A stretch of DNA of 64,000 bases, from assembly GCA_025361565.1 (NCBI GenBank), contig JANYKN010000159.1, positions 1 to 64,000 on the forward strand, in the 5' to 3' direction. Source of the stretch: Bacteroidota bacterium. Lineage in GTDB: Bacteria > Bacteroidota > Bacteroidia > Bacteroidales > NBLH01. The notes below the pieces were generated by a model, which was given only the letters and a program-made list of their open reading frames with translations, ran no database searches and was not told the origin of the DNA. Of the stretch, positions 1 to 64,000 are shown piece by piece. The translations under genes and the position numbers were made by a program. Position 1 is the first letter of the stretch. Each line of letters starts with the position of its first letter.

Positions 1-70
1 AGGGGTATGCCTTTTTTGCCTTGTGTTTAATAAAAGTGTGACACAGCAAAGGTACTATTAAATTAATAGA

Positions 71-499
71 TTAGGCATATATTAAGTTATTTTTGCACAA
101 TTCATTTAGTAACTTTGCACAATTCGATTTCGTGATTATAATAGTCTTGAAATTAATTATTTCCAATGGAATTGGGTCAAATCCTTTTGCAGGAAAATTA
201 TATTGAGGAGCTTCCACATCGCTTGGTGCAACTAAAAAAGCTCCTTTTATTTGTCGTTTATACTTTGATTCCCAATGTGCAATTGTTGCACATCCCAAAC
301 TGTGTCCAATTAAAATAACCGTTGAAGGATCATAACTAGCAATCACTTTATCGATGGCTTCAATCCAGTCGTTACAAATTGGCGCATCCCAATCGGTTTG
401 TATAATGCGTTGATAATTATTTCCTGATTTTTCAAAAAAAGTCTGCCAATGTTCTGGTCCGGAATTTCCCAATCCTGGTATTATTAAATAGTTTGTCAT
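71..499 (-). pseudogene. Truncated RBBP9/YdeN-family serine hydrolase
   Basis: The 142-residue product begins like RBBP9/YdeN alpha/beta hydrolases (IIPGLGNSGPEHWQ) and has the nucleophile elbow GHSLGC with Ser67. The family is usually about 180 residues, with a catalytic Asp and His in the last third. Here similarity stops after the NFKTI strand near residue 120, and the last 20 residues (ending NNLIYA) do not look like the family, so Asp and His are missing. In the tail the 12-mer TTTGCACAATTC occurs twice (92-103 and 114-125), which may mark a small rearrangement. It lies 46 bases after tolC in the same direction. Probably an inactive remnant; a sequencing error is also possible. Confidence 0.65.
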
Positions 500-545
500 G
501 CTTTATAATTTTGATTATTTGAATTCGTTAAGATTTTAACGCAAT

Positions 546-1847
546 TTACCACCATCTTTTGCCAGCTAACCTGTTTATCTCCAATTTAGCAACCAACAAA
601 TTATACTGATATTGAAGCTTACTCAATAAAGCATCCTGATAACTGGTTTGTGCCGTTAACAATTCCAAAGTAGTAATTACCCCTTCTTTATAACGTTCAT
701 CGGCTAGCTTAAGCGCCAAGGTTGCCTGATTGATCTGCATGTCGGAACCTAAAAGCTTTTTTTCACTTTTTTCCATATCAGCAAGTGCATTTAAAATGTC
801 TTTGTTTAGCATGCTGCGCTGAGTTTCCAAAGCATTGGTTGAAGCATCCAAATTGATCAAAGCCATTTTTTTCTGATAATAAGGCCGGGAACCTGAAAAA
901 ATTGGAATGCTAATGGCAGCACCGATATAATAATTAAAACGCACAGCACTGATATCAGGTAAAAAACCATTTTTATAACCGGCTCCAGCTAGTAGGTTTA
1001 GAGTTGGTATTTGAGTCCTTTTGCTAGTTATAACGTCCCATTTTGCAGATGAAATTTTATCATTCGCAATTTTCAAATCCATGTTATTTCTGGAAGCTAC
1101 TGCAAAAATGGAATCGCTAACCAAATCGAAACCGCTGTAATCGATTGTTGTGTCTGAAATGTAGGCAGAACCCGAATTTCCTGAAAGCATTTCGAGCATA
1201 TTGTATTGCTTGGTTAGCTGATTTTGTAAATCAGTATAAAAGTTTTCTATGTTGGTGTACTTTACTTGCATTGAAACGAGATCAAAGGTAAGTGCATCAC
1301 CATTTTTAACTTTTACCTCAATCTGCTTAATGTTTGATTGAATTAAATCCAATTGTTGACTCTGAACCACTAAACTTTTATTCAAAAAAATGATTCCATA
1401 ATACAATTGTGCAATCTGATAAGCCAATTGAAATTTAAAACTTTCGAGATTATCGCTTGAAGTAGTTAATTCGCTTTTTGATTTGTTGATATTGGCAGGT
1501 GTTTTAAAATCAATTAATGGCTGAACAATTATTGCACCGGCATTGAAATTATCTGCGGGCATTATACTGATATTACCGGTTACGCCAGGTCCCATTGGTA
1601 TAGAAATGGGATCGGTTGGCGAAATATGTCTATATGAAATATCACCACTGGCAATAGGAAAAAATCCTGCTCTGCTCAAATTGACTTTTATTTCACTCAA
1701 ATGCACCAAATCTTGCATTTCAAGAATTTTGGGATATTTCTGAAACGATTGCTCTGTCAGGTTTTTTACAGTTGTTGGAATTTGAATGTCTTGAGCGTAA
1801 GCTTTATTTAATAACAAACAAATTATGATTATCAATATTTTTCTCAT
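546..1847 (-). CDS. TolC-family outer membrane efflux protein
   Basis: This 433-residue protein starts with a Sec signal peptide (hydrophobic residues 4-18, AYAQ cleavage region). It continues with two long helical halves of outer-membrane efflux type, including a KMALINLDAS-type stretch and the late helix with RYKEGVITTLELLTAQ, typical of TolC/OprM proteins. It should form the trimeric outer-membrane channel of a tripartite pump. It is the last gene of an operon read emrA-like, emrB-like, tolC-like, with 24 bases between it and the MFS gene. The substrate cannot be read from the sequence. Confidence 0.9.
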   Translation of the reverse strand: MRKILIIIICLLLNKAYAQDIQIPTTVKNLTEQSFQKYPKILEMQDLVHLSEIKVNLSRAGFFPIASGDISYRHISPTDPISIPMGPGVTGNISIMPADNFNAGAIIVQPLIDFKTPANINKSKSELTTSSDNLESFKFQLAYQIAQLYYGIIFLNKSLVVQSQQLDLIQSNIKQIEVKVKNGDALTFDLVSMQVKYTNIENFYTDLQNQLTKQYNMLEMLSGNSGSAYISDTTIDYSGFDLVSDSIFAVASRNNMDLKIANDKISSAKWDVITSKRTQIPTLNLLAGAGYKNGFLPDISAVRFNYYIGAAISIPIFSGSRPYYQKKMALINLDASTNALETQRSMLNKDILNALADMEKSEKKLLGSDMQINQATLALKLADERYKEGVITTLELLTAQTSYQDALLSKLQYQYNLLVAKLEINRLAGKRWW

Positions 1848-1871
1848 GGCTGATTTATTGTATTTAAAATT

Positions 1872-3434
1872 TTAATGGGCAGACTCGCTAGTAGCTTTTA
1901 CCATTTCCACCGACATTTTCTTTCTTCTTGTCAGCATTAGCAGCGGAAAAACAATTAAAATGCATAATGCCGAAAACAGGAAAGCGTCAAGATAGGTGAG
2001 TAAATAGGATTGTTTCATAACTGTGAGATCTAGAATTTTGGTTAGTTGTTGTTGAACATTAGCTGTAACGGGTAATTTAGCTTTCAAACCTTGCAAAATA
2101 ATGTTGCTTCTGGTGGCCAATTGTTGGCTACCGGAATAAATGTTGCTTACCAAATCAGTTCTGTGAACCACATATCGTTGCGCTACAAAATTATTAATGA
2201 TGGCAATTCCGAATGAACCCCCCAACTGACGTGTCATATTGCTTAGCGCGATGCCCTGAGCCATATCTTTGATTTTCAGACCCTGAACCGCAAGATTTAA
2301 CAAAGGAACCATAATTAAAGCCAAGCCTGCGCCACGTAAAAGCAATGGCAACAAAAAGAAACTGGATGAAACATTTACATCTGCTCTCGACATCAAGATA
2401 TTGAACAACATTAAAACAGCAAATCCCAAAAAAATAAATACCTGTGGCGAAGTTCCTGCCTGAAGCCGTTTGCCAATAATTGGCATGATTAACAATGAAA
2501 GAAAAGTACTTGGCATCAGTGTAATTCCTGTTTCAAAAGCGGTATATCCCAAAACCCTTTGCAGCAATAAAGGCAAAATGAACACTGAAGTAAATAATGC
2601 AAATCCGTTAACAAATGTGAGAATGATGGTCAATGATAAATTTCTGTCTTTGAGTATGCGCAAATTCACGATTGGATTTTTGTGCTTCAATTCCCACCAT
2701 ATAAAACCTAGAACACCAGTTATAGCAGTTAAAGTCACCCATCGAATATTTACAGAAGCATACCAGTCTTCTATTTCTCCGCGCTCAAGAACGTATTGTA
2801 AGGAACCAATTCCTATTGTTAATAAAAGAATACCATTCCAGTCGATGGCGGGTTTTACAGCCATTTTATTTTCGTTATGAACAAATTTGTATGAAAGGAT
2901 ACTTGCAACTATCCCAAAAGGAACGTTGATGTTAAAAATCAACGGCCATGAGTAGTTGTCGATAATGTAACCGCCAACAATTGGACCAAGCGAAGGGCCT
3001 AAAACAATGCCCATTCCAAACAATGCGCTAGCCAGCCCTCTTTGTTTTGGAGGAAAAGCATCAAATAATATACTTTGTGAAGTTGACAACAATGCACCAC
3101 CACCTAATCCTTGCACAAATCGCCAAAATACAAGTTCCCATATAGAAGTTGACATTCCGCAGAGTACCGAGGCTACAGTAAAAATGGCAATAGAAGCCAT
3201 ATAATAATTCTTGCGGCCAAAGTATTGCGATAAAAAACTGGTCATCGGAATAATAATAACATTTGCAATGGCATACGATGTGATTACCCATGACACATCT
3301 TCTATTGATGCACCAAGGTTTCCGGCCATTTGATTCAACGCCACATTCACGATTGACGTGTCGATCAATTCCATTATAGCGGCAGAAATTGTGGTGACCG
3401 CAATTATGATTTTTGCTATTCGATTTGTTTCCAT
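1872..3434 (-). CDS. emrB: DHA2-family (EmrB/QacA) MFS drug:proton antiporter
   Basis: A 520-residue, very hydrophobic inner-membrane protein of the 14-helix DHA2 family. Early in the protein is the MELIDTSIVNVAL motif of helix 1 (motif D), and the antiporter motif C appears as GIVLGPSLGPIVGG. Known family members export lipophilic drugs, dyes or bile acids in exchange for protons. It starts 4 bases after the EmrA-like gene, so the two are almost certainly co-transcribed and work together with the TolC-like channel. The symbol is by family resemblance only. Confidence 0.9.
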   Translation of the reverse strand: METNRIAKIIIAVTTISAAIMELIDTSIVNVALNQMAGNLGASIEDVSWVITSYAIANVIIIPMTSFLSQYFGRKNYYMASIAIFTVASVLCGMSTSIWELVFWRFVQGLGGGALLSTSQSILFDAFPPKQRGLASALFGMGIVLGPSLGPIVGGYIIDNYSWPLIFNINVPFGIVASILSYKFVHNENKMAVKPAIDWNGILLLTIGIGSLQYVLERGEIEDWYASVNIRWVTLTAITGVLGFIWWELKHKNPIVNLRILKDRNLSLTIILTFVNGFALFTSVFILPLLLQRVLGYTAFETGITLMPSTFLSLLIMPIIGKRLQAGTSPQVFIFLGFAVLMLFNILMSRADVNVSSSFFLLPLLLRGAGLALIMVPLLNLAVQGLKIKDMAQGIALSNMTRQLGGSFGIAIINNFVAQRYVVHRTDLVSNIYSGSQQLATRSNIILQGLKAKLPVTANVQQQLTKILDLTVMKQSYLLTYLDAFLFSALCILIVFPLLMLTRRKKMSVEMVKATSESAH

Positions 3435-3438
3435 TTAA

Positions 3439-4491
3439 TTAATCAATTGGAACGGAAACTTCAACGCTCATGCCTGCCCTAAGGATATCTTTGAATTTAT
3501 CAAGATTCATAATCTCTATGCGAACCGGAATTCTTTGGGTAACTTTTACAAAATTGCCGGTTGCATTATCGGGTGGCAATAACGAAAAAACAGCACCAGT
3601 AGCGTCAGAGAATGCAATTACCTTTCCAGTTATTAAAATATTAGGGAAGCCGTCCAATTTAACATTTACTAATTTCCCAATCTTAATATTTTTGATTTGA
3701 TTTTCTTTGTAATTGGCCACCACCCATATGTTTTGGTTATTCACAATAGTAAACAAAGGTGCACCTGTTTGAACAAACTGACCCAAATCAACATTGCGCT
3801 TACCAATATTACCATCGGAAGTTGCATAAACACGACAGTATGAAATTTTCAACAATTGCTGATTAATTCTGGCTTTTTTAAGTTCTGCCTGAGCCTGCGC
3901 TTTCGCAACAAGCGAGTGAAGCATATTCAAACGAGTTTCGGAAACTTGTACTTCCAATCCTCCAGTTTCGAATTGTTTAGAATTAATTTCTTCGTTTGAA
4001 CGGCTATCGTCAAATTGTTTTTTTGTAATGGCATTGGCATCAAAAAGAATTTTATCGCGATTAAAATCGTTTGTAGCCTTTTCTTTGCGCAATGCAATAA
4101 CATCGGCATTTCCTTTTGAATACGAAAGGGCAGCCTGTGCATTTTTTAATGAAGCTTCTGCATTTTCAATATCTGCTAAAGATTGGTTGTAATCAGCTTT
4201 TAACTCATCGAGTTGCATAAGCAATTCTGTAGAATCGATCTCAAGCATCAATTGCCCTTTTTTAACTGAAGCAAAATCTTCGAGATATATTTTATCAACA
4301 TAACCCGAAACACGAGATAAGATTGGAACAAGGCGCATTTCAACTTGCGCATTATCTGTTTCTTCGTGCCCAAATGCATAGATTACTTTGCGGCCAATTA
4401 CAAACAAGGCTATCAATACTACCAGCAAAATTATTATACGTGTTGCTATCTTTTTATTTGATGTGGTATTATTATTTGAATTATTTTCCAT
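3439..4491 (-). CDS. emrA: HlyD/EmrA-family periplasmic adaptor
   Basis: A 350-residue membrane fusion protein with a short polar cytoplasmic N-terminus, one transmembrane helix at about residues 17-38, a split biotinyl-lipoyl-like domain (RVSGYVDKIYLEDFASVKKGQ, then the partner half after the hairpin), a long alpha-helical hairpin and a C-terminal beta-barrel region. It links the DHA2 pump to the outer-membrane channel. It is the first gene of the efflux operon. The 339 bases upstream separate it from a Crp-like gene in the same orientation, a plausible regulator. Confidence 0.9.
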   Translation of the reverse strand: MENNSNNNTTSNKKIATRIIILLVVLIALFVIGRKVIYAFGHEETDNAQVEMRLVPILSRVSGYVDKIYLEDFASVKKGQLMLEIDSTELLMQLDELKADYNQSLADIENAEASLKNAQAALSYSKGNADVIALRKEKATNDFNRDKILFDANAITKKQFDDSRSNEEINSKQFETGGLEVQVSETRLNMLHSLVAKAQAQAELKKARINQQLLKISYCRVYATSDGNIGKRNVDLGQFVQTGAPLFTIVNNQNIWVVANYKENQIKNIKIGKLVNVKLDGFPNILITGKVIAFSDATGAVFSLLPPDNATGNFVKVTQRIPVRIEIMNLDKFKDILRAGMSVEVSVPID

Positions 4492-4830
4492 TTTTAATTT
4501 TTAATTTAGAAACTTATAAATTTGATTTTAAGTGCATTGTAGATATGATAATTCTATATAAATTGTTTTGCTGCAAAATATTAAAATATATCAAAAAAAT
4601 TTAGGCGTTATTTTTATTGGAATTCAATTTGTTTCAATTTTTAGGGCTATTTGTTAATAGAATTCCTTTAGAGAAATTAGGAAAGAATCAATTGAAATTG
4701 TTCTTGTTTTGCAGCTTAGCCAATAATTGGATCTTCATAAAATTGTATTTTGCTATTTTCCACTTCTTAATTTTTAAGGATGCAAAATTACATACTTTAC
4801 AAAAGCCAATTTTTTACATAGGTTAAAAAA
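4492..4830. other. Intergenic region upstream of the efflux operon
   Basis: 339 AT-rich bases between the Crp-like gene and the EmrA-like gene. It should hold the efflux operon promoter, but no clear TTTG / TAnnTTTG pair was found on the minus strand and no obvious operator palindrome. An open frame at 4617-4826 on the plus strand has no recognisable features and is not called. Confidence 0.4.
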
Positions 4831-5394
4831 TCACTTCTTTGCCCTAATCCTGCTTAGGGTAACTTGCGAAATACCAAGATAACCAGCTATATCGCCTAAG
4901 CTTATCCGCTGTAAAAGTTGCTTATTCTCAATCTCAAAAGCTTGGTAGAGTTCTGTTGCGTCCACTTCATTGCTATCTTTAAATCGTTTAAATAAATTGA
5001 CAGCTGCAACTGAAATATATTTTCTGATAAAGGTTTCAAAGGAATGATGTTTTATACATAATTTCTCAATATCTTGATAATCAAGGTAAGTAACGGCAGT
5101 ACTTTCCATGGCAATAGTCATAAATTCTGCGGGTGTTTGGTTTAAAAAACTATCAAGTATGGTAAAAATATTATTTTCAGAAAAGAAACGTAAAATGAAT
5201 AGTCTGTTTTTGTGGTGATAGTAATGTTTTATCAAACCTTTTTCAATGAAAAATAAATGACCACAAATCTGACCTTTTTTATTTATTAGTTCTCCTTTTT
5301 TATAGGTTTTTGATTTGAGTTTACTTAACAAATCATCTGCTGCATCTTTGGAGAGCGGTGAAATATTGTTGCAGTAGCTAATAAAATCTGACAT
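4831..5394 (-). CDS. Crp/Fnr-family transcriptional regulator
   Basis: A 187-residue protein with an N-terminal cyclic-nucleotide-binding beta-roll fold (KGELINKKGQICGHLFFIEKGLIKHYY at about residues 32-60) and a C-terminal winged helix reduced to the core recognition element (ISLGDIAGYLGISQVTLSRIRAKK at the very end). The second half of the HTH domain is short, as is common in Bacteroidota Crp-like proteins. The arginine-bearing phosphate-binding cassette of true cAMP receptors is not evident, so the ligand is unknown. Its position just upstream of the efflux operon, same strand, suggests it controls that pump; this is inference. Confidence 0.85.
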   Translation of the reverse strand: MSDFISYCNNISPLSKDAADDLLSKLKSKTYKKGELINKKGQICGHLFFIEKGLIKHYYHHKNRLFILRFFSENNIFTILDSFLNQTPAEFMTIAMESTAVTYLDYQDIEKLCIKHHSFETFIRKYISVAAVNLFKRFKDSNEVDATELYQAFEIENKQLLQRISLGDIAGYLGISQVTLSRIRAKK

Positions 5395-5485
5395 TATCTT
5401 TCATTTTCGGTAATTTATTGCACAATAGAAATTTTATGAATATTTTAATGATGAATTATTACTTCAATTAATGAACTATACTCTA

Positions 5486-6556
5486 CTAATTTTCTATATA
5501 AAAAAGGATGTACCATTTTTCGCGTTTAGCAGTCTGGTGAAGGGTTAACCATAAATTATCGGGTAAGTATTCAGTTGAATGACAATATTCGCATTCTACC
5601 ATTCTTTTGGAACCATCGACAGGTAAAGCTCCTCCGCAGGCAGCACATTTGATAATAATAGGTTTGGTATTTTCAATCTTTACAAAATTACTTCTAATTT
5701 CTTGTGGAATATGATCAATAACATAGGATGCAAATGGAAAATTTTGCTTAAAGAATTCAGGTACGGCCTTAAGTTGCATTATGTTTGAACATTTTTTGCA
5801 AGTCAACGTTTTATCTTCGGCAATAGCTTTTTCAACTTGCTCCTTTTCAAACTTATTATTGCATTTAAAACATTGTGGCCAAATACGTTGGGTGTTCAGA
5901 TTCGCTTTAATCCAAGCGCCATTTTCACCAACACCATACTTGTGGCTTTTTGTTATTTCAAATATATCTTTTGATGGATTGTGATAATTTAATATGCTTG
6001 TCCATTTGTATTTGCCTGATAATCCGATAATTTCCTGACAACCATGACATTTAACCTTTGTAGTAATTCCATTTATGGGAACTGCTGCGTTGCACGATTC
6101 ACAAATCACCGCTAAATTGACTGAAACCCCGCAAATTTCCATATTTTTCGAAGTTTCTTTAATCCAGTCGAACTGATTGGTGCGTGTTAATCCACATTTC
6201 AAACATTCTTCATTTCCATTAGACCAATTGTGCTCTACATGGCGTATTTTTCCACATTTTGAACATTTGTTGCAATTCTTTGTCCAGTCATGTTGATCAG
6301 GTTGTAAAATTTTTCCACATTTACTACATTTATTACAATCCTTTGTCCAGTCGTGCTTGTTTTCGCGCCTTGTGCCACATTTTTCACATTTTTCGCAATC
6401 TTTTGTCCAGTTATGTTCAACGTTTTGTGTCTTACCACATTTTGAACATGTTGTACAATTATTCTTCCAATTATGATCCTTATCACGTATTTTCGCACAT
6501 TTGGAACATTTGCAACCTTTCCAGTTGTGAAATCCTAACATGCAGTTTATACCCAT
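5486..6556 (-). CDS. Multi-zinc-ribbon protein with HxW/CxxCxxC repeats
   Basis: A 356-residue protein whose first 130 residues are seven repeats with a period of about 20: a H-[N/D]-W triplet (residues 10-12, 28-30, 48-50, 68-70, 89-91, 109-111 and a degenerate FDW at 129-131), each of the first six followed by a cluster such as CEKCEKCG or CNKCSKCG. Next come further zinc-ribbon pairs (CESC...CHGC, CFKC...CKKC) and a C-terminal ribbon (CAACGGALPVDG...CEYCHS). There is no signal peptide, membrane segment or enzyme motif. The cysteines strongly suggest a chain of structural zinc sites for protein or nucleic-acid binding. Function unknown; no operon partner is obvious. Confidence 0.75.
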   Translation of the reverse strand: MGINCMLGFHNWKGCKCSKCAKIRDKDHNWKNNCTTCSKCGKTQNVEHNWTKDCEKCEKCGTRRENKHDWTKDCNKCSKCGKILQPDQHDWTKNCNKCSKCGKIRHVEHNWSNGNEECLKCGLTRTNQFDWIKETSKNMEICGVSVNLAVICESCNAAVPINGITTKVKCHGCQEIIGLSGKYKWTSILNYHNPSKDIFEITKSHKYGVGENGAWIKANLNTQRIWPQCFKCNNKFEKEQVEKAIAEDKTLTCKKCSNIMQLKAVPEFFKQNFPFASYVIDHIPQEIRSNFVKIENTKPIIIKCAACGGALPVDGSKRMVECEYCHSTEYLPDNLWLTLHQTAKREKWYILFYIEN

Positions 6557-6604
6557 ATCCGAAGATTTAATTTATGGTTGTCAATTTTTTTATTAGATTG
6601 TGAT

Positions 6605-7624
6605 TTACCTTTTTTCAATTTTACCATCTGCATATCGAGCAAATCTGCCTGAATTGCGATCATGTACTGGATCTGTTCTATCCCAAGGCCAACCGCCAAA
6701 CTGTGTTTTTCTATAATCGGTAAATGCATCACGGACTTCCATTTCGGTATTCATCACAAATGGGCCATATTGAAATACTGTTTCCATAATAGGTTCTCCT
6801 TCCAAAAGTAGCAAGTAACTATCATATTTTCCGTTAGTTACCAAAATATCATCTGATCCTGATAATTTAATACGATTTGAAGATTGGATTGTTTCACCGT
6901 CTATGTCAATGATATCGCTACCTCTATAGAAATATAAATTTCTGGACAATGTTTTGGAAACTGACGGTAATGTTATGGATGCCAATGATTCCATGTGAAT
7001 GAGAAAGATTCCAACATGATTCTTTTTATTATTCGCCCAAGAATCAGGGCATGGAGTTAAACTGTCTTTTCCTTGCATATTGCCAGAAATAAGCCTCACA
7101 GTTACTTTCTTTCCATCAGGATTTAAAATATGCAAAACCGGGATATCTTCGGACCAAAGCATTTTAAAAGCAGGCTCCTTAAATTTATCTTTGGCAGGAA
7201 GGTTTAACCAGATCTGAAACAGTTCAGCCGGATTATTTTTCTCCATATGAATCAACGGAAACATTTCGGAATGCTGGCATCCGCCCGCCGTTGTAAGCCA
7301 TTGTACATCGCCATTTCCATATCGGCCTTCAGAACCTTTGGAATCAAAATGATCCACTAAACCTTCAAGAACAATTGTTACGGTCTCAAAACCGCGGTGA
7401 GGATGTGCTGGAAATCCAGGTACTGTTTCGCCATGATACATGCTAAATCCATCCAAGCCGGAGAAATCACTTCCAACATTCCTTCCAGCCATGGATGTAG
7501 TAACCTCTTGTTTTTCATTTCCTGCTGGATAAGCATCTTTATGATGTGCACAGAAAAGGAAGGGGTTTTCAGTTTCCCACTGAAAATTTATTTTCTGAAT
7601 TTTTATTACTTTTTGTCCAGACAT
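6605..7624 (-). CDS. Pirin-family cupin protein
   Basis: A 339-residue bicupin. The N-terminal cupin has the pirin motif HPHRGFETVTIVLEG with metal-ligand candidates His74 and His76, and GGCQHSEMF with His118 and Glu120. The C-terminal half contains the second cupin and a GGWPWDRTDPVHDRNSGRFARYADG-type tail seen in longer bacterial pirins. Known homologues are iron-binding proteins, some with quercetin dioxygenase activity and others redox-responsive regulators. The gene stands alone between the zinc-ribbon gene and a small membrane protein, so the substrate cannot be inferred. Confidence 0.9.
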   Translation of the reverse strand: MSGQKVIKIQKINFQWETENPFLFCAHHKDAYPAGNEKQEVTTSMAGRNVGSDFSGLDGFSMYHGETVPGFPAHPHRGFETVTIVLEGLVDHFDSKGSEGRYGNGDVQWLTTAGGCQHSEMFPLIHMEKNNPAELFQIWLNLPAKDKFKEPAFKMLWSEDIPVLHILNPDGKKVTVRLISGNMQGKDSLTPCPDSWANNKKNHVGIFLIHMESLASITLPSVSKTLSRNLYFYRGSDIIDIDGETIQSSNRIKLSGSDDILVTNGKYDSYLLLLEGEPIMETVFQYGPFVMNTEMEVRDAFTDYRKTQFGGWPWDRTDPVHDRNSGRFARYADGKIEKR

Positions 7625-7780
7625 ATCATTTTTCCTTTTTATGTTAGAATCTTCGAATTTAGAAATGCGATTAAACAGTAATCATTTTTCAATTACTGCC
7701 TTCAGTTTCATCCGCAAAGTCAGATAATAACTGGTGAATAAATATTGATAATTTACATATTCACTGGAAATTCCATTCTG

Positions 7781-8185
7781 CTAAAAAATAATAAGTGCCA
7801 ATAACAAAATAGCGGCCCTAATAACCACCATTTTAGGAACCGGGTTTTCTTTATTTTGTGACATTTGATAAATATTGATTATCAAAATGATAGGTAACGA
7901 AATAAAAGAAACAACAGCAAGTAACGTTCTGAAATCCCAGTGCATATGGCTAAACAATAATGATAAAGCGCCAACAGCCAGTGTAATGCTCGAAATTACC
8001 ACAAATGGGATACTGCTTCCTCTTTTTTCCTGAATTTTAAAAAAAATACTGCCAGCCAAGCCATATAAAAATGCAAATGCACAAAGCCCAACAATGAGAA
8101 GGATATCTCCTCCAGGCAAATTCCATTTGTTAAAAAGGCCACCGGCTATAACTATCAGAGCGGCAACATATTCTATGCTTTTCAT
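7781..8185 (-). CDS. Small four-helix membrane protein, GldL-like N-terminus
   Basis: A 134-residue protein with four hydrophobic segments (about residues 5-20, 27-50, 62-80, 88-106) and a hydrophobic C-terminus. The segment GLFNKWNLPGGDILLIVGL resembles the start of gliding-motility protein GldL and of related small Bacteroidota membrane proteins. It lacks the long GldL cytoplasmic part, so it should not be called a motility protein. It lies 39 bases after the YwqK-repeat gene on the same strand and may be co-transcribed with it. Function unknown. Confidence 0.65.
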   Translation of the reverse strand: MKSIEYVAALIVIAGGLFNKWNLPGGDILLIVGLCAFAFLYGLAGSIFFKIQEKRGSSIPFVVISSITLAVGALSLLFSHMHWDFRTLLAVVSFISLPIILIINIYQMSQNKENPVPKMVVIRAAILLLALIIF

Positions 8186-8224
8186 ATTTTTTTATTGAAT
8201 AGTGTTTATTAATCTAATAAGTTT

Positions 8225-9778
8225 CTAATTTTTAATATCTCCAATTTTTTTTCCGTCAATTTTCACTTCTTCGTCAAGTTCATAAGTTATTGATGTATAC
8301 ATAATTCCATCTTCGGAATAGAATTTCCAGTCGTTGTGGCGTTTTCCCATCACAAATTCGCCTTCAATCTTTATTTTACCGCTAGGATAATAGTATTTGA
8401 ACTTTCCATTTTCCTCGCCATCTACATATCTACCTTCAGCCATTAGGGTTTTATCCGGATAATAGCTTTTCCAAACACCATCTTTAAGTCCAGCCTTGAA
8501 ATCTCCTTCCTGAATTTCGTCGCCAACCGAAAAGTACCATGGTCCTTCGCGCACTCCTTCAATATAATTGCCTTTGCTTACAATATCTCCACTTCGTGAA
8601 TACTCTACCATTTTACCATTCTCAACCCCATTCGCAAATTCTTCTTCGCGTAAAACGTTTCCATTATCATGATACCAGGTCCATAAGCCCGTTTCCAATC
8701 CACGCTTATCATAAGTTCCGGTTTGCTCATTTGTTCCGTCTTCGAAATAAAAATTCCAAGCGTCCTGTCTACGATCGTTTTTATAAACTCCTTCTGACTT
8801 TATTTTACCACTTTGATAAAAATATTTCCAATCACCTTGCTTAATGCCTTTTTTATCAGTAATACCGGTTGATCGTATCCAACCAGTTGGACTATAGTTT
8901 TTTGAATCAATAATTTCGCCATCTTCAGAATAAGTTGTATGCTGGCCAACTGGAATATCTTTTTTAAAGCTTCCAGTAGTTTTCAATTTTCCACTCACAT
9001 AAAATTCCTTTTTAACAACTGCTTTTTCGTCAATATCTTCTTTTTCAACATATAACTCGTCATCAACATATCTTTTCGAAGAAAGTAATTTTCCTTTTTC
9101 GTCATATTCTTTTACATAACCATTTAATTTTCCATTTTTGTAGTACGCTTCTGTTTTTAGTTTACCATTTTCATGATAATATTTCCAGGTACCTGATTTT
9201 TCATTGTTTCTACCGTAGCGGTTTATGCGGTTTTTGGTTATTGTAATATCATTTCTATACACCAATTCGCTTATAATCACCCCTTTTTCATCAAATTCCA
9301 AACCTTCGCCATGTTTTAGGTTATTTTGGTAATTAATTTGATACTGCAGCGCGCCACTGTCGTAATAATAATAGGATATTCCTTGTTTTAAGTCATCAAT
9401 ATATAATTCTTTGGAGATAAGAACATTTTTTTGGATCGAATCGTTTACCAGTTTAAAAACTTGGTAATATCCATTTTTTTTATCATTCTGATAATAAATG
9501 TTTTTGGTAATATTTCCATTTTCATCATAAAAAAGCCAGGTACTATCCAGTTGAAAATTCCTACGGTTACCCTCCGATTTTATTTTCCCATTTACATAAT
9601 AGGTTTTCCAATAACCATCTGGTTTTCCATCGACCATCGGGCCTTCGCTCGAAATTTTTCCATCTCCATAAAAAAACTTATTATAACCATTTGGAACAAT
9701 ATTGTTGGCCTGCGAAAATGATATTCCGCTAATTAAGAACAGCCCGCATAAGAAAAATATAATTCTGAATGTCCTCAT
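8225..9778 (-). CDS. Secreted YwqK/MORN-type repeat protein
   Basis: A 517-residue protein with a signal peptide (hydrophobic residues 5-19, SQA cleavage region). The rest is about twenty repeats of roughly 22-24 residues with a core like YYxNGKIKSEGxYKNGKxxGxW, the MORN-like repeat of the YwqK family. These repeats form a beta-sheet ribbon that usually serves in binding or surface presentation. YwqK is labelled an antitoxin in some databases, but nothing toxin-like is next to it here, and long exported versions are common in Bacteroidota. Its partner is unknown. Confidence 0.85.
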   Translation of the reverse strand: MRTFRIIFFLCGLFLISGISFSQANNIVPNGYNKFFYGDGKISSEGPMVDGKPDGYWKTYYVNGKIKSEGNRRNFQLDSTWLFYDENGNITKNIYYQNDKKNGYYQVFKLVNDSIQKNVLISKELYIDDLKQGISYYYYDSGALQYQINYQNNLKHGEGLEFDEKGVIISELVYRNDITITKNRINRYGRNNEKSGTWKYYHENGKLKTEAYYKNGKLNGYVKEYDEKGKLLSSKRYVDDELYVEKEDIDEKAVVKKEFYVSGKLKTTGSFKKDIPVGQHTTYSEDGEIIDSKNYSPTGWIRSTGITDKKGIKQGDWKYFYQSGKIKSEGVYKNDRRQDAWNFYFEDGTNEQTGTYDKRGLETGLWTWYHDNGNVLREEEFANGVENGKMVEYSRSGDIVSKGNYIEGVREGPWYFSVGDEIQEGDFKAGLKDGVWKSYYPDKTLMAEGRYVDGEENGKFKYYYPSGKIKIEGEFVMGKRHNDWKFYSEDGIMYTSITYELDEEVKIDGKKIGDIKN

Positions 9779-10000
9779 TTGATTTTTACATTAAATTAAA
9801 TCCAATATTTTCCAGATTTTCATTATAAATTCAGATGCAATATTACTCAAAAAAACAATCTGGAAATTTAACATTTAATAACTTTTGGCTAAAGTTTGAT
9901 TTACGAAGCCAATATTACGCTGAAAGCATTATCATTATTGCAATGTTTAACTATTTAACAGTTTAGTCTAATATCCTGTTCATAACCTTTGCAAAGCCAC

Positions 10001-10936
10001 TCAGATGCCTAATTTTTCAGATATTTCCAGCATTTTTTGAATAGGAACCAATGCTTTTTTAGCTAGTTTCTCATCCATTAATATTTCGGGACTTTCATTT
10101 TTTAAACATTGATACAACTTTTCTAAAGTATTCAATTTCATAAAGTTACAATCTGCACAAACACAATTTGGATCATCTGATGGAGCTGGGTAAAAAGTCT
10201 TTGTGGGGCTTGTCTGCTTCATTTTGTGCAAAATACCTGATTCAGTTGCAATAATATACTCATTGCATTTATCAGTAGATGAGAATTTTAACAATTCTGA
10301 TGTTGATCCAATATAATCAGAAACCAATAAAATTGGTCTTTGACATTCTGGATGTGCCAGTATTTTTGCTTCCGGATGTAGATTTTTCAAATCCAGAATC
10401 TTTTCGAGTGAAAATTCATGGTGAACATGGCACTGACCGTCCCATAGCACCATATTTCTGCCTGTAACACTGTTGATATAGTTTCCAAGATTTTTATCGG
10501 GAGCAAAAATAATTTTTTGCTCTAGAGGCAAACTTTCAACAATTTGGCGTGCATTGGACGAAGTACAGCAAATATCACTCATGCTCTTGATTTCGGCAGT
10601 AGTATTCACATAAGTTATCACCAAGTGGTCAGGATGTTGCTCTTTAAACTCAGCAAAATTATCAGCAGGTATTGATGCTGCCAATGAACAACCGGCTTCG
10701 AGATCCGGTAATAATACTTTTTTGCCAGGTGATAGTATTTTTGCAGTTTCTGCCATAAAATTAACACCGGCAAACACAATTACATCAGCATCTGTTTCTG
10801 CTGCTTTCTGCGAAAGCCCCAAACTGTCACCCACATAATCTGCAATATCTTGTATCTCAGGTCTTACGTAGTAATGTGCAAGGATTATCGCATTTTTATC
10901 TTTTTTCAAGCGTTCAATTTCTTTCACTAAATCCAT
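10001..10936 (-). CDS. nadA: Quinolinate synthase NadA
   Basis: A 311-residue enzyme that condenses iminoaspartate with dihydroxyacetone phosphate to quinolinate, the first dedicated precursor of NAD. It carries the expected cysteines for the [4Fe-4S] cluster: the DICCTSSNA motif, DGQCHVHHEF and the C-terminal CVCADC, followed by the family signature NFMKLNTLEKLY. The N-terminal AHYYVRPEIQDIADYVGDSLGLS motif is also typical. nadB and nadC are not in this window. A TAAATTTG sequence on the minus strand (11119-11126) could be its promoter, about 180 bases upstream. Confidence 0.96.
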   Translation of the reverse strand: MDLVKEIERLKKDKNAIILAHYYVRPEIQDIADYVGDSLGLSQKAAETDADVIVFAGVNFMAETAKILSPGKKVLLPDLEAGCSLAASIPADNFAEFKEQHPDHLVITYVNTTAEIKSMSDICCTSSNARQIVESLPLEQKIIFAPDKNLGNYINSVTGRNMVLWDGQCHVHHEFSLEKILDLKNLHPEAKILAHPECQRPILLVSDYIGSTSELLKFSSTDKCNEYIIATESGILHKMKQTSPTKTFYPAPSDDPNCVCADCNFMKLNTLEKLYQCLKNESPEILMDEKLAKKALVPIQKMLEISEKLGI

Positions 10937-11550
10937 TTTTCTTTTCGGTATTATATTTATTATTTAATATTAATTTAAAAGATAAATGATACTAATAATA
11001 GCCTGTTAATACTGTTTATTTCTTTATTCTAGTTTTCTTGCGTTATTCAGTTATTCAGTTGAATTAAGACTTAATGAACAGTCTATTAATTTCAAATATC
11101 TTGGAATATATAACTTTACAAATTTAATTAACAATTGTTAGTAAGCCAATTTAACAATTTATCTTGATAAGTTAAACGTTTATTTGGTTCAATATCTTGT
11201 TTAAATATTTACCTGAAAAACTAAAAAATAAATGCTGAAAACTAATAAGTATTTTTAAGTACAAATAGGTTTTGATTTCCAAAATTTATTTTTTAAAAAG
11301 TATGAACAATTATTAACATGAAGCTAAATTAAGATATTAACAAATGTTAACAAACCTGAATATTGTTTCTGGTTCTCGTTTTAGCTTGATAAATCTAGTA
11401 TATTTCAATAATTATATGATAATGAATTTCTCTTTATTAAATACAAAATAAAATATTATTTATGATTCTTTTTCTTTATGTTTTGAATAGTTATATTAAG
11501 ATTGCTAACTTTTCAGGTTAATTGATTAGTTTTGAATTTTAAATTGTACA
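10937..11550. other. Divergent AT-rich intergenic region nadA/rpiB
   Basis: 614 bases between divergent genes, at the point where gene direction changes from minus to plus. Candidate promoters are TAAATTTG on the minus strand (11119-11126, with a TTG 20 bases upstream) for nadA and TAGTTTTG at 11527-11534 for rpiB. No DnaA-box cluster (TTATCCACA-type), RNA gene or coding segment was seen. Confidence 0.45.
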
Positions 11551-11994
11551 ATGGAAGGATTAAAAACAATTGGATTAGCAGCGGATCACGCTGGTTTTGC
11601 AACCAAAAAATATTTAACGAAATATTTAAACGAAGAAGGGTACACCTTAATTGATTTTGGTACCGATTCTGAGAAAAGTGTTGATTATCCTGATTTTGCG
11701 CATCCTTTGGCAAAAAGTGTTGTTAGTGGTGAGTGCGATTTTGGCATTTCCATTTGTGGTTCTGGAAATGGTATAAATATGGTTGCTAATAAATATGCTT
11801 CTATTCGCTCTGCACTCTGTTGGAATACTGAAATTGCCAAGTTTGCAGTATTGCATAACAATGCAAACATCTGTGCTTTGCCTGGTAGATTTATTTCTTT
11901 TGAAGAAGCGAAAAATATTATCGATGTTTTTTTAACATTCAAATTTGAAGGCGGACGCCATCAATTGAGAATTGATAAAATTCCAATTCATTAA
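11551..11994 (+). CDS. rpiB: Ribose-5-phosphate isomerase B
   Basis: A 147-residue RpiB/LacAB-type sugar isomerase converting ribose 5-phosphate and ribulose 5-phosphate in the pentose phosphate pathway. The N-terminal AADHAGFATKKYL, the SVDYPDFAHPLAKSV segment and the active-site stretch FGISICGSGNGINMVANK are characteristic; the Cys of SICGSGNG is the catalytic base in RpiB. The C-terminal GGRHQLRIDKI is also typical. It lies 29 bases before lutB and is probably co-transcribed with it. Confidence 0.95.
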   Translation: MEGLKTIGLAADHAGFATKKYLTKYLNEEGYTLIDFGTDSEKSVDYPDFAHPLAKSVVSGECDFGISICGSGNGINMVANKYASIRSALCWNTEIAKFAVLHNNANICALPGRFISFEEAKNIIDVFLTFKFEGGRHQLRIDKIPIH

Positions 11995-12023
11995 AATGGC
12001 TTTATAATTTAAACTGGCTTGAT

Positions 12024-13394
12024 ATGAACAAATATTATAAAAAGTTTTTGGTTGATGCGGATAGAGTTTCAAAAGATTTGAAACATAGAAAAACCATTAA
12101 ATTTAATATGTCGAAGTATGATGCTGCTGTTGAAAAGGGTAGAATGCGATATATAAATATTGAAGCAGCACGAAATTATGTAGCTGCAAAAAAAAGAGAA
12201 GCACTTTCTGAACTTGACAAGAATTTGTTGCAGTTTGAAGAGAAAATTAGCAAGCGTGGTGTTGAAGTGCTTTGGGCAACAGATTCAAAAATGGCAGGAC
12301 ATTTAATTAATGAAATCATAACAAATCATAATGCAAAGCTGATTGTAAAAAGTAAATCAATGACAACCGAGGAGATTGAATTCAATCATCGAGTTGAAAG
12401 CATTGGTGTTGAATCTGTTGAAACGGATCTAGGAGAATATATTGTTCAGATTGCTGGCGAAAAACCTTATCATATTGTTACACCAGCTATGCATAAATCA
12501 AAAATTGATGTAAATGAATTGTTTCACGAAAAGTTTGATTGCGATATAAATTTAACTGCCGAAGAGCTCACCAATTATGTTCGTGTTAAACTTAGAAAAT
12601 TGTATCAAAAAGCTGAGATAGGTGTGACCGGTGCTAATTTTATTATTAGCGATATTGGTGCTATTGCTGTTACAGAAAATGAGGGTAATGCAATCATGTC
12701 AACCAGTTTTCCAAAAGTTCATATTGCTATTGCCGGAATTGAAAAAGTAATTCCAACCATGAGAGATTTGGGCCGATTTTGGCCTGTATTGGCTTCCCAT
12801 GGAACTGGACAAGCGGTTACTGTTTATAATACTATATTTACTGGTGCAAAAAAGGATGGTGAAAATTTTGGACCGGAAAAAATGTATGTTATTTTACTTG
12901 ATAATAAGAGAACTGAGCTTTTAAAACAACCTGTGCAAAGCGATTCACTGGCTTGCATACGTTGTGGAGCTTGTTTAAATGCTTGTCCGGTTTACCGAAA
13001 TATTGGTGGATATACTTACGAAGCTACCTATGGTGGCCCAATTGGTTCTATGATAAGCCCTTTTTATCAAGGGTTTGAAAAATCTGCACACTTAAGTTAT
13101 GCTTGCAGTATTTGTGGAAAATGTACTGAAGTTTGTCCTGCAAAAATTGATATTCATATGCTTTTGCTTCATAATCGAAATCAAGATGTGGAATTTCACA
13201 ACAAGAATGGAATTTTTGGTTTTATTATGAAGAGCTTTAAAAGAATGGCATTAAATCCTTTTCTCTTTGATATTGGTTTTAATGGAATTAAGAACTTTTT
13301 TCTTCGTACAATTGGAAAAAATATGTTCAGTAAGCATAGAAGCCTGCCGCCATTGCAAAAGTCTTTTAGAAAAACCTATAAAAAAAGTCTATAA
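12024..13394 (+). CDS. lutB: LutB-type LUD-domain iron-sulfur protein
   Basis: A 456-residue protein with an N-terminal LUD (lactate utilisation) domain and a C-terminal ferredoxin-type domain carrying two 4Fe-4S motifs, CIRCGACLNACPVY and CSICGKCTEVCP. LutB is the central subunit of the LutABC complex that oxidises L-lactate to pyruvate. The partner genes lutA and lutC are not adjacent here; instead the gene follows rpiB and precedes an Rrf2 regulator. It could act with unlinked partners or as a different electron-transfer protein. Confidence 0.88.
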   Translation: MNKYYKKFLVDADRVSKDLKHRKTIKFNMSKYDAAVEKGRMRYINIEAARNYVAAKKREALSELDKNLLQFEEKISKRGVEVLWATDSKMAGHLINEIITNHNAKLIVKSKSMTTEEIEFNHRVESIGVESVETDLGEYIVQIAGEKPYHIVTPAMHKSKIDVNELFHEKFDCDINLTAEELTNYVRVKLRKLYQKAEIGVTGANFIISDIGAIAVTENEGNAIMSTSFPKVHIAIAGIEKVIPTMRDLGRFWPVLASHGTGQAVTVYNTIFTGAKKDGENFGPEKMYVILLDNKRTELLKQPVQSDSLACIRCGACLNACPVYRNIGGYTYEATYGGPIGSMISPFYQGFEKSAHLSYACSICGKCTEVCPAKIDIHMLLLHNRNQDVEFHNKNGIFGFIMKSFKRMALNPFLFDIGFNGIKNFFLRTIGKNMFSKHRSLPPLQKSFRKTYKKSL

Positions 13395-13474
13395 TTATCA
13401 TGCGAATTTTAGGCTAATTTTTTTAATATTAATATATTAAGATAATAATATATTAAAACATGAATTATATTTTT

Positions 13475-13482
13475 TAATTTTG
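13475..13482 (+). promoter_or_regulatory. Putative -7 element for the Rrf2 gene
   Basis: TAATTTTG matches the Bacteroidota TAnnTTTG element and lies 22 bases before the ATG. Upstream (13423-13456) are repeated TTAATATATTAA-like AT palindromes that could be an autoregulatory operator; this last point is speculative. Confidence 0.4.
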
Positions 13483-13504
13483 CAGCAAATTAGAATATGT
13501 AATT

Positions 13505-13948
13505 ATGTTATCAAACACATGTAAGTATGCTATCCGTGCAGTTTTATATTTAGCAATAAATGAATCTGACACCAATAAAATTGGAATAAAAAGAATTTCG
13601 GAAGCCTTAAATATGCCATCTCCTTTTTTAGGAAAAATACTTCAAGTGTTAGCCAAACATAAAATATTGAACTCAACAAAAGGTCCCCACGGAGGTTTTA
13701 GCCTTGGTAAAAAAGCTGAAGATATTAGTCTGCTTGACATTGTGAGTATAATTGATGGCTTGGATTTCTTTAGCACTTGTATCATTGGTGTTAAAGTTTG
13801 CGAAGGCGATAAGTCTAAACAAAATAATTGTCCTTTTCACGATAAGCTTGATCCATTGCGAGATGAGTTGCACAAGCAATTTAAAAATCTATCAATCGGC
13901 TCATTCAAAAATGATTTGTCTGCTTTTGAAGGAATTATTTCTTTATAA
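13505..13948 (+). CDS. Rrf2-family transcriptional regulator
   Basis: A 147-residue regulator with an N-terminal winged helix (CKYAIRAVLYLA, ISEALNMPSPFLGKILQ, GPHGGFSLG at about residues 6-70) and three cysteines, Cys92, Cys99 and Cys109, in the loop where IscR/NsrR/RsrR bind an Fe-S cluster. The cysteine spacing suggests a cluster-sensing regulator of iron, nitric oxide or redox state. The lutB gene just upstream encodes an Fe-S protein and may be a target. Its end overlaps the end of the convergent VanZ-like gene by 14 bases. Confidence 0.9.
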   Translation: MLSNTCKYAIRAVLYLAINESDTNKIGIKRISEALNMPSPFLGKILQVLAKHKILNSTKGPHGGFSLGKKAEDISLLDIVSIIDGLDFFSTCIIGVKVCEGDKSKQNNCPFHDKLDPLRDELHKQFKNLSIGSFKNDLSAFEGIISL

Positions 13949-14330
13949 TTTTTTTATAATAACTAAAAGGAACAATGGATGATAGTGTTCCTAAAATATT
14001 AAAAAACATGTCGAAATAATCCCCTGTTCTGTATGTAAAGATATAAGCTTGCAGAATTTCCATAAATCCTCCAATAAATATAGAATAAAGCATTATCAGA
14101 ACGGTAATGTTTTTTTTTGCCGTATTTTGAAATTCCATTTGAAGCAATAAACAAAGAATTAAATACATAAAAAAATGTACTATTTTATCCGAAAAGGGAA
14201 TTAATTCAATAGAATCCGGAGTTGATATTTTTCCCAAACTAAGATAAATAATAATAAGCGTCCATATACTGCTGAATAGAAATTTGTGATTTGGTAATAG
14301 GCCGAGAGCTTTTATAATAAATTGTTTCAT
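13935..14330 (-). CDS. VanZ-like membrane protein
   Basis: A roughly 131-residue protein with about four transmembrane helices. It has the VanZ-family pattern: a PFSDKIVHFFMYLILCLLL helix, GGFMEILQAY, and a late DMFFNILGTLSS helix with Asp and Asn. The start at 14330 is preferred because the open frame upstream (to 14372) adds an unlikely polar N-terminus before the hydrophobic protein. VanZ proteins occur in teicoplanin resistance operons, but most are of unknown membrane function. It overlaps the Rrf2 gene tail to tail. Confidence 0.75.
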   Translation of the reverse strand: MKQFIIKALGLLPNHKFLFSSIWTLIIIYLSLGKISTPDSIELIPFSDKIVHFFMYLILCLLLQMEFQNTAKKNITVLIMLYSIFIGGFMEILQAYIFTYRTGDYFDMFFNILGTLSSIVPFSYYKKIIKK

Positions 14331-14673
14331 GTAAGATTTTATTAAAATCGAAATTTGTATTTTGCTTTGCAAATATGAGAAATTTCTGCTCCAATTTGAT
14401 AAACAATACTACGAATAGTCATATTTTATTTGTAATTGAATTTAGTTCGCTTTAATTTTTGTCTATTAACTTGTGTAGTAAGTTATAATTTAATGATTTA
14501 TGAACATTATAATTTAAATATGTCTTACTAATTTGTGTAAAGTGCTATTTATTAACTATATATAGAAATTTTGACTTTTATAATTTCTTTTTCTTATCAA
14601 CAGTTTTCGTATAGAATTTTGAATATTAAATAAGAAGTGAAATAAATTTTAATTTTGATAAAAATATTATAAA
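14331..14673. other. Divergent intergenic region VanZ-like/hemW
   Basis: 343 AT-rich bases between divergent genes. A TAATTTTG element at 14650-14657 lies 16 bases before the hemW ATG, so any leader would be very short. No structured RNA or small gene was recognised. Confidence 0.35.
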
Positions 14674-15798
14674 ATGGCTGGTATTTATATTCATGTACCA
14701 TTTTGCAAGCGTATTTGTTATTATTGCGATTTTTATAAATCAGGAAACATAAAATTAATTCCTGATTTTACAAAAAGGCTTCTCGCTGAAATTCGCCATA
14801 GAAAAACGTTTTTTAATGAAGTGATTAGCACTATTTATTTTGGTGGCGGAACTCCTTCTGTGCTTCCTGTTACTGATTTGGAGCTTATTTTAAATGAATT
14901 GCGTTTTAATTTTGAGATCAATAAAGATGTAGAGATTACAATTGAAGTTAATCCGGATGATGTAAACTTAAATTACTTTGATAGAATTAAGCAGTTAGGA
15001 ATTAATCGATTAAGTATTGGGATACAAAGTTTTAATGATTTAATTTTGAAATATTTAAATAGACGACATGATTCTAATTCTGCAAAAAAAGCTATAATTG
15101 ATGCTAAGAATGCTGGTTTTGAGAATATTTCGTGTGATTTGATTTACGGAATTCCTGGGCAGGAATTATCTGACTTTGAAAAAGATTTGAATATTTTAAA
15201 TGGTTTTCAAATTGAACATTTATCAGCTTATCACCTTGGTATTGAAGAAGGAACACACTTTGGACGTTTATTAAAATCTGGTAAAATTAACGACATTGGA
15301 GAGGAACTAAGTAAAGATTTTTTTGATCTACTTGTAAAATGGATTTCTTTAAATGGCTTTGAGCATTACGAAATTTCAAATTTTGCCAAAAACAATAGAT
15401 ATTCCATACATAATATGAACTATTGGTTCAATGTTCCATATTTAGGTTTGGGACCATCTGCTCATTCTTTCAATGGTACTGATCGATTTTATATTGAAAG
15501 TAATCTTAAAAAATATATAAAATTAGCCGAATCTGATTCATTTTATTCTGAAATTGATAATTTGAATTTAGTCGATAGATATAATGAATTTATTTTACTT
15601 AGATTAAGAACTAAATGGGGAATCAGTTTGAACGATATTAAGAATTTGTTTTCTGAAGGCTTCTATTATCATACTTTGCGAATATTTTCAAAATATAAGG
15701 ATTCGAACTATCTTCGCATGCAAAATAATTTTATTTATCTTACTGAAGAAGGTTTTTTTCTTTCTGATTTTATCATTCGTGAATTTTTCTTTGTATGA
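14674..15798 (+). CDS. hemW: HemW-type radical SAM haem chaperone
   Basis: A 374-residue radical SAM enzyme. The cluster motif CKRICYYCDF gives Cys11, Cys15, Cys18 (CxxxCxxC), followed by FGGGTPSVL, the SAM-binding IEVNPDD motif and GIQSFND. The CDLIYGIPGQ and HLSAYHLGIEEGT segments match HemW (formerly called coproporphyrinogen oxidase-like). HemW proteins lack the extra N-terminal region of true HemN, as here, and insert haem into respiratory proteins. It stands alone in its transcription unit. Confidence 0.92.
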   Translation: MAGIYIHVPFCKRICYYCDFYKSGNIKLIPDFTKRLLAEIRHRKTFFNEVISTIYFGGGTPSVLPVTDLELILNELRFNFEINKDVEITIEVNPDDVNLNYFDRIKQLGINRLSIGIQSFNDLILKYLNRRHDSNSAKKAIIDAKNAGFENISCDLIYGIPGQELSDFEKDLNILNGFQIEHLSAYHLGIEEGTHFGRLLKSGKINDIGEELSKDFFDLLVKWISLNGFEHYEISNFAKNNRYSIHNMNYWFNVPYLGLGPSAHSFNGTDRFYIESNLKKYIKLAESDSFYSEIDNLNLVDRYNEFILLRLRTKWGISLNDIKNLFSEGFYYHTLRIFSKYKDSNYLRMQNNFIYLTEEGFFLSDFIIREFFFV

Positions 15799-16044
15799 TT
15801 AATATTTTTATCAATGATTAAATATGTATTAATTTGAATTGCTTTGTTGATTGATATAAAAGGATTTAAATATTTGAAGTATTTCTGAATTATGGTCGAT
15901 TATTTATGTTCGGTTGAAATCACATAATATTATTTAATTATAGTTTAAATTGTATTTGTTTATTTGTGTATTTATATTGTAGAAATTAATCTATCAATTA
16001 TTTTAGCTGGATTGAAATATTAAAATTATTAACCTATTCACATT

Positions 16045-16479
16045 ATGGAAGTTAAAATTGTAAATAATTCTAATAACCCTTTGCCGCAATATGAAACCAT
16101 TCATTCGTCAGGATTGGATTTACGGGCTTTTATAAGTGAAGATATTGTTCTCAAATCTTTAGAAAGATATTTAGTTCCCACCGGAGTATTTATTTCTATA
16201 CCTGAAGGTTATGAAGCACAAGTTCGACCAAGAAGTGGATTGGCTTTTAAACATGGAATTACTGTACTTAATTCTCCAGGAACTATTGATGCTGATTATC
16301 GGGGCGAATTAAAAGTTATTCTTGTTAATTTATCAAAAGATGATTTTATTATAAAATCCGGTGAAAGAATTTGTCAATTGGTTTTTTCAAAAGTTGAACA
16401 GATTCATTGGAACCAAGTTTCTGTTTTAGATGAAACTTTACGAGGTGTTGGTGGTTTTGGCCATACAGGTTTCGTGTAA
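16045..16479 (+). CDS. dut: dUTP diphosphatase
   Basis: A 144-residue trimeric dUTPase that hydrolyses dUTP to dUMP, protecting DNA from uracil. All five motifs are present: [43 protein letters not shown] and the glycine-rich C-terminal [10 protein letters not shown]. It is followed by the TPR, DUF4292 and M23-like genes, an order I associate with Bacteroidota genomes. Confidence 0.97.
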
Positions 16480-16561
16480 TAGTTTTCACAATAATTGTTT
16501 TTTACAATTCGTTTTTTGGCAGTGAATGTTCACTATATTCTTGTTTTATATCAATTATTAT

Positions 16562-18268
16562 ATGCGAATTAGTTTTGCGATATTAACCATTATCATTTTG
16601 TCCTCTTCTTGTAAGCCTCGTCAGGTTGAGGTTTCAAATCTTATTGGGAATGATTCTGTAAAGTTCACCTATATTTATAGTGAAGCCCTAAAAAATAGAA
16701 TGCTTGGTCAAACTACTCTTGCTTGCCAGCAATTTGAAGAATGTTTAGTTATGAATCCGCTCAGCACTGCCAGCGCTTATCAACTTGCTCAGCTTGCTAT
16801 CGAAGCTGGAGATTTGGATAAAGCTAAAAATTATTCTGAAATTTGTATCACTAATAAACCGGAGAATGAATGGTTTTTATTGCAACGTGCTGATATTGCT
16901 AAAAGATTAAATGAAAAAGTAGTTTATTCAAAAGTTTATACAAAATTGGCTGAGCTTTTCCCGGATAATCTTAATTATTTGTATGAATATTCTATCATTC
17001 AATATGAAGATAAACAGTATAATGATGCTTTGGTTTCCTTGCAAAAATTGGAGGAGGAAATCGGTATTAATGAAAACATTTCTTTTTTGCGAAACAATAT
17101 TTATTTCTCTTTAAAAAGGATGGATGCGATACAGCTTGAATTGCTTCGATTATCGAAAGCTTTTCCTGATAGTACTCGTTATTCAGATATGTTGGCTGAT
17201 TTTTATTTAAGTTATAATCAGCCTGAAAAAGCTTTAAATGTTTATCAAGCAGTACTTGATATAGAGAATGAAAATGGTTTTGCAAACCTTGGAGTAGCAT
17301 GGATTAACGGAAGTCTAGGCAAATTTAAACAAGGATTTCCATATTTAATAAAAGGGATCAAAAGCCCATTGGTTAAATATGAAAGCAAGAAAAAAGTTGT
17401 TGAATTATATTTAAATTCAAAAGCGAGTCAAATATCTGATGATTCAATCGAAGCTATTTATTTAGCATTGCTGGATACTGATAATCCTGAAACTGATGTA
17501 TTAAACCGATATATTTCGTATTTGTTTGATAGGAAAGATTATGCACAAGCTGAAAAATTTGCTCAAAGTTCTATCACTGTTAATCCAGATAATTTTACTG
17601 CATGGGATGTTATGTTGAATATTTTAATGATTCAAGGTAGAAACGAAAAGTTAAAAGAATATTCGTTAAAAGCATTGGAATATTTTCCAAATCATGCTTT
17701 GGTTTTCTTTTTTTCGGGCTATTCGCAATTTGCTTTGAAACAATATAACGAAGCCATTAATTACTTTGAAATGGGACTTGATTATGTTGGTGACAATGAA
17801 AACTTGGACAAACAGTTTCTCATTTATCTTGGCGAAAGTTATCATTATATAGCCAAACACAAACAGTCAGATAGCTATTTTGATAAATATTTGAAAATTG
17901 ATTCTTCAAACGCTTTTGTATTGAATAATTATGCTTTTTATCTTGTTTCAAGAAACACAAATTTGGATAAGGCGCTTGCATTATCGTATAAATCGATTGA
18001 AATAGAACCATTTAACAGTACATTTTTAGATACTTATGCCTGGATTTTATTCAATTTAAATGATGTGGAAAAAGCTAAAAATTATATTGAAAGAGCTTAT
18101 AAATATGGAGGAAACTCTAATTCGTTAATTGTTGAACATTTCGGTGATATTTTATTTAAGAAGAATAAGATCGATGAAGCTCTTGAGCGTTGGAAAGAAG
18201 CATATGCATTGAATAGAAGTAATTCTAAACTGTTGGAAAAGATAAATAAAATTGAATTAGAGAATTGA
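16562..18268 (+). CDS. TPR-repeat lipoprotein
   Basis: With the start at 16562 the product is 568 residues and begins with a lipoprotein signal (MRISFAILTIIILSSSC, lipid-accepting Cys at 17). An earlier in-frame start at 16526 would bury this signal, so it is rejected. The rest is a long series of tetratricopeptide repeats from about residue 30 to the end (for example ALVFFFSGYSQFALKQYNEA, NAFVLNNYAFYL), a protein-protein scaffold. It lies between dut and the DUF4292 lipoprotein gene and may take part in cell-envelope assembly; the exact role is unknown. Confidence 0.85.
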   Translation: MRISFAILTIIILSSSCKPRQVEVSNLIGNDSVKFTYIYSEALKNRMLGQTTLACQQFEECLVMNPLSTASAYQLAQLAIEAGDLDKAKNYSEICITNKPENEWFLLQRADIAKRLNEKVVYSKVYTKLAELFPDNLNYLYEYSIIQYEDKQYNDALVSLQKLEEEIGINENISFLRNNIYFSLKRMDAIQLELLRLSKAFPDSTRYSDMLADFYLSYNQPEKALNVYQAVLDIENENGFANLGVAWINGSLGKFKQGFPYLIKGIKSPLVKYESKKKVVELYLNSKASQISDDSIEAIYLALLDTDNPETDVLNRYISYLFDRKDYAQAEKFAQSSITVNPDNFTAWDVMLNILMIQGRNEKLKEYSLKALEYFPNHALVFFFSGYSQFALKQYNEAINYFEMGLDYVGDNENLDKQFLIYLGESYHYIAKHKQSDSYFDKYLKIDSSNAFVLNNYAFYLVSRNTNLDKALALSYKSIEIEPFNSTFLDTYAWILFNLNDVEKAKNYIERAYKYGGNSNSLIVEHFGDILFKKNKIDEALERWKEAYALNRSNSKLLEKINKIELEN

Positions 18269-18292
18269 AATTTACTTTTAAAAAAAATATCC

Positions 18293-19099
18293 ATGAAATT
18301 AAAATTTAAAGCATTATTTATCATTCTGATTATAAGTTCTGGTTTTTTTATGAATTCCTGCAAAACGATTAAACCTATAACTACTGTAAAAGTTGGTAAT
18401 AATCTCGAAAACATTTATGATAGCCTCAAACAAGCTGAGTTTAACTTCAAAACATTGAATATTAAATTTAACGTAAAATATGAGAAAAAGTCTCAAAGCA
18501 TGTCGTTAAAAGGAAACTTAAAAATATTGAAAGACAGTATTATTTGGGTTTCATTAAGTCCTGGTTTAGGTATTGAAGCTGCACGACTGATGTGTACTAA
18601 AGACAGTGTATTTTTTCTTGATAAGATGGGTGGAAGTTTAACCAAAGGTAAATATGAATATCTCAAAAATCTGTATAAGATTGATGTTGATTATAATAGC
18701 CTACAAGCCATTTTAACCAATAATTTCTTTATTTATCCCTCTGTTCTTAATGAAAAAAAGGAATTTTTGGAAAAATTTAGTATTGCGAAAGATTCTGTTG
18801 AACTTGCAGTTTATAGAAAAGATGATTATTCGGTTGAAAACCTTGTTAATATTGAAAAATCTATATATCGTATTAGTTCTTACATGATTAATGACGTACC
18901 GAATAAAAGAAATCTGTTCGTAAATTATCAAAGTAAGAATAATCTTGATGTAAAAAACTTTCCTGGTTCAATCAGTATTAAAAGCACTAATGAAGATAAA
19001 TTTCTAAATTTGGAATTAGATTATACTAAAATTACTTTAAACGAAGATTTAACATTCTCATTTAAAGTTCCTAAGGATTTTAAAGTTATCCTTCATTAA
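18293..19099 (+). CDS. DUF4292 lipoprotein
   Basis: A 268-residue lipoprotein with signal MKLKFKALFIILIISSGFF and lipobox MNSC (Cys23). The body is beta-rich, with the family features IKFNVKYEKKSQSMSLKGNLKILKDSIIWVS-like early strands, resembling the outer-membrane lipoprotein-carrier/LolA-LolB fold. DUF4292 genes are commonly found between a TPR gene and an EnvC-like gene in Bacteroidota, as here, and the gap to the TPR gene is only 24 bases. A role in lipoprotein or envelope maintenance is an inference from fold and neighbours. Confidence 0.82.
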   Translation: MKLKFKALFIILIISSGFFMNSCKTIKPITTVKVGNNLENIYDSLKQAEFNFKTLNIKFNVKYEKKSQSMSLKGNLKILKDSIIWVSLSPGLGIEAARLMCTKDSVFFLDKMGGSLTKGKYEYLKNLYKIDVDYNSLQAILTNNFFIYPSVLNEKKEFLEKFSIAKDSVELAVYRKDDYSVENLVNIEKSIYRISSYMINDVPNKRNLFVNYQSKNNLDVKNFPGSISIKSTNEDKFLNLELDYTKITLNEDLTFSFKVPKDFKVILH

Positions 19100-19172
19100 T
19101 ATTGAATGAAATGCTTTTTGGTTTTTTTTCATCGATAAATAGATGTGTTTTATTTGACTAACTTAATTCTTT

Positions 19173-20372
19173 ATGATGCGAATTTGTATGCTTTTGGCCT
19201 GTTTGGTTTTACTTGTCGGAATTGATTCTACAACGGCTCAAAATCGCGCTTATTTCAGTAAAACAAAGAATGCGAAAATACAATCCATCAATTATTCAAA
19301 AACACTGCTCAATAATTTAAAATCAAGTAATGAAAACCAATTGGACCAATTGGCAATTGCCTCTGAGCAACTTAGAAAACAAAAAGAAGTTGTCAATATT
19401 GTTAATCGAGAAATTCAATTGATCAATGATGAGATTCAAAATGATGAATCTAAAATTCGTAGTTTAAATAGCGAACTTGATAATTTGAAAAAAGAATATT
19501 CCAAGTTATTATATTTCGCTTATCTTAATGTGGGAATCCAAAATCGGATGATTTACATTATGTCTGCCAATAGTTTTAATCAAGCCTATAAACGTATTAT
19601 TTACCTAAAACAATTATCGGAATTCAGAAAATCAAGGTTCATTAAAATTGAAACTTCGATTAAAGATATTGATTCCGGATTGGTTCAATTAAAACGGTTG
19701 AAGTTTGAAAAAAATTCGTTGTTGAGTGACAAATCTTCTCAAGTTGATTCTTTAGAAAAAATTAAAGGCAATCTGCATCTAATAATTAAAAATACCAGCA
19801 GTCAAATAAATGCTGTCAGTGAGCAGGTAAAGCAAGATGAAAGCAAAAAAATTGTGATTAAAGAAAATGTTACAAAAGAAATTGAAACCGAAAATAAGAA
19901 TAAGGACTACTCGGTATCAAATAAAAGTAATAAATTAGATGAAAATATATCGCAAAAGTTTGAAAGTAACAAAAAATGGCATATTTGGCCGCTACAAAAG
20001 TTTGTTGTACTTCATCATTTTGGCGATTATTATCATCCTGAATTGAAGGATATTATAGTTAAAAATGATGGTATAGAATTAGGATCTTCACCTGGAAGTT
20101 ATGTTCATGCTATTTTTCAGGGAAAAGTAATGAGTATTGTTCCAATTCCAGGTTTTGGAGTTTCAATTATTATTAAACATGGAAACTATTATTCGGTTTA
20201 TTCGAATGTTGAAGGTGTGAAAGTAAAAAAAGGCGATATTGTTGAACGAGCACAGGTTATTGCAAAATTAGGCAATAACAAAATCAATAAAATGAATTTC
20301 CAATTGTGGATGGGTAAATCAGATACAAATCCTGAAAAATTGAATCCTGAATTATGGCTTAAAAAGCAATAA
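19173..20372 (+). CDS. EnvC-like protein with degenerate LytM/M23 domain
   Basis: A 399-residue exported protein: signal peptide (residues 1-22), a long coiled coil (about 25-230) and a C-terminal LytM domain (about 265-398). In active M23 peptidases zinc is held by H...D and HxH. Here the usual GIDI is GIEL and the usual HFEI-type motif is NFQLW, so the ligands are altered. That fits an activator of amidases like EnvC rather than a hydrolase. It probably controls peptidoglycan splitting at division. Its stop is one base before the start of the DUF4175 gene. Confidence 0.85.
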   Translation: MMRICMLLACLVLLVGIDSTTAQNRAYFSKTKNAKIQSINYSKTLLNNLKSSNENQLDQLAIASEQLRKQKEVVNIVNREIQLINDEIQNDESKIRSLNSELDNLKKEYSKLLYFAYLNVGIQNRMIYIMSANSFNQAYKRIIYLKQLSEFRKSRFIKIETSIKDIDSGLVQLKRLKFEKNSLLSDKSSQVDSLEKIKGNLHLIIKNTSSQINAVSEQVKQDESKKIVIKENVTKEIETENKNKDYSVSNKSNKLDENISQKFESNKKWHIWPLQKFVVLHHFGDYYHPELKDIIVKNDGIELGSSPGSYVHAIFQGKVMSIVPIPGFGVSIIIKHGNYYSVYSNVEGVKVKKGDIVERAQVIAKLGNNKINKMNFQLWMGKSDTNPEKLNPELWLKKQ

Positions 20373-20373
20373 A

Positions 20374-23300
20374 ATGGAAGCTAATCTTAACGAGATAATT
20401 CAAAAGCTTGAGGCCTTTATTAAAAAGTACTTAATGTTTAAAATACTTCGGGGATTTTATCTTACAATTGGATTAATAATTACCATTTTTCTTTTTGAAT
20501 CTGTCATCGAATATTTTAATTACTTTCCTGTTACTACAAAAACGATTCTTTTAGCATTCAGTTTCGTCTTATTTTTGATTCTTATTGTATATTATTTGCT
20601 ACTACCAGCATTATCTTTGGTAAAATTACGAAAAAGATTAAGCTATTCCGAGGCAGCTTCGATCGTAAGTCATCATTTTCCTCAGATTAAGGACAAATTA
20701 TTGAATACTTTGGAGTTGGGTTCACTTATTGGTTCAAGCCCATTTGAAGCTTCTTTAATTATTGCTAGCATAAATCAAAGAACTATGGAATTGAGGCCGT
20801 TTTCGTTCCAATATGCAGTTAGTTTTAATAACATAAAAAAGTATTTTCTCTTTTTTGTAATAAGTTTATTTGTTATGGTTGCAGTTGCGGCTATATCACC
20901 TAAAGTTTTTACCAAAGGATCTTATCGGCTTGTCAATTATTCAACCTATTTTGAACCTGAAGCTCCCTTTCAATTTATTCTTTTGAATAAAGGATTAATT
21001 TGCGAAAGAGGTAAAGATTATACTTTAGAATTAAAGATTTCTGGTGAATATATTCCTGAAAATGTTTATATCAAAATTGGTGAAAACAACTTTTTGATGT
21101 CTAAAGGAAAGGACATTACCAAGTTTAGTTTTATAATTCGCAATATTAATAATGATTTGGAATTTCAGCTTAAAGCCGATAATTTTTTCTCTCAGCTTTA
21201 TCAAATTAATGTTTTACCTGCTCCAATTTTAAAGTCGTTTTCGATTGATATTGTATCTCCGCCCTACACCGGAATTGAAGCCAAAAGAGTTTTGAATTCA
21301 GGTGATATATTGGTTCCTTTTGGAAGTATAGTTTCTTGGAATTTTAACACCAGTAATGTAAATATTATAAATTTCATATATGGTTCTGACACTGCCATAA
21401 TCAAAAATGTTGGTACGAATAATACATACAAGCGAATGATAAGAAGTTCTTCGTCATATTCCATGGTATTTAGAAATGATAATTTTTCGACTAACAATTT
21501 GTTGCAATATAATATCAATGTTATTCCTGATTTGTTTCCTGAAATTGAGTTGAAAATGGTAGAAGATTCGCTTAAAGTTGGAGCTTATTATTTTCTGCTT
21601 AATTTGAAAGATGATTATGGTTTTCACGATCTATTTTTTGTAAAAAAAGTGGTGGATGAAGATTCAACTAAAAACATATCAACCCAAGAATTGCAATTTA
21701 ATAAATCAATAAAAAATCAGGAAGTTTTTTATTATTTTGATTTTAATACTATTGATAATTTGTCAGAGAATTCCTTAGTTGAATATTATTTTGAAATTAG
21801 AGATAATGATTATATAAGTGGATTTAAAAAGACACGAACGCTTTCTAAAATTTTTAAACCGTTTAATCGTGAACAAATTAGAAATGAAGTTGATAAATTA
21901 GAGGAATCCAGTGAACAAGCATTATCAAAAAGCAAGAAGTTGACTGAAGATATTCAAAAAGAGATTGAAGAGTTCAAGAAAAAAGAAATGAATAACGAGC
22001 TAAATGATTGGGAAAAACAAAACTATTTAAAAAATATTCTAGAAAAGCAGAAAAACCTTGAGAAGTTTGTTGAAGATGTAAAGGAACAATATCAAAAGAA
22101 AAGCGTTGTTGACAATCAATTTTATCAAGATCAAAAGGCGGCGATTGAAAAACAAAAACAAGTACAGGAATTGCTCGATCAAATTATGGATGATGAGTTA
22201 AAAAAATTAATGGAAGAGATTAAAAAACTTTCAGAGAAATTTAGCGATAAGGATTTCCAAAACATGAAGGACAAAATTGATTTTTCATATAAAAATATGG
22301 AAAAGAAATTGGATAGAACTTTGGAATTGTTGAAGCGTTTTCAAATTGAAGACAATATTAGTCATTTGGCTGAAGACATTGATAAATTAAGTGAGAAGCA
22401 GGAATTATTATCTGAAGATAAAACATCAAAAAAAGAGGTTAGTGATAAACTTGATAAGCAAAATAAATTGAACGATGAGTTCAAAGAACTAAAAAATGAT
22501 TTTAAGGAGACGCAAGAAAAAAATAAGGAACTTAAAAGCCCCTACAAATTTGAAAATTTTGATCAATCTTTTAACAAGATTGATCAAAAAATGGATGATT
22601 TGAAGAAGGATATTCCTTCAAATTCTAACAAGAAAACTAAGGAACAGCAGAAAGAAATCTCAAAAGAGATGAAGGATATGTCCCAAGCAATGGAAAACAT
22701 GTTTAAAGAAATGAATATGAATGCTTTAAATCTTAATATAGCTGATTTGCGGCAATTAATTGATAATATTTCTACTTTTTCATTTAATCAGGAAGATGTT
22801 TTAGATTTGCTAAATAAAAATTTGACCTCTAGTCCTTCATATCCCGAAATAATTTCAAAACAGAATAAAATAAAAAATGATTTTCAAATGATTAATGATT
22901 CACTTACAGCATTATCATCTAGAGTTCCTTTAATGAGCCAGATGATAACTAAAGAATCTGATAACATAAAATTTAATCTTGAAAAAGCTACTAACGAAAT
23001 TGAGGAAAGGCATCGACGTGAAGGATTGAACATGCAGCGTTTAATTATGAATTCAGCCAATACACTTGATTTGTTGTTGGATGAATTAATGAAGCAAATG
23101 CAAAATCAGCAATCTAGTGGTTCGGGTAGTGAAAAGAAAGATGGGCAACCACAAATGATGCAGAATTTAAAAAAACAGCAAGAAAAGCTAAAAGAGCAAT
23201 TACAAGGTTTATTGGACGAAATGAAAAAGAATGAAGGTAAGCCAAATGGACCTGGAATGAATGATCAGTTAGTAAAAACGCTTGCTGAGCAGGAAATATT

Positions 23301-23679
23301 TAATAAAATGTTACAAGATTTACAACAAGGAAAGGGGATTAATCCAGAAACTGATCAAAAGTTAAAAGAAATTAAGCAGCTTTCTGATAAAAACATTGAT
23401 GATTTAATTAATAAAAATATTTCGCCTGAACTATTCAATCGGAATCAAAAGATACTTACGCGTTTATTAGAAGCAGAAAAATCAGAAAATGAAAGAGAGC
23501 AAGAAAAAAAGCGCGAATCGAAAGAAGGTAAAAAAGAGGATTTAATTATTCCTGATGAATTAAAGGAAATGCTTAAAAAAGATACCAAATATAAAGAAGC
23601 GTTAAAAAAGAATAATTTGAATCTAAAGAATTATTATCAAAATTTGAGTGATGAATATTTTCGAATCATTAATAACTAA
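20374..23679 (+). CDS. DUF4175 giant coiled-coil membrane protein
   Basis: An 1101-residue protein with two N-terminal transmembrane helices (about residues 23-41 and 52-74) and a third near 150-175. A beta-rich extracytoplasmic part follows to about 490. Then comes a very long charged region of Lys/Glu/Asn-rich coiled coils (about 500-1090) with Gln/Met-rich stretches. This is the DUF4175 architecture found in Bacteroidota and some Proteobacteria, function unknown. It directly follows the EnvC-like gene, so an envelope role is likely. The sequence is intact along its full length. Confidence 0.8.
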   Translation: MEANLNEIIQKLEAFIKKYLMFKILRGFYLTIGLIITIFLFESVIEYFNYFPVTTKTILLAFSFVLFLILIVYYLLLPALSLVKLRKRLSYSEAASIVSHHFPQIKDKLLNTLELGSLIGSSPFEASLIIASINQRTMELRPFSFQYAVSFNNIKKYFLFFVISLFVMVAVAAISPKVFTKGSYRLVNYSTYFEPEAPFQFILLNKGLICERGKDYTLELKISGEYIPENVYIKIGENNFLMSKGKDITKFSFIIRNINNDLEFQLKADNFFSQLYQINVLPAPILKSFSIDIVSPPYTGIEAKRVLNSGDILVPFGSIVSWNFNTSNVNIINFIYGSDTAIIKNVGTNNTYKRMIRSSSSYSMVFRNDNFSTNNLLQYNINVIPDLFPEIELKMVEDSLKVGAYYFLLNLKDDYGFHDLFFVKKVVDEDSTKNISTQELQFNKSIKNQEVFYYFDFNTIDNLSENSLVEYYFEIRDNDYISGFKKTRTLSKIFKPFNREQIRNEVDKLEESSEQALSKSKKLTEDIQKEIEEFKKKEMNNELNDWEKQNYLKNILEKQKNLEKFVEDVKEQYQKKSVVDNQFYQDQKAAIEKQKQVQELLDQIMDDELKKLMEEIKKLSEKFSDKDFQNMKDKIDFSYKNMEKKLDRTLELLKRFQIEDNISHLAEDIDKLSEKQELLSEDKTSKKEVSDKLDKQNKLNDEFKELKNDFKETQEKNKELKSPYKFENFDQSFNKIDQKMDDLKKDIPSNSNKKTKEQQKEISKEMKDMSQAMENMFKEMNMNALNLNIADLRQLIDNISTFSFNQEDVLDLLNKNLTSSPSYPEIISKQNKIKNDFQMINDSLTALSSRVPLMSQMITKESDNIKFNLEKATNEIEERHRREGLNMQRLIMNSANTLDLLLDELMKQMQNQQSSGSGSEKKDGQPQMMQNLKKQQEKLKEQLQGLLDEMKKNEGKPNGPGMNDQLVKTLAEQEIFNKMLQDLQQGKGINPETDQKLKEIKQLSDKNIDDLINKNISPELFNRNQKILTRLLEAEKSENEREQEKKRESKEGKKEDLIIPDELKEMLKKDTKYKEALKKNNLNLKNYYQNLSDEYFRIINN

Positions 23680-23689
23680 AAAATTTATA

Positions 23690-24085
23690 ATGACTGGTGC
23701 AATAAAAATTCCTTCAGATTTATCGAACTTGTTTCGTGTAGAAAATCTTATTGAAAAGCTTTCGGAAATGCTTAGTTTGGGTGATGAGTTATACGGAAAT
23801 ATTTCGGTTTGTATTGTTGAAGCAGTTAGCAATGCAATTCAGCATGGCAATGATAATGATGTAACAAAGATTGTTATGCTTGAATATAAAGTGAAAAACA
23901 ATTCATTGATTTTTAGCATAACAGATCAAGGTTCAGGGTTTGATATTGATAAAGTTCCGGATCCTACTTTGCCCGAAAACATTGAGAATTACAAAGGACG
24001 TGGATTGTTTTTAATCCGAAATTTAGCTGATAAAGTAACATTTGAAAACAAAGGTGCAAAACTTAATATCTATTTCAACTTATAA
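23690..24085 (+). CDS. RsbW-like anti-sigma/serine kinase ATPase
   Basis: About 131 residues when started at the ATG at 23690; an upstream in-frame start at 23648 would lie inside the DUF4175 gene. It is a stand-alone GHKL ATPase with an N box (EAVSNAIQHGN), G1 (DQGSGFD) and G2 (GRGLFLI), the pattern of RsbW/SpoIIAB serine kinases used in partner switching. Its antagonist (STAS protein) and sigma factor are not adjacent. It sits between the DUF4175 gene and ybeY (3-base gap), suggesting translation coupling. Target unknown. Confidence 0.85.
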   Translation: MTGAIKIPSDLSNLFRVENLIEKLSEMLSLGDELYGNISVCIVEAVSNAIQHGNDNDVTKIVMLEYKVKNNSLIFSITDQGSGFDIDKVPDPTLPENIENYKGRGLFLIRNLADKVTFENKGAKLNIYFNL

Positions 24086-24088
24086 TTT

Positions 24089-24517
24089 ATGGCTATTCAA
24101 TTTTTTGTGGAGGATGTTGATCCTGTTAAATTTACTAAAAAGAACATGATTGCTTGGTTAAGGCAGGTTATTTCAAAATATGATAAAAAAGTTGGAAACA
24201 TTAATTATATATTTTGTTCTGATGAATACTTGCGAAATATCAATATTGAATATCTAAAACACGATTATTATACGGATATAATCACCTTTAATTATACCGA
24301 GAAAAGTACAATTAATTCCGATATTTATATCAGTTTTGATAGAGTTCATGAAAATTCTCTGGAATTTAAAGTTGATTTTGGAGTTGAACTTAAAAGAGTT
24401 ATGGTTCATGGAATTCTTCATTTAGTTGGGCTAAATGATGAAACGGAATCTGATAAAATGAAGATGAGACTCGCTGAAGATGAATGTTTGGCTTTATCCA
24501 GTATAATTTTATTCTAA
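24089..24517 (+). CDS. ybeY: Endoribonuclease YbeY
   Basis: A 142-residue zinc-dependent RNase of the UPF0054 family, involved in 16S rRNA 3' maturation and ribosome quality control. The metal motif is HGILHLVGLNDE: His107 and His111 are present, while the third position is Asp117 instead of His. To my knowledge this Asp form is the usual one in Bacteroidota, so activity is likely. The N-terminal half carries the LRNINIEYLKHDYYTDIITF motif of the family. Confidence 0.93.
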   Translation: MAIQFFVEDVDPVKFTKKNMIAWLRQVISKYDKKVGNINYIFCSDEYLRNINIEYLKHDYYTDIITFNYTEKSTINSDIYISFDRVHENSLEFKVDFGVELKRVMVHGILHLVGLNDETESDKMKMRLAEDECLALSSIILF

Positions 24518-24720
24518 AATTCCTGCATTGATTATTTAAGTGAAATAGCTTTTCTTTGATTCTACTGCAAAACTGCTGCTACCTAAATATTAATTTAAAA
24601 ATTTCTTTTCTTTTATCTTGGTTTATGAAGCATTCTAAGCTTATGCAAAATAGTTTGGATTGCAATACATTTATTTTATTTAGCTTTGTCTTTTTAATTT
24701 GAGAGTTTGAAATATTGAGA

Positions 24721-26592
24721 ATGGATACGAAATTTGATGTGATAGTTGTAGGAGGTGGACATGCCGGTTGTGAAGCTGCTGCATCAGCTGCTAATCTTGG
24801 GTCCCGGACTTTATTAATATCCATGGATATGACAAAGTTCGGTCAAATGTCATGTAATCCAGCAGTTGGTGGAATAGCAAAAGGACAAATTGTTCGTGAA
24901 ATCGATGCACTTGGTGGAATGATGGGAATCATTACAGATCGGACAAGTATTCAATTTAGGATGTTGAATAAATCAAAAGGCCCTGCTATGTGGAGTCCCA
25001 GGGCTCAATCAGACCGAATGAAATTTTCTGAAGAATGGAGAGCCACACTTGAATCAATTTCCAATCTTTTTCTTTGGCAGGATGTTGCAGTTTCACTCAT
25101 TGTAACCAATAGAAAAATCGAAGGTGTTATTACTAGAATGGGAGTTCAATTTTATGCTCCTTCAGTTGTGCTTACCAATGGTACTTTTTTAAATGGATTA
25201 ATTCATATAGGAAGCACGCAGATTACTGGGGGACGCATGGCTGAACCTTCTTCAAAAGGTTTAACAGAACAATTAATTGAATTAGGGTTTACTACCGGAC
25301 GGATGAAAACTGGAACTCCGCCAAGGCTTGATGGAAGAACCATTAATTTTGAGTTTTTAGAGGAGCAAAAAGGAGATATTGAACCAGGAGGTTTTTCATT
25401 TTTGCCACAAAAAATCCAGCAAAAACAAAGGAGTTGTTTCGTTACATACACTAATCAGGACGTGCACAATGAGCTAAAGAACGGCTTTGAATTATCTCCG
25501 CTATTTAATGGAACCATTAAAGGGCGAGGCCCAAGATATTGCCCAAGTATTGAAGATAAAATTGTAACTTTTGCAGATAAGATTCAACACCAATTATTTC
25601 TAGAGCCTGAAGGAGCCGATACAGTTGAATATTACATCAATGGTTTCTCAACTTCTTTACCATTAAATACGCAAATTAGAGCTTTGCAATTGATTAAAGG
25701 ACTTGAAAAAGTTAGAATTTTCAGACCAGGATATGCTATTGAATATGATTACTTTGATCCAACGCAATTAAAGCACACTTTAGAAACAAAGACTGTTTCG
25801 GGCTTATTTTTCGCAGGACAAATTAATGGAACTACTGGTTATGAAGAAGCAGCTGCTCAAGGTTTAATTGCTGGCATTAATGCGCATTTAAAGCTTCATA
25901 GCAACAATGATTTCACACTATCTAGAGATGAGGCATATATTGGTGTTTTAATTGATGATCTGGTAACCAAAGGCGTAGATGAGCCATATCGGATGTTTAC
26001 CTCAAGAGCTGAATTTAGAATTTTATTAAGACAAGATAATGCCGATGAAAGATTAACTGAAAAGGGTTATTCAATCGGTTTGGTTAAAGAGGAGCGATGG
26101 AGCCACTATAAAAAAAAGAAAGAAGAGATTTCTATTTTAAGAACATTTTGCGAAGAGCAAAAAGTTAAGGCTACTGAAATTAATGAGTATTTAATTACAC
26201 AAAATACTAACGAATTAAAGCATTCTGTAAAGTTGAATACATTAATTCTCCGTCCGCAAATTAACATATTGGATTTATCAAAGAATTATATTCCACTAAA
26301 GGAAGTTACGGATAAAATAATTTCAATTAAAGACGAAGTATGCCAATCGGTAGAAATAAAAATTAAGTACGAGGGTTATATCGAAAGAGAAAAAACGGTT
26401 GCCGATAAGATAAAAAGATTGGAAAATATAAAAATTCACGACGATTTTGAGTATAACTCATTAAGTTCTTTAAGCACAGAAGCAAGGCAAAAATTAAACA
26501 AGATAAGACCCAATACAATCGGTAGAGCTTCAAGAATACCAGGTGTTTCACCTTCGGACATTAATGTTTTACTAGTGTATCTAGGTAGATAG
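24721..26592 (+). CDS. mnmG: tRNA uridine 5-carboxymethylaminomethyl modification enzyme MnmG
   Basis: A 623-residue FAD enzyme that, with MnmE, modifies U34 of tRNAs reading two-fold degenerate codons. It shows the FAD-binding [12 protein letters not shown] at the N-terminus, [50 protein letters not shown] and the C-terminal domain ending [17 protein letters not shown]. The ATG at 24721 is chosen over a TTG two codons upstream. mnmG is often close to oriC in bacteria. Two parS-like palindromes follow immediately after the stop codon. Confidence 0.97.
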
Positions 26593-26596
26593 AAGT

Positions 26597-26612
26597 TGTT
26601 CCACGTGGAACA
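26597..26612. other. parS-like ParB-binding site 1
   Basis: TGTTCCACGTGGAACA, a perfect 16-bp palindrome that matches the well-known chromosomal parS consensus (TGTTNCACGTGAAACA type). It starts 5 bases after the mnmG stop codon. The centre lies 45 bp from that of the second site. Confidence 0.85.
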
Positions 26613-26631
26613 ATAGGTATACACTAAAAAT

Positions 26632-26667
26632 AAAAGATGGATGTTCCACGTGGAACATCCATCTTTT
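26632..26667. other. parS-like site 2 within a 36-bp perfect palindrome/terminator
   Basis: The core TGTTCCACGTGGAACA at 26642-26657 is flanked by ten further complementary bases on each side, giving an uninterrupted 36-bp palindrome. It ends in a run of T (26664-26669), so as RNA it would form a strong hairpin plus U tract: a Rho-independent terminator for mnmG and, at the same time, a second ParB site. Confidence 0.85.
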
Positions 26668-26750
26668 TTAGTTGGAAAAGGCGTGTACATGGCTTTAAGT
26701 TTGTATGATGTTTTAGGCGTGTTGGCAAATAAAATAAAATAAAAAATAAT

Positions 26751-28388
26751 ATGGAAGAAAATCGTTTTGTTGTAAAAGGAAAACTTGTGGATGTTGTTCG
26801 AAGAGAAATTTTTGGGGCGGAAATTTTGATTGAAAACCATCGAATTTTAGGCGTGAAAGCAATTGAAAACGCTCCAGATATTTATATTTTGCCTGGAATA
26901 ATCGATGCTCATGTGCATATTGAAAGTTCTATGTTGGTTCCTCAGGAGTTTGCCAGATTAGCGGTGAAACATGGAACGGTCGCAACAGTTTCGGATCCTC
27001 ATGAAATTGCAAATGTTATGGGAGTAGAAGGGGTCAATTTTATGATTGATGATGCATCGAAAGTGTCATTTAAATTTTATTTTGGTGCTCCGTCGTGTGT
27101 TCCTGCTACTTCATTTGAAACCTCGGGGGCTGATTTGTCAAGTTCTGCTGTACATGATTTGTTGGCAAGGGATGAGATAAAATATTTATCGGAGATGATG
27201 AATTATCCAGGTGTTATTTTTAATGATGCTGATGTTCACAAAAAGCTTGAATATGCTAGGAATTTTAACAAACCAATTGATGGTCATGCTCCGGGTCTAT
27301 CTGGAAAAGACCTGGAAAAATATGCATTAGGTGGTATTACAACAGACCACGAAAGCGTTAGTATTGCCGAAGCAATTGAGAAGATTAAGCTGGGAATAAA
27401 ACTTCAAATACGTGATGGGAGTGCCGCTAAAAATTTTGAAATTCTTGCGTCGGTTATTGATTTATTTCCAAATGATGTTATGCTTTGCACCGATGATTGT
27501 CATCCAGATGATTTGGTTGATAAACATATTTTAGATTTAATTAAGCGTGGAGTTGCTAAAGGAATTGATTTCTTTAATATTCTCCGAGCTGCTACTTATA
27601 ATCCTATTAAGCATTATAATTTAGATGTTGGAATGCTTCAATTGAATGATAAAGCTGATTTTATTGTTGTTGATAATCTAAAGGATTTTAATGTTGTTGA
27701 AACTTATATCGATGGCGAAAAAGTATACGGTGACGGTATTTCACTTATTCACCCCAAAGCAGTAAGTTATATTAATAATTTCAATCGAACTGTTATTGCT
27801 TTTGATGATTTGAAGATTGAGAATCAAAATAAATCAATAAAAGTTATCGTTGCTTTGGATGGAGATTTGTATACCTCCGCCGAATTTGTAAAACCCAAGG
27901 TGGTGAATAATTTTATTGTATCGGATATGGAGAATGATATCCTTAAGATTGTTGTTGTTAATCGTTATAATAATTCTAAACCAATAGTTGGATTTATTAA
28001 AAACATGGGTTTAAATCGAGGTGCGATTGCTCAAAGTGTAGCTCACGATAGCCATAATATTATAGCTGTTGGAGTTGATGATATTGATATTTTTAATGCA
28101 ATTAATGAAGTAATTAAATGTAAGGGGGGAATTGTTGCTGTTTCAAAAGATGAAATTTATACCCTTTCTTTGCCAATTGCTGGATTAATGTCCGACGAAA
28201 ACGGTGAAAAAGTTGCTGAGAAATATAAGATAATCAACAATAAACCTAGAGAATGGGGGAGTCAATTACATAGCCCTTTTATGACACTTTCTTTTATGGC
28301 CTTGCTTGTTATACCTGAATTAAAGATTGGTGATAAGGGATTGTTCGATGGTCTTAATTTTAAGTTGACTTCACTTTTTGTTGATTAA
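26751..28388 (+). CDS. ade: Adenine deaminase
   Basis: A 545-residue amidohydrolase that deaminates adenine to hypoxanthine in purine salvage. The metal-binding motif IDAHVHIESSM, the DPHEIANVMG loop, DGHAPGLSGKDL and GITTDHESV match the Ade family, as does the C-terminal domain (VAHDSHNIIAVGVDD and the terminal HSPFMTLSFMALLVIPELK). It has its own upstream region after the parS pair. Confidence 0.95.
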   Translation: MEENRFVVKGKLVDVVRREIFGAEILIENHRILGVKAIENAPDIYILPGIIDAHVHIESSMLVPQEFARLAVKHGTVATVSDPHEIANVMGVEGVNFMIDDASKVSFKFYFGAPSCVPATSFETSGADLSSSAVHDLLARDEIKYLSEMMNYPGVIFNDADVHKKLEYARNFNKPIDGHAPGLSGKDLEKYALGGITTDHESVSIAEAIEKIKLGIKLQIRDGSAAKNFEILASVIDLFPNDVMLCTDDCHPDDLVDKHILDLIKRGVAKGIDFFNILRAATYNPIKHYNLDVGMLQLNDKADFIVVDNLKDFNVVETYIDGEKVYGDGISLIHPKAVSYINNFNRTVIAFDDLKIENQNKSIKVIVALDGDLYTSAEFVKPKVVNNFIVSDMENDILKIVVVNRYNNSKPIVGFIKNMGLNRGAIAQSVAHDSHNIIAVGVDDIDIFNAINEVIKCKGGIVAVSKDEIYTLSLPIAGLMSDENGEKVAEKYKIINNKPREWGSQLHSPFMTLSFMALLVIPELKIGDKGLFDGLNFKLTSLFVD

Positions 28389-28641
28389 GTTTCGAAATAT
28401 TTCAAGCAAAAGTTATTTATATATTTCCTATGTTTTGGTATTTAATTGAAACATTTTCATGGAATTAATATAAAGTTCCAAAAAGATTATGAATTCGCTC
28501 AAAATTTGGTTAAATAAAAATTAATATTGTGTTAGTAATTTGACCAATTCTATTGGTTTATAATTTATAATTTTTTTAGTTTACTGTAGAAAATGTAATA
28601 TATTATCATTTTAATTGAATTTAATTTGCTTTTAGATAAAG

Positions 28642-30453
28642 ATGTCCGAAAATAGTTCAAATCAATTTGATGCAATTATTAGGGTTCTTCCTGATAGACC
28701 AGGGGTTTATGAGTTTTTCAACAAGGAAGGAGTTATTATTTATGTTGGTAAAGCCAAGAACCTGAAGAAGCGAGTTTCTTCTTATTTTGTTAAGACTCAT
28801 GATTCAGCAAAGACCCGAATTTTAGTCCGGAGTATTGTTGATATTAAACATATCGTTGTAGAAACTGAAACAGATGCATTATTATTGGAAAATAATCTGA
28901 TAAAAAAATATCAGCCACGTTACAATGTTCTGCTCAAAGATGATAAAACTTATCCGTGGATTTGCATTAAGAATGAACCTTTTCCTCGTGTGTTTTACAC
29001 AAGAAATATGATTAAAGATGGGTCAAAATACTATGGACCTTTTACTTCGGTGTTGATGGTTCGTACCATTCTTGATTTGTTTAAGCAAATTTATATGTTA
29101 CGTTCTTGTAAGCTTAATTTAACTAGACAAAATATTGAAAATAAAAAATTTAAAGTCTGTTTAGAATACCATATAGGAAATTGCAAAGGACCATGTATCA
29201 ATGGGCAAAGTGCTGCAGATTACGACGAATCAATAGAGCATATTCATTATATTTTAAAGGGAAATATTGGTCAGGTAATTCAAATGCTTAAAACAAAAAT
29301 GAATCTAAGTGCTGAGCTTTTCAAGTATGAAGAGGCACATATTTTAAAGGAAAAGCTTGCATTGCTCGAAGGCTTTAAAAGCAAATCTACCATTGTTAAT
29401 CCTGACATTACAGATGTAGATGTATATTCCATTCTTGACGATGAAAATTTTGCGTATATTAATTTTTTGAAAGTTGTGAATGGTTCTATTATTCAGGTTC
29501 ATACTATTGAATTAAAGAAAATTTTGAATGAAACAAAAGAGGAATTATTACCTCTTGGAATTGTTGCTATTCGCGAGAAGTTTCATAGTGTTTCAAAAGA
29601 AATAATTGTTCCATTTGCTTTGGATTATCAAATTAATCTGGTAAAATTTACTATTCCACAAATTGGTGATAAGAAGAAATTATTGGAACTTTCAGAGAAA
29701 AATGTCAAATTCTACAGGCTTGATAAATTAAAGCAAATTGAAAATGTTGATCCTTTAAAGCATACCAAGCGTATTTTAAAAACACTTCAAGACGATTTAC
29801 GCTTGAAGGAATTACCGGTTCATATCGAATGTTTTGACAATTCAAATATTCAAGGAACCAATCCTGTGGCTGCATGCGTAGTTTTTAGAAATGCAAAACC
29901 ATCAAAAAAGGATTATCGGCATTTCAATATAAAAACAGTTGAAGGGCCTAACGATTTTGCTTCGATGGAAGAAATAATATACCGGCGATATAAACGCCTG
30001 TTGGATGAGGAAAAGGATTTGCCCCAACTAATAATCATTGATGGTGGTAAAGGACAGTTGAGTGCGGCATTAAGTAGTATTGATAAACTTGGTTTACGAG
30101 GGCGTATTTCTATTATCGGAATTGCAAAACGTCTTGAAGAAATTTATTTTCCTGGTGATTCAGTACCACTTTATCTTGATAAAAATTCGGAATCTCTAAA
30201 AGTAATTCAGCAAGCAAGAAATGAAGCACACCGTTTTGGAATTACTTTTCATCGGGATAAAAGATCTAAAGATTTTCTAAAATCCGAATTGTCGGAAATT
30301 GATGGAGTAGGAGAGAAAACAATTGAAGTTTTATTTTCAAGTTTTGGTTCCATAAAAAAGATTAAAAATGCGGATCTTGACCAATTAAAAAATTTAATTG
30401 GTGATGCAAAAGCAAAATTGGTTTTGGACTTTTTTAATTCGGAAAATTCCTAA
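28642..30453 (+). CDS. uvrC: Excinuclease ABC subunit C
   Basis: A 603-residue UvrC, the dual-incision nuclease of nucleotide excision repair. It has an N-terminal GIY-YIG nuclease (PGVYEFFNKEGVIIYVGKAKNLKKR), the CLEYHIGNCKGPC segment, a UVR-type helical region (about 210-240), the RNase H-like incision domain (ECFDNSNIQGTNPVAACVVF, LIIIDGGKGQL) and a C-terminal helix-hairpin-helix (IDGVGEKTIEVLFSSFGSI). Length and motifs are normal. Confidence 0.97.
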   Translation: MSENSSNQFDAIIRVLPDRPGVYEFFNKEGVIIYVGKAKNLKKRVSSYFVKTHDSAKTRILVRSIVDIKHIVVETETDALLLENNLIKKYQPRYNVLLKDDKTYPWICIKNEPFPRVFYTRNMIKDGSKYYGPFTSVLMVRTILDLFKQIYMLRSCKLNLTRQNIENKKFKVCLEYHIGNCKGPCINGQSAADYDESIEHIHYILKGNIGQVIQMLKTKMNLSAELFKYEEAHILKEKLALLEGFKSKSTIVNPDITDVDVYSILDDENFAYINFLKVVNGSIIQVHTIELKKILNETKEELLPLGIVAIREKFHSVSKEIIVPFALDYQINLVKFTIPQIGDKKKLLELSEKNVKFYRLDKLKQIENVDPLKHTKRILKTLQDDLRLKELPVHIECFDNSNIQGTNPVAACVVFRNAKPSKKDYRHFNIKTVEGPNDFASMEEIIYRRYKRLLDEEKDLPQLIIIDGGKGQLSAALSSIDKLGLRGRISIIGIAKRLEEIYFPGDSVPLYLDKNSESLKVIQQARNEAHRFGITFHRDKRSKDFLKSELSEIDGVGEKTIEVLFSSFGSIKKIKNADLDQLKNLIGDAKAKLVLDFFNSENS

Positions 30454-30835
30454 GTTTTACTTGCAGAAAGTCTAAAATTTGATACTAAATTGTGACCTTC
30501 TTAATTTGCTGAATTACATTAATATCCTTCGCTTTTTATTCTATTTAAACCTTCTGAGAATTGAATATTTTATTCTTATCCTTACCTTGGGCTTGCATAT
30601 TTTGTTCTAATGGGGCTAAAATTTTATGTTTTAAATTTCAAACTTATTTTTACAATGAATGTTTGTAAACTTTTTCAATTTTAAAATTTCATTTCAATTT
30701 GAAGTAAAAGATATATTGATTTCATTTTTGATTTAAAAAATATGTTCCACGTGAAACATATTTTTAAATGAATTCATTTGGAAGATAATTTTAGTTTTTC
30801 AATTAATGTATGGATATTTTTCGAGACAATATAAA
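30454..30835. other. Intergenic region uvrC/acyl-CoA dehydrogenase
   Basis: 382 bases between convergent genes. The only recognisable element is the third parS-like site (30743-30758); the rest is AT-rich and holds no convincing gene. Confidence 0.5.
30743..30758. other. parS-like ParB-binding site 3
   Basis: TGTTCCACGTGAAACA, identical to the well-known Bacillus-type parS sequence. It is embedded in a longer inverted repeat (30736-30765) with a single mismatched pair and flanked by A and T runs, so it may also act as a bidirectional terminator between the two convergent genes. Confidence 0.88.
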
Positions 30836-32014
30836 TTATGAAAATGATGATATTCCTGTCGCATCCAAACCAGTTATCAATAGATGAATGTCATGTGTTC
30901 CTTCATAGGTCACAACTGATTCTAAATTCATCATATGCCTCATAATAGGAAAATCTCCTGTAATTCCTATTGCACCTAAAATCTGCCTGCATTCGCGAGC
31001 CACATCCATTGCCATTTTCACGTTGTTACGTTTAGCCATAGATATTTGGGCTGGGTTTGCTCTATTATCATTTTTGAGCACACCCAAACGCCAGGCTAAA
31101 AGTTGAGCTTTAGCTATTTCAGTTATCATTTCGGCAAGTTTTTTTTGCACCAATTGAAAGGTCGCAATGGGCACCCCAAATTGATTTCTTTCGAGCGAAT
31201 ACTTTAAAGCAACGCTATAGCAATCGAGTGCTAAACCTATTGATCCCCAAGCTATTCCGTATCTAGCGGAATTAAGGCACATCATGGGTCCTTTTAAACC
31301 TTCCACGCCAGGCAAAATATGAGTTGATGGCACTAGTACGTCATCAAATACCAATTCGCCTGTTAGAGATGCCCTTAATGACCATTTCCGTGATATTTCC
31401 GGTGCTGTAAATCCTGCCATTCCTTTTTCAATGATTGCACCTCTCACAATATTATTTTCATCTTTAGCCCAAACAACTGCAATATCTGCGATTGGTGAAT
31501 TTGTAATCCACATTTTTGAACCATTCAGAATATAATCATTATTTTTCAATTTTAACCTGCATTCCATTCCAGAAGGGTTTGAACCATGGTTTGGCTCTGT
31601 TAAACCAAAACAGCCAATCAATTCTCCTGAAGCTAGTCCAGGTAAATATTTTCTTTTTTGTTCTTCGCTACCAAATGCAAAAATTGGATACATTACCAGA
31701 GAAGTTTGCACTGATGCAATTGAACGAATGGCTGAATCACCAGCTTCAAGTTCCTGCATAATAAGACCATAAGAAATTTGATCCAATCCGGAACCACCGT
31801 AATTTTGTGGAATAAATGAACCCAATATACCAAGTTTGCCCATTTCTTTTATCAAATGAATTGGCGATTCGTGTTTTTGGGCATATTCGTCAATAATTGG
31901 CCTTACACTCCTGTTTACCCATTCCTTTGTAGATTGCCTTATCAGCTTGTGTTCGTCTGTATAATAATCATCCAGAAGATAATAATCTTGTATACTTTTA
32001 GTATTCATATTCAT
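30836..32014 (-). CDS. Acyl-CoA dehydrogenase, glutaryl-CoA dehydrogenase-like
   Basis: About 392 residues from the ATG at 32014 (a TTG start 15 bases upstream is less likely). It has the acyl-CoA dehydrogenase fold: FAD-binding segments CFGLTEPNHGSNPSG and WITNSP, the flavin-contact ERNQFGVPIATFQLVQ, and a C-terminal RHMMNLESVVTYEGTHDIH with the active-site Glu in YEGT. These place it with glutaryl-CoA dehydrogenases, which oxidise and decarboxylate glutaryl-CoA to crotonyl-CoA. Substrate is by similarity only; no etf genes are adjacent. Confidence 0.9.
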   Translation of the reverse strand: MNMNTKSIQDYYLLDDYYTDEHKLIRQSTKEWVNRSVRPIIDEYAQKHESPIHLIKEMGKLGILGSFIPQNYGGSGLDQISYGLIMQELEAGDSAIRSIASVQTSLVMYPIFAFGSEEQKRKYLPGLASGELIGCFGLTEPNHGSNPSGMECRLKLKNNDYILNGSKMWITNSPIADIAVVWAKDENNIVRGAIIEKGMAGFTAPEISRKWSLRASLTGELVFDDVLVPSTHILPGVEGLKGPMMCLNSARYGIAWGSIGLALDCYSVALKYSLERNQFGVPIATFQLVQKKLAEMITEIAKAQLLAWRLGVLKNDNRANPAQISMAKRNNVKMAMDVARECRQILGAIGITGDFPIMRHMMNLESVVTYEGTHDIHLLITGLDATGISSFS

Positions 32015-32299
32015 TTTTTTTGTAAACAAATTTAATCTTTTTAGGAATTGATTTTATATAAATGGCTGTCAATCATTAATAAAATAAATTCCATTTTAAA
32101 TTTTTCATTCTAAAGTCATTTCATATCTGATCATTTATTATAAGTTGATTCCGATAATTTGGACTTTGATAAAAAATATTTTGTTATATATATTTGTCAT
32201 TTTGGACATTATAATAATAATAATTTTTGTTTTACAATTTCTTTTGCGAATTTTGAAAAATTATTAGAATCTATCGTTGATTGTTTAATACTAATTTCA

Positions 32300-33196
32300 A
32301 TGCAAAATACAACTGTTCCTACAGTACTTCAAACTTCAAATATAGATTCAACCAGCTATATATATCATTCTTCCAATCTGGATGTTCCTTTAGCTGATTA
32401 CTTTTTAAGCTTCAAATACTTAACTTCGGCAGATAAGGTGCAAACAACTGATAGGTTAAGTACATCGAAGATTGTTAAAAAGCCGGATAATACATCAAGT
32501 TCACAAAATTTTTCATTTCAATATTCGGATTTTGTTCTGCTTGTCATTATTTTACTTTTTTCAATGCTTGCATATATTCGTTTTTATGGTAAAAATTATC
32601 TCAATAAGGTAGTTACTTCTATTTTTAATTATTCTTATTCCTCCTCATTCTTCAAAGAAAAAAATCTAGCTTTCGTATTGAATAATAATCTGTTACTTAT
32701 TGTTTTTTATATTTCGTCTGCAATGATAATGGGTGTCATCATCGATTATTTTGGAATTTCAGGATTACAAACAGGCAAATGGTTTCAGTTTTTTGTTGAC
32801 TTGACCATTATTTTGGTAATGGTCGTTTCCTATAAACTTATTTACAGGCTATGTGGCTTAATTTTTGGTCAATATCGTATTGTATCTGATTATTTATTTT
32901 ATTTAGGGAATTTATTAAAAATTACGGGGATATTTTACCTGATAATGCTGTTGGGCGCATTTTTTTCAAATGATTCATGGAAATTTATTTTTATTTATTT
33001 AACAATATTAATAACTGTTTTTGTGTATTTTATCAAAATTACACGAATAATTTCCATATTATTTAAAAATCGATTTTCGTTATACTATTTGATTTTGTAC
33101 TTTTGTGCCCTTGAAATAGTTCCTATAATGCTGTTATTTAAAATTTTATTGCTGATTAGTCGAAATAATTTTCATTTTTTCAACGTATTGGTTTAA
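32300..33196 (+). CDS. DUF4271 membrane protein
   Basis: About 298 residues from the ATG at 32300; a TTG-started longer form from 32159 is unlikely. It has a hydrophilic N-terminal part, then six or seven transmembrane helices (first at about residue 77). The family (DUF4271) is specific to Bacteroidota, almost always located directly upstream of hemD, as here with a 64-base gap. Function unknown; a link to haem synthesis or its membrane use is suggested only by this conserved position. Confidence 0.8.
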   Translation: MQNTTVPTVLQTSNIDSTSYIYHSSNLDVPLADYFLSFKYLTSADKVQTTDRLSTSKIVKKPDNTSSSQNFSFQYSDFVLLVIILLFSMLAYIRFYGKNYLNKVVTSIFNYSYSSSFFKEKNLAFVLNNNLLLIVFYISSAMIMGVIIDYFGISGLQTGKWFQFFVDLTIILVMVVSYKLIYRLCGLIFGQYRIVSDYLFYLGNLLKITGIFYLIMLLGAFFSNDSWKFIFIYLTILITVFVYFIKITRIISILFKNRFSLYYLILYFCALEIVPIMLLFKILLLISRNNFHFFNVLV

Positions 33197-33260
33197 GAAT
33201 TGTATCTAAGTATTATACAGTATTTCAGTTATTTAAAAGTATTAACCAAATAATTTCGGC

Positions 33261-34004
33261 GTGAAAATTAAAAAGATTCTAGTATCTCAACCACAACCCG
33301 AGAACAATCATTCACCCTTTTTCGAGCTAGCAAAAAAGAACAATATTACTATTGATTTTCGCCCTTTTATTCATGTAGAAGGTGTTTGCATTAAAGAATT
33401 TCGCAAACAGAAAATCAATGTGCTTGAACACACAGGGGTTATTTTTACCAGTCGAACATCAGTTGATCATTTTTTCAGAATTACCAAAGAATTAAAGTTG
33501 AATATTCCTGAAACAATGAAGTATTTTTGTATTAACGAGGCCACAGCCTTCTATTTGCAAAAGTATATCGTTTACAGGAAAAGGAAAATATTTTACGGAA
33601 AAGGAAAATTTGAAGAACTGATTGAAGTGTTATTGAAACATAGTGAGGAAAATTATCTTGTTCCTTTGTCTGATATGCATAAGCAGGACATTCCTAAAAA
33701 GTTGCGTAAGTTTAAATTAAAATTTACTGCAGCAACTTTTTATAAAACTGTGAGCAGCGATTTATCTGATTTAGCAGATGTTAATTATGATATTTTGGTT
33801 TTTTATAGTCCTTCGGGGATTAAATCACTTTTCCAAAATTTTCCTAATTTTCAGCAAAACGATATTAAGATTGCTTCTTTTGGCCTGAGTACAGCAAAAG
33901 CTGTTAAGGAAGCAGGTTTAAGACTTGATATTCAAGCACCTATGCCAAAAGCTCCATCAATGACAATGGCTCTTGAAAACTTTATCGAAAAGCATAATAA
34001 ATAA
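33261..34004 (+). CDS. hemD: Uroporphyrinogen-III synthase
   Basis: A 247-residue HemD that cyclises hydroxymethylbilane to uroporphyrinogen III. It starts with GTG and the typical VKIKKILVSQPQP strand, with the GVIFTSRTSVDHFF and DILVFYSPSGIKSLF motifs and C-terminal IASFGLSTAKAVKEAGL. HemD sequences are poorly conserved, but these motifs and the DUF4271 neighbour make the call firm. A strong terminator starts at the stop codon. Confidence 0.92.
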   Translation: MKIKKILVSQPQPENNHSPFFELAKKNNITIDFRPFIHVEGVCIKEFRKQKINVLEHTGVIFTSRTSVDHFFRITKELKLNIPETMKYFCINEATAFYLQKYIVYRKRKIFYGKGKFEELIEVLLKHSEENYLVPLSDMHKQDIPKKLRKFKLKFTAATFYKTVSSDLSDLADVNYDILVFYSPSGIKSLFQNFPNFQQNDIKIASFGLSTAKAVKEAGLRLDIQAPMPKAPSMTMALENFIEKHNK

Positions 34005-34030
34005 AGGGGCTTTTGCCCCTTTTTTTTTTG
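34003..34030 (+). terminator. Rho-independent terminator after hemD
   Basis: Stem AAGGGGC (34004-34010) / GCCCCTT (34015-34021) with a TTTT loop and a long T run to 34029. It overlaps the last base of the hemD stop codon, so hemD and rnpA should be largely separate transcripts. Confidence 0.9.
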
Positions 34031-34062
34031 CGCACTTTTGTCAATTATACTTAAAATTTTAG

Positions 34063-34473
34063 ATGAAATTCTCTTACCCCAAAAAAGAACGACTTTGCAG
34101 TAAAATTCTCATTGAAAGGCTTTTCAATGATGGCAAAGTGATCTATGAGTTTCCTCTCAAAGTTCTTTGGCTTGAATCTGAATTAACTGAGAATGTTCCG
34201 GTTCAATCTATCCTAAATGTTTCTAAACGTAGATTTAAAAGAGCAGTTAAGCGCAATCTTTTAAAACGTCGCATGCGCGAAGCTTTTCGGTTGAATAATC
34301 ATGAATTTTATGAAACACTACAAACCAGGAACTTGCAGATTGCAATCATGATTTTGTATAACAATAATACAATTTTGGAATATTCTGTGATAGAGGCAGG
34401 TATGAAAAATATTCTAAATAAAATTATGCTTAAAATAGGCCCAAAGAATGAAATCAGTAGTTCTAAGTCTTAA
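34063..34473 (+). CDS. rnpA: Ribonuclease P protein component
   Basis: A 136-residue basic protein, the protein subunit of RNase P that trims tRNA 5' ends. The RNA-binding signature NVSKRRFKRAVKRNLLKRRMREAFR (about residues 48-72) is clear. In many bacteria rnpA is next to rpmH and dnaA at the origin; here it follows hemD, as in other Bacteroidota. Confidence 0.95.
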   Translation: MKFSYPKKERLCSKILIERLFNDGKVIYEFPLKVLWLESELTENVPVQSILNVSKRRFKRAVKRNLLKRRMREAFRLNNHEFYETLQTRNLQIAIMILYNNNTILEYSVIEAGMKNILNKIMLKIGPKNEISSSKS

Positions 34474-35075
34474 TTTAATTACAACCACGTTAAGTTATTG
34501 ATATACAGTCAAATAAATACATGTTTAATGAGGTTTTTGAAATGATGAATTTCTAAAAAAAAACTCAAACCTTACTTCATTACGAGTAAAGCGAAGTAAT
34601 CCCAAGCCATTCACTCTGAATCTAATTCATTTATAAAGCCTGTTTTAATTGTATATAGCGACTGCTTCGCTCGGCTCGCAGTGACGTTTGATGCTTAAGC
34701 TTTTATACTTATATATTTTTTCAATAAACTAATATCGTGAAATAATTTAATTCTATGCTTATAGATTTTAATAAATAACAATTTACCAATTTTAAAGTAT
34801 GATTTATAATTTTTAAGGTTTTCAATTACTGTTTTTAATTTTCAAAATACCGATTACAATTTTATAAAAATATAATACTTCTATTTTAGGTAATTTGCAT
34901 GATATTTGTTATTTTTATATTTTGTAAAGTACAGAAAATCAAAAATATATGAGGCTTATTGAATTTAAATAAAGGTGTACAAAATGTATAATTTAAATAA
35001 ATAGAAATTACAGTTTATTGGGTTTACATTTTTATATGGTTTTTTGATTATCAGTTATATAAAATATATCATGTG
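34474..35075. other. Intergenic region rnpA/ctp with a repeat element
   Basis: About 600 AT-rich bases between two plus-strand genes. It contains the inverted-repeat element at 34574-34690 and no convincing gene. The second half (34700-35070) is very AT-rich and should hold the promoter of the protease gene. Confidence 0.5.
34574..34690. repeat. Dispersed inverted-repeat element, copy A
   Basis: Imperfect inverted arms around AGCGAAG/CTTCGCT cores: left arm CATTACGAGTAAAGCGAAG, right arm CTTCGCTCGGCTCGCAGTG. The reverse complement of the right arm matches the left arm at about 19 of 28 positions. A related element lies at 44704-44809. The GC content is much higher than that of the surroundings. 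Confidence 0.7.
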
Positions 35076-36740
35076 ATGAAAAAGTTGAAATTTTTGAAGA
35101 GTTGGCGTTCCATCGTTATTGCGGTTACAATAGGAGTATTTTCTACACTTTTTATAGCCTTTGATGATACAGATGATTTTGAGCTCGCCAAAAATATGGA
35201 CATCTACCATACGCTAATCCGTGAATTAAGATTATACTATGTGGATGATATTGAAATTTCTAAAGTGTTTAAAACAAGTATTGACGACATGCTTGCTACT
35301 TTAGATCCCTATACAGTTTATTATCCCGAATCGGAAATAGAGGATTTTAAATTTATGACAACCGGGCAATATGGAGGAATTGGCGCTCTTATTCGTACAG
35401 AAAAAGATAAAATAATTATTGAAGAAGTATATGAGAATTATCCTGCTGCTAAAGCCGGCTTAAAGGTTGGTGATATCATAAAAAAAGTTGGCGATCACGA
35501 AGCACGCACTGCCAATTACGATGATGTTAGTATTTTAATGAAAGGGCTTCCAGATACTGAAATAGAAATTACTGTTTTAAGGCCAACTGACAACAAGTTG
35601 TATGTAAAAAAATTAATTCGTGAAAAAATTACCGTTGAAAATGTTCCATTTTATGGCATGCTCAACGATAATACCGGTTATATTTATCTTACAGGGTTTA
35701 CACAAAATGCTTATAACGAAGTGAAGAATGCACTAATAAAGTTGAAGGAGCAGAACGCAAACCGAATTGTTCTGGATATTAGAAGTAACCCTGGCGGATT
35801 ATTGATTGAAGCTGTTAATATTGTAAGCTTATTCGTTGAAAAAGGTACTCCGATTGTTAGCATGAAAGGTAAAATTAAAAACTCAAACCATAATTTTGTT
35901 ACAACTATTGATCCTGTTGATACTCAGATTCCTGTTTGTGTTTTGGTAAATCGGAATTCAGCGTCAGCTTCTGAAATAGTTTCTGGTGCAATGCAAGATC
36001 TGGATCGTGGGGTTATCGTTGGCGAACGTACTTATGGAAAAGGTTTGGTACAGGAAACCCGCGATTTGAGTTACAATGCAAAACTAAAAGTAACTACAGC
36101 AAAATATTATATTCCGAGCGGAAGATGTATACAAGCTTTAGATTATACTCATCGTAATCCTGATGGGAGTGTTGGGTATATACCGGATTCTCTTATTTCT
36201 GAGTTTAAAACAAAAGCAGGAAGAAAGGTATACAATGGTGGAGGTGTTAGTCCAGACGTCAAAATTGACGAATCATCCATAAGTTCTATTTCTCAATATC
36301 TTTTTTCGAACATGATTGTGTTTAATTATGCTACGATTTATGCTTCAAAACACGATTCTATTGCAAAGCCCAACACATTTACGTTATCTGATCAGGATTA
36401 CACTCAATTCATTGATTATGTTGTAGCTTTAAAAATTGAGTATAAATCCGAAACTCAAAAAGTTCTTGAAGAATTGGAAGAAACTGCAAAGAAGGAAAAA
36501 TATTATAAAAAGGCACAAACAGAAATTGATGGTTTAAAAAATGTCTTAAAACATGAGGTTAAAGACGATTTACTCTACTTTAAGGACGAAGTGAAGGATT
36601 TGTTGGAATCTGAAATTGTTAAGCGTTATTACTATCGCAAAGGGGCTATTTTAAAAAGTATTTCTGAAAATGTAAGTATAAAGAAAGCTATCGAAATTAT
36701 GAACGATCAAAATAAATATAACTCCCTGCTAAAGCCATAA
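35076..36740 (+). CDS. S41-family C-terminal processing protease
   Basis: A 554-residue exported protease of the CtpA/Tsp family. An N-terminal membrane anchor or signal (IVIAVTIGVFSTLFIAF) is followed by a PDZ domain (GGIGALIRTEKD to VGDIIKKVG, about residues 105-175) and the S41 core with the catalytic Ser in NRNSASASEIVSG and Lys in GERTYGKGLVQE. A C-terminal helical extension of about 130 residues follows. Such proteases trim C-termini of envelope proteins. The ATG at 35076 is used rather than the preceding GTG. A terminator follows. Confidence 0.94.
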   Translation: MKKLKFLKSWRSIVIAVTIGVFSTLFIAFDDTDDFELAKNMDIYHTLIRELRLYYVDDIEISKVFKTSIDDMLATLDPYTVYYPESEIEDFKFMTTGQYGGIGALIRTEKDKIIIEEVYENYPAAKAGLKVGDIIKKVGDHEARTANYDDVSILMKGLPDTEIEITVLRPTDNKLYVKKLIREKITVENVPFYGMLNDNTGYIYLTGFTQNAYNEVKNALIKLKEQNANRIVLDIRSNPGGLLIEAVNIVSLFVEKGTPIVSMKGKIKNSNHNFVTTIDPVDTQIPVCVLVNRNSASASEIVSGAMQDLDRGVIVGERTYGKGLVQETRDLSYNAKLKVTTAKYYIPSGRCIQALDYTHRNPDGSVGYIPDSLISEFKTKAGRKVYNGGGVSPDVKIDESSISSISQYLFSNMIVFNYATIYASKHDSIAKPNTFTLSDQDYTQFIDYVVALKIEYKSETQKVLEELEETAKKEKYYKKAQTEIDGLKNVLKHEVKDDLLYFKDEVKDLLESEIVKRYYYRKGAILKSISENVSIKKAIEIMNDQNKYNSLLKP

Positions 36741-36762
36741 TTGAATTTGAAAATGGTTTTTG

Positions 36763-36795
36763 AAAAAAGAGCATTCATTGGGATGCTCTTTTTTT
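36763..36795 (+). terminator. Rho-independent terminator after ctp
   Basis: Stem AAAAGAGCAT (36765-36774) / ATGCTCTTTT (36783-36792) with an 8-base loop and a T tract. It also has an A tract on the left and could terminate the convergent minus-strand gene. Confidence 0.88.
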
Positions 36796-36818
36796 ATTAA
36801 CACCCTTTAATTATAAAA

Positions 36819-37766
36819 TTAGTACAAAGTATCTATTTGGATAATGAATTTCACCGCATTTACAGGAATGGTATCTCGAAACTGAGAATAATTGAGGTCA
36901 TTTTTTATTAAAAACTTATAATATTCCTGTTTAAATTTGGCATTTAATAAGTTTGAAATAAGCTTTTTATAACTCGAATTATCCATTTCGGCCTCTTTGA
37001 ATCCCAAAATAGCCACTCCATTGTTGTCTGTTAAAGTCAAGTAACAGTTATACTTTATTTTAGTTGACGGAGTTCCTTCAAGTCTGTTAACTTTCAATTT
37101 TACCAATAGTTCCCATTCTTCATATGCACCAGAGGGTGTATGCATAATTTTTGTCGTGTCTTGAGCTATCGCTACATTTTTAGCAAGGTTACCTTGGATA
37201 ATAGTATCATATGGCATTACTTGATATGTAGAATGTTTTACTGGCCCCTGGTTCGCTATATAAATAATCCAAACTAAAAATAATACCACAATTGCGGCAG
37301 TAGTTATCGTTTTTGAATAGATTCCCATTTTCACCTGTTTGTCAATCAAAGAAAGTTCATCTTCAAGCACTTTTATGCGAGCCGTTAAATCATTGCTGCC
37401 TGCCGATGATATTTTCAAAAATGAGATATTTCGCGAAATAATGGATTTTAATTTGTCATAGTTTTCTTTTGAAAACCTTTTTTTAGGCTTGCGCCAAAAA
37501 ATTAAAATAATTCCAAATGTGTAAAGCGCTAATATCAATCTAATTGCCGATGTAATTGTTTTTCCTGACGAGGGTTTCGGAATATCATGCAATGCATTTA
37601 TATTTTCTTTGATAATTTCTATTCCTTGATCAAATGAATCTTTATCGGCTCCCAGACCATCTGTGTTTTTTACTCTATCGAAAAGAACATGCCCACAATA
37701 ATCACAAACAAAATCGTGTGGCTCCATATTAGCAGCACATTTAGGACAACTTGAATTTTGATTCAT
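36819..37766 (-). CDS. Zinc-ribbon, coiled-coil membrane protein of unknown function
   Basis: A 315-residue protein starting with a zinc ribbon (CPKCAANMEPHDFVCDYCGH, residues 7-26), then a hydrophobic segment (about 68-87), a predicted coiled coil (about 110-145), a transmembrane helix (about 148-170) and a roughly 140-residue extracytoplasmic domain. That end contains a KIKYNCYLTLTDNNGVAILGF-like beta segment. I do not recognise the family. The layout resembles membrane-anchored zinc-ribbon sensors or scaffolds. No partner is obvious. Confidence 0.7.
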   Translation of the reverse strand: MNQNSSCPKCAANMEPHDFVCDYCGHVLFDRVKNTDGLGADKDSFDQGIEIIKENINALHDIPKPSSGKTITSAIRLILALYTFGIILIFWRKPKKRFSKENYDKLKSIISRNISFLKISSAGSNDLTARIKVLEDELSLIDKQVKMGIYSKTITTAAIVVLFLVWIIYIANQGPVKHSTYQVMPYDTIIQGNLAKNVAIAQDTTKIMHTPSGAYEEWELLVKLKVNRLEGTPSTKIKYNCYLTLTDNNGVAILGFKEAEMDNSSYKKLISNLLNAKFKQEYYKFLIKNDLNYSQFRDTIPVNAVKFIIQIDTLY

Positions 37767-38517
37767 TTTGGATTGATTAAGGTTTTATTAATTTGAATAA
37801 ACTATAAATTACGCATTACAGTCTCAAACAAATTTAATCAATTATGATGATTCAATCAATATGGAGATGCTTTAACTTTTAACATCAAATTCATATTTGA
37901 ATATTTTAATTGTGTCAAAATATATGGTTTGATTTATGCAATGCAAATATTGTTACAGAAATATCTGTTTGTTTTAAGAAATTTATGATTTATATATCAA
38001 TTTAGCAATAAAATATTATTTGGAAAAGTATAATTAGTTATATATTAATAAAATATATAAGGTTTATTAAATGTTAAGATGAAATAAAATTATTCTTAAT
38101 TTGCTTAATGATTAATTTTAATTTATCCATATTTATTATTTTATTTTGGGAATAAACATGGTGATAGTTTTTATTTTTCATGTTTTACCATATCTTATAT
38201 TTTAAATATTATATGGTGATTAAATATGTAAACATCAAATAATTAATTAGATATGTGATTTTGTGCTTTATGTGTGTTTACCGATTTTTCATCAAAATTT
38301 AATGGATTTTGTTGCTATTACAATAAAGAATACATATAAATTATAAACAATAATTTACATTAATAGAATTATTTAGACATTTAGATTTTCATGCTTTACT
38401 TAAATAAACAGAAATTTACTAAAAAAATAGTTTTTTTACTTAAAGTATTTGTTTTATATAAAAATTTTTACTTAAATTTGTCTTTAATTAAAAATTGAGT
38501 TAAAACAGATTAACTAA
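37767..38517. other. Long AT-rich divergent intergenic region
   Basis: 751 bases between divergent genes, extremely AT-rich. The only element I can support is a promoter-like pair for the plus-strand gene (TTTG 38448-38451, TAAATTTG 38473-38480). No conserved RNA fold or gene was recognised. An upstream activator region or small RNA cannot be excluded. Confidence 0.45.
38448..38480 (+). promoter_or_regulatory. Bacteroidota-type promoter for the exported-protein/siaC1 unit
   Basis: TTTG at 38448-38451 and TAAATTTG at 38473-38480, separated by 21 bases, matching the -33 / -7 consensus of Bacteroidota. The predicted transcript would start about 30 bases before the ATG at 38518. Confidence 0.6.
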
Positions 38518-38952
38518 ATGAAGTCAAACTGGTTAATTATATTACTGATAATAGTTGCGGGAAGTACAATTAACCTCGGAAGTACGCTTAGATATGGTAA
38601 TCCATCAATTGAATTTTTTCAAAATAATGAGTTTAGTGGAAAAAATGGAGATGTATTTGTTTATTCCATCAAACTGAGGTCAAATGAAAATTTATTGAAT
38701 TTTAAAGTTATTCCTAGTATCAAGGGAGAAAACATAGATTCAGAGTTTGACTATCTATTTGATGAAAATACGCATCAGGCCGTAGTAAATTATTTTTATG
38801 TATTGCCTGTTGGTGTTAATTCGGATCAAATTGTTTTAACCTTCACTTTAACCGATTCAAAAGAATCAAATGTGAAAACTAAAGTGATAAAAGTTTCAGA
38901 GAATTTGAATTTTGCAAAAGCTAAAATTAATGGATTAAGCAGAGAAATTTAA
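38518..38952 (+). CDS. Small exported protein of unknown function, upstream of siaC1
   Basis: A 144-residue protein with a signal peptide or N-terminal anchor (LIILLIIVAGSTI) and a beta-rich body of immunoglobulin-like look (KNGDVFVYSIKLRSNENLLNFKV, ending with DQIVLTFTLTDS). It has no cysteines and no known motif. Its stop is one base before the start of the first SiaC gene, so the two are very likely translated from one message. This suggests an envelope component linked to the SiaC signalling protein, though no function can be assigned. Confidence 0.65.
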   Translation: MKSNWLIILLIIVAGSTINLGSTLRYGNPSIEFFQNNEFSGKNGDVFVYSIKLRSNENLLNFKVIPSIKGENIDSEFDYLFDENTHQAVVNYFYVLPVGVNSDQIVLTFTLTDSKESNVKTKVIKVSENLNFAKAKINGLSREI

Positions 38953-38953
38953 T

Positions 38954-39343
38954 GTGTTGGAACGACTGATTATAAAAAAACGTGTAGATGCACCATATGT
39001 TCTTTTAGATTCTGAAGAAGGATATGGGGAAATTACCGGAAAATCTTATCCTCCGGATGTTTCAAGCTTTTACAATCCGATTATAGATTGGTTCGAAAAT
39101 TATAAAAGGAATAACAATACAGAATTTGAACTTAACATTAAATTGGATTACGTTAATACAGCTTCATTGAAATTATTAATGGATCTCATGTATAAAATGG
39201 AGGAAGCTGTGCTAGGAGGAAAAAATATTTTGGTAAAATGGTTTTATCCAGATGATGATGTTGAAATGATTGAAATAGGTCAGGAATTTGAAAGATTAGT
39301 AAAAATTGAATTCCTGCATATATGTTACGAAAAAGAATATTAA
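38954..39343 (+). CDS. SiaC-family (DUF1987) regulatory phosphoprotein, copy 1
   Basis: A 129-residue protein of the SiaC/DUF1987 family. In Pseudomonas, SiaC is phosphorylated by SiaB, dephosphorylated by the PP2C phosphatase SiaA, and in the unphosphorylated form activates the diguanylate cyclase SiaD. Family features are PYVLLDSEEGYGEITGKSYPPD and the phospho-loop LDYVNTASLK, in which Thr69 is the candidate site. The start is GTG at 38954, overlapping the gap after the exported protein. It is the most divergent of three tandem copies. No SiaB, SiaA or GGDEF protein is adjacent. Confidence 0.82.
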   Translation: MLERLIIKKRVDAPYVLLDSEEGYGEITGKSYPPDVSSFYNPIIDWFENYKRNNNTEFELNIKLDYVNTASLKLLMDLMYKMEEAVLGGKNILVKWFYPDDDVEMIEIGQEFERLVKIEFLHICYEKEY

Positions 39344-39451
39344 TATTACCAATGCTGCGGCAACATGTGACTGAAAACTGAAAATTCGTTTGGACTTGTA
39401 GGGGGTTATTAACAAATGTTCAATTTCTTTCCAATACTTTTGCAGCATAAC

Positions 39452-39478
39452 AAATCCCGGTCGTGTACCGGGATTTTT
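39452..39478 (+). terminator. Rho-independent terminator after siaC1
   Basis: Perfect 10-bp stem AAATCCCGGT / ACCGGGATTT with a 5-base loop, followed by TT. Located 109 bases after the siaC1 stop codon. Confidence 0.85.
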
Positions 39479-39675
39479 ATTTTTACCTAATTAGATTATA
39501 ATTGATTGTATGATTTTCATATAAGAATTGATAGCGCTAATAAAAAAGCTGATTTTTAAATTTCATACTTAACTTAATGGCTAAAATGAATTTTTGAAAT
39601 ACTTGTAATTATTGTGAAAATTGGCGGGGTATTTATTTTTGATGTCTAATTAAAAACTATCAATTTGGTATCACA

Positions 39676-39708
39676 TTTGTAAAACTAAATTTATTTTTCG
39701 TATTTTTG
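39676..39708 (+). promoter_or_regulatory. Bacteroidota-type promoter for siaC2
   Basis: TTTG (39676-39679) and TATTTTTG (39701-39708) separated by 21 bases, the same spacing as the promoter before the first unit. Confidence 0.6.
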
Positions 39709-39771
39709 ACAAGAATTATTTTAATTTAGTGGTTTCATGAGTATTAAAAGCTGCCCAAATTATTGAATAAC

Positions 39772-40152
39772 ATGAATTTGAAGAAATTAGAACTAAAAGC
39801 ACAAATTGATACTCCATACATATCGCTAGACCCACACAGCGGAATTTGCGATATTCTTGGTAAATCGTATCCCGAAGACATTTCTTCTTTTTATATGCAG
39901 GTAATAGACTGGTTTGAAGAATATAGTTTTGTTGGTGAAACCGATTTGACAATTAATATGAAATTGTCGTATTTCAATTCGGCATCGCAAAAAGTTTATA
40001 CTGAAATATTTGAAAAATTGATGGATAATCCGAACTTCAAGATTAACGTGAACTGGTACTATTCCACTGAAGATGATGAGATTCTTGAAAGCGGTAAAAT
40101 TTACGAAGCGCTGACCGGACTTAAATTTAATTTTATTGTCTATTCGCTTTGA
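39772..40152 (+). CDS. SiaC-family (DUF1987) regulatory phosphoprotein, copy 2
   Basis: A 126-residue SiaC-family protein starting at ATG 39772; a TTG three codons upstream is less likely. It shares with copy 3 the IDTPYxSLDPxxGIC start, KSYPED, the phospho-loop YFNSASQKVY (candidate Ser70 in place of the Thr of copy 1) and the end LTGLKFNFIVY. It has its own promoter and terminator. Confidence 0.85.
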   Translation: MNLKKLELKAQIDTPYISLDPHSGICDILGKSYPEDISSFYMQVIDWFEEYSFVGETDLTINMKLSYFNSASQKVYTEIFEKLMDNPNFKINVNWYYSTEDDEILESGKIYEALTGLKFNFIVYSL

Positions 40153-40232
40153 TAAATAAGTAATTTCGAGCCTAGAAATATTTTTAATATTTTTATTTAG
40201 CATACGTTTAATTATCACAAATTTAAACACTT

Positions 40233-40275
40233 TCCCTGCAAAATTATAAAACAATTTTGCGGGGATTTTTTTTTT
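40233..40275 (+). terminator. Rho-independent terminator after siaC2
   Basis: A 13-bp stem (40233-40245 / 40253-40265, one G-U pair) with a 7-base loop and a ten-base T run. Confidence 0.88.
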
Positions 40276-40349
40276 AATTAATTTATGTTAATTTTGAAAG
40301 AAATCTGTAAAATTTAGTCACAAAAAAGTGTATAAAATCTATAATTGAC

Positions 40350-40357
40350 TATTTTTG
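40350..40357 (+). promoter_or_regulatory. Putative -7 element for siaC3
   Basis: TATTTTTG, 63 bases before the ATG of siaC3. No good TTTG is seen at the -33 position, so support is weaker than for the other two copies. Confidence 0.4.
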
Positions 40358-40420
40358 TGCTTTCAAGTTTGCTTGATTAGTTCAAGCGCCTATTTCCTTT
40401 AATTTTATTTTAATTTGGAT

Positions 40421-40798
40421 ATGATTGTTTTATCGAAGATTGTAATTAAAGAACAAATTGACACACCTTATGTATCGCTCGATCCTGATACAGGGATTTG
40501 TGAAATATCCGGAAAATCTTATCCAGAAGATATTTACGAATTCTATACCCAGCTTGTTGATTGGTTTGAAGATTATGCTTTTAATGGTAAAAAAGATCTG
40601 GTAATCAATATGCGTTTGAGATATTTTAATTCTTCATCCCAGAAAATTTACAACGTAATATTTGAAAAATTGATTGATGTTCAAAATTTTAAAACTACAG
40701 TAAATTGGTTTTACGATAAAGAAGACGAAGAAATCCTCGAAAACGGTAAAATTTTCGAAGGTTTAACCGGGCTTAAATTTAACTACATTCCATACTAG
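40421..40798 (+). CDS. SiaC-family (DUF1987) regulatory phosphoprotein, copy 3
   Basis: A 125-residue SiaC-family protein, very similar to copy 2 (shared IDTPYVSLDP, GKSYPEDI, ENGKIFEGLTGLKFNYI). The phospho-loop is YFNSSSQKIY, with Ser71 as the candidate site. The high similarity to copy 2 points to a recent tandem duplication, with copy 1 older. It is followed by the convergent moaE gene. Confidence 0.85.
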   Translation: MIVLSKIVIKEQIDTPYVSLDPDTGICEISGKSYPEDIYEFYTQLVDWFEDYAFNGKKDLVINMRLRYFNSSSQKIYNVIFEKLIDVQNFKTTVNWFYDKEDEEILENGKIFEGLTGLKFNYIPY

Positions 40799-40956
40799 TA
40801 TTGGCTTTTATGGAATAACCAACTTATTTTCTACAATCCGCATTTCTAAAATTATTTTTCTTGGAAATTTAGTTTAGCTAAACTAAAAGTATTTGCCAGA
40901 ATTATTTCGTTTAAAGTATGGATATTTAAATTTTAAAAAAGCAAATTAATCCAATA

Positions 40957-41406
40957 TTATCTATCCGTTTTATTATCAGGCCAATTATGTGAATTATCTT
41001 CTAGAAATTCTTTTTTCCAAACCGGAAGCCGTTCTTTTATCAATTCAACAATTTCTTCTACTGCCTTAAAGGATTGTTTCCGATGGCCACATCCTACAAA
41101 TACCAACAATGAAATTTCACCGCAGTTGACTAAGCCAATGGAATGAAGGACGTGAATTTTTATTACATCGTTGTATTTTTCGGTAACAATACTTGTTATT
41201 TTTTGCATTTCGGCTTCAACCATTTCGGGATATGCAGAATATTCAATTCCGGTAACACACTGATTATTTATTATGTCGCTTCGAATTTGACCTAAAAAAA
41301 TGGAGTGTGCACCAATGTTTGATTCATTTGCTGCATTAATTACTTCACTGACCATCAATGTTGTAATTGAACCAGTTACCAAAAAATCTTTATTTATTGT
41401 GACCAT
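40957..41406 (-). CDS. moaE: Molybdopterin synthase catalytic subunit
   Basis: A 149-residue MoaE that transfers sulfur from MoaD to precursor Z to make molybdopterin. Typical segments are GAHSIFLGQIR, VTGIEYSAYPEMVEAEM, HVLHSIGLVNCGEISLLVFVGCGHR and the C-terminal LKERLPVWKKEF-like region (here LIKERLPVWKKEF) with the catalytic lysine. It lies downstream of moaD and mobA on the same strand. moaA, moaC and moeA are not in the window. Confidence 0.94.
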   Translation of the reverse strand: MVTINKDFLVTGSITTLMVSEVINAANESNIGAHSIFLGQIRSDIINNQCVTGIEYSAYPEMVEAEMQKITSIVTEKYNDVIKIHVLHSIGLVNCGEISLLVFVGCGHRKQSFKAVEEIVELIKERLPVWKKEFLEDNSHNWPDNKTDR

Positions 41407-41538
41407 CAGAATAGATTTGAATTAAATTTGCGTATAAAAAATTGGGAACCATAAAATGGCTCCCAAATATTAGAAATTTGATAGAAAAAAAGTTTCGATT
41501 ACTGTAAATGATTGAAAATTTAATAATTCATTTACTTT

Positions 41539-41772
41539 TCAACCTCCTGCAAAAGGTGGTAGTAATGCTACTTCGTCGCCATTTTTCAAATCAGCTTTTC
41601 CATCAATTATTTTTTTATTCACTGCAATTTGAAAATCAATATCTTTCGATTTAGGATAGTTGCGCCATAACCATGATTTAACGGCACTTACTGACTCAAC
41701 ATCCTTGATTTCAATATGACTGACACCTGCAATATCGGTAAGAATTCCAAAAAGTAAAACATTAATTTTCAT
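41539..41772 (-). CDS. moaD: Molybdopterin synthase sulfur carrier subunit
   Basis: A 77-residue ubiquitin-like protein ending in the essential GG (LLPPFAGG), which is thiocarboxylated and gives sulfur to MoaE. The start MKINVLLFGILTDIAG at 41772 is preferred; an upstream in-frame start would add 16 unlikely residues. It lies between mobA and moaE. Confidence 0.93.
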   Translation of the reverse strand: MKINVLLFGILTDIAGVSHIEIKDVESVSAVKSWLWRNYPKSKDIDFQIAVNKKIIDGKADLKNGDEVALLPPFAGG

Positions 41773-41883
41773 GAGAATAGAATTTTTAGAATTAAAGTTT
41801 GAACAATTTATAGCATGCAAAATATAAAAACATAGGCAAATTTAAACTGAATATATTAGAAAACAATTCAAAATATGGTTTCT

Positions 41884-42483
41884 TTAGTTGTTTTTTGAAG
41901 TCTTGAATATTTCCTTTGCCTTTTCATAATCTTCCAAGCTGTTAATATTGTAGAAAATCTGGCCTGCATCAGCAAAATTATCAATATTTACTTGTAACAG
42001 GTTTATATTTGAGTTTTCAAAAATATTGACAGGTACATAGTTTCCATTTTCAATATTCCTTTTAATTTGAGCAAGAACGCGTTTCTTAAAAAATCCAATC
42101 ATGGTTTGAATTCGATTGTTGTAAACAGGAAGAACGATGTCAAAACCATTGCTTTTCGAAATGAGTGTATTTAAAAACTGGCTTGTAATAAATGGAGTAT
42201 CGCAACTTATAATTAAATTTTCTTCAGTATTTGATTCAGAAAGACTGCTGTGAAATCCTGCAATGGGACCAATTCCGGTTAATTTGTCTTTAATTTTTCG
42301 ATAAGGCAAAAAGTCCAAATCGCAATTATTTGTACTTATTATAATTTCGCCGCAAACTGGTTTCAATGCAAGGATAACATGCTCAACGAGAAGAATTTCG
42401 CCTAATTTTAAAAGCGCTTTGTTCTGGCCCATTCGTTTGCTTTGACCGCCGCATAAAATAATTCCCGTTGGTTTTATAGTCAT
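41884..42483 (-). CDS. mobA: Molybdenum cofactor guanylyltransferase
   Basis: A 199-residue nucleotidyltransferase with the GTP-binding ILCGGQSKRMGQNKALL motif, GIGPIAGFHSSL and SCDTPFIT. MobA attaches GMP to the molybdenum cofactor to make the form used by DMSO-reductase family enzymes. The ATG at 42483 is chosen because the frame upstream (to 42555) adds a non-family hydrophobic extension. First gene of the mobA-moaD-moaE set. Confidence 0.9.
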   Translation of the reverse strand: MTIKPTGIILCGGQSKRMGQNKALLKLGEILLVEHVILALKPVCGEIIISTNNCDLDFLPYRKIKDKLTGIGPIAGFHSSLSESNTEENLIISCDTPFITSQFLNTLISKSNGFDIVLPVYNNRIQTMIGFFKKRVLAQIKRNIENGNYVPVNIFENSNINLLQVNIDNFADAGQIFYNINSLEDYEKAKEIFKTSKNN

Positions 42484-42574
42484 TTCAATCAATAGTTTTA
42501 TTTTAGCAAAAGTAATAAATGTGTACAATTTATAGTTAAAATCAATTTTGAACATTATTAATCGAAAATAATAA

Positions 42575-43741
42575 ATGAATGTAAAATCCTTATTTCAAAT
42601 CGATAACGAGGTGGTATTTTTAAACCACGGTTCTTTTGGTGCATGTCCTTTTTCAATAATGGAAGAGGATCAAAAATGGCAAAAAGAAATGGAGCGTCAA
42701 CCTGTTGAGTTTATTGGTAGAAAACATGCCGAATTACTCAAATTTTCGAGAGAAAAGCTAGCGGAGTTTGTAGGTGCAAAAGCCGATGATTTGGTATATG
42801 TTTCCAATGCAACCAATGCTTTGAATATGATAGCCTGGTCAATTGATTTAAAACCAGGCGATGAAGTTTTGAGTACAAACCTCGAATATGGTGCATCTGA
42901 TAGAATGTGGGAATTTATTTGCCAACAGAAAGGTGCCAAATATGTGAAAGTTGAAATCCAGCTGCCAATTGAGAACGAAGAATCATTTTTACAAGCTTTT
43001 TTGCCACATTTCAATGTCAAAACGAAAGTTCTTTTTCTGAGTATGATAACTTCGTCAACAGCGTTGTATTTGCCTTTGCATCAGTTATGTAAAATGGCCA
43101 ATTCCAAAAATATTATCAGTATTATTGATGGTGCACATGTTCCAGGGCATATTCCTATAAATTTGGAAACCAGCCCATTCGATTTTTTTACAGGAAACTG
43201 CCACAAGTGGATGTGTGCACCCAAAGGCACTGCTTTTCTGTATGCCAAAAAGGAAGTTCAGCATATGCTTAAACCATTGATTATTAGTTGGGGAAAAGAA
43301 ATTGACACCATCAATAATACCGATTTTATAAATGATTTTGAGTATCTGGGAACCAGAGATATTTCTGGTTTTCTTTCTGTTCCGGCGTGTATACAGTTTT
43401 TGGATCAATATATTGATTTGAAGGCACGTAACCAAATTCACGAATTATTGATTTTTGCACAAAATGGGATTGAAACGATACTAAAAACGCCCTCAATACT
43501 AAAAATCCCACAAAATAAGATTCAAATGTATGCCCATCAATTACCTGCAAATGTTGATGGTAAATTGTTAAAGCAGAAGTTGTATGATGATTATAAAATT
43601 GAAATTCCGGTGAGCAACCAAAATGGAAAGCAATATTTGCGGATTTCGGTTCAGATTTATAACACAAAAAATGAAATTGACTTTTTTTTAGATAAACTGG
43701 ATATTCTGTTAAAAAAATGTGAAATCAAAAGTATTAATTGA
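42575..43741 (+). CDS. Class V aminotransferase (isopenicillin N epimerase-like)
   Basis: A 388-residue fold-type I PLP enzyme. It has FLNHGSFGACP at the N-terminus, DLVYVSNATNALNMIAWS, IIDGAHVPGHIPINL and the PLP-lysine motif GNCHKWMCAPKG. These match the CefD/isopenicillin N epimerase-like branch of class V aminotransferases, whose members include cysteine desulfurases and lyases. Substrate unknown. It diverges from mobA by about 90 bases. Confidence 0.88.
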   Translation: MNVKSLFQIDNEVVFLNHGSFGACPFSIMEEDQKWQKEMERQPVEFIGRKHAELLKFSREKLAEFVGAKADDLVYVSNATNALNMIAWSIDLKPGDEVLSTNLEYGASDRMWEFICQQKGAKYVKVEIQLPIENEESFLQAFLPHFNVKTKVLFLSMITSSTALYLPLHQLCKMANSKNIISIIDGAHVPGHIPINLETSPFDFFTGNCHKWMCAPKGTAFLYAKKEVQHMLKPLIISWGKEIDTINNTDFINDFEYLGTRDISGFLSVPACIQFLDQYIDLKARNQIHELLIFAQNGIETILKTPSILKIPQNKIQMYAHQLPANVDGKLLKQKLYDDYKIEIPVSNQNGKQYLRISVQIYNTKNEIDFFLDKLDILLKKCEIKSIN

Positions 43742-43920
43742 TACAAATAAGTTTCGGGTAGGATTTAGCTTACTCATTATTATTTCAAATTATTGATATA
43801 CTGAACAATAGATAATATTTCGAATGAATGTAAAACTAGTTTGATAAATCGTTAAAGAGACATTACATCTTTTTTTTATCAATATTTTGAAACCATTGTG
43901 GATTTAGATGTTTCAAGCTT

Positions 43921-43936
43921 TGCTTCACGTGGAACA
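43921..43936. other. parS-like ParB-binding site 4
   Basis: TGCTTCACGTGGAACA, 15 of 16 positions compatible with the parS consensus (mismatch at the third base). The core TTCACGTGGAAC is intact. Less certain than the other three. Confidence 0.65.
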
Positions 43937-44066
43937 TTTATTTATTATCTGAAATTGCACTAATTAATTGATAATGAGGCAATAATAATTTATTCATAAT
44001 GTTAATATTTACAATTATTAAGTAAATCTAAATTAGATTTTAAAAACAAAATACAGATAAGCTTAT

Positions 44067-44097
44067 TTTGATTCTAAAAATATCCTTCATAAATTTG
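44067..44097 (+). promoter_or_regulatory. Bacteroidota-type promoter for the H-NOX gene
   Basis: TTTG (44067-44070), 19 bases, TAAATTTG (44090-44097): an excellent match to the Bacteroidota consensus. The ATG follows 22 bases later. Confidence 0.6.
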
Positions 44098-44119
44098 TTT
44101 ATCCTCAAATAGTTACTTT

Positions 44120-44644
44120 ATGCACGGTTCGTTTATAGTTGGACTCAATGAAATGATTATCAATAAATTTGATAAGGAAATTTGGTTGGAGATATTAGAA
44201 GCAGCCGGTTTTGAACCAAATTACCGACCAATTTCAAATCAGGAAGTTAATGATGATGAAGCACTAGTACTGATTAAAGCTTCGATAAAAAAGCTTAATC
44301 TTGGTGAACGCGCTTTTGGTGAAATGTTCGGAAATTATTGGATCAAGTCATTTGCAAAGGAAAAGTATTTTGCATTTTTTGCAGCCTATAAAAACGTTCG
44401 GGATTTTTTGAACGATATCAATGTTATGCATAGCAGGCTTACCGCAAATTTAAAAAATCCATTACCTCCAAGGTTCGAAATTACATGGGAAAATCCACAA
44501 ACTGCTGTTTTATTTTATCAGTCGAAACGTCAACTTGGCCACATAGCTGTAGGATTGCTTAAAGCGCTGGGTGATTATTACCACGAGGAAATTTCTGTTT
44601 TTAAAGTGGATGCTAACCAGATTAGGATACTTTTTAAAATGTAG
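44120..44644 (+). CDS. Stand-alone H-NOX haem nitric-oxide sensor
   Basis: A 174-residue H-NOX (HNOB) domain. The haem proximal ligand is His104 (in NVMHSRL), the PPxFE-type segment is PPRFE at 116-120, and the haem-propionate motif YxSxR is YQSKR (Tyr133, Ser135, Arg137). The position equivalent to the oxygen-stabilising Tyr140 of the Thermoanaerobacter protein is Ile142 here, so it should favour NO over oxygen. No histidine kinase or cyclase lies beside it; it is a single-domain sensor of unknown partner. Two chemoreceptors and SiaC proteins elsewhere in the window are possible, unproven partners. Confidence 0.88.
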   Translation: MHGSFIVGLNEMIINKFDKEIWLEILEAAGFEPNYRPISNQEVNDDEALVLIKASIKKLNLGERAFGEMFGNYWIKSFAKEKYFAFFAAYKNVRDFLNDINVMHSRLTANLKNPLPPRFEITWENPQTAVLFYQSKRQLGHIAVGLLKALGDYYHEEISVFKVDANQIRILFKM

Positions 44645-44703
44645 TTCCTTTTGTTTTGAAAGAGGTGAATAATTTAAAATTCAAGGTGTTTTTTGCATCG
44701 AAA

Positions 44704-44809
44704 GTCTCTGCGAGCAAAGCGAAGCTGTCCCTATATAACCATAAGCTTAATTTATAAATTGGGAGCAGAGCAACTTTTTGAGGATTGCTTTGCTCCGCTT
44801 GCAATGACA
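44704..44809. repeat. Dispersed inverted-repeat element, copy B
   Basis: Arms GTCTCTGCGAGCAAAGCGAAG (left, 44704 on) and CTTTGCTCCGCTTGCAATGAC (right); the reverse complement of the right arm matches the left at about 20 of 28 positions. Same family as copy A at 34574-34690. It sits exactly between the convergent H-NOX and polA genes. An open frame across it (44693-44908) is a by-product of the repeat. Confidence 0.75.
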
Positions 44810-44848
44810 TTGGGTATGAATTTGAAGAACCGCCAATTTATACCGTTT

Positions 44849-47638
44849 TTAATGAGCTTCAAGCCAATTGTTGCCGGTGCCCATTTCTACAACCAACGGA
44901 ACAACTAAATCACAAGCATGTTCCATTTCGATCTTGACCAGTTTTTTTAATTTTTCGAGCTCATCAGGAAATACGTCAAACACAAGCTCATCGTGTACCT
45001 GCAAAATCATAGTACTTTTCAGATTTTCTTTAATAATTGCATTGAATATCTTTATCATAGCTATTTTAATGATATCTGCAGCTGTACCCTGAATTGGTGC
45101 ATTTATTGCATTCCTTTCAGCAACGCCTTTTACAATTGCATTTTGCGAATTGATATCTGGCAGATATCTTCTGCGATCAAAAAGTGTGCTTACATATCCA
45201 TTTTCGCGTGCAAAGGTAATTTGGTTTGCCATATACTCTTTCACTTTTGGATAACTTTTGAAGTAATTGTCAATTAAAGCTTTGGCTTCGGAACGTGGAA
45301 TTTTCAGATTTTGAGAAAGGCCAAAGGATGAAATTCCGTAAATAATTCCAAAGTTAGCCGATTTGGCTTTACTCCTCATTTCTTTGGTAACTTCCGAGAT
45401 GGCAATATTAAAAATATTTGCAGCTGTTGCCGAATGAATATCTTCATTGTTTTTAAAGGCAGTTATCATATTTTCATCGCCACTCATGGCTGCCATCAGG
45501 CGAAGTTCGATTTGAGAATAGTCAGCCGCCAAAATTAGCTGCCCAGGTGACGAAGCAACAAAAGCTTTTCGTATTTCACGACCTTCGGCAGTTCTTATGG
45601 GTATATTCTGAAGGTTAGGATTGGTTGAACTTAGGCGCCCTGTTGCAGTTACTGCCTGATTAAACGAAGTGTGTACTTTTAAAGTTTTGGGGTTTACAAG
45701 CTTTGGCAAAGAATCGACGTATGTACTTAATAATTTTTGTAAACCTCTGTAATCTAATATTTTATTAATAATTTCGTGTTTGTCTTTCAATTTATCGAGC
45801 TCCTGCTCGCTGGTTGAATATTGTCCGGTCTTGGTTTTAACGGCATCCGAAATAATTTTCATTTTATCGAATAAAACCTCTCCCAACTGCTTTGGCGATG
45901 CAATATTGAACTCGCTTCCCGCCTGCTGATAGATTTCCTGCTCAACATTTCTAATTTTAGAGGTTAAATATACCGAGTATTCTTTTAAATTGTTCGAATC
46001 GATACGTACACCCTGAAATTCAACATCGGCCAGAACAGCAACCAATGGCATTTCAAGGTCTGTTGCCAGAGTTACAAGTTGATGTTTTTCAAGTTCATGG
46101 AACAGAATTTCTTTGAGTTGAAAAGTGAGATCGGCATCTTCACCAGCGTATTCTTTTATCAGCTCCGGATCGATTTCTCTCATATTTTTTTGGCCTTTTC
46201 CTTTTGGGCCAATCAACTCTTCAATTTCAACAGGTTTATAATTCAGATAATTTTCAACAAGGAAATTGAAGTTGTGCCTTTGTTCAGGTTGAACCAGGTA
46301 ATGAGCCAGCATGGTATCAAAAAATGGACCTTGAACTTCAATGCCATAAGGCTTTAACATCTGAATATCAAATTTAATATTTTGTCCAATTTTTAAAATA
46401 TTGGGATCTTCAAGTACTGTTTTAAATTTTTTAACGATTTTTAAACTGTCTTCGAACCTGATTGGAAGGTTAACATAAAAGGCTTTATGTTTTTCGAAAG
46501 AAAAGGCTATTCCTACGATTTCTGAGCTGTGAATTTCCAGTCCGGTGGTCTCAGTGTCAAAACAAAATTCTTTTTGCTTAGAAAGGCTTAAAATGAGTTC
46601 GTCTATTTCTTCCTCTTTTTCAATTAACCTGTATTGATGATCTACTGTTTTAATGGATATGAAATTTATATTTGTTTCGGAACTTTCATTTTCAACGTTA
46701 TTTTCTTCCTGAACAGAGTTTTGTGGAGCATCTACATCTTTTGCCTGCTCGTTCGGTTTCGAAGATGCTTGTTGTGCCATGGTCCTGAATTCCAATTCTT
46801 CATAAACTTTTTGGAGTTTTTCACGGTTTGGTTCTTTTCGGCGCAATTGCTCTTCATTAAATTCAACGGGAACATTCAAAGGAATGGTAACCAATATTTT
46901 AGATAATTTCAATTGTTCTTTTGAAGCAATAACGTTTTCTTTTTGTTTTCCGCTCAACAAGCTAACATTCGAAACCAATTTTTCTACGCTACCAAAACGG
47001 GCTACCAATTTGGCGGCTGTTTTTTCGCCAATTCCGGGAACTCCTGGAACATTATCGGCGGTATCGCCCCAAAGTGCCAGAATATCAATAACTTGTTCTG
47101 GATTTTGTATGCCATAATATTCGCAGATTTCTTTTGCACCAATTATTTCTGCTCCATTGCCTTTTCTTCCTGGTCTGTAAATGAAAATTTTATCGCTTAC
47201 CAGCTGGCCAAAATCCTTGTCGGGAGTCATCATGTAGACCGTGTACCCTTCTTTTTCGCCCATTTTAGCAAGTGTTCCAATGGCATCATCAGCTTCAAAA
47301 TTTGGAACTTCAATAATCTGAATATGAAGTGCTTCAATAATTCTTTTGATATAGGGCACTGCCATAATTATATCTTCGGGTGTGGCTGAACGATGTGCCT
47401 TGTATTCAGGGAACAATTCACGCCTGAAACTTCCACCGGGTGGATCAAAAACTACTGCGATATGCGATGGTTTCTCTTTTTTAAGTATTTCATTTAAAGA
47501 ATTGACAAAGCCAAAAATTGCAGAAGTATTTTGTCCTTTTGAGTTAATCCTCGGATTATTTATAAATGCATAATATGCCCTAAAAATGAGAGCATATGCA
47601 TCAATTAGGAACAATTTTTTATCGGATGTAGTGGTCAT
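44849..47638 (-). CDS. polA: DNA polymerase I
   Basis: A 929-residue PolA for Okazaki fragment processing and repair. The N-terminal 5'-3' exonuclease (LIDAYALIFRAYYAF, GIGEKTAAKLV; about 1-290) is followed by an active-looking 3'-5' exonuclease (FCFDTETTGLE, about 350-540) and a polymerase domain with motifs A (LAADYSQIELRLMA), B (RSKAKSANFGIIYGISSFGL) and C (LQVHDELVFDV). All three domains appear intact. Confidence 0.97.
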   Translation of the reverse strand: MTTTSDKKLFLIDAYALIFRAYYAFINNPRINSKGQNTSAIFGFVNSLNEILKKEKPSHIAVVFDPPGGSFRRELFPEYKAHRSATPEDIIMAVPYIKRIIEALHIQIIEVPNFEADDAIGTLAKMGEKEGYTVYMMTPDKDFGQLVSDKIFIYRPGRKGNGAEIIGAKEICEYYGIQNPEQVIDILALWGDTADNVPGVPGIGEKTAAKLVARFGSVEKLVSNVSLLSGKQKENVIASKEQLKLSKILVTIPLNVPVEFNEEQLRRKEPNREKLQKVYEELEFRTMAQQASSKPNEQAKDVDAPQNSVQEENNVENESSETNINFISIKTVDHQYRLIEKEEEIDELILSLSKQKEFCFDTETTGLEIHSSEIVGIAFSFEKHKAFYVNLPIRFEDSLKIVKKFKTVLEDPNILKIGQNIKFDIQMLKPYGIEVQGPFFDTMLAHYLVQPEQRHNFNFLVENYLNYKPVEIEELIGPKGKGQKNMREIDPELIKEYAGEDADLTFQLKEILFHELEKHQLVTLATDLEMPLVAVLADVEFQGVRIDSNNLKEYSVYLTSKIRNVEQEIYQQAGSEFNIASPKQLGEVLFDKMKIISDAVKTKTGQYSTSEQELDKLKDKHEIINKILDYRGLQKLLSTYVDSLPKLVNPKTLKVHTSFNQAVTATGRLSSTNPNLQNIPIRTAEGREIRKAFVASSPGQLILAADYSQIELRLMAAMSGDENMITAFKNNEDIHSATAANIFNIAISEVTKEMRSKAKSANFGIIYGISSFGLSQNLKIPRSEAKALIDNYFKSYPKVKEYMANQITFARENGYVSTLFDRRRYLPDINSQNAIVKGVAERNAINAPIQGTAADIIKIAMIKIFNAIIKENLKSTMILQVHDELVFDVFPDELEKLKKLVKIEMEHACDLVVPLVVEMGTGNNWLEAH

Positions 47639-47787
47639 GGTATTTTTTTCTTAGTTTTAAGCGAAGGTAAGAAGAAATTTGGGAATGCAGATTTCGCTAA
47701 TTAGTCAATTTGAAAAATTCAATAATTCAGATATTTTTACGATTTAGACTAATTACTATATTTTGCTTAATTTTTTTTTTAAAAAAT

Positions 47788-48651
47788 TCAATCAATATTG
47801 TCTTCAGGTTCAATGTGAATATGAACCTCACATCTTTCTACAATTTTTAAAATAACTTCTTCTGCTTTGTGTGCAATCTGGTGAGCTTCTTTAATATTCA
47901 GTTCAGGTTTAACATGAATGTTAACTTCCACAAACGTATCGGCACCGGCGGATCGGATTTTAATATCATGAAAATGAGAAATTTCTGTAATTTCCTTAAT
48001 CGCTTTTTCAATTACCTGATAGGTGGTTAAAGGAGCTTTGTCGAGCAAAACGTCTATGGCGCGCTTTCCAAGCCGGTACGAAACATAAATTACAATTACT
48101 CCAACTGCCAGTGCCGCAATTGAATCGGCAAAAAAGAAACCAAATTGAGCAAAAATAAGTCCGATCAGAACAACGGTTGAACTCCAGATGTCGGTTGAAA
48201 AGTGAAGTGCATCCGCTTCAAGCGCCTGACTGTTGTATTTTTTTGCAACTCTTCTTAAGGCTCGTGAACGAGTAAAATCGATAATAATTGAAGTTGCAAC
48301 TACCACATAACTCCAAATTGAAATTTCGATATGCGTTTTTCCCGAAATTAGTCTGTTAACGGCTTCAAAAATTATCCAAAAACAAGTGATCAGTAACAAA
48401 ACAGTTTCGAAGAAAGCTGAAAGATTTTCAATTTTTCCATGTCCGTAATGATGATCTTCATCGGCCGGTTTATCTGAAATTTGAACAGAAATGTAGGTTA
48501 TTAAAGCAGCAACTAAATCCAGGGCAGAATGTAGAGCTTCGGAAAGTATACCCAAGCTGCCTGTGATAATTCCTATTAAAAGTTTAGAACTGGTTAAAAA
48601 AACCGCAGCCATAACTGACCATAATGCGACTTTGTTCTTTTCATTTTTCAT
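47788..48651 (-). CDS. Cation diffusion facilitator metal transporter
   Basis: A 287-residue CDF protein with six predicted transmembrane helices and a C-terminal cytoplasmic metal-binding domain (VEIHVKPELNIKEAHQIAHKAEE region). The transport site residues appear as SEALHSALD in helix 2 and ADALHFSTD in helix 5 (HxxxD twice), a pattern of Zn/Fe-type members; a DEDHHYGHGKIE loop is typical. It exports divalent metal in exchange for protons. The preferred metal is uncertain. Confidence 0.92.
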   Translation of the reverse strand: MKNEKNKVALWSVMAAVFLTSSKLLIGIITGSLGILSEALHSALDLVAALITYISVQISDKPADEDHHYGHGKIENLSAFFETVLLLITCFWIIFEAVNRLISGKTHIEISIWSYVVVATSIIIDFTRSRALRRVAKKYNSQALEADALHFSTDIWSSTVVLIGLIFAQFGFFFADSIAALAVGVIVIYVSYRLGKRAIDVLLDKAPLTTYQVIEKAIKEITEISHFHDIKIRSAGADTFVEVNIHVKPELNIKEAHQIAHKAEEVILKIVERCEVHIHIEPEDNID

Positions 48652-48754
48652 GACTGGATAATAAACATTGATATTTTAGGGAATTCAAAGTTAATTGAAA
48701 TCTATGTTCATGAAGAATTTTCTGCGATAATTTTCGGACTACAATGCAATTATT

Positions 48755-49262
48755 TTAATTGAAATACCAGCTAAACCCTACTCCAAATGAGAGAATATAA
48801 TCTGGTGTTTTGGAATCTTTGGTCAGCTTTTCTTTCATTTTGGAGGAAAGATAAAGTACCTTTCCGCCGCCAATTTGCCCTAAAATTCCAATTTTTTCCT
48901 TTTTATCTAAAAATATTAGAATACCTCCAATTTCAGTGTTTATTGTTCCTATTATTTCCAAAACCACCATCTTTAAATGAAATATTCAAAAATGGACCAC
49001 TCCTGCATGGACAGGAATGAAATTTTAAACCTCCTGAAAAACCTAATATCCCAATCCCGGAATTCAAGCCAATATATTTTGAAAAGCGAAACTCGTACTC
49101 AAAACCAAAATAAGTAATTCCGCCAATTTGATAACCGGTAGCAAACATGTCCAAAACTGCATTTTTATGCTTTTCTTTTGAAAATATAGAAACACTATCA
49201 ACTTGACTAATTGCTAATTGACAACTAATGATAAGGAATATAATTAGAAATATATTTTTCAT
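48755..49262 (-). pseudogene. Frameshifted outer-membrane beta-barrel protein
   Basis: The first frame (49262 to 48933, 109 residues) begins with a signal peptide (MKNIFLIIFLIISCQLAIS) and beta-hairpin segments (GYQIGGITYFGFEYEFRFSKY). It then runs into a stop. A second frame overlaps it (48970 to 48755) and continues with GGGKVLYLSSKMKEK and ends FGVGFSWYFN, a terminal aromatic beta-strand as in barrel proteins. The pair reads as one roughly 165-residue protein broken by a frameshift near 48935-48965. Real decay or a sequencing indel. Confidence 0.65.
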
Positions 49263-49511
49263 GAAAGATTTTTGTTTTCGTTTTAAACCTATTTACTGGC
49301 TTAAAAATGCATTTAATTTATATAATAATCCATTCAATCTATTTCTGCCAAACAGAATTTTTTTTGAAAAAAACTGGATTAAAGGCATAAAACTAAGATA
49401 AAAATTTGTTTGTCAAATATTTGCAAAAAGATGTAAATATTAGTTATAAAAACACCTCATTTTTTTGTACCTTTAATTATTCTACGTTTTAATTAACACA
49501 ATACTCTAATT

Positions 49512-50567
49512 ATGAAATCAATAGTTATTATTTTACAAGCAGTTCTTTTTAGCATAAGTGGCATTTTTGCGCAGTTTCCTGTGCATGTTAAAAAGGTGGA
49601 ATCAATTGCAAATCAAACGGTTTCAGTAAAAGGAAATTTAAATATGGGTGCTCATATGGATAATTTAGCCTGGGCTTGGAAAAGTTCGGTAGCATGTTTT
49701 CCAGGAACACAAAAACTGAAATTTTCTGGAAATCATGTGCTTTATAACACAGTTATTCCTCCAAGGGCAATCATGAACATTACTGTAACTCCGGATAACA
49801 AAAATGATAATTTCAGTTTGTATGCTTATCAAATTGGAACAACAAATTTTTCAACAGTTCCTGATTTGAATACTTGCTTGGCTTGCGAAGCTGATTATAA
49901 ATGGGATTATGATAAAGTTGGAAAAACACAGGATCATCAAAGAGTTGTTTCTCTGAACACCGTGGATGATGCATTTAATGTGGTAATTGGTGTAGTTGGG
50001 GCAAACGGGCTCGAAAAAGGTGGGTATACACTTTCGATTGAATTGCAGGGCGGCGAAGAAGCATTGGAAATTAAGCAACAGGAAGTAAAAGTTATACCTG
50101 TTGAAACTGCCAAAAACAAAGTTAGCACCATTAAAGGTGATTTAAAGAGTGGTGTAATAATCCAGGATTTATCTTGGGCATCAACAAGTTCGAATGCTTG
50201 TTTTCCTGGAACGCAAAACACAAAATTCAGAGGAAACCATGTTTTATATTCTGCTACATTGCCCGATAATTCCGAAATGGAGATAACCGTAATTCCTGAC
50301 GATAAAAATGCGGATTTTAGTCTGTATGCTTATCAGGTTGGAATAAATAATAATAATTTGCCTCCAAATCTTCCAAGCTGTATAAGCTGCGAAGCAGATT
50401 TTAAGTGGGATCGTCCAAAAGCCGGCAAAAAACAAGATCATACGAGGACGGTTGGAAACCTTACTTCTATCGATGGGACTTATAAAATAATTATTGGAGT
50501 AGTGGGTGCAAATGGATTAAAAACAGGAAGTTATACCTTGAATATAAGTGTTAAGGATAGGAAATAG
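49512..50567 (+). CDS. Secreted protein with two homologous cysteine-bearing domains
   Basis: A 351-residue exported protein (signal peptide to about residue 20). It consists of two homologous domains offset by exactly 168 residues: CFPGTQ at 62 and 230, CxxCEADxKWD with cysteines at 122/125 and 290/293, and GVVGANGL near the end of each. The domains look like small beta-sandwiches related to pre-peptidase C-terminal domains; the three cysteines per domain suggest disulfides or a metal site. Function unknown. A terminator follows. Confidence 0.7.
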   Translation: MKSIVIILQAVLFSISGIFAQFPVHVKKVESIANQTVSVKGNLNMGAHMDNLAWAWKSSVACFPGTQKLKFSGNHVLYNTVIPPRAIMNITVTPDNKNDNFSLYAYQIGTTNFSTVPDLNTCLACEADYKWDYDKVGKTQDHQRVVSLNTVDDAFNVVIGVVGANGLEKGGYTLSIELQGGEEALEIKQQEVKVIPVETAKNKVSTIKGDLKSGVIIQDLSWASTSSNACFPGTQNTKFRGNHVLYSATLPDNSEMEITVIPDDKNADFSLYAYQVGINNNNLPPNLPSCISCEADFKWDRPKAGKKQDHTRTVGNLTSIDGTYKIIIGVVGANGLKTGSYTLNISVKDRK

Positions 50568-50575
50568 AACTTTAT

Positions 50576-50613
50576 AAAAAACCGTGCTTGAATTTTCAAA
50601 CACGGTTTTTTTT
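50576..50613. terminator. Bidirectional terminator
   Basis: Stem AAAAAACCGTG (50576-50586) / CACGGTTTTTT (50601-50611) with A and T runs on both sides. It lies between the convergent two-domain protein gene and the glutathione peroxidase gene and can serve both. Confidence 0.85.
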
Positions 50614-50623
50614 TAATTTATTT

Positions 50624-51199
50624 CTATTCTTTCTCAATCCAATCAATAATTTCTTTATCCATTGGAACAGTTTTTGGCGGAACAATTTTAGATAAATGTC
50701 CTTGTCTGTCAATTAAATACTTTTGAAAATTCCATTTTACTTTTGAATCGTCAAGGCCATTTTTAGATTTTTCAGTCAAAAATTTGTACACAGGGCTTTT
50801 ATCGCTTCCTTTTACCGAAATTTTTGCCATCATTGGAAATGTAACCCCATAATTTTTAGAGCAAAAGTTTGCAATTTCCTGATTGCTACCTGGTTCCTGC
50901 CATAAAAAATTATTTGCCGGAAACCCGACGATAACAAAGCCTGAATCTTTATATTTGTCATAAAGCTTTTGTAAATCGGCATATTGCGGTGTAAATCCAC
51001 ATTTTGATGCTGTGTTCACGACCATTATTTTTTTTCCTGCCAGCGTGTTGAAATCAAAACTATTTCCATTGATGTCTTCCACTTTGAATTGATAGATATT
51101 TTGTTTCTCGTTCATAGTTTGTTTGTTATTATTATCGGATTGACTGTTGCAAGCAATTGCAATAGTGCAAATTGAAATCAATAAAATTATATTTTTCAT
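50624..51199 (-). CDS. Glutathione peroxidase-family lipoprotein
   Basis: With the ATG at 51199 (191 residues) the protein begins as a lipoprotein (MKNIILLISICTIAIAC, Cys17). The GPx fold follows with peroxidatic Cys67 in NTASKCGFTPQY and the WNFQKYLIDRQG motif. It uses cysteine, not selenocysteine. The lipoprotein signal implies it faces the periplasm or outside, so thioredoxin-like proteins rather than glutathione are likely reductants (inference). Confidence 0.92.
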   Translation of the reverse strand: MKNIILLISICTIAIACNSQSDNNNKQTMNEKQNIYQFKVEDINGNSFDFNTLAGKKIMVVNTASKCGFTPQYADLQKLYDKYKDSGFVIVGFPANNFLWQEPGSNQEIANFCSKNYGVTFPMMAKISVKGSDKSPVYKFLTEKSKNGLDDSKVKWNFQKYLIDRQGHLSKIVPPKTVPMDKEIIDWIEKE

Positions 51200-51393
51200 T
51201 ATGATATTCATTTCAGATCAAACAAATGATTTTATTATTTGTTCAATTTATGATTGTTTTTTGAATATAAATCCAGCTTAATTAGAAAGTAGGTTTAATC
51301 ATTATCAATATACAATAAAAAAACACCCAACGTATAAGATGAGTGTTTAGACAATGGAAGAAGTTTGTTAGAAATAACTTCGAAAAAATATGT

Positions 51394-52371
51394 TTATAAC
51401 GAAACCAATTTTAAAGATTTCAATTCTGCAACTTCAGCAGGTAAAGTATTGTTTATTTTGTTGTTACACATATGCAGACGATTAAGTTGCTTTAATTTTC
51501 CCATTTCAGCCGGAATATTTCCTGATAGTTCGTTGTAACTTAAATATAGACGTTCCAATTTATGCAAATTGCCTATTTCTGCTGGTATAGAGCCACTTAA
51601 TTGATTGTTGGCAAGATATAAACGTTCAAGATTAGTCAAATTGCAAATTTCAACCGGTATGTTTCCAATAATATGATTCTCTGAAATATAGAGATGTTTT
51701 AGTTCTTTTAAATTACCAATTTCGTGGGGAATATTCCCTGACAATTGATTTTTATCCAGATACAAGTATTTTAATGCCAATAAATTACCAATTTCGGCAG
51801 GAATAATTCCACTTAAGTTATTGCTAAAAAAATTGAGTGTTTGAAGCGCGGCCAGATTTCCAATTTCAGTAGGAATGTTTCCATTAAAAAGATTAAACGA
51901 AAGATTAAGTTCTTTCAATGCTTTTAAATCACTGATATTAGAGGGTACGTGACCTGTGAACTTATTATATGATAAATCCAACAATGTCAATTTCGATAGT
52001 TTTAAAATGCCTTTTGGAAATTCATTGTTTAATTGATTGTAATTTAATTCTAAAGATATTAAAGAGTCAAGATTGCCAATTTCTGAAGGAATTTTTCCAG
52101 ATAAATTGTTGGCAGAAAGGTCAATTGCAGTTATTCTTCCCCCACTAACTGTAATACCAAACCAATTATTATTTACTTCTGATGCTTTTGCTTTTAAATT
52201 CCAATTGGATTTATCTTTCCAATTACTGCCATTTGTAGATTTATACAGAGCTATCAATGCTTTTAGGTCCGATTGGCTCACTTGTGCTGTGCTTGAAAAT
52301 GATAGAGAAGTTAAAAAAACTAAGCTGAATAGCCCTAAGAAAAAAAATTTTGAGAAAAATAATTTTGTCAT
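51394..52371 (-). CDS. Secreted leucine-rich repeat protein
   Basis: A 325-residue exported protein: signal peptide to about residue 30, an N-terminal cap (LKALIALYKSTNGSNWKDKSNW), then about ten 24-residue LRRs of the plant-like SGxIPxEIGNL type to the very C-terminus. There is no anchor or type IX secretion tail. LRRs of this sort bind proteins or glycans. The repeats are intact; the ligand is unknown. Confidence 0.88.
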   Translation of the reverse strand: MTKLFFSKFFFLGLFSLVFLTSLSFSSTAQVSQSDLKALIALYKSTNGSNWKDKSNWNLKAKASEVNNNWFGITVSGGRITAIDLSANNLSGKIPSEIGNLDSLISLELNYNQLNNEFPKGILKLSKLTLLDLSYNKFTGHVPSNISDLKALKELNLSFNLFNGNIPTEIGNLAALQTLNFFSNNLSGIIPAEIGNLLALKYLYLDKNQLSGNIPHEIGNLKELKHLYISENHIIGNIPVEICNLTNLERLYLANNQLSGSIPAEIGNLHKLERLYLSYNELSGNIPAEMGKLKQLNRLHMCNNKINNTLPAEVAELKSLKLVSL

Positions 52372-52674
52372 TTTTACTTTTTTACTTTTTTGTATAAAAA
52401 CTGAATTAAAGTTGGTTGTAGTGGTTTGTTTGCGGAAGTTTTATTGTGGTCTGGCATTCGAACTTTTAATTTGCATAATTTTGTTAAAAGCATTACTTAA
52501 TAACAATGCAAAATTGAAAAAAGTATTAGGACCCTGCAATAGGGGAACTTACTGTTTTTATACCAAGGGTTTTTACTCTATACCAAGCGGTGTTTTTTAC
52601 TGATGGAGTAATTGGTTTATTTGATGGGTAATTAATTATATAGTTTGAATGAAACTCTTTTTATTGAACTGATA
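52372..52674. other. Intergenic region LRR/M28
   Basis: 303 bases between two minus-strand genes. No promoter, terminator or small gene was clear. Confidence 0.35.
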
Positions 52675-53630
52675 TTAATTTTTCATAAGCACAATCTCCT
52701 TGCTATCACTATTGGCTATCTTTGAAATCCCAACCGCTATATTCCTTACAATAATTGCGGTATTTTCGATGTCAAGGTTTTTAATTTCATCATTAACCTT
52801 GTGGTAGTATTTGTAATTTGAAAAATCGAAGGTACAAAAAGTATGTGCTGGAATATTCAGTTTTTCATACAAAGGATAATTATCCGAAAGGCGGAACAAT
52901 CCATAAAGCTGATCCTGCTCGAAATTGGTAATAGTATCATTTCCAATATATTGATTTAAGATTTTAGCCATATTCGATTTTTCGAAACCGCTCAGGTATA
53001 CCTTTCCAGGTTTATCGGTGAGTACACTTCCAATCATGTCAATGTTCACATTACAATAAAATTCCGAAGCCTTGCGCTCACTTTCTCCGCAAAATGCTCA
53101 GATCCGGTCAATCCAATTTCTTCGCCCGAAAACAAAGCAACAATAACACTTCGTCTATTTGATTTATTGTATCTCAGTAATTTAGCTATATTGAGTACAG
53201 CACTCACCCCGGTTGCATTGTCGTTGGCACCGTTGAAAACACTATCTTTTATATTCGACGATTTACCCAGGTGATCGTAATGTGCACTCAAAATAATATA
53301 TTCGTGTTTTAAAATGGAGTCTTTGCCTTCGATGAGTCCAACTACATTGTAACCGGTTCTTGCACCAACTTCAAAGCTGTCGCGGTATTGCTTAAAATAA
53401 GGTTTAATTTTATTGTTTCTGAAAAAGTTTTCGATATAAATGGCAGCTTTTTCATTTCCGGTGCTTCCAAAACCTCGGCCTTCCATGTAATCAGAAGCTA
53501 AAGTGTCTATTATTTGTGCAACAGCCAGATTGGAGATAAAATTTGGATTTTCTTTTTCTTTAACTTGCTTGCTTAAAGGTTTACACGAAAAAAGTAAAGA
53601 AATGACGAGAATGGAAAGTAGAGTTTTCAT
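52675..53630 (-). pseudogene. Frameshifted M28-family zinc peptidase lipoprotein
   Basis: The first frame (53630-53046, 194 residues) has a lipoprotein signal (MKTLLSILVISLLFSC) and the metal and catalytic residues HYDHLG, GANDNATGVS and SGEEIGLTGS. It then runs out of frame to a stop at about 53046. A second frame (from 53049, and readable further upstream as KASEFYCNVNIDMIG) continues with the fourth ligand Asp in NIDMIG and the fifth, His, in IPAHTF. One missing base near 53072-53073 explains the break. If real, the peptidase is inactive. Confidence 0.8.
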
Positions 53631-53718
53631 TGAAAACAGGATTCGTTAATGAACAAAAATACGAACTGTTTTGGTATTAAATGAAAATAAATTCGACATA
53701 AGGAAAATACCTGAATTA

Positions 53719-54051
53719 TCAATCCAATTCCTGAAATTCCTCTTTTCCTTCCACACGTTCGAGTTCGGTTCCTGCTTTGCGTTTTAAATAAGGAATAATC
53801 GCCGGATCGTGGTTTGCAATGGTGTTTACGCCAAAAATTTTACTGTTGTCCGGATCGTCTGCGTATTCCTGGGTTTCCGTGCCTGAAAGAAAGCGCCATC
53901 CGCTGTCTTCATCATCTAAAGCTTCCTCGCGGTACATAAAACCAACTTTGAGGCCTTCTTTGGTAATTTTATTTGAACAAATACTATATCCCATGTCAAA
54001 TACCAAATCTTTAATATCGTTCTCGTTGAAAATGAATTCGTTGTAAACCAT
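53719..54051 (-). CDS. DUF2185 (Imm33-like) protein
   Basis: A 110-residue acidic protein with the DUF2185 pattern: CSNKITKEGLKVGFMYRE, DEDSGWRFLSG, EYADDPDNSKIFGVNTIANHDP and PYLKRKAG. This domain is found in immunity proteins of polymorphic toxins and in other cytoplasmic proteins. No toxin gene is next to it, so a true immunity role is not shown. Confidence 0.8.
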   Translation of the reverse strand: MVYNEFIFNENDIKDLVFDMGYSICSNKITKEGLKVGFMYREEALDDEDSGWRFLSGTETQEYADDPDNSKIFGVNTIANHDPAIIPYLKRKAGTELERVEGKEEFQELD

Positions 54052-54147
54052 TTGTTAAGTCTTTCAGGATTTTAAAAACAGGCCGCAAATATATAGATAT
54101 TTTGTAATTATAATCCTGATTTTTTTAGAAAGTGATACCTTTTTTGC

Positions 54148-56214
54148 CTAAAATGCCTCAAAATCATCATCCGTTTTCGAATCGAGGTTTAAGTTGAAAC
54201 CTTTTAAATCTGTTTTTATTATTTGTTTGCTGATGCTTTTATCCACGATTTCTTTTTTTTCTGGATTGTTATTTTTAAAAAAAGTGACATTTTTTTCAAT
54301 GGATTCAAAATTATGTCCAACCGAGAAAAATGCAATAGCTTCTTTTAAAGCTTCCGCTTGCCCAACCAATTCTTCGCTGCTCGAAGCCAATTCTTCTGAA
54401 GTTGCAGAATTTTGGTTCGTTACCGTATTAAGTAGTTGAATAGCTTGACTGATTTCTTTTACTGCACTATTTTGCTCCAAACTGGAAGTGGCTATTTCTT
54501 GTACAATTTGCGAAGTTTTTTGGACAAAAGGAACTAGAGATAATAATGTTTTTCCTGAGATTTCTGATAAACTTAAACTTTCCTCCGACAACTTAACAAT
54601 TTCAGCGGCTGCCATTTGGCTGCTTTCTGCTAAATTGCGCACTTCGGCAGCCACAATTCCAAACCCTTTTCCAAATGTACCTGCTCGTGCTGCTTCAATA
54701 GCGGCGTTAATTGCCAAAATATTGGTTTTTTGTGCTATTTCAGTAATGATGGATGTTTTTTCTGTAATTTTTTTCATCGCCTCAATGGTGGAATAGGCAG
54801 CTTTTTGACTTTCAATGATTCCTATCTCGGCTTTTTTGGCGTTTTGTTGTGCATGCTCTGCGTTTTCAGTATTTTGGTTGATTGATAAAAAAACCATTTC
54901 TATCGATGATGTAACTTCTTCTGTGGCAGCTGCCTGCTTGTTGGCTCCCTCCGAAATGGTTTGTGCACCTGTAGAAACCTGTATACTGCCTGAAGCTATT
55001 TGGGCGGCTCCATTATGTATACCGGTAACAATTTCGAGCAATTTGTTTATCATGACTTGAAAAGTACCCGCCAGTATACCAATTTCATCATTTTGTGTAG
55101 TCTGAATATTTACTTTTAAATCTCCTTTTGCTAATTTCTTAGTTGCTTCGGTGAGGATTGAAAGGAGTTTGATCAACCTGGTTATAAACAGGAAAATAAT
55201 AAGTACACTTAAAATAATAAGAAAGATACCCATAATTACTTGTACAAAGAGATGTGAATTCGCTTCAACTTTGTAAGGTATGGCAAGATTAATCAGCCAG
55301 TTTTTATCATAATTTGAAAAATGAATAGGAGTGGATAGATAAAGTGTGTCATTTTCTATTCTAAAATCATGGGTTTCATTGTTAATTTCGCCCATTATAA
55401 TTTTAGATTGTTCTGGATAAATATCTTTTATGTTTTTAAGGATAAGCGTATCGCTCACCGTATTGGCTGCAAAAAGTCCATCTTCTGATATCACATTAAC
55501 TTCGCCCAATCCTTTAAAAAGTTTATCTTTAATATTGAGTGCTTCTTGTTGCAAAAAATCACCCTGATAATCAAAATCCAAAACCCCTTCAAATTCATTG
55601 TTTTGTATAATTGGGGTTGATAAAGTGAGCATGAGAATATCTTTACCGTTAAATTTATATATGTTAACTGCCACATAGGGTTTTTGGGTAGATTTTGGAA
55701 TCGACCACCAATCTGCACCATTGGCTTTCAGCTCTTCTTCAAAATTCACATTTTCTGTATAATAAGTTATTGCACCATTTTCGCGGTACCAATAGATATT
55801 AAACCTTCCATCATCGTAATAGCCAGGCTTATTTTTATAAAGATCATCTAATTGGTCAAACTTGCCTGGTTCATAGGTTAAGGTGATACCCTGGAAATTT
55901 TTATTTTTTGTTAGTTCATTTTTTAAAAATTGGGTCATTGCATCACGCGAATTGCAAGGTAACTGTTTAAGCATCAAAGTATAATCTATATCATCTTGAA
56001 TCTTGAACATGGTTTCGTCAACTTTTCTACTAATTGACAATGCAGATCTTTCTGCCATTAAACGGATTCTGGTTTTTGTCGAAGATAATGCTTCATTTCT
56101 GCTGATTATCACAAAATATATGGTTAATATTACTACGGTTAAAAAAACGGTAAAACCAGCAGCTAATCCTAGTTTTGCTTTTAATGATAAAGAATTTTGA
56201 CGACTATTTTCCAT
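54148..56214 (-). CDS. Methyl-accepting chemotaxis protein 1 (dCache-HAMP-MCP)
   Basis: A 688-residue chemoreceptor. TM1 (about 16-38), a periplasmic dCache-like ligand domain (about 40-315, with WYRENGAITYYTENVNFEEEL and NIYWYR features), TM2 (about 325-347), HAMP, then a signalling domain with the hairpin tip EKTSIITEIAQKTNILAINAAIEAARAG. It ends in FNLNLDSKTDDDFEAF, a tail shared with its neighbour and similar to the WxxF-type CheR-tethering pentapeptide. No cheA, cheW or cheY is in the window. Confidence 0.93.
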   Translation of the reverse strand: MENSRQNSLSLKAKLGLAAGFTVFLTVVILTIYFVIISRNEALSSTKTRIRLMAERSALSISRKVDETMFKIQDDIDYTLMLKQLPCNSRDAMTQFLKNELTKNKNFQGITLTYEPGKFDQLDDLYKNKPGYYDDGRFNIYWYRENGAITYYTENVNFEEELKANGADWWSIPKSTQKPYVAVNIYKFNGKDILMLTLSTPIIQNNEFEGVLDFDYQGDFLQQEALNIKDKLFKGLGEVNVISEDGLFAANTVSDTLILKNIKDIYPEQSKIIMGEINNETHDFRIENDTLYLSTPIHFSNYDKNWLINLAIPYKVEANSHLFVQVIMGIFLIILSVLIIFLFITRLIKLLSILTEATKKLAKGDLKVNIQTTQNDEIGILAGTFQVMINKLLEIVTGIHNGAAQIASGSIQVSTGAQTISEGANKQAAATEEVTSSIEMVFLSINQNTENAEHAQQNAKKAEIGIIESQKAAYSTIEAMKKITEKTSIITEIAQKTNILAINAAIEAARAGTFGKGFGIVAAEVRNLAESSQMAAAEIVKLSEESLSLSEISGKTLLSLVPFVQKTSQIVQEIATSSLEQNSAVKEISQAIQLLNTVTNQNSATSEELASSSEELVGQAEALKEAIAFFSVGHNFESIEKNVTFFKNNNPEKKEIVDKSISKQIIKTDLKGFNLNLDSKTDDDFEAF

Positions 56215-56424
56215 GAACCGTGTTTATAATATACAAGTAGAAATGAAATGAAACTATTATCCAAATATGACAAAAAAGAAACTAATATATCAAAAAAGAA
56301 TTGAAATATTAAAGATGTAATGATATCACTTTATATCAAGATATAGAAACCGAATATATAAACTTTTATGGGTAGAAAGTTTACGCTGTTTTAGATAAAA
56401 TATTTAATTTGAAGCCGTGCCCGT

Positions 56425-58512
56425 TCAAAACGCCTCAAATTCATCTTCCATTTTTGAATCCAAATTTAAGTTAAAACCCTGAATGTTAGATTTAATGGAT
56501 GGTTTATTCGAATCATCTTTCAAAATAGTTTTTTGTTTGGAAATTTCGTTTTTCAAATAGTTGTCGTTTTTTTCAACAGTTTCGATAGAAAATACAGAAG
56601 TGTTTCCAACAGAGAAAAATGCGATTGCTTCTTTTAAAGCTTCGGCCTGGGCTACAAGTTCTTCACTGCTCGAAGCCAATTCTTCAGAAGTAGCTGAATT
56701 TTGGAGGGTTACTGTATTTAGTTGATGCACAGCCATGCTAATTTGTTTTACACCGGAATTTTGTTCCATGCTGGCAGATGCAATTTCTTCTACAATTTGT
56801 GATGTTTTTTGAACATCAGGAACTAGAGATAATAATATTTTCCCTGAGATTTCTGATAAACTTAAACTTTCCTCCGATAGCTGCACAATTTCTGAAGCTG
56901 CAAGTTGACTGCTTTCTGCCAAATTTCTGACTTCAGCCGCTACTATTCCAAATCCTTTTCCGAATGAACCGGCGCGGGCAGCTTCAATGGCTGCATTAAT
57001 GGCCAAAATATTTGTTTTTTGTGCTATTTCTGTGATGATTGAAGTTTTTTCGGCTATTTTTTTCATCGCTTCAATGGCAGTATTTGCCGCTTTTTGACTT
57101 TCTATGATACCCAATTCGGCTTTTTTTGCAATTTGCTGAGCTTGTCCGGCATTTTCTGTGTTTTGGTTGATTGAGGTAAATACTTGCTCAATAGAAGCTG
57201 TAACTTGCTCAGTTGCGGCAGCCTGTTCACTTGCGCCTTGCGAAATGCTTTGAGCGCTTGAAGAAACCTGTAAACTGCCCGATGCTATTTGTGCGGCTCC
57301 CTGATGTATGCCTGTCACAATTTCGCGCAATTTGCTAATCATAATTTGAAATGCACCGGCAAGTATACCAATTTCATCATTTTGGCTGGTTTGGATATTT
57401 ACCTGCAAATCTCCTGTTGCCAGAATTTTTGTTGCATCTGTTAGGTTTGATAATGGTTTAATCAACCTGGTTATAAAAAATACGATTAAAACCACACTTA
57501 TAAAAATGAGCATAATGCCTACAAACGTTTGAATAAAAAGTTGAGCATTCACTTCGCTCATAATTGCACGATAAGGAATGGCGATGTTGATAGCCCAGGG
57601 ATTATCGTATTTTGCGAACTGTATTGGCGTTGATAAATATAGTGTATCGTTTTCTGTGCGGAAATTATCTTTTTCAGCATTGGTATTATCAGACATTTTT
57701 TTAGATTGACCTGAACTGATTTCTTTAATATTTTTATTGATAAGTGTATCATTTAGCGTATTAGCAGCAAAAATTCCATTATCCGAAACAACTGTAACTT
57801 CACTTTGTCCTTCGAATAATTCTTTTTTAATACTTTGTGCTTCTTGTTGCATAAAATCGCTCTGATAATCAAAACATACCACTCCAAGAAATTTACTGTC
57901 CTCAATAATTGGCAGCGACAATGAAAGCATAAGGATATTTTTTCCTCCCACAGTATATATTGTCATTGCGATATATGTTTTTTTTGTATCCCTAGGAATC
58001 TCCCACCACTCGCCACCTGCACTTTTCAATTCTTCTTCAAAGTTCACTATATCTGTATAATAAGTAATCTGATTGTTATTGCGATACCAGTACACATTTA
58101 ATCTACCATCGGTGTAATAACCTGGTTTTCCGGCGTACAAAGTATCAAGTTTATCGAACAAACCGTGCCCATATGTCATTGTTATACCTTGAAAAGCGGA
58201 ATTGTTGATCAGTTCCTTTTTTAAAAATTGTGTTAATATTTCGCGTTTGTTTCCCGGAATTTGCCGGATCATCAAGCTATAATCTGCATGCAGCTGCATT
58301 TTGAGCAATGTTTCATCCACTTTTTTAGCTATGGTCAAAGCTGAGTTTTTTGCCATTAATTCAATTTGTTTTTTAGTAGATTTAATAGCATTATTTCTAC
58401 TATTTATAACAAAATAAGTTGTTAAAATGGCAACAGTTAAAGAAACAATAATTGCGGTAACCAATCCCAACTTTGTTTTTAACGAAACAGAATTAATTAG
58501 TTTATTTTCCAT
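56425..58512 (-). CDS. Methyl-accepting chemotaxis protein 2 (dCache-HAMP-MCP)
   Basis: A 695-residue paralogue of the adjacent receptor, with the same architecture: TM1 (about 14-36), dCache (about 40-320), TM2 (about 328-350), HAMP and an MCP signalling domain with the same tip sequence. The ligand domains differ more than the signalling domains, consistent with duplication and a change of ligand. The linker between signalling domain and C-terminus is divergent, but the last 17 residues are nearly identical (ending EDEFEAF). Confidence 0.93.
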   Translation of the reverse strand: MENKLINSVSLKTKLGLVTAIIVSLTVAILTTYFVINSRNNAIKSTKKQIELMAKNSALTIAKKVDETLLKMQLHADYSLMIRQIPGNKREILTQFLKKELINNSAFQGITMTYGHGLFDKLDTLYAGKPGYYTDGRLNVYWYRNNNQITYYTDIVNFEEELKSAGGEWWEIPRDTKKTYIAMTIYTVGGKNILMLSLSLPIIEDSKFLGVVCFDYQSDFMQQEAQSIKKELFEGQSEVTVVSDNGIFAANTLNDTLINKNIKEISSGQSKKMSDNTNAEKDNFRTENDTLYLSTPIQFAKYDNPWAINIAIPYRAIMSEVNAQLFIQTFVGIMLIFISVVLIVFFITRLIKPLSNLTDATKILATGDLQVNIQTSQNDEIGILAGAFQIMISKLREIVTGIHQGAAQIASGSLQVSSSAQSISQGASEQAAATEQVTASIEQVFTSINQNTENAGQAQQIAKKAELGIIESQKAANTAIEAMKKIAEKTSIITEIAQKTNILAINAAIEAARAGSFGKGFGIVAAEVRNLAESSQLAASEIVQLSEESLSLSEISGKILLSLVPDVQKTSQIVEEIASASMEQNSGVKQISMAVHQLNTVTLQNSATSEELASSSEELVAQAEALKEAIAFFSVGNTSVFSIETVEKNDNYLKNEISKQKTILKDDSNKPSIKSNIQGFNLNLDSKMEDEFEAF

Positions 58513-58972
58513 AATTCATAAATTTAATCGAAACAATTATCATGGATATTAATCACTTGAATGATTATTATCTGGAAATTTTGATATTTCAATTGGAAGA
58601 CAATCTTTAAATAAAGATGCTGAATTTTGCTAAAATACTAAAATTAAGGACTAAAAGGAAGAACCAAATTGATTAATTTGTGAATTTTGTGCTCTATTTG
58701 GCGTTTTGCAATTATTATTTAGTTTGGTGCGGAAAATTACTTCTTCAAATTAATACATGTGGTTTTCAAATTGAAGCTTATTTAAAAAAGAGGCATCAAG
58801 GAGAGGGATTACTATGGAAAATGTTTTAGGAAAACTAAATTTTAATTGTATTTCATTACCATTCGGTTCTTATTATAAAAGATTAAAGTAAAAGCCATTA
58901 GATAATCGTCTACTGTTTTGAACAATATTTTAATGCATTTGTTATTGAATCAATTAAATAAAATAGTTTAAA
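58513..58972. other. Divergent intergenic region MCP2/MBL hydrolase
   Basis: 460 bases. It contains a 25-codon open frame at 58814-58891, preceded by a purine-rich AGGAGAGGG stretch unusual in this genome; it codes for a short peptide ending YYKRLK and may be chance or a remnant. No clear promoter pair was found. Confidence 0.35.
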
Positions 58973-60115
58973 ATGATACTACAAATTATATCCGGAGTTT
59001 TATTGTTATTTGCAATAGCAGTAATTGTTTTTATTAAAGTAGCTCCACAGTTTGGTGCCAGATCCAAAAATGGCAGGCTGGATCGAATCATAAATTCGCC
59101 CAATTTCAAAGAGGGAAAATTTCAAAATATAGTTCCAACTCCAATGAGTGGCGAAAATACATCGATGTGGAAAAATGGACTTAAATTCATGAAAAAAGGA
59201 AACGAACGGCAACCAAATTCAGTGATTGAAACCATTAAATTCGATAAAGAGGCGTTCATCAAAAAAACAGAAGGCTTATCTGTTGCCTGGTTTGGGCATT
59301 CAAGTTTAATTTTGAATGTAAATGGAAATATTATAATTACGGATCCTGTTTTTAGCCAAACTGCTTCGCCGGTTTCTTTTATGGGTGTAAAAAGGTTTAA
59401 TTACAGTAATCAGTTCGAAGTAGAGGATTTGCCTGAAATCGATGTGGTTCTCATTTCTCACGACCATTATGATCATTTGGATTATCCTACTATTCTAAAA
59501 CTTAAAAGCAAAGTAAAAAAGTTTTATGTCCCGCTTGGTGTTGCAGCGCACCTAATCCGCTGGGGCATTGACGAAGAAAAAATAGTGGAACTTAATTGGT
59601 GGGATACAAGCGAATTAAATAATTCCATTCAATTTATAGCCACGCCTGGACGCCATTTTTCGGGTCGTAAGGGCGTTGACAAAGATTCTACATTATGGTG
59701 TTCATGGGTAATTAAGTCAGATAATTTAAGTACTTTTTATTGTGGCGATTCCGGTTATGGCGATCATTTTAAACAAATTGGCGAAAAATTCGGACCATTT
59801 GATCTAACCCTGATGGAATGCGGACAATACAACGAAGGTTGGCCTTATATCCATATGATGCCGGAACAATCAGTTCAGGCCCATGTTGATTTAAAAGGCA
59901 AAATAATGATTCCAATCCATTGGGGCAAATTTAACCTAAGCCTGCATAAATGGACAGAGCCAATTGAAAGAGCAAAAAAAGAGGCTGAAAAATTATCAGT
60001 TGAATTATTGAGCCCGATACCAGGGGCAATTGTAGAAATTAAAACCGACTCAGGTAATATATCCGATTTGAAAAATGAAAAGGAAGAAATGAGTGAAGTA
60101 GTAGAAATGAAATAG
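58973..60115 (+). CDS. NAPE-PLD/UlaG-like metallo-beta-lactamase-fold hydrolase
   Basis: A 380-residue membrane-anchored protein: N-terminal hydrophobic helix (residues 3-20), then an MBL domain with WFGHSSLIL, the metal motif SHDHYDHLD, and further histidine/aspartate motifs (ATPGRHFSG, CGDSGYGDHF, IPIHWGKFNL). The MBL features match NAPE-phospholipase D-like and UlaG-like hydrolases. Substrate is likely a phosphodiester or lactone of lipid or sugar type, but unknown. The gene stands alone. Confidence 0.88.
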   Translation: MILQIISGVLLLFAIAVIVFIKVAPQFGARSKNGRLDRIINSPNFKEGKFQNIVPTPMSGENTSMWKNGLKFMKKGNERQPNSVIETIKFDKEAFIKKTEGLSVAWFGHSSLILNVNGNIIITDPVFSQTASPVSFMGVKRFNYSNQFEVEDLPEIDVVLISHDHYDHLDYPTILKLKSKVKKFYVPLGVAAHLIRWGIDEEKIVELNWWDTSELNNSIQFIATPGRHFSGRKGVDKDSTLWCSWVIKSDNLSTFYCGDSGYGDHFKQIGEKFGPFDLTLMECGQYNEGWPYIHMMPEQSVQAHVDLKGKIMIPIHWGKFNLSLHKWTEPIERAKKEAEKLSVELLSPIPGAIVEIKTDSGNISDLKNEKEEMSEVVEMK

Positions 60116-60126
60116 TTAATAAACTT

Positions 60127-60275
60127 AAGAGGCTGTCTAAAAAGTCCTGAAAGTGATTGACATTGAGCTTGTCGAAATGCAATGTGCTGAGTTTGTCGAA
60201 GCATATAAGTTATTGATTATCAATAATCGTTTCGACAGGCTCAACGTCCTGTAAACACTTTTTAGACAGCCTCTT
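60127..60275. repeat. MITE-like nested hairpin repeat element
   Basis: 149 bp with perfect 19-bp terminal inverted repeats (AAGAGGCTGTCTAAAAAGT at 60127-60145 and its complement at 60257-60275). Inside lie two copies of a TGAGCTTGTCGAA-like sequence and the complement TTTCGACAGGCTCA, and a central palindrome TTATTGATTATCAATAA (60210-60226). The whole could fold into one long stem. It sits between convergent genes. No transposase. Confidence 0.85.
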
Positions 60276-60285
60276 TTATATCAAA

Positions 60286-60786
60286 CTAGAATTTATAAGT
60301 AATTCCGAATTTTCCGCCCGAAGATGCTGATCCTCCACCAAGCTCTAGGTTAAGGCCAAATTTATTATTGAAAAAATACCTTCCTCCAATTTGTGCGCCT
60401 AAACCAAAACCATTGGAATAGTTTCCTGGATATCCATCTGGTGATGTCCAAAAGTTAAAACCAATATTTAAACCAGCATAAAAATCCCAATTGGTCGGAA
60501 TTTGAAGAAGAGAATTAAAATGATAATTACAGTTACCTAAAATTCCAAGTACAGTATGATTATAGGTAGCGCCAGAGTATCTTTCGTGATATGAATGAAA
60601 ATTCAATTCACCACCAATTGTAATATCTTTATGCACACCGTAATCAATTCCTACATAAACAGGAACTCCCCAGCTTGAAAAACCCAAACCTGCATTTAGT
60701 TGAGATTTTCCTTTTGGCAATGGGTTTTGAGCCGAAGCCAACAAAACAAAAAACAATAATCCAATTGATAATACTATTTTTTTCAT
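60286..60786 (-). CDS. Small outer-membrane beta-barrel protein
   Basis: A 166-residue exported protein with signal peptide (MKKIVLSIGLLFFVLLASA), then alternating strands rich in Gly and aromatics (GFGLGAQIGGRYFFNNKFGLNLELGGGS) and a C-terminal strand ending in Phe (KFGITYKF), typical of eight-stranded OmpA/OmpW-type barrels. No active-site motif is present. Function unknown. Confidence 0.8.
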   Translation of the reverse strand: MKKIVLSIGLLFFVLLASAQNPLPKGKSQLNAGLGFSSWGVPVYVGIDYGVHKDITIGGELNFHSYHERYSGATYNHTVLGILGNCNYHFNSLLQIPTNWDFYAGLNIGFNFWTSPDGYPGNYSNGFGLGAQIGGRYFFNNKFGLNLELGGGSASSGGKFGITYKF

Positions 60787-60965
60787 TATAATTAAACATT
60801 AAATTGTCCTACTCTTAAGGCTTTTCGGATTACTCCCCGGTTTTTAAAAGTTACTGGAAACTCATTTTTAATCGTTACAAAATCAAGTTGATTTTCTATT
60901 TCTGAAAAATTAAAAAACGATCAATTTCATGATAAAGTATACAATGCAAAAGTAAGAAAAAGAAA

Positions 60966-63407
60966 TTAGATACGAATTCCCATGATAAGGATGTCGTCAA
61001 CCTGTCTGAAATTTTGGCCATCACTATATTGATGGTTAATCCAGTCCTGAAAAGCATGGTCAATAATTTGCTTTTGTTCTGTTAGTGGTAGCTTGTAGAT
61101 TTCGGAAAGTAGTTCCTTCAAGCGTTTAAAATAGAATTTGCGTCCTTCGGGCCCGCCGATCTGATCGCCATATCCATCAGAAAATAAATAGATTACATCG
61201 CCTTTTTCGAGTTGAATAATTTGATTTGTAAAATTCAATTCTTTGGGGTGTTTGCCAATCGGATTTTTTGTAGGCTTTAATTCAACAAGCCCTTTTAATT
61301 CTTCATCAGTTCCTTTGTTTGGGTCATTTTTAAAAATAACAAGAGGTCTGTTGGCTCCTGAAAATTGCATTTCGAGCGTATCGAGGTTTATAACGCAAAA
61401 AGCCATGTCAATACCGTCCCGGGTAAGCAATAAGTCGTCATAATTGCTAAAAGTGGTCTTTACTTCGTCCCTAAGTCTTTCCAAAACCTGGCTCGCTTTA
61501 TTAACTTCATTCCGGATTACGGTTTCGTTTAAAAGTGAAATGCCCAACATACTCACCAACGATCCTGGAACTCCATGCCCTGTTGCATCTGCTGCAGCTA
61601 TGGCAAAATATCTTTGATTGTCCCTTTCGATATATCGGTACCAGTAAAAATCGCCGCTTACTATCTCTTTGGGTTTGTAGTAGATAAAATGGCCATTGAA
61701 ATATTTGGTTAATTCAGTTTGCGAGGGTAAAATTACATTTTGAATCCTGCTTGCATAATTGATACTATCTGTGGTATTTTGATGAATTTTTTCGAGATAT
61801 CTTTTTTGCTGGCTTATTTCATCGTTTTTATTTTCTATTTCTCTTTTTTGATGAATCAATACTTCATTTGCACTTTTGAGGCTTTCGGATTGGGCAATAA
61901 TTTCTTCATTTTGTTGCTCAATTTCTGCTGTGCGCATTTTTACTCTGGTTTCGAGTTCGCGGTTAACTTTTTGCCGTAGTTGATCATTTTGTTTTAATTG
62001 TTCAATTAATTCAATCTGAGCAAGTTGTTTGGCTTTTTCGTTTAACCGGATCCGATATCCCAAACCCAACGAAAAAATAAGAAGCTCGGCAATAGTTGCT
62101 CCATTCATAAAATATTTTGGATCAAAATCGATCGGCTTTTTGGTAATGAGGAAATAAAGCGAAATAAAAGTCCCAATAGCAAGTACCAACGCGCCCGCAG
62201 CAAAAAACCATGATAATTTATGATTTTTTTGTATCAGATAATAAATAAATACGAAACCATAAATTAAACCCAACAAATTGAGGTAATTGCTGATGTTTAC
62301 CGAATATGGAATTTGAAAGGAAACCAATAAAACCAATAACAAAATGGCCGAAACAGTCAAATTAATTCCAATCACCCATTGATGGGCAATATCCCATTTG
62401 GGCATGTGTTTTTTTGTGTTGATGAAATAACGGATAAACTGGAAATAAGAGGCCGCTGCAACCGCTGTTGCTAAAATAAAAAAGTATGGATCAAGCTTAG
62501 GAAAATGAGGGATTGTATATTCAACAAATAATCCTCTTTCAACAACAAAATTAAGCGCAATTCCAATAATATAAAACGAATAATAAAGGTAAACCTTGTC
62601 GCGGCTATAGAAAAAGATAAAAAGATTATACAGGAACATCATCCACAATGCGCCTTGTAGCATTCCTTGCACCAAATTTCTTCTGTTCAGCTTATCGTTA
62701 AAATATTGTTTATCCAGAATTTTCAAATCAAATTGAGGAGCAAAACCCGAAATATTATTTATCCTGAAATAGAGCGTATATGATTTTCCGGGTTCTAATC
62801 GTATCATGAATTTGCTTCCAATTTCTCGCTTTATGTCTTTTTTGTCGCGCTCCACAAAATAGCCACTCAGTGCATGTTTTAAAAGTGAATCCTGATTATT
62901 GTAAAAATATAACTCTGCAAAATCGGAACTTCTTTTACCTCCAATTTGAAATATTACCTCTGTAATTTGATCAAAACCACTTTCAATCTTGATTTTGGAC
63001 CAATAAAAAGATTTTGTATTTAGTTTTATATCAGGATTATATAATTCAAATGAATTGCTTTTTTTTACTGAATCAATAGAATATTGACCTTTTGGATCTT
63101 CAAGGATTTGAAGGAATTGGTTTTGTGATTCATTGGGAAGAATAATTGAATCAACCCGTAGTATTTTTTGGTTTTGCGACCAACAAATATTTTGGAAAAT
63201 AAATGGGAAAAGCAGAATAAGAAGCAACGAATAGGTGCTTTTTAGATGAACCAACTTTATTTGTATAAACCTTGTATTCAAGTGCTTGTTTTTTACAAAT
63301 ATAAAATATTTAGCGGGATTATATTCACAAGAGTATGTCAGGAATCCAATTTTTTGACCAGTTATCGAATGTTTAATTTTTACTAATTTGGGTTTCAATT
63401 TTTCCAA
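60966..63407 (-). CDS. 7TMR-DISM receptor with SpoIIE (PP2C) phosphatase domain
   Basis: An 813-residue membrane signalling protein. After a signal or first helix near residues 55-77 comes a DISMED2-type extracellular domain (about 80-215), a 7TM block (about 240-450), a coiled coil (about 455-545) and a SpoIIE/PP2C serine phosphatase (about 565-813; KEIVSGDFYWY, AADATGHGVPGSLVSMLG, LFSDGYGDQIGG). The start at 63407 is a TTG and the true start may be later, just before the signal. This type of phosphatase acts on STAS or SiaC proteins in partner-switching systems; SiaC copies are 20 kb away. Confidence 0.9.
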   Translation of the reverse strand: MEKLKPKLVKIKHSITGQKIGFLTYSCEYNPAKYFIFVKNKHLNTRFIQIKLVHLKSTYSLLLILLFPFIFQNICWSQNQKILRVDSIILPNESQNQFLQILEDPKGQYSIDSVKKSNSFELYNPDIKLNTKSFYWSKIKIESGFDQITEVIFQIGGKRSSDFAELYFYNNQDSLLKHALSGYFVERDKKDIKREIGSKFMIRLEPGKSYTLYFRINNISGFAPQFDLKILDKQYFNDKLNRRNLVQGMLQGALWMMFLYNLFIFFYSRDKVYLYYSFYIIGIALNFVVERGLFVEYTIPHFPKLDPYFFILATAVAAASYFQFIRYFINTKKHMPKWDIAHQWVIGINLTVSAILLLVLLVSFQIPYSVNISNYLNLLGLIYGFVFIYYLIQKNHKLSWFFAAGALVLAIGTFISLYFLITKKPIDFDPKYFMNGATIAELLIFSLGLGYRIRLNEKAKQLAQIELIEQLKQNDQLRQKVNRELETRVKMRTAEIEQQNEEIIAQSESLKSANEVLIHQKREIENKNDEISQQKRYLEKIHQNTTDSINYASRIQNVILPSQTELTKYFNGHFIYYKPKEIVSGDFYWYRYIERDNQRYFAIAAADATGHGVPGSLVSMLGISLLNETVIRNEVNKASQVLERLRDEVKTTFSNYDDLLLTRDGIDMAFCVINLDTLEMQFSGANRPLVIFKNDPNKGTDEELKGLVELKPTKNPIGKHPKELNFTNQIIQLEKGDVIYLFSDGYGDQIGGPEGRKFYFKRLKELLSEIYKLPLTEQKQIIDHAFQDWINHQYSDGQNFRQVDDILIMGIRI

Positions 63408-64000
63408 TTAAATTGAAAACTGGTGAATAAATAATTTTAACCAACAATAATTTTACAGTTTTATTTGAAAAATGTAGATGACTTTTGGTAGTGTTTTGAA
63501 TGTTTTATAATAGATCAATTTGGCTAAATGATTACATGAAGTTGTTTTTTCATTAAATTTTAATAGTAATTATAAACATCAGTAAAATATGCTATGTTAA
63601 ATAATAGATATTAAAAGTATTATATCTGTTTAATTATACTATTAGATAAAGTAAAAATATCATGCGAATAAGTAGTTGATTTAAAAAAAAAATGGCATTC
63701 GCAGGATTTTTATGTTGATAATTCTATTTTTACATATACCTTTTCTACTTTCAATAATTATTCTTTTCTAGGATCATTTTGGATTTCAAATTATAATTTA
63801 ACTGAAATCCAATTTATGTGGAAAAAATTGACAGTCATTTTTTTATTTTTAACTTTTACGCAAATCATTCAGGTAATTAATTGCATATTTATATATTAGC
63901 AGGTTAAAAGTTTTTGATACAAATAAATAATTTTTTCCAATTAGGTAATATTCAAATACATCAATGGGCAAATTGAAAAATTCGAGAATATATATTGTTA
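63408..64000. other. AT-rich terminal region of the window
   Basis: 593 bases without a firm gene. A 27-codon open frame at 63816-63899 has a signal-peptide-like start (MWKKLTVIFLFLTFTQIIQ) but stops soon after; it may be a broken gene start. No repeat or RNA was recognised. Confidence 0.35.

Follow-up and report, generated by a model that had tools for sequence, protein, structure and literature searches.

Tandem SiaC genes as probable phospho-switch adaptors in a dispersed SiaB/SiaC/SpoIIE network of a Bacteroidales lineage

The SpoIIAA/SpoIIAB/SpoIIE and RsbV/RsbW/RsbU systems are partner switches. The diguanylate cyclase SiaD of Pseudomonas aeruginosa is activated by a protein termed SiaC (PMC8457831, PMC7647112). 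According to the same two accounts, Thr68 of this protein (PaSiaC) is phosphorylated by SiaB and dephosphorylated by SiaA, and the phosphorylation prevents target binding; the phosphosite loop also contributes to the target-binding surface in the description of the Pseudomonas protein given in PMC8457831. A search of the open literature found no paper on point concerning SiaC, DUF1987 or DUF6272 in Bacteroidota.

The window analysed here, a stretch of 64,000 nucleotides, contains three SiaC (PF09345) genes in tandem position, as had been proposed in the initial annotation. These genes and the reading frame preceding them are as follows:

38518..38952, plus strand: p144, a 144-residue protein that is not SiaC; it ends 1 nt before SiaC1
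38954..39343, plus strand: SiaC1, GTG start at 38954; loop NTAS, candidate phosphosite Thr69
39772..40152, plus strand: SiaC2, ATG start likely, in-frame TTG at 39763 as alternative; loop NSAS, candidate phosphosite Ser70
40421..40798, plus strand: SiaC3, ATG start likely, in-frame TTG at 40415 as alternative; loop NSSS, candidate phosphosite Ser71

The Pfam SiaC scores of the three proteins (112, 106.2 and 113.3 bits for SiaC1, SiaC2 and SiaC3, respectively) lie well above the family cut-off of 24.5 bits, and the scan at E 0.001 gives SiaC alone, without a match to the STAS family (PF01740). SiaC2 and SiaC3 share 66% identity, compared to 39% for SiaC1 with either of them. Alignments of SiaC1 with SiaC2 and of SiaC2 with SiaC3, the two pairs submitted to shuffling, score far above all of the 200 shuffles made per pair. 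The SiaC array had originally been drawn from 38518 to 40798; while its three SiaC genes stand, the start at 38518 belongs to the p144 reading frame, for which no Pfam family is found at E 0.001 and which was hence rejected as a fourth member. An antisense frame (39826-40254, minus strand) overlying SiaC2 was likewise not accepted as a gene, its openness being its sole support.

An AlphaFold2 model of SiaC1, the one protein of the three that was modelled, has a pLDDT of 96, and its top PDB matches are the PaSiaC entries 6kko, 6kkp, 6k4f and 7e6g (Z 20.6-21.1, TM 0.86-0.93, 26-29% identity). In the model, helix 2 spans residues 69-87 with Thr69 at its start. Thr69, Ser70 and Ser71, numbered as in the initial annotation for starts at 38954, 39772 and 40421, share one alignment column with PaSiaC T68 and, as in PaSiaC, are preceded by Asn. 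The assignment of the NTAS, NSAS and NSSS loops to the SiaC phosphosite is therefore upheld by both the alignment and the SiaC1 model, and all three proteins are predicted to present a Ser or Thr at the T68 position, the N-terminus of helix 2, as candidate phosphosite. The locus differs from the Pseudomonas system in having three copies, two of which carry Ser in place of Thr. The STAS-like fold of the SiaC1 model also distantly resembles RsbV and SpoIIAA entries (Z 7.4-8.6), and the SpoIIE-type phosphatase family is a further point of likeness to those systems. In contrast, their switch and kinase proteins belong to other Pfam families than those found here, and there is no evidence in the present case for a sigma factor as target.

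No SiaABCD-style operon, in which siaA, siaB, siaC and siaD lie together, is present. The contig contains no SiaB match, and the closest SpoIIE gene, the sole SpoIIE match of the window, is located approximately 20 kb from the trio, which can thus be said to stand alone:

60966..63407, minus strand: 7TMR-DISM plus SpoIIE phosphatase, at most a candidate partner

Both families are nonetheless encoded elsewhere in the genome, in agreement with the proposal of a kinase and a phosphatase unlinked to the trio. The assembly (98% complete, 199 contigs) encodes 23 SiaCs, 26 DUF6272 domains in approximately 17 genes and 41 SpoIIE matches, including a small number of split ones; DUF6272 is taken as the SiaB family by its position beside SiaC and not by comparison with PaSiaB. 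SiaB adjoins 13 of the 23 SiaCs, for example the one at C165, and two of the 13 are SiaB-SiaB-SiaC fusions; when a fusion was aligned with single SiaBs and SiaCs, both families fell into the same columns. The SiaB-, SiaC- and SpoIIE-type components are scattered and multiplied in this genome, and double-domain SiaB proteins and fusions occur besides. Four SiaB genes lack a SiaC neighbour (C90, C129, C102 and C149:187, with the C102 match being short) and are candidate kinases for the trio, but only candidates; as no SiaB is linked to the locus, naming any one as cognate would be a guess.

The two families track SiaC across 41 related genomes. SiaC and SiaB occur in the identical set of 20 genomes (chance 4e-12, or 4e-10 at one genome per genus), and their numbers are correlated (rho 0.88, or 0.91 at one genome per genus), with up to 23 SiaCs per genome in the order and as many SiaB-type domains. 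SiaC matches were also obtained in Marinilabilia and Reichenbachiella, both of them culturable relatives. SpoIIE matches number 4-65 in the 20 SiaC genomes versus 0-2 in the other 21, whereas STAS counts overlap far more (1-4 versus 0-5). Classical STAS proteins were rejected as the targets of these phosphatases, given that the 3 found in the own genome, and the 0-5 found overall, fall far below the SpoIIE numbers. The assembly contains no GGDEF match, an absence that at 98% completeness is not absolute, and among the 41 genomes GGDEF was found in one only (G002, with two partial matches). The diguanylate cyclase SiaD, the output known from Pseudomonas, is thus missing here, and c-di-GMP was discarded as the output.

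We therefore favour, with a probability of roughly 0.7, a reading of the trio as SiaC-type phospho-switch adaptors within an extensive partner-switching network of SiaB, SiaC and SpoIIE proteins in this Bacteroidales lineage, an estimate that includes mechanism, locus history and a non-diguanylate-cyclase output. SiaB-type kinases encoded elsewhere would phosphorylate Thr69, Ser70 and Ser71 at the start of helix 2, and SpoIIE-type phosphatases with sensor domains would take the phosphate off. The unphosphorylated SiaC would presumably bind the target, with an output other than a diguanylate cyclase. SiaC1 would be the resident of an older S41 protease-p144-SiaC locus, co-transcribed with p144; SiaC2 and SiaC3 appear to have arisen by tandem duplication inside the genus, with terminators setting both apart. 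The order would accordingly possess a large, dispersed Ser/Thr partner-switching network with almost no GGDEF, of whose SiaC expansion the trio would be an ordinary product. Furthermore, Thr and Ser duplicates within one genome offer a ready test of site residue against kinase choice.

The locus further contains the following features:

35073..36740, plus strand: S41 peptidase with PDZ domain (Pfam Peptidase_S41, 167.8 bits), upstream of p144-SiaC1
38448..38480, plus strand: promoter-like site upstream of p144-SiaC1, TTTG-N21-TAnnTTTG, Bacteroidota-type
39348..39486, plus strand: RNA element conserved behind SiaC1, forming the 3' end of the p144-SiaC1 transcript, with an intrinsic terminator (39452-39476) as its final part
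39676..39708, plus strand: weak promoter-like site upstream of SiaC2
40233..40265, plus strand: intrinsic terminator after SiaC2, a 13-pair stem followed by a T run

The order S41 protease-p144-SiaC recurs in other Bacteroidales families, and orthologues of p144 adjoin SiaC in other genomes; in G178 the S41-p144 pair is present, with SiaC not directly behind. In the window, a minus-strand gene (36819-37766) separates the peptidase from p144-SiaC1. By inspection, the hydrophobic segment at the N-terminus of p144 looks like a signal peptide or anchor. The protein probably adopts an Ig/FN3-like beta sandwich, as judged from a model of modest confidence (pLDDT 68.5) whose matches (Z ≤8.2) are close to the level of chance arrangements.

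The promoter-like element of p144-SiaC1 corresponds to the Bacteroidota promoter consensus and lies at -70/-69 in all four genomes compared (G000, G001, G005 and G006). When the individual upstream sequences are shuffled, it arises in approximately 1% of cases each, but the window as a whole shows no excess of the pattern over chance (9 sites versus 8.7 expected). The site upstream of SiaC2 arises in approximately 3% of shuffles, and among its four orthologous copies the full element is seen in G001 alone, at a different distance. The RNA element behind SiaC1 is present in 5/5 genomes with the locus, and 8 of its 35 pairs show a kept double change, 3 of the 8 within the terminator. The five Rfam matches obtained are weak, each far from the gathering score of its family, and no known family was assigned. 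A scan over 100 sources from 268 loci and the window found no further high-scoring copy; only the five sequences used to build the model score highly (118-144 bits), with the next at 29 bits (E 0.035).

Gene order suggests an envelope function for the locus. It is conceivable, though we consider it rather unlikely, that the locus is an envelope-control module in which SiaC1 is coupled to the exported Ig-like p144 near the S41 protease, with an envelope process and not c-di-GMP as output, the RNA acting as a small RNA or stability element and SiaC2 and SiaC3 recruited to new targets. Such a module would form a branch of a Ser/Thr partner-switching network that has dozens of components and lacks a c-di-GMP output. 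In G001 and G006, p144 is present and the SiaC1-type copy is absent, the sole SiaC behind it being of the SiaC2 type; p144 therefore does not need SiaC1 itself.

The initial annotation had interpreted the trio as a multi-input or graded switch. In a switch of this kind, different kinases, or differences in rate between Thr and Ser, would set states that are summed on one shared output. Three copies with differing site residues in one locus fit such a switch, as does a genome with many candidate kinases and phosphatases, and its premises regarding the phosphosite loops and the families encoded elsewhere hold. However, the copies are tandem in position but not evidently in transcription. One terminator follows SiaC1 and another SiaC2; the region 37700-41000 has 5 terminator-like sites, both strands counted, compared to 0.9 (sd 1.2) in shuffled sequence. 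SiaC1 and SiaC2 are separated by 428 nt, and SiaC2 and SiaC3 by 268 nt. The terminators between the copies argue against a single co-transcribed module. Furthermore, neither the arrangement nor the residue difference is special. With linkage defined as a SiaB within 1 kb, 10 of the 23 SiaCs in the own genome are unlinked, as are 60 of the 126 classed in a sample of 135 SiaCs from 20 genomes (9 at sequence ends being set aside); for the named loci, SiaB lies within 1 kb of a SiaC in 71/80. The site residue is Ser or Thr in 134/135 (97 Thr, 37 Ser, 1 Phe), with at least 9 Thr/Ser exchanges on the tree. Both unlinked SiaCs and Thr/Ser exchanges are thus too widespread to be the mark of a special multi-input switch. 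Since G001 and G006 also retain only one SiaC at the locus, we regard a graded or multi-input function as unlikely.

Ser was also considered as a mark of kinase-free SiaCs. It is commoner in unlinked SiaCs (23/60 versus 10/66 linked; p = 0.004 with Phe excluded, or p = 0.045 without the own genome, the rows being related in both cases) and likewise in the named loci (8/12 versus 3/74, p = 1e-6, rows again related). A phylogenetic control yielded 4 usable pairs, too few to reach 0.05, and the association seen in the two data sets is thus neither upheld nor excluded.

SiaC2 and SiaC3 might instead be decoys or buffers that occupy the SiaB kinase or SpoIIE phosphatase of another SiaC and possess no target of their own. 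Unlinked copies are indeed common, and SiaC may exceed SiaB domains in number (16 versus 5 in G030, 11 versus 5 in G024), but the loop that forms part of the target-binding surface in the Pseudomonas protein, as described in PMC8457831, is kept in all three copies. We consider this role quite improbable.

The nine SiaCs from the syntenic locus form one clade (support 99/97), within which SiaC2, SiaC3 and a G003 copy group together (100/100) and the SiaC1 type is weakly supported (80/86). From these relationships the trio appears to consist of lineage-specific tandem duplicates separated by terminators. Redundant or decaying copies with no selected function, the least probable of the explanations, would fit the variation in copy number at the locus (three in G000, two in G005, at least two in G003, where the contig ends, and one each in G001 and G006) and the lack of a clear orthologue in the incomplete genomes G002 and G004, but the reading frames are intact and the SiaC2-type copy is kept in 5/5 genomes with the locus. 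The SiaC2-SiaC3 comparison (dN 0.23, dS saturated, hence a bound only) likewise points to purifying selection.

The window holds three SiaC (PF09345) genes, as the initial annotation had observed, together with a conserved RNA element:

38954-39343: SiaC1, loop NTAS
39772-40152: SiaC2, loop NSAS
40421-40798: SiaC3, loop NSSS
39348-39486, + strand: conserved RNA element with covariation and a terminator hairpin, in 5/5 genomes with the locus

SiaC2 and SiaC3 are 66% identical, with SiaC1 at 39% to either. The stretch 38518-38952, with which the interval originally assigned to the trio begins, is a separate gene (p144, encoding a 144-residue exported-looking protein) without a Pfam family at E 0.001. 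The source assembly comprises 6.76 Mb in 199 contigs (98% complete; the window is contig C59), and named near relatives of the locus are uncultured Bacteroidales/Bacteroidetes assemblies.

The NTAS, NSAS and NSSS loops sit at the SiaC phosphosite, confirming the earlier assignment. Alignment to Pseudomonas aeruginosa SiaC (PaSiaC) pairs NTAS of SiaC1 with NTSS, placing Thr69 on the phosphosite T68. An AF2 model of SiaC1 built from a 50-row alignment (pLDDT 96, pTM 0.88) has a helix at 69-87; according to PMC7647112, the N-terminal end of helix 2 carries T68. All eight Foldseek matches to the model at E 0.001 or better are PaSiaC chains; VIA-align gives Z scores of 20.6-21.1 against four PaSiaC entries, versus 8.6 or less for STAS proteins. 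Ser/Thr variation at this site is usual: the genome's own SiaCs have 16 Thr and 7 Ser, those of named loci (best 80 of 521) 78 Thr and 14 Ser, and the 135 SiaCs among the matches listed from 20 genomes 97 Thr, 37 Ser and 1 Phe, with at least nine Thr/Ser exchanges in this last sample. The three loops may, as proposed, form a graded or multi-input switch, for which we found no specific support.

By homology with the SiaABC switch, as described in PMC7647112 and PMC8457831, a SiaB kinase would switch each SiaC off, a SpoIIE phosphatase would switch it on, and unphosphorylated SiaC would bind its target. The genome contains 23 SiaC, 26 DUF6272 (SiaB-type) and 41 SpoIIE matches, some SpoIIE being split. 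In the own-genome loci covered, nine SiaB-type genes carry two DUF6272 domains (two of these nine also a SiaC domain) and seven carry one; a further SiaB-type gene, C149:187, lies outside that set. Double-DUF6272 chains adjoin SiaC at nine own-genome loci, e.g. L035 15988-17121 (contig coordinates). SiaC and DUF6272 have identical distributions (20 of 41 genomes); the 20 have 4-65 SpoIIE matches each, compared with 0-2 in the other 21. STAS counts overlap (1-4 versus 0-5 per genome); the seven genomes without STAS are all also without SiaC, hence a weak STAS difference. GGDEF was detected in one of the 41 genomes, as two partial matches, and a GGDEF protein is outside the options as target of the three SiaCs.

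SiaB lies within 1 kb of 13 own-genome SiaCs and of none of the other 10, and SpoIIE within 1 kb of four of the 23. Among the matches listed from 20 genomes, 66 SiaCs are SiaB-linked at this distance and 60 unlinked (nine at sequence ends set aside), with SpoIIE within 1 kb of 8 of the 60. Named loci, which were picked through SiaC, have SiaB within 1 kb in 71/80 (best 80 of 521).

The order hemD-rnpA-S41-p144-SiaC(s)-moaE-moaD-mobA is found in 5/7 genomes of the genus (G001, G003, G005, G006 and the source genome, G000), as far as contigs extend; S41 is a peptidase gene, and the gene names apart from S41 were assigned by inspection. Searches of the remaining genomes, G002 and G004, gave neither a p144 match nor a close SiaC orthologue. 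The nine SiaCs of the locus form one clade (support 99/97) with two types, SiaC1 (80/86, weak) and SiaC2/3 (100/99); the SiaC2/3 type therefore stems from a duplication inside the genus. The SiaC2/SiaC3 split came later; both group with the G003 copy (100/100). The SiaC1 type is missing in G001 and G006.

A four-row p144 alignment searched against 247 genomes of the order matched 11. Six (G000, G001, G061, G071, G075, G178) have short p144-like proteins and five have longer proteins of about 280-306 residues. SiaC is directly downstream of short p144 in 5/6 genomes, G178 being the exception, and S41 is upstream in 5/6, the stretch covered for G075 not including it; three families beyond that of the window are represented. 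A named rumen Bacteroidales locus, L135 (6632-9393), has the same S41-p144-SiaC order, and in the tree its SiaC lies near the G061 SiaC. In G016 a longer anchored protein, missed by the p144 searches and p144-like by eye only, lies between S41 and SiaC. The order S41 peptidase, small exported protein, SiaC (window 35073-38952) was also seen in other Bacteroidales families (L135, L180, L182, L183). Several named loci (L111 3796-5839, L121 4524-6611, L138 4961-7004) carry a further SiaC, followed directly by a different S41 peptidase gene, near the SiaB-SiaC pair.

The p144 to SiaC1 gap is 1 nt in the window and 0 nt in G005. TTTG-N21-TAnnTTTG is present at -70/-69 before p144 in 4/4 genomes, and across the whole window occurs at chance level. 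Terminators follow SiaC1 and SiaC2. The promoter-like site before SiaC2 is a weak candidate, and upstream of SiaC3 there is only a -7-like element, equally present in a quarter of shuffles. By eye, a block with repeated TTTACTTAAA-like words, kept in four genomes, was seen upstream of p144 (38370-38470, + strand); it is possibly an operator.

The RNA element (~138 nt) lies directly 3' of SiaC1, or of p144 where SiaC1 is absent, in all five genomes. Its outer stem reads TGCTGC/GCAGCA (in G005, TTGTGG/CCACAA), and it also includes the terminator hairpin and ACTTGTAGGGGGT, which is invariant. RNAalifold predicts 35 pairs, with double changes kept in 8. Against 500 shuffles, the share of pairs paired (87.9%) and the 11 double-change cells were reached by none, the covariation score (0.234) by 1, the 8 double-change pairs by 8 and the 13 further pair types by 326; all measures fall when partners are slid. 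Folding of the individual sequences gives mixed results (z = -2.7, -0.5, -3.3, -4.5, -1.4), and an Rfam search gave no credible match. The case that the structure is conserved, judged from five related sequences, is good but not final. A 3' UTR element and a 3'-derived sRNA are both possible identities.

Candidate outputs, by gene order only, adjoin other SiaCs. On C165 one strand carries, in succession, genes for SpoIIE, SiaB, SiaC and a TerB-ABC-ABC2_membrane protein; on C185 a similar protein faces SiaB-SiaC, its TerB match falling just short of the cut-off. This TerB-ABC transporter-like protein, a candidate output of SiaB-SiaC, adjoins the pair at L029 and L030 in this genome and in other Bacteroidota. 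Relatives of its N-terminal part lie within 1 kb of SiaC in 44/80 named loci (best 80 of 521; absent in 33, too little sequence in 3). On C7 (L033 945-4553), the gene about 10 nt behind a SiaB-SiaB-SiaC fusion encodes a protein that combines pentapeptide repeats and an Ion_trans_2 channel domain, likewise a candidate output.
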